Source of the DNA: a virus
IMG/VR virus record: IMGVR_UViG_3300030047_000126
Coordinates: 1-23,091 of that record
DNA length: 23,091 nucleotides
Direction: 5' to 3' (one strand)
Shown here: piece by piece, positions 1 to 23,091 of the stretch
Layout: each line of letters opens with the position of its first letter
Position numbering within the stretch: the first letter of the stretch is position 1
The notes under the pieces: model-generated
Told to the model about the DNA's origin: nothing
Database searches by the model: none
Seen by the model: the letters and a program-made list of their open reading frames with translations, nothing else
Program-made: the position numbers and the translations under genes

Positions 1-290
1 GCGTTGTCAGAGACAGATTCGATGGTTGCGTTGTCAGAGACAGATATGATGGTTGCGTTGTCAGAGACAGATATGATGGTTGCGTTGTCAGAGACAGATT
101 CGATGGTTGCGTTGTCAGAGACAGATATGATGGTTGCGTTGTCAGAGACAGATATGATGGTTGCGTTGTCAGAGACAGATATGATGGTTGCGTTGCCATA
201 GACAGATATGATGGTTGCGTTGCCATAGACAGATTTGATGGTTGCGTTGTCAGAGACAGATTCGATGGTTGCGTTGTCAGAGACAGATAT
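1..290. repeat. 27-bp tandem repeat, 10 full units plus a partial one
   Basis: Ten contiguous 27-bp units fill 1-270 and a degenerate eleventh ends near 290. Units start with GCGTTGTCAGAGACAGAT, followed by a variable codon and GATGGTT. Variation is confined to two places: the codon after ACAGAT (ATA, GAA or AAA on the coding strand) and a TCAGAG/CCATAG swap in units 8 and 9 (190-243). The unit is exactly nine codons, so copy-number change preserves the frame. The array may continue left of the window. Confidence 0.95.
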
Positions 291-413
291 ATAAGCATTA
301 TCAAAACTTCTATTAACATAAATACTTTCTTTTGTATCTTTAATTACAATTCTTCCACTAAAATCACTTTTTATTTTATCAAACTCTTTTTGTGTGTTTA
401 TTATTTTTTCCAT
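1..413 (-). CDS. Nine-residue tandem-repeat protein, probable beta-solenoid (partial, runs off left edge)
   Basis: The reading frame is open from an ATG at 413 to the window edge, at least 137 residues, so the C-terminus is missing. The first 40 or so residues are non-repetitive, lysine-rich and begin MEKIINTQKEFDKIKSDF. From about residue 40 the protein becomes a run of the 9-mer T-I-x-S-V-S-D-N-A, where x is Ile, Glu or Lys and S-D is sometimes Y-G. Periodic Ile/Val/Ala with Asp-Asn or Gly-Asn turns resembles the xVYGNAxV-type repeats common in phage and bacterial proteins, which are thought to form beta-helices; that fold is inferred. An ORF also exists on the other strand through the repeats, but only the minus frame continues into unique sequence with a start and a promoter (extended -10 at 446-451). 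No SD. Function unknown; surface or shield roles are guesses. Confidence 0.8.
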   Translation of the reverse strand, partial: MEKIINTQKEFDKIKSDFSGRIVIKDTKESIYVNRSFDNAYISVSDNATIESVSDNATIKSVYGNATIISVYGNATIISVSDNATIISVSDNATIISVSDNATIESVSDNATIISVSDNATIISVSDNATIESVSDN

Positions 414-445
414 AAATTTTTTTAAATTAATAATCTACTCTCTAT

Positions 446-454
446 ATTATAGCA
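446..454 (-). promoter_or_regulatory. Extended -10 promoter for the repeat-protein gene
   Basis: Minus strand reads TGCTATAAT (TG at 454-453, TATAAT at 451-446), giving a predicted start near 439 and a 26-nt leader before the ATG at 413. The -35 region is weak (TTATAA at 17-bp spacing) and is adjoined by the shared 18-nt motif at 472-489. The 15-nt core AGTATTGCTATAATA is also present in the promoter at 2677-2704. Confidence 0.6.
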
Positions 455-471
455 ATACTTTGCAAATTTAT

Positions 472-489
472 AACTGTGCATAACTTTTT
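472..489 (-). promoter_or_regulatory. 18-nt shared motif, copy A (DnaA-box-like or operator)
   Basis: AAAAAGTTATGCACAGTT on the minus strand, identical to copies at 2746-2763 (+) and 7152-7169 (-). Its core TTATGCACA fits the relaxed DnaA-box form TTATNCACA with one change from TTATCCACA. Here it covers the -35 region of the repeat-gene promoter. Confidence 0.55.
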
Positions 490-949
490 AAATTAAACTC
501 TCTAAATATGCGACTATTTTTTTTTCATTACCTTCCTTATATAGTTCTATCATTTTTGAGTAAAATATTTCATCTGCCTTTATTGATTTGTATTTTAATT
601 GGATCAATTTTTGCACATACTCTTTTCCATATTTCTTTTCCATAGCCAGAGTGTAATTTATTTTTACAAACTCTTGATTATATTTACAGTTACATTTACC
701 TGCTTGTCCGTGCATATTTATCGGGTGGTATCTTAGTAGTGCTCCACCTGTGCTATCTGGTATAAAATGACCGCATTGGAATTGCTGAAATTCTGTATAA
801 TCTCCACAATCAAAACAATAACCACCTATTATATATTTCTTTATACTATCTCTTTGTCTTATAAAGTCGTGAGATAATTTTGTTAATTCTTGAATTAATT
901 TTTTTAGAGAAGTTTTAGATTTCTTTTTTAGTGGAGTTTTTTTTAACAT
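488..949 (-). CDS. ninG: NinG/Rap-like recombination nuclease (HNH-type zinc protein)
   Basis: A 153-residue protein resembling the phage lambda NinG (Rap) family. That family acts on recombination intermediates (Rap is a structure-specific endonuclease) in the lambda nin region. The N-terminus is very lysine-rich (residues 1-17). The signature follows: C45-x-x-C48, then C59-G-H61, then R73-Y-H75-P-x-N78 and C86-x-C88. This is the Cys/His set expected to hold zinc and form the nuclease centre, and the length is slightly below that of lambda NinG. It lies 27 nt after the SSB-like gene, and its partners in the module (ERF, SSB) support a recombination role. The gap before it contains a small hairpin (959-980) overlapping the upstream stop codon. 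No SD; start ATG at 949. Confidence 0.8.
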   Translation of the reverse strand: MLKKTPLKKKSKTSLKKLIQELTKLSHDFIRQRDSIKKYIIGGYCFDCGDYTEFQQFQCGHFIPDSTGGALLRYHPINMHGQAGKCNCKYNQEFVKINYTLAMEKKYGKEYVQKLIQLKYKSIKADEIFYSKMIELYKEGNEKKIVAYLESLI

Positions 950-976
950 ATAATAGTTTTAGTTCTTGTTAAGGAA

Positions 977-1288
977 CTAATTAAAAGGTATATCTTCTGG
1001 TTTAATTGGTTCTTCTGGATATTTTGATACTTCGGGCTCATCATCTAGTTTTAAATCATCTTCTTTTGCCTTTTTATAAGTGTTTAGTTCTAAATACAAA
1101 GTTCCTTTTTCTTTACTTTTTTTAAGGTCTAAATTTACCCAACCGTCATTATTATGTTTGTTTAAAAATGCAATAAAATCTGTTACTTTAACTGATATTT
1201 TTCCTTTAACCCAAGGGGCTTTATCTTTAGTGTTTTGGTCTGGTAATTTAAATATCATTCCATCTACGAATACTTTTTCTTTTTCCAT
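977..1288 (-). CDS. Single-stranded DNA-binding-like protein with acidic tail
   Basis: A 103-residue protein. Residues 1-75 are basic and beta-rich (KVFVDGMIFKLP, WVKGKISVKV, GTLYLELNTYKK) with aromatic residues suited to an OB fold. Residues 76-103 are acidic and proline-rich and finish EDIPFN. Bacterial and phage SSBs end DDDIPF, and the last Phe docks partner proteins. Here an Asn follows the Phe, and the same PFN ending is seen on the neighbouring ERF protein. The assignment as SSB rests on the tail, size and location between ERF and NinG rather than on a clear OB-fold match, so it is an inference. Confidence 0.6.
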   Translation of the reverse strand: MEKEKVFVDGMIFKLPDQNTKDKAPWVKGKISVKVTDFIAFLNKHNNDGWVNLDLKKSKEKGTLYLELNTYKKAKEDDLKLDDEPEVSKYPEEPIKPEDIPFN

Positions 1289-1318
1289 ATTATTTTTTAG
1301 TTATTTTTATAAATTTTA

Positions 1319-1816
1319 TTAATTAAATGGTTCTTCTCCATCTGCTTCTGCTTTCATTGCCTTTGCATTTAGGTCGGCATAATCTTTCTTATTCATTGGC
1401 TTTGTGTAAGTTGGTTCTGTTTGAATAACTTTTTCTCCCTTATTTGCGAAATTTGCGTCATCATCTTGTGCTTGTAGTAGGAATAGACTTTGTAGAGCAT
1501 ATCTACGGTAGTAAGTTATTGCACTTCCCATTTTCTGTGGATCTTGTAAGTCTGGGAGTGGAATTTTTTCTTCTAATATACAATGTTCTATTTTTTCTTC
1601 TCCTTGACTATAAGTTTCACATAAAACTGTTTTTATTGCAGGTTTACCATTTATTTCACTTAATGGTTGCATAACAGTTATTCCATATTTTTCTAATAAA
1701 GGTAAAAGTTGTGCGATTATTTGGTTTACATCAAAATACTTACTATTAAAGAAAGGATTAGTTTCCGTTTTACTTAATACTCCTATTTCTGTTTGAATTT
1801 TTAAAATTTTGTCCAT
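1319..1816 (-). CDS. erf: ERF-family single-strand annealing recombinase
   Basis: A 165-residue protein of the ERF superfamily (type: P22 Erf). Such phage proteins anneal single strands during recombination and genome circularisation. The diagnostic block is residues 92-121: D-P-Q-K-M-G-S-A-I-T-Y-Y-R-R-Y-A-L followed by the acidic Q-A-Q-D-D-D-A-N. The N-terminal half includes the usual NPFFNSKYFDVNQI stretch. Residues 122-165 form a flexible charged tail ending DGEEPFN, which echoes the tail of the SSB-like protein encoded next. No SD; the ATG directly follows the preceding 44-aa gene (TAATATG). Confidence 0.9.
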   Translation of the reverse strand: MDKILKIQTEIGVLSKTETNPFFNSKYFDVNQIIAQLLPLLEKYGITVMQPLSEINGKPAIKTVLCETYSQGEEKIEHCILEEKIPLPDLQDPQKMGSAITYYRRYALQSLFLLQAQDDDANFANKGEKVIQTEPTYTKPMNKKDYADLNAKAMKAEADGEEPFN

Positions 1817-1817
1817 A

Positions 1818-1952
1818 TTATAATTCTTTTTCTAATGTGTTAATAATTGACTCTACTACTTCTTGATAATTTGTGTCGGGGTTGTAGTTTAAAGTTCTTG
1901 ATATTTCTGCCCCGTCTGGTCGTTTTACTGAGATTATTATTTTATGTTGCAT
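1818..1952 (-). CDS. 44-aa hypothetical protein
   Basis: ATG at 1952 to TAA at 1818, immediately upstream of ERF (stop and next ATG separated by one base). The protein begins MQHKIIISVKRPDGAEI, has a predicted beta hairpin and then an acidic helix (NYQEVVESIINTLEKEL). I do not recognise it. The tight packing (TAATATG and TAATATATG junctions on both sides) supports it as a real early-operon gene. Confidence 0.6.
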   Translation of the reverse strand: MQHKIIISVKRPDGAEISRTLNYNPDTNYQEVVESIINTLEKEL

Positions 1953-1955
1953 ATA

Positions 1956-2045
1956 TTATTTTAATAAAATTCCAATAATAAGACCTACAATAAAGAAAGT
2001 TAAACATACTATTCCTTTTGCCGTATCTGAATTTTTGTTTTTCAT
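1956..2045 (-). CDS. 29-aa single-pass membrane microprotein
   Basis: ATG at 2045, TAA at 1956. The sequence is a polar, basic N-terminus (MKNKNSDTAKG) followed by one hydrophobic helix (IVCLTFFIVGLIIGILL) and a terminal Lys. It sits in the early operon with short junctions to its neighbours. No homolog recognised; a membrane-acting early phage peptide is plausible but unproven. Confidence 0.5.
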   Translation of the reverse strand: MKNKNSDTAKGIVCLTFFIVGLIIGILLK

Positions 2046-2052
2046 ATAATTA

Positions 2053-2205
2053 TTATTTATAAACCTCATAAAGATTATGTCCTTCATATTCTTTGTTTGG
2101 TAATTTATGATATAACTCATAATATGAGTATCCAAGTTCTCTTAATTTAATAAATCCACCAATTTTTATAATTTCTAAATATGTCATTAAATTTTTTATT
2201 TCCAT
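2053..2205 (-). CDS. 50-aa hypothetical protein
   Basis: ATG at 2205, TAA at 2053. The protein (MEIKNLMTYLEIIKIGGFIK at the start, then a Tyr-rich half with LGYSYYELYHKLPNKEY) looks like a small helical soluble protein. It follows the DnaJ-like gene by a few bases and precedes the 29-aa membrane peptide. Unrecognised. Confidence 0.55.
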   Translation of the reverse strand: MEIKNLMTYLEIIKIGGFIKLRELGYSYYELYHKLPNKEYEGHNLYEVYK

Positions 2206-2210
2206 ATAAT

Positions 2211-2576
2211 TTAAAAATCATTATCGCTTATAATATCTGTATCTTTTATCATTTTTGTTATTTCTTCTAAAGATAAATTAGACAACCAATTTTCAAACAT
2301 ATCTTCAAAGTTATCTTTAGTTACCCCACGACCATTTATTTCTCTTTTTTTATTAACTAGATATTCTCCTAACTTTTCTATTACATTATCACTATCAAGC
2401 AATCTGTCCTTTATTATTCCTTCATTTGGTTCTTCGCCTGTTCCGTTACAATGTTCACATTTTACCCAATCGCCTGTTCCACTTTCTAAATTATGGTCTT
2501 CATTTAAATAGTCTTCATTCCCCCCACCTTCTCCGTTACACTCTAAACATTTTTTTGCTTTTTTTAGTTCTTCCAT
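2211..2576 (-). CDS. DnaJ-type zinc-finger protein
   Basis: 121 residues with two CxxCxGxG motifs: C10-L-E-C13-N-G-E-G and C40-E-H-C43-N-G-T-G. Paired motifs of this kind bind one zinc in the central domain of DnaJ and in small DnaJ-like or BSD2-like proteins. No J domain is present, so it is not a chaperone of the DnaJ type. Residues 53-121 form an acidic helical domain ending DIISDNDF. A role in protein folding or assembly, or as an early regulator, is only a guess. It is cotranscribed with a 30-aa membrane peptide whose stop codon abuts its start (TAATATG). Confidence 0.7.
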   Translation of the reverse strand: MEELKKAKKCLECNGEGGGNEDYLNEDHNLESGTGDWVKCEHCNGTGEEPNEGIIKDRLLDSDNVIEKLGEYLVNKKREINGRGVTKDNFEDMFENWLSNLSLEEITKMIKDTDIISDNDF

Positions 2577-2577
2577 A

Positions 2578-2670
2578 TTACATTGACAATATTAGTGCGA
2601 ATAATGCGACCCCTAAACTTATAAATAATAATCCGTTTGTTAACTCCTCTTTTTTAATTAATTTATTCAT
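2578..2670 (-). CDS. 30-aa membrane microprotein, first gene after an internal leaderless promoter
   Basis: ATG at 2670, TAA at 2578. The sequence is a charged N-terminus (MNKLIKKEELTNG) and one hydrophobic helix (LLFISLGVALFALILSM). The ATG coincides with the predicted +1 of the promoter at 2677-2704 (TATAAT then six bases then ATG), so the transcript would be leaderless. Unrecognised. Confidence 0.55.
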   Translation of the reverse strand: MNKLIKKEELTNGLLFISLGVALFALILSM

Positions 2671-2676
2671 ATGTCT

Positions 2677-2704
2677 ATTATAGCAATACTGCAATACAAT
2701 GCAA
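2677..2704 (-). promoter_or_regulatory. Internal early promoter, leaderless type
   Basis: Minus strand: -35 TTGCAT (2704-2699), 16-bp spacer, extended -10 TGCTATAAT (TATAAT at 2682-2677). Six bases separate the -10 from the ATG at 2670, placing that ATG at or next to +1. No SD lies upstream of the ATG. It would transcribe the 30-aa, DnaJ-like, ERF, SSB and NinG genes independently of the replication genes. Confidence 0.7.
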
Positions 2705-2745
2705 GTAAATTTTTACCTTAAAATAACTATATATTATAATGGTTA

Positions 2746-2763
2746 AAAAAGTTATGCACAGTT
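2746..2763 (+). promoter_or_regulatory. 18-nt shared motif, copy B
   Basis: AAAAAGTTATGCACAGTT on the plus strand, opposite in orientation to copies A and C. The match to copy C extends to 26 bases (through TTTTATTTT). It lies about 40 bp upstream of the -35 of the internal early promoter and just past the end of the 53-aa gene. Confidence 0.5.
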
Positions 2764-2764
2764 T

Positions 2765-2926
2765 TTATTTTTTATTTAAACTATTTCTAATAAACATTTG
2801 CTTTATTTCTTCTCGTTGCTCTGGGGTAAAACTACCGTATATTTGTAACATAGATAGCTGGGAATTTTTAACTTCTTTACTCATTATTATTCGGGAGAGT
2901 CTTTGTGGGTTTATTTTTTTACTCAT
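2765..2926 (-). CDS. 53-aa basic protein translationally coupled to the helicase
   Basis: ATG at 2926 overlaps the helicase stop codon (ATGA), ending at TAA 2765. The protein is basic and helical: MSKKINPQRLSRIIMSKEV at the start, then YGSFTPEQREEIKQMFIRNSL. Gene position after a DnaB-like helicase and the ATGA overlap suggest a replication accessory role, for example in helicase loading, but no homology is recognised. Confidence 0.6.
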   Translation of the reverse strand: MSKKINPQRLSRIIMSKEVKNSQLSMLQIYGSFTPEQREEIKQMFIRNSLNKK

Positions 2927-4227
2927 AAATTAAATGCTCCTAATATTTTTTGTTGATATTCATCATAATCTTCAAATATTCCAGTTTTACCATCAAAAGA
3001 CATTTCAATCATTCCAACTCTTCCGTGTCTATTTTTTCTTATTGACCATTTCATTTTTACTGGACTACCTGAATTAATTTTATCTTTCCAATCTTTTATA
3101 CTTTCTTCTCCTATTCCTATTTCAATAGCTAAATCAGCTGATGAAGCGATAGCACCAGAACCCTTAAAACTCATTACAACATTATCGCCTGTTCTTGCTC
3201 CGTCATTTGATATTTGAGATAAAGTCATAATTGGAGTAGCTAATCTTTTAGCACATTGTTGTAATTCCAATGCACAATTTGTTATTGTTTCATATTCTGA
3301 ACGAGATCCTTTTATTGTCATAATCTGTATAAAATCTACAACAAATAAATCAACTGGGTTTGTTATATTTTCTTCATACATTGAAAATAATATTTCTGAT
3401 AATTCAGACATTCCAGTATGAATTGATAAATTACTATTTATTATTTTTTGAGTATTTTCTTCAACTATTTTTTTATCTTTTTGGTAACCCTTAATAATAC
3501 TAAGTCCATTATCGTTACTCATAGTTCCAAGTAAACGAGATAATATATCAACTGAACTCATTTCAAGAGAATAGAATACTACTCTCTTACCTTGTTTTAT
3601 TAAGTTTGAAACTATATTTAAACTTGTTGCAGTTTTACCCATACTTGTATAACCACCAATTATCCAAAAATGTCCTTTTCTTAATCCATCAATAACATCA
3701 TCAAGTTTTTTATAACCTGTTGAAATTCCAAGTAGTTCAAAACCATTTGCTTTTTTTTCTTGATATTCTTGTTTTCTTTCTTCAAATTCTTTTAAAACAG
3801 ATTGAATATCATTTTTTGAACCTTCTTCATTTCTTATATTTGATATTATATCTCTTTGAATACCAGATATATATTCTCTAACATTTTCTGATGGTAATTC
3901 TTCTACACCTTTTTGTAGTATTGTCCATAATTTAATAGCATTTGATACATCTTTTAAATCTTTACATATAGGTTCAATATCTCTAAAAGATAAATTACTA
4001 TTGTTAAGAAAATCAAAATTTATTCCTGCATTTTTAAATTCAATAAATTCATTTTTATCATTTCTAAAACAATCTACAATTATTTCAAAATGTTTTCCAT
4101 AATATTGAAAATCATTTTTATTTATTAAAGTCATAGCCTTAGATATAAAATTTTGTTTTATTCTAATTCTACTAATTAGCTCTATTTCAAATATTTTAGA
4201 TTTTATTTTTAAATCAATTAGTTTCAT
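2923..4227 (-). CDS. dnaB: Replicative DNA helicase, DnaB/SF4 family
   Basis: 434 residues. The RecA-like C-terminal domain begins near residue 163 (GISTGYKKLDDVIDGLRKG), with Walker A G191-GYTSMGKT199 and Walker B VDLFVVDFIQ near 292-301. The LSQISNDGARTG block (336-347) and the RKNRHGRVG segment (397-405) match the conserved C-terminal motifs of DnaB. Residues 1-150 are lysine- and isoleucine-rich and correspond to the N-terminal collar domain, though diverged. The enzyme unwinds DNA ahead of the fork as a hexamer. It follows the O-like initiator by one base, the place lambda uses for its helicase loader P, so this phage brings its own helicase instead of recruiting the host's. No SD. Confidence 0.93.
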   Translation of the reverse strand: MKLIDLKIKSKIFEIELISRIRIKQNFISKAMTLINKNDFQYYGKHFEIIVDCFRNDKNEFIEFKNAGINFDFLNNSNLSFRDIEPICKDLKDVSNAIKLWTILQKGVEELPSENVREYISGIQRDIISNIRNEEGSKNDIQSVLKEFEERKQEYQEKKANGFELLGISTGYKKLDDVIDGLRKGHFWIIGGYTSMGKTATSLNIVSNLIKQGKRVVFYSLEMSSVDILSRLLGTMSNDNGLSIIKGYQKDKKIVEENTQKIINSNLSIHTGMSELSEILFSMYEENITNPVDLFVVDFIQIMTIKGSRSEYETITNCALELQQCAKRLATPIMTLSQISNDGARTGDNVVMSFKGSGAIASSADLAIEIGIGEESIKDWKDKINSGSPVKMKWSIRKNRHGRVGMIEMSFDGKTGIFEDYDEYQQKILGAFNL

Positions 4228-4228
4228 A

Positions 4229-5062
4229 TTATAGTTTTATCTCATCTGACATTTGAGATAGTGTTTTAGGTGTTTCTTTCGACCGCTTTGATATTTTATA
4301 CTTTGCGACATATTTTTCTGACATACATAAATCAAAACTCATTTTATTGTCATCTTTGATTGCTTTATCGTTTATGAAATAGTTAAACAATCCTTTGAAG
4401 TCTGAAATAGTAAATCTGTCGCGATTATAAACACTTCGTATTGGGTAGTATATATTTTTCATTACTACATCGTTTATATTTACTTTCAAATATTCGGCGA
4501 TAGTTTTTTGCCAAAGTAAACCAACTTTTATTAGTTCGGCATTTTCTTCTTTAGATATTTTAGGTATTCTTTTCTTACTTATAGGATTTCCTTCTGTGTC
4601 TACATTTACATAGTTATACATAATTTCTTCTAAGCTAGCTAATAATAAACTCCCTTTCTTTTGTATAATTTCTTTCTTTCTTTTGTGTGTTAACACGCCT
4701 TTACTAGTTTCGGTTAACACGCCTTTACTAGCAGTAGTAAATACGCCTTTACTAGTTAACACGCCTTTACTACCCCATTTTTCCCAGTCTTTATTGAACC
4801 TATATTTATTATTTTCCTTAATAATAATCTTTTTAAATGTAAGATTTTTTATTGTTTTTACTACTGTTGGTCTTGATAATCCTGTCCATTTCTCAAATTG
4901 TGATAAAGAGATAAAATCTTCCTTTTTTTGAAATCCATATGTTTGCCTTATAACCCAAAAAGTTATTTGATATTCTGAGCCTAGTAAACACGCCTTTACT
5001 AATGAAGAAATAATCTCATTTGCTATTGAAGTAAAACCATTTTCTTTCTGTGGACTAGCCAT
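4229..5062 (-). CDS. Lambda O-like replication initiator
   Basis: 277 residues. Residues 1-95 match the phage replication protein O N-terminal (winged-helix) domain: ENGFTSIANEIISSLVKACL, YQITFWVIRQTYGFQKKEDF, then LSQFEKWTGLSRPTVVKTIKNL. This domain binds origin iterons. Residues 98-125 are a low-complexity insert with four SKGVLT/SKGVFT repeats followed by basic KRKKEIIQKK. Those repeats are simply translated DNA iterons (see 4689-4773). The C-terminal half (about 170-277) is the part that in lambda contacts the helicase apparatus. It is followed at once by the DnaB-like helicase and preceded by a 72-aa gene. The function follows from family and gene order; origin binding itself is inferred. 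Confidence 0.85.
   Translation of the reverse strand: MASPQKENGFTSIANEIISSLVKACLLGSEYQITFWVIRQTYGFQKKEDFISLSQFEKWTGLSRPTVVKTIKNLTFKKIIIKENNKYRFNKDWEKWGSKGVLTSKGVFTTASKGVLTETSKGVLTHKRKKEIIQKKGSLLLASLEEIMYNYVNVDTEGNPISKKRIPKISKEENAELIKVGLLWQKTIAEYLKVNINDVVMKNIYYPIRSVYNRDRFTISDFKGLFNYFINDKAIKDDNKMSFDLCMSEKYVAKYKISKRSKETPKTLSQMSDEIKL
4637..4688 (-). other. AT- and purine-rich stretch, candidate DNA unwinding element
   Basis: Directly beyond the four iterons in the direction of the O-like gene, the coding strand is almost wholly A/G with T-rich islands (AAAGAAAGAAATTATACAAA). Lambda ori has the same arrangement: iterons, then an asymmetric AT-rich tract that melts. The role is inferred from position. 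Confidence 0.5.
4689..4773 (-). repeat. Four iteron-like sites inside the O-like gene, putative replication origin
   Basis: Consensus CTAGTAAAGGCGTGTTAAC (coding strand). Copies lie at 4689-4707, 4713-4731, 4737-4755 and 4755-4773, spaced 24, 24 and 18 bp. Copies 1 and 2 are identical, copy 4 differs only at its last base and copy 3 has two changes. Copy 3 is a perfect hyphenated dyad (TAGTAAA, six bases, TTTACTA) and copy 4 nearly so. Lambda ori likewise has four iterons within O. Confidence 0.8.
4984..5002 (-). repeat. Fifth iteron-like site, read in a different codon frame
   Basis: The plus strand reads GTAAACACGCCTTTACTAA, about 210 bp upstream of the cluster in gene direction and near the start of the O-like gene. 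With the preceding two bases it is a perfect dyad TAGTAAA-CACGCC-TTTACTA. Here it encodes LVKACLL, not SKGVLT, so the conservation is at DNA level. It could be an autoregulatory or outlying origin site. Confidence 0.75.
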
Positions 5063-5066
5063 AAAA

Positions 5067-5285
5067 TTACTTAATTATATGTTCACAAATTTTTATAAAC
5101 GACTTTTCAAGATTATCGTGCCACCAATTTTTTTCTCTTAAATGATTTATCCAACCCCACATAGAAAAAGAGCCAGGAGCGTCATTTACATCTCCTATTT
5201 TTTTTACCTTAGATATATTAAAAGTATAAGTAAAACGACTACTTACTTTAATAAATATAATTCCGTCTTTTTCCCATATATCCAT
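5067..5285 (-). CDS. 72-aa tryptophan-rich hypothetical protein
   Basis: ATG at 5285. The protein starts MDIWEKDGIIFIKVSSRFTY and has a beta-rich first half. The second half carries a W-rich segment (MWGWINHLREKNWWHDNLE) and a terminal helix. No family recognised. It heads a transcript with its own promoter (5392-5419) and a 100-nt structured leader, and it is followed 4 nt later by the O-like initiator, so it may help initiate or control replication. Confidence 0.65.
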   Translation of the reverse strand: MDIWEKDGIIFIKVSSRFTYTFNISKVKKIGDVNDAPGSFSMWGWINHLREKNWWHDNLEKSFIKICEHIIK

Positions 5286-5298
5286 CTTATTTAATTGT

Positions 5299-5355
5299 TC
5301 GCTTGTTCAATCTATCCCTTTTGCGAGTAGATAGACTGAACGAGCGACGCAAAAG
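5299..5355 (-). promoter_or_regulatory. Structured leader with overlapping alternative stems
   Basis: In the leader of the 72-aa/O-like/helicase transcript, 5330-5347 pairs with 5299-5316 to give an 18-bp stem with one mismatch and one wobble. Its 13-nt loop contains CGCAAAAG, complementary to CTTTTGCG at 5355-5348, immediately 5' of the stem. Both pairings cannot readily form in full, so an RNA switch or a DNA operator with inverted half-sites is possible. There is no T run, so it is not an ordinary terminator. Confidence 0.5.
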
Positions 5356-5391
5356 TTAATCTTACTAATGTGGCGACTAACCACTTTTTAT

Positions 5392-5419
5392 ATTATACAC
5401 CTACTAATTTTAAACGCAA
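5392..5419 (-). promoter_or_regulatory. Promoter for the 72-aa, O-like and helicase genes
   Basis: Minus strand: -35 TTGCGT (5419-5414), 16-bp spacer, -10 TATAAT (5397-5392). The predicted start near 5385 leaves a leader of about 100 nt before the ATG at 5285, unlike the leaderless promoters elsewhere in the module. The -35 abuts the stop codon of the upstream 60-aa gene. Confidence 0.7.
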
Positions 5420-5602
5420 CTAAAGTTGATCAGCTAATGTTTTAATAATCTCTGCATATTCTTTTGATGTTTTTATATGAAAGCGTTTTGGCTCGCCCTT
5501 TTTATAAGGCACATCTAAATAATCAAGGTGTGAGTCCATTGACGACCAAGTTAAACGAATTGATTTCACTATTTCTTTACGGTTTTTACATTTATCAATC
5601 AT
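5420..5602 (-). CDS. 60-aa hypothetical protein
   Basis: ATG at 5602. Short basic protein, MIDKCKNRKEIVKSIRLTWS at the start, then LDYLDVPYKKGEPKRFHIKT and a C-terminal helix (EYAEIIKTLADQL). No recognised family. It ends exactly where the next promoter begins. Confidence 0.6.
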   Translation of the reverse strand: MIDKCKNRKEIVKSIRLTWSSMDSHLDYLDVPYKKGEPKRFHIKTSKEYAEIIKTLADQL

Positions 5603-5671
5603 AATATGTTATCACAATGCCTCTATAAAGCTCTACAAGGCTCTCAGAACGACGAAACTATACAAGGTGGA

Positions 5672-5764
5672 CTAATCTTCTAAACAAGACCAACACACCC
5701 ATTTTTTGAGCAATTTAGACCAATATGTTGCTATACATTTTTTACCACAATTATTGCAGTTCAT
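5672..5764 (-). CDS. 30-aa zinc-ribbon-like microprotein
   Basis: ATG at 5764 overlaps the stop of the phosphoesterase gene (TAATG); TAG at 5672. Sequence MNCNNCGKKCIATYWSKLLK then KWVCWSCLED. C3-x-x-C6 and C24-x-x-C27 would form a minimal zinc ribbon, with C10 extra. The start/stop overlap supports coupled translation. Function unknown; nucleic-acid or protein binding is typical of such ribbons. Confidence 0.55.
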   Translation of the reverse strand: MNCNNCGKKCIATYWSKLLKKWVCWSCLED

Positions 5765-6927
5765 TATTTTGTGAAAGTTATAGGAGCGACGACTGTTTTA
5801 CCCCTTTTACTATCTATTAAAAAGAAAGTTTGCTTTGGTTTATCAAAGGTTGCCTTTATACTTTCTGCATAATTATTAAATCCGATCATCGACCCGTTAC
5901 AAATCCAATACCCACCATCTAAGAATTGGTGAAAATGTCCGAAACAATCAAAATCTACATTGCGAGTTTTATTCCATTGTGCGATTGCTTTATTTATTGG
6001 AATTGTTATTCCACCAACTCCACCACCATAACTTAAATTATGTCCGTGATGAAATCTTAATGTTTTGTCATAAACTTGCACGAAAGAAAAATAACCACGG
6101 GGAATAATAAACTCTAGTCTTTTTTCTTTTTTAAAATAACTAGCGATACTTCTATACATATAATATTCCAAAGAGTTACCTGCTTCACTTGATATTCTTT
6201 GTTTTTTTGTCATTCTACCGTGATTACCAGAGTGGCACGGAATTATTATTTTAAGTTTTGTATTATCTAAAAGGAATTGAATACCAGAAGTAATTAAATC
6301 TTGAGCAAAACATATTTCGTCTGCTGGTAACATAGTATTTGTTTCTGCTAAGTCTTCGTGAATTGTATTTGAAATAAAATCTCCAAGCAAAGCTAAAACT
6401 AGAGTATTTATAGTTATATCTTTTTCAAATATTTTTATAAGTCTAAGTGCATTTTTAAAAAACTCTTCTGCTCTCTCTTTTGCGACTACTTCGTTAAATT
6501 CGTTTACATAACCAATTGTTGAAGCATCTACTTTTTCGCCTAAGTGCCAATCAGAAGCTAAGATAACGGCAGTTGCTTCGGAATGCACAGATTTATGTTT
6601 TGTGATTTTAAATGTTGTTACTTCTCTAACATTTGAAAGTATATCTAATGTTTTAGTTAGTTTTAAGTTTTCATTTAAAAGTTGCTCTATGTTCCTCTTT
6701 GAGTGTTGTAGTTCGTCGCCTTTCTGTTTTTGTATTTTAAGTTCATCTACACTTAATCTTTTGAACTCTACTTTATTTGAGCCACCACCTTCTTTTTGTG
6801 GCAATCCTATTTTACGAGCATATCGTCTTAGTTGAGATTGACTTTTTCCTATTGATTTAGCTAATTGATTATTACTTTTTTTAATCCAATTATCTTTCAA
6901 ATATTTTTCAATTTGTTTTTTATTCAT
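5764..6927 (-). CDS. Calcineurin-like metallophosphoesterase with N-terminal HTH
   Basis: 387 residues. Residues 8-42 look like a helix-turn-helix (NNQLAKSIGKSQSQLRRYAR); 60-100 is a probable coiled coil. The catalytic domain from about 117 carries the metallophosphoesterase motifs in order: D126-W-H128, G182-D183, G234-N-H236, H294-G-H296 and G330-H-F-H333, which coordinate two metal ions. Such enzymes cleave phosphodiesters or phosphomonoesters. In phages they are often annotated as Mre11/SbcD-like DNA nucleases, but no SbcC partner is seen here. The HTH fusion suggests DNA targeting. It is the second gene of the early operon and overlaps the first by 8 nt. The substrate is unknown. Confidence 0.85.
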   Translation of the reverse strand: MNKKQIEKYLKDNWIKKSNNQLAKSIGKSQSQLRRYARKIGLPQKEGGGSNKVEFKRLSVDELKIQKQKGDELQHSKRNIEQLLNENLKLTKTLDILSNVREVTTFKITKHKSVHSEATAVILASDWHLGEKVDASTIGYVNEFNEVVAKERAEEFFKNALRLIKIFEKDITINTLVLALLGDFISNTIHEDLAETNTMLPADEICFAQDLITSGIQFLLDNTKLKIIIPCHSGNHGRMTKKQRISSEAGNSLEYYMYRSIASYFKKEKRLEFIIPRGYFSFVQVYDKTLRFHHGHNLSYGGGVGGITIPINKAIAQWNKTRNVDFDCFGHFHQFLDGGYWICNGSMIGFNNYAESIKATFDKPKQTFFLIDSKRGKTVVAPITFTK

Positions 6928-7111
6928 TTGGAATACTCATTTGACTTAATTTAATAATATCTTCACTTTTAATATTTAGATCCACTTGATTTAAAATACA
7001 GTATCTATTTAAACTTCTAATAATCTTTCCTAAGTAAATAAGATTGCTTGTTTGTAATAGATTATCTATGTCTATTTTTGCTTCTAATAAGAGTGTTCTT
7101 TCTGTGTCCAT
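6920..7111 (-). CDS. 63-aa first early gene, leaderless start
   Basis: A longer reading frame runs back to 7207, but that part covers the promoter and encodes an unlikely hydrophobic stretch, so the ATG at 7111 is preferred. It lies six bases after TATAAT, at the predicted +1. The product starts MDTERTLLLEAKIDIDNLLQ and is a helical soluble protein with no recognised family. Its end overlaps the phosphoesterase start. Confidence 0.65.
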   Translation of the reverse strand: MDTERTLLLEAKIDIDNLLQTSNLIYLGKIIRSLNRYCILNQVDLNIKSEDIIKLSQMSIPNE

Positions 7112-7117
7112 AAATAT

Positions 7118-7146
7118 ATTATACAACCTACAATACAATATGTAAA
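7118..7146 (-). promoter_or_regulatory. Leftward early promoter, leaderless type
   Basis: Minus strand: -35 TTTACA (7146-7141), 17-bp spacer, -10 TATAAT (7123-7118), then six bases to the ATG at 7111. It is the best sigma70-type match in the window and probably drives the early operon. It diverges from the rightward promoter at 7168-7195, with the 18-nt motif between them. Confidence 0.8.
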
Positions 7147-7151
7147 ATAAA

Positions 7152-7169
7152 AACTGTGCATAACTTTTT
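7152..7169 (-). promoter_or_regulatory. 18-nt shared motif, copy C, between divergent promoters
   Basis: AAAAAGTTATGCACAGTT on the minus strand. It lies 5 bp from the leftward -35 and touches the rightward -35 (7168-7173), so a bound protein could affect both promoters. The core is DnaA-box-like (TTATGCACA). Confidence 0.6.
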
Positions 7170-7195
7170 GCATTAATTTTAGATAGGCATATAAT
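7168..7195 (+). promoter_or_regulatory. Rightward promoter for the small RNA
   Basis: -35 TTGCAT (7168-7173), 16-bp spacer, -10 TATAAT (7190-7195); start predicted near 7202. No protein-coding frame of useful length follows before the terminator at 7312-7365. Confidence 0.65.
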
Positions 7196-7201
7196 TATAA
7201 G

Positions 7202-7365
7202 TGCCACCTTATACTTGGAACTATACTTGGCTAAAATTTTTACTCTAGGTTTCGAAATGGTTATTGAAAGCTAAAATAACACAGACGGACTTTTAAGTTT
7301 AAATTGATTACAAAAATACCTATCAATTGAACTGCAATAATTAAGTTTCAATTTAGGTATTTTTT
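7202..7365 (+). ncRNA. Candidate small RNA of about 160 nt, class unknown
   Basis: It is bounded by a sigma70-type promoter and a strong hairpin-plus-T terminator, with no ORF above a few codons (its only ATG, near 7247, opens a 5-codon frame). It contains a direct repeat TATACTTGG (about 7211 and 7222), a hairpin GTTATT-loop-AATAAC near 7259-7280, and two similar segments GCTAAAAT. Candidates include an antisense or regulatory RNA or a 6S-like RNA, but I see no diagnostic fold. Confidence 0.55.
7312..7365 (+). terminator. Long intrinsic terminator after the small RNA
   Basis: AAAAATACCTA (7312-7322) pairs with TAGGTATTTTT (7354-7364). The stem continues inward with AATTGAACT against AGTTTCAATT (one bulge), leaving a 10-nt loop. 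The T run follows directly, and the A run on the other side could also stop leftward transcription. Confidence 0.85.
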
Positions 7366-7366
7366 G

Positions 7367-7395
7367 TTGTGTATTTTTTTATATGGGAGTATAAT
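7367..7395 (+). promoter_or_regulatory. Promoter for the tRNA/structured-RNA/HNH transcript
   Basis: -35 TTGTGT (7367-7372), 17-bp spacer, -10 TATAAT (7390-7395); start near 7402. The transcript begins with a 12-bp hairpin, CCTCTGTATAGT (7405-7416) against ACTAT-A-ACAGAGG (7449-7461), ending five bases before tRNA-Gln. That hairpin could guide processing. Confidence 0.65.
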
Positions 7396-7465
7396 TTATA
7401 TAGTCCTCTGTATAGTACACATTTTTTTAAATTTATTTTGTATCAAAAACTATAACAGAGGGAAT

Positions 7466-7537
7466 TAGTGAGTAGTGTAATGGTAACACACTTGGCTTTG
7501 AACCAAGAAACTCTAAGTCCGAATCTTAGCTCGCTAG
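7466..7537 (+). tRNA. tRNA-Gln (anticodon UUG)
   Basis: Full cloverleaf: acceptor TAGTGAG/CTCGCTA (one G-U), D arm GTGT-AATGGTA-ACAC, anticodon arm CTTGG-CTTTGAA-CCAAG with TTG at the anticodon, 5-nt variable loop, T arm CTAAG-TCCGAAT-CTTAG. The T loop has C where the universal T55 is expected. No CCA is encoded (GCAC follows). CAA is a common Gln codon in the phage genes, so a decoding supplement is plausible. Confidence 0.88.
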
Positions 7538-7778
7538 CACAAGTTAGTATATGATTGTAAACATCAGATACAAGACTTTGATTACACCGACTAGATACAG
7601 AGGCGTTGTAATGACATCTACTGAAATGTAGATACCCCATTCTGTTGAAACCCTAGTGAAAGTTTACATAGAAGTAACTGGGACTATGGGGGAATTAAAT
7701 TACCGCCCACACCGTATTGGAGTTCGCTCCCTTTCACTACTTATCTAGAAAAGAATGTGATAAATATCGTGTGGGTTA
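7538..7778 (+). ncRNA. Densely structured RNA between two tRNAs, class unknown
   Basis: No ORF, but successive helices: TTACA-CC/GG-TGTAA (7582-7588 with 7602-7611); ATCTAC/GTAGAT (7616-7621 with 7628-7633); CCCCAT/ATGGGG (7635-7640 with 7686-7691) enclosing CCC/GGG (7651-7653 with 7680-7682) and AGTT-T-AC/GTAACT (7661-7667 with 7674-7679); and CCCACAC/GTGTGGG (7706-7712 with 7769-7775). The last encloses a UUCG-capped hairpin GGAG-TTCG-CTCC (7719-7730) and TTATC/GATAA (7741-7745 with 7759-7763). The last helix ends 3-4 nt before the next tRNA. The layout recalls phage ornate RNAs (GOLLD, ROOL) near tRNAs, but this one is shorter and I cannot assign it. Confidence 0.6.
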
Positions 7779-7849
7779 TAGCGTGGAAGTGTAATGGTCG
7801 CACGATACCCTCATAAGGTATAGGAGAGGTTCGATTCCTCTAATCGCTA
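7779..7849 (+). tRNA. tRNA-Met-like (anticodon CAU), imperfect acceptor stem
   Basis: D arm GTGT-AATGGTC-GCAC, anticodon arm ATACC-CTCATAA-GGTAT (CAT), T arm AGAGG-TTCGATT-CCTCT. The variable loop is only 3 nt. The acceptor pairs well at its outer end (TAGCG with CGCTA), but the inner three positions (T-T, G-A, G-A) do not pair. It may be a diverged tRNA-Met, a lysidine-type tRNA-Ile or a tRNA-like structure. No CCA is encoded. Confidence 0.65.
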
Positions 7850-7880
7850 CAAGTTATTTGTTCTTTAAAACATAAATATT

Positions 7881-8075
7881 ATGAAAAGAAAAGGTCAAAA
7901 CAGACACCACCTCATTCCGAAAAGTCGTCAAGGTAAATCAACAGAAGCTAATTTACTTTGGATATATGTTGAAAAACATCGTATGTGGCACACTTTATTT
8001 AAAAACTTAACTTTAGATGAAGTTATTGCATTATTGATTCGTGTTAAACGAATGAAAGAACATTTAAGTAGATAA
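7881..8075 (+). CDS. Small HNH endonuclease-like protein
   Basis: 64 residues, the only rightward protein gene in the window. It has an HNH-type motif: H9-H10-L-I-P-K-S-R, then N24-L-L, K32-H33 and H37, followed by LFKNLTLDEVIALL. This is a single minimal beta-beta-alpha-metal unit without a DNA-recognition domain. It could be a short homing-type nuclease or a stand-alone nicking/packaging HNH protein. Terminase-associated HNH proteins are common near terminases, but no terminase is in view. It is cotranscribed with the tRNAs and stops just before a terminator. No SD. Confidence 0.75.
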   Translation: MKRKGQNRHHLIPKSRQGKSTEANLLWIYVEKHRMWHTLFKNLTLDEVIALLIRVKRMKEHLSR

Positions 8076-8076
8076 T

Positions 8077-8112
8077 AAAAAACCCCTCAATTTAGAGGGG
8101 CTTTCTATTTTG
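8077..8112. terminator. Bidirectional terminator between RNA island and late module
   Basis: CCCCTC-AATTTA-GAGGGG (8083-8100) is followed rightward by CTTTCTATTTT and leftward by TTTTTT on the minus strand. It stops the rightward RNA/HNH transcript and the leftward late transcript that ends with the holin gene. Confidence 0.88.
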
Positions 8113-8137
8113 GGGCGATTTAAACAAATACAGTATA

Positions 8138-8380
8138 CTACTTCTTAAACATAAAGTAAATCTTTCTACATAATCCAAACATCGCTAATAAACAACCTAA
8201 AATTACACCACCAGTTGAAATATAATGCACTACTGTTTCATAGGTAACACTTATATTAAAAATTGATAATGCTGATACGATTGAGCCGGCATAAGCAATC
8301 ACTATTCCAGTAATTGTTGCACTGTTTTTATCTGGGTCTGCACTACTTGTAATTAACCAATCCATAAATATGTTCCACAT
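8138..8380 (-). CDS. Holin-like membrane protein
   Basis: 80 residues with two hydrophobic segments, about 23-45 (TITGIVIAYAGSIVSALSIF) and 53-70 (YISTGGVILGCLLAMFGLC). A short polar N-terminus precedes them and a basic tail RKIYFMFKK follows. Size, topology and position directly after the endolysin gene fit a class II-type holin that opens the inner membrane at lysis. It is the last gene of the late module, before a terminator. Family membership is inferred from topology alone. Confidence 0.7.
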   Translation of the reverse strand: MWNIFMDWLITSSADPDKNSATITGIVIAYAGSIVSALSIFNISVTYETVVHYISTGGVILGCLLAMFGLCRKIYFMFKK

Positions 8381-8381
8381 T

Positions 8382-9329
8382 TTATTTATTTAACTCCTTA
8401 ATTGTTAATGGACCAACAATACCATCTGCGACAAGATGATTTGTTAGTTGAAAACCTTGAACTGCTAACTTTGTATCTTTACCAAATATTCCATCATCTT
8501 TTAGATTTAGTTTCTTTTGAAGTTGTTTAACATCAAATCCCTTTGATCCAAATTTCAATGTTTTAATAAAAATATATTTTGTTGTTTCTAAATCTACTGC
8601 TGTTCCAATTTGTATACATCGTGGCATATATTCTTTTCCAAAATAACCTATACCTTTTTTACCCCAAGTATCACTCCATTCATTTATAAAATAAATATAT
8701 TTTTCATCATAAGCAAATGCTACCACAAAATGTCCTGAAGTAATTGGCACATTTGTTCGTAAAGGAAGTATATCTTTTTCTTCCCAAGAGTTACCTAAAT
8801 TATTATCTTTAGTCCACCACTCAGCACCTACACGAAGCAACATAATAACTGCCTTATGGTCATATATAGCTTGTTTAAGACTTTCAAAAGTTGGATTCCA
8901 CTCAAAGGCATAAGTATCTATTTTGTGAAGTTTCGCTTCATCATTTATATCATTTGAAATTGTAGGATTTGCATAATCACTATCTGAAAGAGTTACATCA
9001 TTACCAATTAAATCAAAAAAACAAATACCATTATTTTTTAATGATTTCATTATTGATAACATATCAGTTCCAGCACTTGCTCCATATCCATCAATTTGTT
9101 TTATTTTATTCCATAAAAATCTAGGAGAACCTCTAAAATTTGATAATACTTGTTTAAGAGATTGTCCTGAGTGAGCACCACAAGCTGGTCTTTTACCTTG
9201 CATTTCTATAATACCTAAAAAATCAGGCATATAAACATCTGGTCTTGATGATTGAGTAAATGAACCAAGTAAGACATCTTGTTCTGTTGGTTCTTTTTCT
9301 ATTGCTCCGTTAAAATGTATTTCTTCCAT
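8382..9329 (-). CDS. Papain-fold (C1A-like) endolysin with C-terminal peptidoglycan-binding domain
   Basis: 315 residues. Residues 30-245 resemble a C1A cysteine peptidase. Q44 lies six residues before C50 (MQGKRPACGAHSGQ), as the oxyanion Gln lies six before the catalytic Cys in papain. H200 is in SGHFVVAFAYDE and N216 in FINEWSDTWGKKGIGYF, matching the family's GHxVxxxGY and NSWGxxWGxxGY blocks. Residues 258-314 are a PG_binding_1 domain (GSKGFDVKQLQKKL, DDGIFGKDTKLAVQGFQ, VADGIVGPLT). The location between the XhlA-like and holin genes makes it the probable endolysin, cutting peptide stems or bridges of the host wall. Usual endolysins are amidases, lysozymes or CHAP proteins, so this catalytic domain is uncommon. 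There is no signal peptide, so a holin is needed. Confidence 0.82.
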   Translation of the reverse strand: MEEIHFNGAIEKEPTEQDVLLGSFTQSSRPDVYMPDFLGIIEMQGKRPACGAHSGQSLKQVLSNFRGSPRFLWNKIKQIDGYGASAGTDMLSIMKSLKNNGICFFDLIGNDVTLSDSDYANPTISNDINDEAKLHKIDTYAFEWNPTFESLKQAIYDHKAVIMLLRVGAEWWTKDNNLGNSWEEKDILPLRTNVPITSGHFVVAFAYDEKYIYFINEWSDTWGKKGIGYFGKEYMPRCIQIGTAVDLETTKYIFIKTLKFGSKGFDVKQLQKKLNLKDDGIFGKDTKLAVQGFQLTNHLVADGIVGPLTIKELNK

Positions 9330-9331
9330 AA

Positions 9332-9562
9332 TTAAAATTTATTACTAAAAAATGATAATATTGCACTACTAACAAAACCTATTATAGCACCAATAACACT
9401 AGCTTTACCAGAAATATTTTCTGTTTTCTTTTCTTGTTCAATTATTCTTTTTTCGTGATCATCTGCTGTTTTTTGTAATAAAGGAATAATCATATCAAAT
9501 TGCCCACTCATATAAGAAGTATCTTTTGCTATTTGGTCTATTTTTTCTTGTAGTGCTTCCAT
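9332..9562 (-). CDS. XhlA-like small membrane-anchored coiled-coil protein
   Basis: 76 residues: helical, charged residues 1-50 with heptad spacing (LQEKIDQIAKDTSYM, ADDHEKRIIEQEKKTENI), then a single C-terminal membrane segment about 53-72 (KASVIGAIIGFVSSAILSFF). This resembles XhlA/haemolysin-type lysis accessory proteins and fits its place beside endolysin and holin. It starts 16 nt after the transglycosylase gene stop, downstream of a 22-nt AT-rich element shared with the 17069 gene. Confidence 0.6.
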   Translation of the reverse strand: MEALQEKIDQIAKDTSYMSGQFDMIIPLLQKTADDHEKRIIEQEKKTENISGKASVIGAIIGFVSSAILSFFSNKF

Positions 9563-9565
9563 TTG

Positions 9566-9587
9566 TTTATAATGTTAATTAATAATT
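9566..9587 (-). promoter_or_regulatory. 22-nt late element, copy 1
   Basis: Contains TTATTAATTAACATTATAA on the minus strand, identical over 22 nt to 17073-17094 and at the same distance from the ATG. CATTAT lies six bases before the ATG, as the -10 does in the leaderless early promoters. No clear -35. Possible late promoter or translation signal. Confidence 0.4.
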
Positions 9588-11690
9588 TTGTTTAATGTTT
9601 CCATTGAATAATCCTGGAATTTTATTTTTCAGTTCATCTTTAGACATTACACCAGGATTAAGTCTATTATTTATGTTTCCTCCCATTACTGCTGGGGTTG
9701 AGAACTTATTTAATAAATCCATTAATTTATTTGTTGCTTGAACACCTAAACCAAGTGCTCTTATAAACTCTCCTACTATTCTAGGGGAAGTTGTAATTGC
9801 TAAACCAATTAATGGTAATATACCTCCTGCACCTGCTGTTACTGCTGTTATACCTCCAATACCACCAGCTGTAATTCCAGCTAGTCCTCTTGGAGTAATT
9901 GCACTCAATCTTTGTCCTGCTATTTTATTTAGTAACTGTCCTCCTGTGTCGGCATCTAATCCTTCAATAACTTGTTTCCTAAACTCATTATTTTTTAATG
10001 AACTTGTAAGTTTTTTAAAAGAAGTTTCAACAGAAGCTTTATCTCCTAATGAAAGAGCTTTTTGTATTTCAGAAATACTATCAGACATTTCAGCATAATT
10101 TTTCATAGCACTTGTATACCCTGGAGCATTTTCTAATACTCCACTTGTAGCTTTTTTAGTAGAAGTAACAAAAGAACGAATATCACTATTAGGAGAATAA
10201 TAATTTCCTATGCGTTTTTTTAAGGTATCTATACCAACGGCTGTTCTATCTCCTGGTTTAGTTCCCCAGTTGTGTACATCATCATATATTTGTTGTATTT
10301 TTGTAGCATCTGCTCCTTCTCCAATAGTAGAACGACTAAAATCTAAAGTTCCATCAGTATTTTTAACTACACCAAAATCTTTTAATTTTTTATCTACCTG
10401 TTGAACAATTGGAGAAATATCATATGTTGCAGAATCTGCTTTAAGACCTGATAGCATATTTTTATAATTAGTATTTCTTGTTTCTACAACTTGACCAAGA
10501 GCATTACGAGCTTGGTCTACTAATTCATCTGGGCCGACATTACCTCTTAGTCCTTCTGTAAAAGATTTCATAGCATCTCCACCTTCTGAAGCAGCTTTAA
10601 GTCCTTGTTTTAGTGGATCGTAACCTACACCAGTTTCTAATCCCAGAGTTTGTCCAACTGCTTTAATAGGTGCAGTAGCAACAGCTCCTAATCCTGATGT
10701 TACTCTACTAGCAACAGCTCCTAATCCTTTATTTAATAATCCACTTGTCTTTCCTAATCCAACTTTAGGCATTACATTTAATCCGGTATCTGCAAAGTTT
10801 TTAATTCCTGTTTCTGCGGCTGTTCTAGCTATATCTACACCGGTAGTTCCTAGTGCTTTATCAGCTAAAGTTGCACCTCCTTCTAATATTGAAAGTATAT
10901 CTGCACCAACTCCTGCTGGGTCATTAGTTGCACTTCTTTGTGCATTTTCAAGTGTTCCATATCTATCATAAAGAGATTTTTTAAGAGCATCAAAAGTTTG
11001 TGTGTGAGTATCACTACTTTTACCTCCAGTAAGTTTATTCCACCCTTCTTCTATTCCTCCAGCAAAAGTATTTCCAATGCCCTCTACTGTCTTTATAGGA
11101 TGTGTAACTGCACTAAATAATCCACCTGCTAGATTTGCTATAGATGAGGGTACATTTCCAACAGCTTTTAATCCAGCTTGTAGTGGAGTATCACTTGAAG
11201 AAGCTTTAAATGTAGCACCGTAAGTATCTGGGGCATTTGGGTCAGTTTGTTGTTCTGGTTGTTGAATATCAGGTGTTTGAGTTTGTTGCCCTTTATATTT
11301 TTGATAATTTTGAGCGACAGCTTTTGCATAGGCAGGAGTATCATAATGAACTCCAAATTTATTAGTTCCAACATTATTTTCTATATATGCCTGTGGTTTT
11401 CCTTCTCCTGCATTCCACATAGAAGCAACTTCTCCAACATTTTTTGCTTTACCTGTTGTTATCCAATTATTTATTTTTTTAACTATGACTTCATTTTGTT
11501 GTTCTCTTGTAGCTTTACTAAGAGGTGTATTTATTCCAGCATCTTTAGCATAAGCATTCCAAGTTGGTTCTGTAAATTGATATGCACCATATTCCCCACT
11601 TTTACCTGGCAATGTATAATTACCTCCACTTTCTTGATCACGGATTGCCTTTGCCATATTGATTGCTCTTGGGTCTATTTGTGTATCCAT
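9579..11690 (-). CDS. Internal virion protein with N-terminal lytic transglycosylase domain
   Basis: 703 residues. Residues 8-130 look like an SLT/lysozyme-type domain: AKAIRDQESGGNY with probable catalytic E20, GEYGAYQFTEPTWNAYAK, and VASMWNAGEGKP. A Q/P-rich linker (about 134-155) follows, then a long Ala/Gly/Leu-rich body. Near the C-terminus is a hydrophobic Gly/Ala stretch (about 605-645) that could insert in membranes. This build resembles ejected internal proteins of short-tailed phages (T7 gp16 type), which open the wall during DNA entry. A tape-measure role is possible but less likely without tail-tube genes. The C-terminus ends PGLFNGNIKQNY. Confidence 0.75.
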   Translation of the reverse strand: MDTQIDPRAINMAKAIRDQESGGNYTLPGKSGEYGAYQFTEPTWNAYAKDAGINTPLSKATREQQNEVIVKKINNWITTGKAKNVGEVASMWNAGEGKPQAYIENNVGTNKFGVHYDTPAYAKAVAQNYQKYKGQQTQTPDIQQPEQQTDPNAPDTYGATFKASSSDTPLQAGLKAVGNVPSSIANLAGGLFSAVTHPIKTVEGIGNTFAGGIEEGWNKLTGGKSSDTHTQTFDALKKSLYDRYGTLENAQRSATNDPAGVGADILSILEGGATLADKALGTTGVDIARTAAETGIKNFADTGLNVMPKVGLGKTSGLLNKGLGAVASRVTSGLGAVATAPIKAVGQTLGLETGVGYDPLKQGLKAASEGGDAMKSFTEGLRGNVGPDELVDQARNALGQVVETRNTNYKNMLSGLKADSATYDISPIVQQVDKKLKDFGVVKNTDGTLDFSRSTIGEGADATKIQQIYDDVHNWGTKPGDRTAVGIDTLKKRIGNYYSPNSDIRSFVTSTKKATSGVLENAPGYTSAMKNYAEMSDSISEIQKALSLGDKASVETSFKKLTSSLKNNEFRKQVIEGLDADTGGQLLNKIAGQRLSAITPRGLAGITAGGIGGITAVTAGAGGILPLIGLAITTSPRIVGEFIRALGLGVQATNKLMDLLNKFSTPAVMGGNINNRLNPGVMSKDELKNKIPGLFNGNIKQNY

Positions 11691-11696
11691 AATATT

Positions 11697-13241
11697 TTAG
11701 AAGTCATATAATCCTCCTCCAGTCGTACTGCCTGAAGTTACTCCTGATTGACCAGGATTTCCAAGTATATTAGCTCTTGCTTTTCCAAGAACTTCAAAGT
11801 TATCTCTAATAGCTTTTATATCATTTGGTGTTGGTTCATTTGGTATTTCTGCGGCGGCCTGACTACTATAATCAGTTGGTGTTCCTCCTTTAACAGAAGC
11901 TAGAAGTGAACCATAAGCATTTCTTAATGATTGAACTGCACCTGTCATTGCTCTTGTCTGTTCTGAGCCTTTTCCAAAAGTTGTAGAAATCCAATTTGTT
12001 GCTGAATTTACTAAAGGAATATTAGTTTTTTGTAAAGACATTAAATCTTGTAATTTACTTTCAACATTTTTAAGAGCTGTATCAGCTAATTGATAATTAA
12101 CCCCTATTGAACCTTGTTGTCCTGCAAGAGTATTTGATTGAGCAATATTGAAATTATTACCTGTAGCCCATTGAGATAGAGCATCTAATCCTTTTTGACC
12201 ATAACCAGAAAGTTGTGATTGAGCATCTGAATATCCAATTTTACCACTAGCTAGTAATTGAGTTACATTTGAAATTGCATTATCTAGAGTGCCAGAAGTT
12301 CCACCAGTTTCATTTCCAATAAGACCAGGTTGAACAGTTTGTGAACTATAACTTGGAAACTGTGGTGCAACTGCTCCGAGAACATTTTGTGCTGCTCCTG
12401 TGGCACGACTAGCTTGTGTTTGAGCACCTGTATTAGCAGCTGTACCAGCTGTAATTTGTTGACTCTGTGAAGATAAAGCATTAGTAACTGCATTTTGTAA
12501 GGCTAGATGTTCAGCAGTAGCAGCTTGACCAATATTTGCTTCTTGACCTCTAGAACTATCTAATGATATTCCTTGTGCGGATATATTTTTATTTGTTTCT
12601 GCTAAATTTTTCTCAAAATCAGCTAAATCTTGTCTAGCTTTAGCAACTTGAGGACTTTCTGTTTGAGATTGATTTATAAGTCCTCCTATTGTTGTTTTTT
12701 CATAATCTGTTGGTTTACCTGTAGATAATACTCCAGGAGCTTGTCCTGCTGTTGTTAAAGGTGCTGGAGGAGTAACTTCTGGTTCTTTAGGTGTTTGAAT
12801 ATCTGGGGTTGTTGAACTAGGAGTTGTTCCTTTATTTGCGTATTTTTCTATCGCTGCTTGTGTCAATGGACCTGCAATTCCATCTTCAACAAGTCCAGCT
12901 CCTTGTTTATTAAGAGATTGTTGTTGAGCTAAAACACTTGGATTTGGTGTTGGTTTAGATGTTGTTGCTCCATTTTGATTTGTAGTTGTAATATGAGTAT
13001 AGGTTGTATCTGGACTACTTTGTTTTAATAATCCGCTATTTGTTCCTAATGCAGATTGAGAAGAAACTCCTACTCTTGGAGAACTAGATGTTGGATTAGA
13101 TGTTGAAATAGGTGTAGACGAAGGAAATCCTAATCCTTTTGAAATACTACCAAATAGACCAGAAGATGTATCTCCAAATGGACTAGTTATATTATTATTT
13201 GTTTTTGGGATTGCTCCCTTTGATGATAGTGCTGGTTGCAT
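11697..13241 (-). CDS. Ser/Gln-rich internal virion protein with a peptidoglycan-binding-like motif
   Basis: 514 residues. Residues 1-100 are low complexity (Ser/Thr/Pro/Asn). Residues 103-137 contain LVEDGIAGPLTQAAIEKYA, close to the C-terminal PG-binding motif of this phage's endolysin (LVADGIVGPLTIKELNK). Residues 190-380 are helical and Ala/Gln-rich (QAATAEHLALQNAV, SQSQQITAGTAANTGAQTQA), typical of short-tailed-phage ejection proteins. It is followed directly by the transglycosylase-bearing protein, consistent with a two-protein ejection complex. Assignment is by composition and context. Confidence 0.55.
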   Translation of the reverse strand: MQPALSSKGAIPKTNNNITSPFGDTSSGLFGSISKGLGFPSSTPISTSNPTSSSPRVGVSSQSALGTNSGLLKQSSPDTTYTHITTTNQNGATTSKPTPNPSVLAQQQSLNKQGAGLVEDGIAGPLTQAAIEKYANKGTTPSSTTPDIQTPKEPEVTPPAPLTTAGQAPGVLSTGKPTDYEKTTIGGLINQSQTESPQVAKARQDLADFEKNLAETNKNISAQGISLDSSRGQEANIGQAATAEHLALQNAVTNALSSQSQQITAGTAANTGAQTQASRATGAAQNVLGAVAPQFPSYSSQTVQPGLIGNETGGTSGTLDNAISNVTQLLASGKIGYSDAQSQLSGYGQKGLDALSQWATGNNFNIAQSNTLAGQQGSIGVNYQLADTALKNVESKLQDLMSLQKTNIPLVNSATNWISTTFGKGSEQTRAMTGAVQSLRNAYGSLLASVKGGTPTDYSSQAAAEIPNEPTPNDIKAIRDNFEVLGKARANILGNPGQSGVTSGSTTGGGLYDF

Positions 13242-13273
13242 ATGTTTTAATAGTTAGTTGATAATGTTTATAA

Positions 13274-14413
13274 TTAAGGGGTATTTCCAATATTATTTTG
13301 ATAAACATTCGGATTTATTGAGTTTATTTGTTGACGAAGATTTACTTGTATGGTTTTTTTCCCAGAATATGAATCAAGTTTATCTATACCCTCTTGATAC
13401 AATGCTTTAAATTTTTCATATGAATCTTTATCTTTTACTATAGTTGAAAAATAAAGCATTAAGGGTCTGTAAACCAATAAATCGTGGTAATCTTCTAAGA
13501 GTAAGGGCATTTGACCTATTGTATAAGAACATCCAGCTTTTGTTGAGCCTGTGTAATTATTAATTAAAGTCAAAGATGTATCACTTTCAATAGATGAAAT
13601 TCTATACCAATTATTATCTCCATTTGGTGCAGTAGCTTTCAACCAAAGATTAAGATTCATTACTGAACCTGCACTTGGTAAGTAATTTGTCATCCAAGTT
13701 GTAAGATTTCCTGCAACTGTTGAACTTCCATTAGTCATAGTAACTGTGCCTGTTACATAGTCTGTAAAAGTTAAATCTGGCACACGAATTTTATAATTAA
13801 AAGTTAGAGTATTTGCTCCTGATGCAGGAATGGGCCAGATACCCATTTGTCCGTTCCAAATAAAGAAGTTGTTAGGAATATCTGAATAGTAAGGAAAAGG
13901 ATTAAGTCTATCCCAGTCTTCTCGTGTAAAAATTTCTTTAGGAGTCCATTTTAAACTTCCTTGAGTAATAGTTATGTCTTTAAGTTGAGAGAAGTTATAA
14001 GGTAGAGGATAAAATTGTAAACCACCAACTGAAATAGCTGTAGTAGCTACTATTGTCAAAGGAGCATCCCAAGTTATAGCAGTCTGTCCTTTAGATACCC
14101 TACAAGTCCTCAATTCGCCACTAGAGAAGGTTATTTGTGCTTCGGTGGTGTGATATAGCCAAGCGACAGTTAAAGTTGCTGTAGTCGCTCCTATTGATAA
14201 TGATCCTGTGAGAGTTAAACTCTGTGAGCCAACTGTTTGAACAGCGGTAGATGATTCATTGAAAAAATATTTCTCAAGTAAATATTTATGGGCATCCTGA
14301 ATCATACCAGAAATTAAATCTCTGTTTCCTTGACTTTCATTAAGCGATAGTTTTGTCGCATAATTTAATAAATCTGTTGGTTTTCCCCCACTACCCGAAA
14401 AAAATGTTCTCAT
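13274..14413 (-). CDS. Head-tail connector / tail-tube-like virion protein
   Basis: 379 residues. Residues 1-60 are helical (DLLNYATKLSLNESQGNRDL). Two beta-rich stretches follow (about 60-130 and 205-300), each of the form GTVTMTNGSSTVAG...W or LTGSLSIGATTATLTVAW that marks beta-sandwich inserts. Between them are FYPLPYNFSQLKDITIT and FFIWNGQMGIWPIP, a pattern common in podovirus adaptor and tail tubular A-like proteins. The C-terminal helix (LLVYRPLMLYFSTIVKDKDS) fits ring assembly. The identity as an adaptor is inferred from pattern and gene order. Confidence 0.5.
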   Translation of the reverse strand: MRTFFSGSGGKPTDLLNYATKLSLNESQGNRDLISGMIQDAHKYLLEKYFFNESSTAVQTVGSQSLTLTGSLSIGATTATLTVAWLYHTTEAQITFSSGELRTCRVSKGQTAITWDAPLTIVATTAISVGGLQFYPLPYNFSQLKDITITQGSLKWTPKEIFTREDWDRLNPFPYYSDIPNNFFIWNGQMGIWPIPASGANTLTFNYKIRVPDLTFTDYVTGTVTMTNGSSTVAGNLTTWMTNYLPSAGSVMNLNLWLKATAPNGDNNWYRISSIESDTSLTLINNYTGSTKAGCSYTIGQMPLLLEDYHDLLVYRPLMLYFSTIVKDKDSYEKFKALYQEGIDKLDSYSGKKTIQVNLRQQINSINPNVYQNNIGNTP

Positions 14414-14419
14414 TGTATT

Positions 14420-15019
14420 TTAAGTTATTATTAAAACTCCTTGTAATTTCCAACCTGCGGCCAAGGTTGTAGTAAAAGTTATTGTCTGATTTGTATATGC
14501 TACTGTAGTTGTTACTAAAATTGCTCCTGTATCATCTGTTGCATAACATAAATAGTATTGATTACTTGCACCAACTCTATTTTTTGTTAAATCAGTTGAA
14601 TCTACATACATATAATTACAAGCTTCTATAGAATTTTGTGTTGCTGGAACTACTTGTACTGAATCTGTAAAGTAACATTGCCCGATTTCTGCTTGTCCAT
14701 TTATAATTGCTCTTTTAGTAGCACTACCAGTAGCATTATTTGCGATAAATCCTGCAAAATTTATTCTATTAAGATTTGAAACATTTGGAATTGTATCTAT
14801 TACAACTAATGAACCTCCTGTAGTATTTGTATCAATTAATAGTGTAGTTTTTTTAACACTATTTATTATATTTTCTCTTTTTATTTTTACAGTATCAACT
14901 CCATTATGTTCGTGAGATTGAATTTTAGTCAAATTAAATTGACCACTTCTCATAAATGTTTGTATGCCTTGTTGGATTGCTTGGTCTAATTCTTGTTTTG
15001 TTTTAGGTAATTTATCCAT
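14420..15019 (-). CDS. 199-aa virion protein, probable tail appendage
   Basis: Residues 1-60 are helical and polar, including QSHEHNGVDTVKIKRENII. HEHxG-D is frequent near the base of phage fibre proteins. From 60 the chain is beta-rich and ends YTNQTITFTTTLAAGWKLQG. It sits between the large hub protein and the connector-like protein. A fibre base or tail-tip role is likely; no precise family. Confidence 0.45.
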   Translation of the reverse strand: MDKLPKTKQELDQAIQQGIQTFMRSGQFNLTKIQSHEHNGVDTVKIKRENIINSVKKTTLLIDTNTTGGSLVVIDTIPNVSNLNRINFAGFIANNATGSATKRAIINGQAEIGQCYFTDSVQVVPATQNSIEACNYMYVDSTDLTKNRVGASNQYYLCYATDDTGAILVTTTVAYTNQTITFTTTLAAGWKLQGVLIIT

Positions 15020-15020
15020 A

Positions 15021-17069
15021 TTATTTTAAATGTATGCGAACCTCTCTAACTCGGCAAAATGACGGATTTGTTGCAGTACTTGTTAATATTAATTGAAGTT
15101 GTAACCATTGTGATTTTTCAAACTTAGGACTTCCCCATTGACTTAAACTACCTGAGACATAAGTTTCAAGGGGATTATCTGTAAATGAACCACTCATTTG
15201 TGTTCTATAACCTATTGTTACAGATTCTCCAGTAACTAAAGGAGTACCAAGTTTATATTCAATTCCTTGTATTGTCTTACTAGTTAGATATTGTCCAATT
15301 GGAATTATGTCACAATTGACAAAAGATTGTCCCGCTATATATGGTGTTGAAATTCCTTTATCAATTCCGTTACCTGTTGATCCATTATTCCAACCGATAA
15401 ATAATCCATAACCATCATTTGAAGGAGTTGTATTATAGCCAAAGTAACGATATATATGTATAGCATTAACATAACCTGCATAAGTTCCGTATGACATTTG
15501 ATTTGATAATCTTGGAGATACTAGAGTTACACTATCTACATCTACGGCCCATAATCCACCCATTGTACTAATTGTTGTACCATCATTTTTTATTACTTGA
15601 AATCCAAAATATAATTGATTTCTATTAAAACAAGCATCTGTCCAAATAATATAAGGATTTGTAGTATCAGTTAAGTATTCTGGCATTTTGTAAAAAGGTG
15701 TAGCATTTGCTCCATTTGTTATAAAAATTCTTCCCTTAAATCCACAAAAAATATACATTGTAGTATTTATTGTAACCATTCTTGATATAACTGTTTCTGA
15801 TAGGAATATAGGAGTAGTGAAGTTGGGAGAAATTCTGTCCCAAGGGTATATATAGTTGTTTACTCCACCTATCATAAGATTACTTCCTAGTTCTTCTAAA
15901 CAATTAGCTTGGTCGTTATTTGGAAGTGGTAAAACTTTTTCATTAAAACTATAAGCAGTATAAATTGTTGTACTTATACCTGTGTTTGCTCCAATTGTAT
16001 TACTTACAATTACTGACGATGAACTGTTTATTGATACTATATAAGTTCCTACTGGAATAGATACTGCTGTAAGAATAGCCCCAACATCTGCTTGAGTAAA
16101 ATTCATAGTTGCTGAAGTAAATGTTGTCGTACCGTTTGCTACACCATCTGTAACTGTTCTTCCTGTTGAAGTCTTAAAAGGATTAAGATTTGGATTTGTA
16201 ATAGCATTTACATTGTGAGCAATGAAACCAACATAATTTCCATTACAGAAATAGATACTGTCATCATTTATTGATACTTTTGCATAGTGTGAAATACTTG
16301 TATAAGTACTTGTTTGTATAGTTTTCCACGCAAACCATAATGATTTTGTTGTAATATTACTATAACTAAAACTTCCTACATACAAAGGAATTGCATAAAT
16401 TGTAGTTGCATTAAATACAAATAAATAATTACTCCAAGCTACAATTCCGTTTCCTATATTTGTCGTACCCTCACTTGGTAAGTTATTCATATATACCCAA
16501 CTAATAGGTTGCCCAGCTTGATTTATGTTGTATGAAACCCAAGCACGACCTGAAACATCTAAACAGAAATATATTCTTGTTCCAGAGTTTACTGGTATAA
16601 CTGTATCGGTAAAAAACTTTGGAGTGTCCATTATTATATTTGAAAATGTATTTGTTCCTGAACCAGAAGTAGTTATATCTATATCGGATCCTCCTATTGA
16701 ACTAGAAATTGTAAAAGTCAAAGAACTAGTAATTGTTCTAACATAATAAACAACATTGGCTTGAAGTGGGGATGGTAATGCCCCACCAGAGTTTGTAAAC
16801 ATAATAGGCATTCCAAATGTTACTGGAATAGTACCATTATATTGAATTTCATTAGGACCAGTATTTACAGAAAATACAACATTCGTCATTTGTGCTTGCG
16901 TAGTCATTGCTTGAGTACTTAGAGCTACAGAAACTTCGCCTGGAATAGTAACATTATCACAATTTCGCATATCATAAATACCATCATAGGGATTATCTTT
17001 GATTCCTTCTTCCCATCCTTCGATGACAATGTCTGTTCCTATTTCTGTTTTTTCTATGCGATATGACAT
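15021..17069 (-). CDS. Large beta-rich tail hub / stabilisation-like protein
   Basis: 682 residues. The N-terminus carries VIEGWEEGIKDNPYDGIYDM-RNCD-NVTIPGEVSV, a motif seen at the start of podovirus hub or stabilisation proteins. Two inserts resemble small beta domains (near 60-150: GTIPVTFG, PLQANVVYYVRTI; near 305-370: GRTVTDGVANGTTTFTSATM). The rest has repeated W/Y-rich beta strands (IYFCLDVSGRAWVSYN, NQLYFGFQVIKNDGT) suggestive of a propeller. It precedes the 199-aa and connector-like genes. Start at 17069 follows the 22-nt AT-rich element. Confidence 0.5.
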   Translation of the reverse strand: MSYRIEKTEIGTDIVIEGWEEGIKDNPYDGIYDMRNCDNVTIPGEVSVALSTQAMTTQAQMTNVVFSVNTGPNEIQYNGTIPVTFGMPIMFTNSGGALPSPLQANVVYYVRTITSSLTFTISSSIGGSDIDITTSGSGTNTFSNIIMDTPKFFTDTVIPVNSGTRIYFCLDVSGRAWVSYNINQAGQPISWVYMNNLPSEGTTNIGNGIVAWSNYLFVFNATTIYAIPLYVGSFSYSNITTKSLWFAWKTIQTSTYTSISHYAKVSINDDSIYFCNGNYVGFIAHNVNAITNPNLNPFKTSTGRTVTDGVANGTTTFTSATMNFTQADVGAILTAVSIPVGTYIVSINSSSSVIVSNTIGANTGISTTIYTAYSFNEKVLPLPNNDQANCLEELGSNLMIGGVNNYIYPWDRISPNFTTPIFLSETVISRMVTINTTMYIFCGFKGRIFITNGANATPFYKMPEYLTDTTNPYIIWTDACFNRNQLYFGFQVIKNDGTTISTMGGLWAVDVDSVTLVSPRLSNQMSYGTYAGYVNAIHIYRYFGYNTTPSNDGYGLFIGWNNGSTGNGIDKGISTPYIAGQSFVNCDIIPIGQYLTSKTIQGIEYKLGTPLVTGESVTIGYRTQMSGSFTDNPLETYVSGSLSQWGSPKFEKSQWLQLQLILTSTATNPSFCRVREVRIHLK

Positions 17070-17072
17070 TTT

Positions 17073-17094
17073 TTTATAATGTTAATTAATAATT
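17073..17094 (-). promoter_or_regulatory. 22-nt late element, copy 2
   Basis: Identical over 22 nt to 9566-9587 and at the same offset from its ATG (17069). CATTAT lies six bases before the ATG. It could be a late promoter giving a leaderless message, or an AT-rich translation enhancer. Confidence 0.4.
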
Positions 17095-17920
17095 AAAAAA
17101 ATTGAAAAAAATTTCCTGAATTTGATATTCCTGCTACAAAGGTAATAGTTCCACTTGTAATAAATGTAGCAATACTATCTGCACCATTTGTAGTGATAGT
17201 ATTTCCTGTACCTGTAATAGTACAAGTTCCATAATCTGTAGTAGTCCAACGGAGTATTACTATTCCACTTCCTCCATTCCCTCCGTTACCTAAAAATCCT
17301 CCTGCTCCTCCACCACCTCCAGTATTAGCAGTTCCATTTGTTCCATTTCCAGCAGCACCTCCATTTCCACCCCCAGAAGTTGCTGTACCTCCAGTACTTG
17401 AAGAACCCCCACCTCCTCCACCTGCATATCCAACAGAAGAACCAGAAATAGTATTTGATAATCCACTACCTCCGTTACCACCTACTGTACCAGATGAAGT
17501 ATTTGCTCCAACAGAACCAGCACCACCACCACCCGCACCTGAATTAAGAATAAGAGTTGCTGTACCTCCTGCAAAACCAGTACCTACTCCTGTTGCAGTT
17601 CCTCCATTATTTGCACCACCTCCTCCAGAACTACCTCCTCCTCCACCACTTCCTCCATTACCACCAACTGCTGCTCCACCACCATAACCACCTCCCTCAC
17701 AAATTATAAAACTATCAAAAGAAGAATTACTTCCTTTTGAACCACTTGCACCATAACCAGCACCATTTCCACCCGCACCTACCGTAATAGTATATGTTGT
17801 ATTTGAAACTGTAACAGCAGTATTATAAGTATATCCTCCTGCTCCACCACCACCTCCACCGCCATAAAATGAACCACCTCCTCCACCGCCTGCTACGACT
17901 AATGCTTTTATTGTTGCCAT
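17093..17920 (-). CDS. Glycine-rich tail adhesin-like protein
   Basis: 275 residues. Residues 10-215 consist of glycine tracts (GGGGGGSFYGGGGGGGAGG, later GGNGGSGGGGGSSGGGGANN) alternating with short polar and hydrophobic stretches. They close with GGNGGSGIVILRWTTTDYG. Residues 225-275 are a small beta domain. Glycine-rich motifs of this type occur in phage receptor-binding proteins (the polyglycine core of T-even gp38 adhesins is one example) and in GGSGIVIIRY-type fibre ends. It is downstream of the long tail fibre, so a host-recognition role is inferred. Confidence 0.6.
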   Translation of the reverse strand: MATIKALVVAGGGGGGSFYGGGGGGGAGGYTYNTAVTVSNTTYTITVGAGGNGAGYGASGSKGSNSSFDSFIICEGGGYGGGAAVGGNGGSGGGGGSSGGGGANNGGTATGVGTGFAGGTATLILNSGAGGGGAGSVGANTSSGTVGGNGGSGLSNTISGSSVGYAGGGGGGSSSTGGTATSGGGNGGAAGNGTNGTANTGGGGGAGGFLGNGGNGGSGIVILRWTTTDYGTCTITGTGNTITTNGADSIATFITSGTITFVAGISNSGNFFQFF

Positions 17921-17924
17921 ATAA

Positions 17925-19367
17925 TTATGCTTCTATTGCTAATGCTAGTAAATTCATTTTTCCAAGAGATGCATTGTACTCAAAACCAAGTTCCATATTC
18001 TTTGTAAGTATAGTTGTAGTTGGTAGAGCATTTCCACCTTTTGCTACATAGTCAGTACCAAATGTTATTGCACCAATAGTTGTTGGACAGTATATTCTTA
18101 TTCTTATCTGGTCTCCATCTGAATATGTTGTTGTTGATTTGTTAGCGATAGTTAATGTTCCACTTTGCGCAGTTAAAGTAAATATATCATAAGTATCTTT
18201 TTCAGGAGTAAGAGTTGAAAGTGTTGTAGTTGAATATACACGAGCTGAAATTCTTTTATTTGTAAGAGTTTGAGTTGCATCAACTGTAGCTACACAAGTT
18301 GTTGTTGTTCCAGGAGTAGGAACTGTAAATGAAGTATCAGAAATAGTAGCTCTTAAATTAGTTGATGTTGTACCTCCAGTATGGAATTTAATTACTTTCG
18401 CAGCAGTTCCAGTACCAATACTTAAATCTCCACCTAAGTTATAAAGATAACCACCTAAAGCATTATTTATATTAAATGCAGCATCAGAGTAGGTAGATGA
18501 GTTGATACCCATATCAATATAATTAGTTGAGTTTGTTCCAGTATCAGCAGTAGCAATCCAATCAGAAGAAGCAGAAGTTCCATTACTTGCATTTTGAACA
18601 TTACCTTGAATAGTAGCAGTTGATGTTCCATATCCTTGGTATACATTACCAGTTGATAAGAAAGTTTTTGTTCCGACTCCTAAATTTTTATTTGTATTAT
18701 CCCAGAAAAAAGTATTATTATCTTGTGAAATAACTCCAGCAGTTCCTGCAAATAAAACAGAACCTAATGTCATATTTGAAAGAGTTGCACCAAGAGTAAA
18801 TACTTGTGATTGAGCTGTTGCTCCCGTAACTGTACCTGTAGCTAACAATGCTCCTGATAGAGAACTAAGTTTATTATTAAATGTAGTCCAATCTGTTGAA
18901 CTTAAAGCACCACGATTAGTTGCAGAAGCCGTAGGTACTTGAAGTGTTATTACTGGAGTAGTTGTACTATTTGCTACAGTTGAAGATAAATCTGTACCTG
19001 TTGTTCCAAGAGTTAAGGCCGCAACAGATGTAACAGTTCCTGTTCCTACTGATGGAGTGTAATATTCCAAAGCAGTAGCACCTGCATTTACTCTTACTGA
19101 TTGTCCTGCTGTTCCCAATGTGTCAAGAGGTGCAAGTTTACTATCTAAAGATATTGTACCAGTTGTAGTTATTGGACCACCTGTAAGACCTGTTCCTGTT
19201 GCTACATTAGTTACTGTTCCCATTCCTACTCCTCCAACAAACATAACCTTAAGTCCTTTAGTTGTGTCATCAATACGCCCCATTCTTATTTCTTCATTTG
19301 CATCATCAGTAACTAGCCCAATAACAGGCTCGTGGTTTTCATCTCTTTTTAATATTTCGTTTGCCAT
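17925..19367 (-). CDS. Tail fibre protein
   Basis: 480 residues, begins MANEILKRDENHEPVIGLVT with an anchor-like head. It then shows typical fibre signatures: GTVTNVATGTGLTGGPITTT-GTISLDS (about 50-76), VNAGATALEYYTPSVGTGTV and TASATNRGALSSTDWTTFNN (about 148-168). Low-complexity Ser/Thr/Gly beta repeats make up the body. The C-terminal part (about 360-480) may be the distal domain: TTTCVATVDATQTLTNKRIS resembles the tail of many fibre or capsid-fibre proteins. Trimeric receptor-binding fibre by family resemblance. Confidence 0.75.
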   Translation of the reverse strand: MANEILKRDENHEPVIGLVTDDANEEIRMGRIDDTTKGLKVMFVGGVGMGTVTNVATGTGLTGGPITTTGTISLDSKLAPLDTLGTAGQSVRVNAGATALEYYTPSVGTGTVTSVAALTLGTTGTDLSSTVANSTTTPVITLQVPTASATNRGALSSTDWTTFNNKLSSLSGALLATGTVTGATAQSQVFTLGATLSNMTLGSVLFAGTAGVISQDNNTFFWDNTNKNLGVGTKTFLSTGNVYQGYGTSTATIQGNVQNASNGTSASSDWIATADTGTNSTNYIDMGINSSTYSDAAFNINNALGGYLYNLGGDLSIGTGTAAKVIKFHTGGTTSTNLRATISDTSFTVPTPGTTTTCVATVDATQTLTNKRISARVYSTTTLSTLTPEKDTYDIFTLTAQSGTLTIANKSTTTYSDGDQIRIRIYCPTTIGAITFGTDYVAKGGNALPTTTILTKNMELGFEYNASLGKMNLLALAIEA

Positions 19368-19371
19368 AAAT

Positions 19372-19641
19372 TTATATTGGTAATATTAATAATTCTCCAC
19401 CATCACAACATCTTAGGGATTCAACCAACCCTGTTGTTTCGTTGTAACCCAATAATGTTTTGGTATCATTTTCGTCAATTTTTGCACTGTTTAAAGTTAA
19501 GGCGGCATCTGAACAAGGAGCAACTATATAGATTAAAAGAGCGTCAGTAACAGGGTCTACTCTAACAGGTTCAACTAGTCCTGTAGTTTCATTATAGGCT
19601 AACCAAGTTTTTACATCATTTTGATCTATTTTTGCTTGCAT
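19372..19641 (-). CDS. 89-aa protein with internal duplication
   Basis: Two homologous halves: residues 3-40 (AKIDQNDVKTWLAYNETTGL, then VEPVRVDPVTDALLIYIV) and 53-89 (AKIDENDTKTLLGYNETTGL, then VESLRCCDGGELLILPI). Short modules reading IDENxxxTLLAxNxxTG followed by a hydrophobic end are seen upstream of phage fibre genes. The second half has lost part of the linker and gained Cys-Cys. It may be a fibre-attachment or small virion protein. Confidence 0.5.
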   Translation of the reverse strand: MQAKIDQNDVKTWLAYNETTGLVEPVRVDPVTDALLIYIVAPCSDAALTLNSAKIDENDTKTLLGYNETTGLVESLRCCDGGELLILPI

Positions 19642-19642
19642 A

Positions 19643-19939
19643 TTATAAATAAGATACTGTTATATCTTGTGCGGCAGTTGCTGTAACGATAGTTAAGCCA
19701 TTATTAAATATTACATCATAAAGAATTGTTGCATTGTTTGCTAATAGAGTTGCAGGTTGAGTAATTGTAGCGATAACTGTTCCTCCTGCTGTTAATCCAT
19801 CATAAATAGTAATTACTCCAGTTGCTGCACCTTTATTAATTACAATAGCGTGTAAATATCCTTGTCCACTTTTGACTAAAGTAGTTGTTGGTGCAGCTAA
19901 GGTAATATTTAGATATTTAGTTAGGTTTGTTGGGGGCAT
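19643..19939 (-). CDS. 98-aa beta-rich virion protein
   Basis: A compact all-beta protein: VKSGQGYLHAIVINKGAATG, VITIYDGLTAGGTVIATIT, ILYDVIFNNGLTIVTATAAQ. This resembles small phage proteins with a jelly-roll-like fold found beside fibre or capsid genes. Its first codons overlap the last 23 bases of the coiled-coil gene. Role unproven. Confidence 0.5.
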   Translation of the reverse strand: MPPTNLTKYLNITLAAPTTTLVKSGQGYLHAIVINKGAATGVITIYDGLTAGGTVIATITQPATLLANNATILYDVIFNNGLTIVTATAAQDITVSYL

Positions 19940-20642
19940 TTTGTTTTATTTTCTCGTAAGCAATTCGTAATGATACTTGTTGACTTGCGAGGCGTTGTTC
20001 TCTTTTAATAATATCGACTTCTTTTTCTTTAACTTCTTTTTCTCTAATATTGATAACTTTTAATGCAACTTCATACTCTTTTTCTTTTTCTAAGACTTCT
20101 TTTAACTTATTTTTATATATCTCTTCTTCCTCAATTCGTTTATTTCTGGCATTTTCATATTCAACTCTAGCCAATTCCTTAAGACTTGTAACTTCAGATT
20201 TAATTTTTTCTATTTTTTGTTCGTCTAGTCTATTTTTTTCAACTATATCTGATATTTTAACTCGGTCTACTTCTAACTCTTGTTCTTTAATCTTAAGTTG
20301 CTCGTTTGAAATGAATATGTTGTGTTTATCTATTTCTATTTCTTTCTTATTTATCTTTAATTCAGCCCATTCTTTATCTAAAGGTTTTAAAAGTTCATCT
20401 CGTTCACGTCTAGCTTCTTCAATTTCGTGTTTGACTGTTTCTTTTTCCTCATTAAACTTAGCTATATCAATTTGAACTAACTTTAGAGAACTTTCCCGCC
20501 AATCATTTAATCTTTTTTCTTCATTGGCGGAAGTTTCTCTTAGTTTATCTACCCTAGTTGCAAGAGAAATGCCATCATCAATTAAACGTTTCCGTTCATC
20601 GTTTTTAGCTTTATCTAAATCTTGTTTCTTTGGCAAAATCAT
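19917..20642 (-). CDS. 241-aa coiled-coil protein
   Basis: Almost entirely charged heptads (LKINKKEIEIDKHNIFISNE, KEVLEKEKEYEVALKVINIR) with no hydrophobic segment. It belongs to the late module, between the 164-aa protein and small beta proteins. A structural spacer, a short tape-measure-like protein or a scaffold-like protein is possible. Scaffolds usually precede the capsid gene, and this gene follows it. No family recognised. Confidence 0.5.
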   Translation of the reverse strand: MILPKKQDLDKAKNDERKRLIDDGISLATRVDKLRETSANEEKRLNDWRESSLKLVQIDIAKFNEEKETVKHEIEEARRERDELLKPLDKEWAELKINKKEIEIDKHNIFISNEQLKIKEQELEVDRVKISDIVEKNRLDEQKIEKIKSEVTSLKELARVEYENARNKRIEEEEIYKNKLKEVLEKEKEYEVALKVINIREKEVKEKEVDIIKREQRLASQQVSLRIAYEKIKQNAPNKPN

Positions 20643-20645
20643 AAA

Positions 20646-21140
20646 TTAGTTCATAGTTCCAAGTTCTGGTATTGAGTAGTCTTTAAAGGCTTGCTCTAGG
20701 TTTTCATTTCTACCTACAGCTTTACTTCCTTTAAATTCAGAATCACTTACTTTTGGTACATCTTTAACTACCATTTGACTTTTAGGTAAGGCTATTAAAC
20801 AAGCTTGAGCCACATCTTTATACTCAGTATCTTCGTCATAAGTAGCTGGAATATATCCACCTTTTTTGACTAATTCTTGATATCTCTTTGTTGTAAAGAA
20901 CCACTTAGTTGCATAATTCTTAGCGAATTGCTTTCTAATACTCTGCACTTGTTCGGGTGTTGTGTCTGGGATTAAAAGTGGAGATGTTGTTTTACTTTTA
21001 AAAGTATATTCTTTATTATTCCATAAAGTTGTAAAGTCTGATGATTCGTTTCCGAATTTACCTTTAAACTTTGCAAGACCTGGATTAGTAAAGTAAAAAA
21101 TTCCCTCGTTGTATAAACCCACACCATAATTGTTTTCCAT
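20646..21140 (-). CDS. 164-aa hypothetical virion-module protein
   Basis: Soluble protein starting MENNYGVGLYNEGIFYFTNP. The N-terminal half is beta-rich and aromatic (YTFKSKTTSPLLIPDTTPEQ). The middle is helical and basic (VQSIRKQFAKNYATKWFFTT) and the tail acidic. Its place between head-surface genes and the coiled-coil/fibre genes suggests a head or neck component. Not recognised. The stop of the upstream 277-aa gene is 122 nt away, across a long hairpin. Confidence 0.5.
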   Translation of the reverse strand: MENNYGVGLYNEGIFYFTNPGLAKFKGKFGNESSDFTTLWNNKEYTFKSKTTSPLLIPDTTPEQVQSIRKQFAKNYATKWFFTTKRYQELVKKGGYIPATYDEDTEYKDVAQACLIALPKSQMVVKDVPKVSDSEFKGSKAVGRNENLEQAFKDYSIPELGTMN

Positions 21141-21201
21141 AATATATTTAATGCACTTCAGGTGGCATAAGACCTATATTAATTTTAATTCTACTACCCT
21201 T

Positions 21202-21256
21202 TTTCTAGCCTTATCACTCTTCTCCTTTTTCAAGAAGAAGAGAGTAAAGCTAGAAA
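21202..21256. other. Long hairpin in the late intergenic gap
   Basis: TTTCTAGC (21202-21209) pairs with GCTAGAAA (21249-21256). The interior continues with about 13 of 17 further positions paired (CTTATCACTCTTCTCCT against AGAAGAAGAGAGTAAAG). No adjacent T run on either strand, so it is more likely an mRNA-processing or stabilising structure than a terminator. Confidence 0.5.
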
Positions 21257-21262
21257 TTCTAA

Positions 21263-22096
21263 CTAAAGTTGTACGTTTATCATATTGTACTTGGCACTTG
21301 CTGAAGCGACAAGAACTGAACCTATAACTGGTCCTGCTGCTACTGTATAAGTTGCAACTGCACCTGGTGTTGATGATGGAACACATACGTTTAGTCCCAT
21401 AGCTACTGTACCTGTTGCTAGAACTGCTACTGGACCTTTTACTTGGATAAATCCATAAGAAGGAACTGTTGCTGTTGAAGCTGGGATAGGATAACAAGTT
21501 ACACCTAGAATTTGTCCTGTTAAGGTTGTTGCGGGAGAGATAATAACACCGTCTGTAGTGAAATCTGTTCCATTTTGAGAACCGAAAGGATTAATTGTAA
21601 GAGTGTATCTTGAATCTGTTGAAGTTGCTGTTGTAAATGGATCTTCTAATACTACAGAGAAAGCTGAAGTAGTTGAAGCTGCAGAGTTAGAAGCAATTTT
21701 CATTGTCTGTCCAAGTCCTGTACCTTCTACTACATTCAAGTAACCACCAGAAAAGCGATTTGCTAATATTGCTGTTGCACCTGAAGCTATTTGAATAACT
21801 TTTCCACCTACAGCTGCTGCGATAGGACCTAATGCTACTGTATAACCTGTTGTACTTGTTGTAGCTGGACTAAGACCTACAGCGTTTGCTTGTGCTGCTG
21901 GACCTTGAACTACTACACCTGCTCCTAAGGCTGTTCCTGCGTTTTGAACAAGAACGAACTCACGACCGTCCCCTGAAGCAAATCTTGAACCTACCATTGT
22001 ATCAAGATTAGCATCACTATTTTTTACTCCACCTGCAACCGTAGTTGTAGAATATAACTCAAATGGAGCACTTTTAAAATCTTTTAATGTACTCAT
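21263..22096 (-). CDS. 277-aa head-surface (decoration-like) protein
   Basis: Ala/Gly/Thr/Val-rich beta protein with motifs such as LVQNAGTALGAGVVVQGP, YTVALGPIAAAVGGKVIQIA, GFIQVKGPVAVLATGTVAMG and AGPVIGSVLVASA. The pattern (near-capsid gene, repeated Gly/Ala beta strands) is common in capsid decoration proteins and cement proteins of tailed phages. No charged or membrane segments. Assignment by composition and by its place two genes after the probable capsid gene. Confidence 0.5.
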   Translation of the reverse strand: MSTLKDFKSAPFELYSTTTVAGGVKNSDANLDTMVGSRFASGDGREFVLVQNAGTALGAGVVVQGPAAQANAVGLSPATTSTTGYTVALGPIAAAVGGKVIQIASGATAILANRFSGGYLNVVEGTGLGQTMKIASNSAASTTSAFSVVLEDPFTTATSTDSRYTLTINPFGSQNGTDFTTDGVIISPATTLTGQILGVTCYPIPASTATVPSYGFIQVKGPVAVLATGTVAMGLNVCVPSSTPGAVATYTVAAGPVIGSVLVASASAKYNMINVQL

Positions 22097-22122
22097 AATT
22101 TTTCTTTAATTAATTAATAATG

Positions 22123-22890
22123 TTAAGCACTTAATGTAATGTTACAAATCCAAGTGTTTGCACTTGCAGTTCGTGTCCAGAACATTTGAGCATTTTTACC
22201 TGCTGGAACTGCTGCTGAACCTGTTAGAGTAACACCAGAAGCACCCGCTGTAATTGTAACTGTTTGGTTACCTGTGTTTGCATAAACACACCAGAAGTTA
22301 TCGCCACTTGTTACACCACTAATTGCAGTATCCATTTGAGTACCTGTTGGGGTAGTTAATGTTCCTGCACCTGTTGTTGAAGCATGAGTGATAAGTCCTC
22401 CGATTAAGTTTGCTGCTGTTGGTGTACCGTTTTGAGTTGCAATAGCTGTATTTACTACTCCTCCAAATATTGTACCTGTTGTAGTTCTACCAATTGAAAG
22501 TATACCTGTTGATACACCTCCGATAGTTAGATTTCCTGCACCCTTAGCATCTATTGAAAGACCTGCTGCTGCACCTGATGATATTGCTGCGACTGCAACA
22601 GTTCCTGCTGCGGTAGCACCTATAACATTTAATCCTGCTGCTTGTGAAGCTGTTGAAGAGTCTACATTAAATGCTGGGTTTGTAGTTCCGTTAAGACCTA
22701 CAGATAAAGCAGAAGCAGAAGCAGAAGTAATTGTACCTAGAGCTGTAACTGTTGAACCATTGATGGTTGTTGCTGCTGGAAGTGATACTGTTGCTGCACC
22801 TGTAAAGTCAACTGCTTTGTTGGTATTTAAACCATTTTGTTGAACTGTAGGATTGTTTGCTTCTATACATATGTCAAAATTTTTAGCCAT
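22123..22890 (-). CDS. 255-aa head-fibre-like protein
   Basis: Begins MAKNFDICIEANNPTVQQNG, a pattern seen in phage head-fibre proteins. It then has a Thr/Ala/Gly-rich beta repeat region (ATTINGSTVTALGTITSASA, LNVIGATAAGTVAVAAISSG). The C-terminus is typical of fibres: FWCVYANTGNQTVTITAGAS and FWTRTASANTWICNITLSA. It is immediately downstream of the probable capsid gene. A fibre protruding from the capsid is the best guess. Confidence 0.5.
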   Translation of the reverse strand: MAKNFDICIEANNPTVQQNGLNTNKAVDFTGAATVSLPAATTINGSTVTALGTITSASASALSVGLNGTTNPAFNVDSSTASQAAGLNVIGATAAGTVAVAAISSGAAAGLSIDAKGAGNLTIGGVSTGILSIGRTTTGTIFGGVVNTAIATQNGTPTAANLIGGLITHASTTGAGTLTTPTGTQMDTAISGVTSGDNFWCVYANTGNQTVTITAGASGVTLTGSAAVPAGKNAQMFWTRTASANTWICNITLSA

Positions 22891-22926
22891 ATATTTTATA
22901 TTGAATTAAGCTAATAATAATCGACA

Positions 22927-23091
22927 TTAAATTCCTGTGATTCCAGTAAGAACTCCGTTACGCTTTGGAGCTGTACAGATAAGGTTTCCTCCCATAATCA
23001 TAAAGCCGTTTATTGCTCCTTGATTGTAAGCGTGAATCCAGTCAGTCCAAGTGAAAGCCTTAGTTGCATTAGAAGGAGCATATTCATATAC
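22927..23091 (-). CDS. C-terminal end of a probable major capsid protein (partial)
   Basis: The frame is open from the window edge to TAA at 22927, giving the last 54 residues (VYEYAPSNATKAFTWTDWIH at the start, ending NGVLTGITGI). The gene starts outside the window. Identity as capsid is inferred from its place upstream of head-fibre-like and decoration-like genes; the fragment itself does not carry a decisive motif. Confidence 0.45.
   Translation of the reverse strand, partial: VYEYAPSNATKAFTWTDWIHAYNQGAINGFMIMGGNLICTAPKRNGVLTGITGI

Follow-up and report, generated by a model that had tools for sequence, protein, structure and literature searches.

A putative replication origin in the O-type initiator gene of an uncultured phage and a candidate strand-specific element of O-type origins

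Known in-gene origins and the initiator locus of the window

The origin of phage lambda lies in gene O, where four inverted-repeat iterons, placed in mixed reading frames, directly follow the coding DNA of the O-family N-terminal domain, and a purine- and AT-rich tract lies downstream. P22 (gene 18 and gene 12) and phage L (gene 18) likewise have an O-like initiator with in-gene repeats, and a DnaB-type helicase of their own comes next (P22-like BIS08P22; PMC8022706), and it has already been stated that lambda, P22, and L carry different iterons, each in its own initiator gene (PMC8022706). Shiga-toxin phage origins contain six iterons in O, and P27-derived plasmids need the extra ones in order to replicate (PMC7466680). 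How a lambda-type initiator chooses and holds one strand in the melting region is still described generally, in terms of AT-richness and torsion. For the DnaA-trio and the DUE repeats of iteron plasmids, single-strand binding by the initiator has been proposed (PMC10797057), and reviews state that DUE repeats differ between replicons (PMC10797057).

We analyzed a 23,091-nt stretch of viral DNA, here called the window (positions 1 to 23,091 of IMG/VR record IMGVR_UViG_3300030047_000126). An O-like replication initiator gene of 277 aa was located at 4229..5062 on the minus strand, with matches to PF04492 (E 1e-20, residues 6-96) and to phrog_678, 'replication initiation O-like' (2.6e-22, PHROG). 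Its N-terminal winged-helix DNA-binding domain (residues 6-96; 4775..5047, minus strand) was assigned from the Phage_rep_O (PF04492) match together with an AlphaFold model, in which O residues 1-97 form a confident winged helix (pLDDT 88.9) with four helices and a two-stranded wing. A fold search with this model returned nothing at E <= 0.001; the best PDB folds, weak at E 4e-3, were Crp/Fnr- and MarR-type winged-helix regulators, and a PDB sequence search gave no relative of O. The C-terminal domain (residues 148-277; 4232..4621, minus strand), the presumed helicase contact, was 57% identical to that of a related locus, L004. The next gene in the operon (2923..4227, minus strand) encodes a DnaB-type replicative helicase (PF03796, 4.1e-39), 51% identical to the L004 helicase and of the same type. 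An Erf annealing protein and NinG are encoded further along after the helicase, and the early region, which runs on one strand, is lambdoid/P22-like. Promoter-like matches near the O gene occurred at chance level only.

The locus resembled lambda in the succession of an O-family N-domain, four inverted-repeat iterons right after its coding DNA, and a purine tract, and the order of iterons and tract noted in the preliminary description matched that of annotated lambda. It differed from lambda in another iteron sequence with a GC-rich centre, an extra distal iteron, and a DnaB-type helicase instead of a P loader as the next gene, in which it was P22-like. Compared with P22 and L, the iteron sequence, the distal iteron, and the C-terminal domain differed. 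As in the Shiga-toxin phages, iterons extend beyond lambda's four, but theirs adjoin the cluster, whereas the extra one of the window lies 229 nt upstream. The features of a lambda/P22-type origin in O, namely the N-domain, at least three iterons, their retention at the DNA level, the downstream tract, and an adjacent helicase, were all found, while the P-type loader downstream of O that marks lambda proper was absent. We consider it highly probable that the iteron cluster and the tract form the replication origin of this phage and that this origin lies within the phage's own gene for the O-type initiator. The lambda-style origin first proposed for this O-like gene was thus retained, on the PF04492 gene, the lambda order, and the DNA-level retention of sites, and was refined to a P22-like helicase partner. 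GC skew showed no turn at the site, either in the window or in a 37.5-kb sister contig, and all genes run one way; since this one-way gene order swamps the signal, the skew was uninformative on the place of the origin. Because the record is a 23-kb fragment, another origin may lie elsewhere.

Iterons and their retention at the DNA level

The four cluster iterons, all on the minus (gene) strand, were identified by consensus match and are, in gene order, GTAGTAAAGGCGTGTTAAC (4755..4773), CTAGTAAAGGCGTATTTAC (4737..4755), and two copies of CTAGTAAAGGCGTGTTAAC (4713..4731 and 4689..4707), with 1, 2, 0, and 0 mismatches to CTAGTAAAGGCGTGTTAAC. A fifth, distal iteron (4984..5002, minus strand; 2 mismatches) lies inside the N-domain coding DNA in another frame. 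Counted from 0, the sites start at nt 61 (distal), 290, 308, 332, and 356 of the O gene, and the centres of the four inverted-repeat cluster sites fall +10 to +76 nt from the N-domain end. The second iteron and the distal site coincide with perfect dyads, TAGTAAA-N6-TTTACTA, at 4735-4754 and 4982-5001, respectively. The preliminary description was borne out in the five sites, in the two perfect 7-bp dyads, and in the peptide LVKACLL encoded by the fifth site in its other frame; its statement that the cluster sites encode SKGVLT held for three copies, but the fourth encodes SKGVFT. The iteron centre is GC-rich (GGCGTG) in the window versus A-rich in lambda and most relatives, so DNA bending may differ. 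An exact search of IMG/VR for the iteron found the cluster only in records of the same phage; single matches in other records were taken as chance.

Dinucleotide shuffling of the window (100 shuffles) yielded zero sites. Among 20,000 synonymous recodings of the O gene, five sites arose in none, and the top count of four was reached once. Codon concordance within the cluster had p = 1.4e-4, and the exact codons of LVKACLL, given codon usage, p = 5.8e-5; in a harsher test that permuted local codons alone, the fifth site by itself had p = 0.045. By these tests, the sites exceed both chance and amino-acid constraint, and selection has acted on them at the level of DNA, not of peptide.

Comparison with two relatives separates the parts of the locus. 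The nearest, L056, has an N-domain 63% identical to that of the window and carries sites at nt 63, 240, 291, 331, and 355 (motif GGTAAAGGCGGGTATACC), also in a second frame, while its C-terminus and next genes differ from those of the window. The DNA half-sites were kept in L056, and the peptide SKGVLT was changed to GKGGYT. In L004, the N-domain is unrelated to that of the window, with no match in Pfam, and the gene contained neither iterons nor ACAAAAGA, the element described below, after the N-domain. The comparison of peptide and site in relatives that had been suggested at the outset was therefore answered by one relative with a changed peptide and kept half-sites, and by another with an exchanged N-domain and no sites. 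These two patterns support the lambda-style reading and indicate two modules, one of N-domain, iterons, and melting element, the other of C-domain and helicase. Sister contigs were uninformative: L001 and L002 were DNA-identical in the O gene, and L003 equals the window at 100%. Alignment of the C-domain with further relatives found, beyond records of the same phage, L004 only. Separately, we observed that L004, the locus with the domain swap (3497-4390), has at 3921-3950 two 15-nt repeats, ACTTTACTCTACTTA/ACTTAACTCTACCTA, which may belong to another type of origin.

We then consider the family. From 160 O-like loci fetched, each gene was scanned for families of gapless 16-mers, with 40 synonymous shuffles as the control, and a pass required three or more copies. 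In-gene iterons above the synonymous-shuffle null were found in 82 of 101 O-like genes made non-redundant at 70% identity; 78 of the 82 had a compact cluster and were used for later counts. The iteron motif varied from phage to phage, the cluster started at a median of nt 320, spacing was mostly 17-24 nt, and 65 of the 78 clusters used more than one reading frame. This variation extends known ground, since the difference in iterons between lambda, P22, and L was already on record (PMC8022706), and an origin in O is itself known.

The repeats could alternatively have been selected as protein, SKGVLT with a Lys-rich linker, and owe their DNA likeness to recent tandem duplication. In accordance with this, three SKGVLT copies and one SKGVFT copy are in the same frame, spaced by multiples of 6 nt, and the linker between the O domains is Lys-rich. 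However, the fifth copy lies at a distance of 229 nt and is read in another frame, L056 encodes GKGGYT and places sites in a second frame as well, family clusters predominantly mix frames, and motif copies exceed the synonymous nulls. A peptide-level explanation was mostly refuted by the frame mixing, the L056 peptide, and the recoding nulls, and we regard it as scarcely credible.

Several genes of the survey stood apart. The O-family genes of L048 (Halomonas YPHTV-1), L049 (Virgibacillus Mimir87), and L050 (Bacillus SDFMU_Pfc) had no in-gene iterons and no ACAAAAGA element at the post-iteron place, and the origins of these three probably lie elsewhere; a metallo-hydrolase is annotated upstream in L048 and L049. 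The O genes of L153 and L192 contained ten iteron-like copies each, some in regularly duplicated blocks, and these expanded arrays suggest origin growth by internal duplication.

Distal and wing iterons

The region upstream of each cluster was scanned with that cluster's own matrix in the 78 genes. A strong extra site was found in 30 genes, compared with 5.7 expected from synonymous recoding and 0.8 when matrices were swapped between phages. In 25 of the 78, the extra site lay in or beside the wing-coding DNA; in 24 of these, measured from where a conserved Trp codon ends, its centre fell at -53 to -62 or -40 to -44 nt. The commonest placement of the site was exactly 68 nt upstream of the first iteron. 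Of the wing-site genes, 22 of 25 fell into one clade of 33 rows (SH-aLRT 93), in a tree of few columns with weak forks. The clade includes the window and L056. The window itself has no wing site and carries a site at nt 61 instead.

We regard the fifth site of the window as a variant of the family distal site. It may instead be a codon by-product and not an O site, the cluster still being the origin. The local-codon permutation value given above leaves some room for this, as does the position at -229, which is shared with L056 alone. Against it, the site forms a full 7-bp dyad, as only one other does, its exact codons are improbable in the codon-usage test, L056 has a weaker counterpart at nt 63 that encodes a different peptide, and distal sites in the family far exceed both expectations. 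A by-product is thus unlikely, though less so than the peptide-level explanation. As a variant of the family distal site, we infer that it may act as an accessory O site, in looping, or as a transcription brake.

A candidate strand-specific element after the iterons

A purine-rich, presumed unwinding element follows the cluster at 4648..4687 (minus strand). The AT- and purine-rich tract claimed in the preliminary description was upheld in its purine content (80%, top 0.5% of window 40-mers) but not in its A+T content; A+T richness was rejected as a hallmark, being 72.5% compared with ~74% in the local region and so unexceptional background. Two copies of ACAAAAGA lie in the tract on the minus strand, copy 1 at 4679..4686, assigned by motif match and the family-wide test, and copy 2 at 4657..4664, assigned by motif match and in a different frame. 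The tract is marked by this repeated element and not by its A+T content. Lambda and the P22-like phage also have two copies each, and those of the P22-like phage stand in two frames, as in the window.

Across the family, the element after the last iteron reads [C/T]AAA(A)GA[A/C]A, typically ACAAAAGA, and TAAAGAAA in Bacillota, most often with two or three copies per gene, at intervals of 12-15 nt along the gene strand. Within 90 nt of the iterons, we counted 174 copies in 73 of 78 genes, compared with a synonymous null mean of 48.7 and maximum of 68 (300 draws), and the reverse complement was found in one gene of 78. Copies were distributed 29/83/62 over the three frames, with more than one frame in 44 genes. 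The first two 30-nt bins held 116 and 53 copies (169 in the first 60 nt), with at most 5 per bin elsewhere, and element density outside O genes was ~60-fold lower. The signal was recovered in two disjoint halves of the gene set. It was found whether the partner was of DnaB, DnaC, or P type, and spanned O-type phages of Bacillota, Pseudomonadota, Planctomycetota, Ignavibacteriota, and CPR-associated records.

The lambda copies of ACAAAAGA are located at 39121-39128 and 39136-39143. Among cis-acting lambda ori mutations, ti12 is a C to A change at 39122, and r95, r96, and r99 remove 39123-39134, 39139-39153, and 39120-39131, respectively (PMC6022878). Comparing these reported positions with the motif, each of the four changes a ACAAAAGA copy. 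When supplied in trans, O encoded by the ti12, r95, or r96 allele complements (PMC6022878). Lambda carrying r99 or ti12 is reported to be impaired at least ten-fold, with O activity unaffected (PMC4488673). Lambda O is known to bind AT-rich ssDNA (PMC7466680). We infer that O may read ACAAAAGA on one strand. Since r99 and ti12 also reduce O binding to the origin (PMC4488673), their effect may alternatively be exerted through double-strand binding beside iteron 4.

Operators offer another explanation of the sites, which would then serve O self-repression or a roadblock of transcription, with the true origin elsewhere. The sites are palindromic like operators, the distal one is early in the gene, and the origin activity of the sites is a prediction. 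Nevertheless, they are within the gene and not at a promoter, and both where they lie and the element that comes after them agree with lambda, in which cis mutations at this place impair replication. We consider the operator explanation very improbable, if marginally less so than selection as peptide.

Under the origin reading, O dimers would use their N-terminal winged-helix domain to bind the four palindromic iterons, and bound O would wrap or bend the DNA. O would then open the purine-rich tract just downstream of the iterons. The repeated ACAAAAGA element may serve to retain one strand of the tract, onto which the phage's own DnaB-type helicase would be placed by the C-terminal domain of O. 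The distal iteron would serve O as an additional binding site, its probable role being either to stabilize the complex by looping or to adjust transcription across the gene.

We propose, as a suggestion whose chances we judge evenly balanced, that a single sequence-specific element, ACAAAAGA (TAAAGAAA in Bacillota), is shared by O-type phage initiators, recurs every 12-15 nt of the gene strand right behind the iterons, and is recognized as single-stranded DNA by the N-domain that these initiators have in common, independently of iteron sequence and helicase partner. Many of the origins would add a fixed-position iteron within the DNA that encodes the wing of the domain binding it. Such an element would be the phage counterpart of the DnaA-trio. 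It resembles the DnaA-trio and DUE repeats in being short, repeated, strand-specific, and located in the melting region, and differs from them in initiator family and motif. If the proposal is true, a shared single-strand element would explain lambda ti12 and the small ori deletions. One conserved strand-specific element, struck by a classical lambda ori point mutation, would make the question of strand choice testable in lambda, and an O domain, mixed-frame iterons, and then ACAAAAGA would give a sequence rule for origins in uncultured phages. In the open-access full text searched, neither an element common to the family nor an iteron at the wing position was found described. Older comparisons of lambdoid origins (for example of lambda, phi80, and 82) may have noted the A-rich repeats in those few phages.

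Other repeats were observed in the window. DnaA boxes (TTATNCACA) numbered 3 versus 1.65 expected, which was not significant. An exact 26-nt inverted pair, AAAAAGTTATGCACAGTTTTTATTTT, at 2746-2771 and 7144-7169 flanks the replication region and contains TTATGCACA, a DnaA-box-like 9-mer. Furthermore, positions 1-290 consist of a 27-nt tandem array (10.7 copies, 94% matches) in an open frame with SETDxMVAL repeats.
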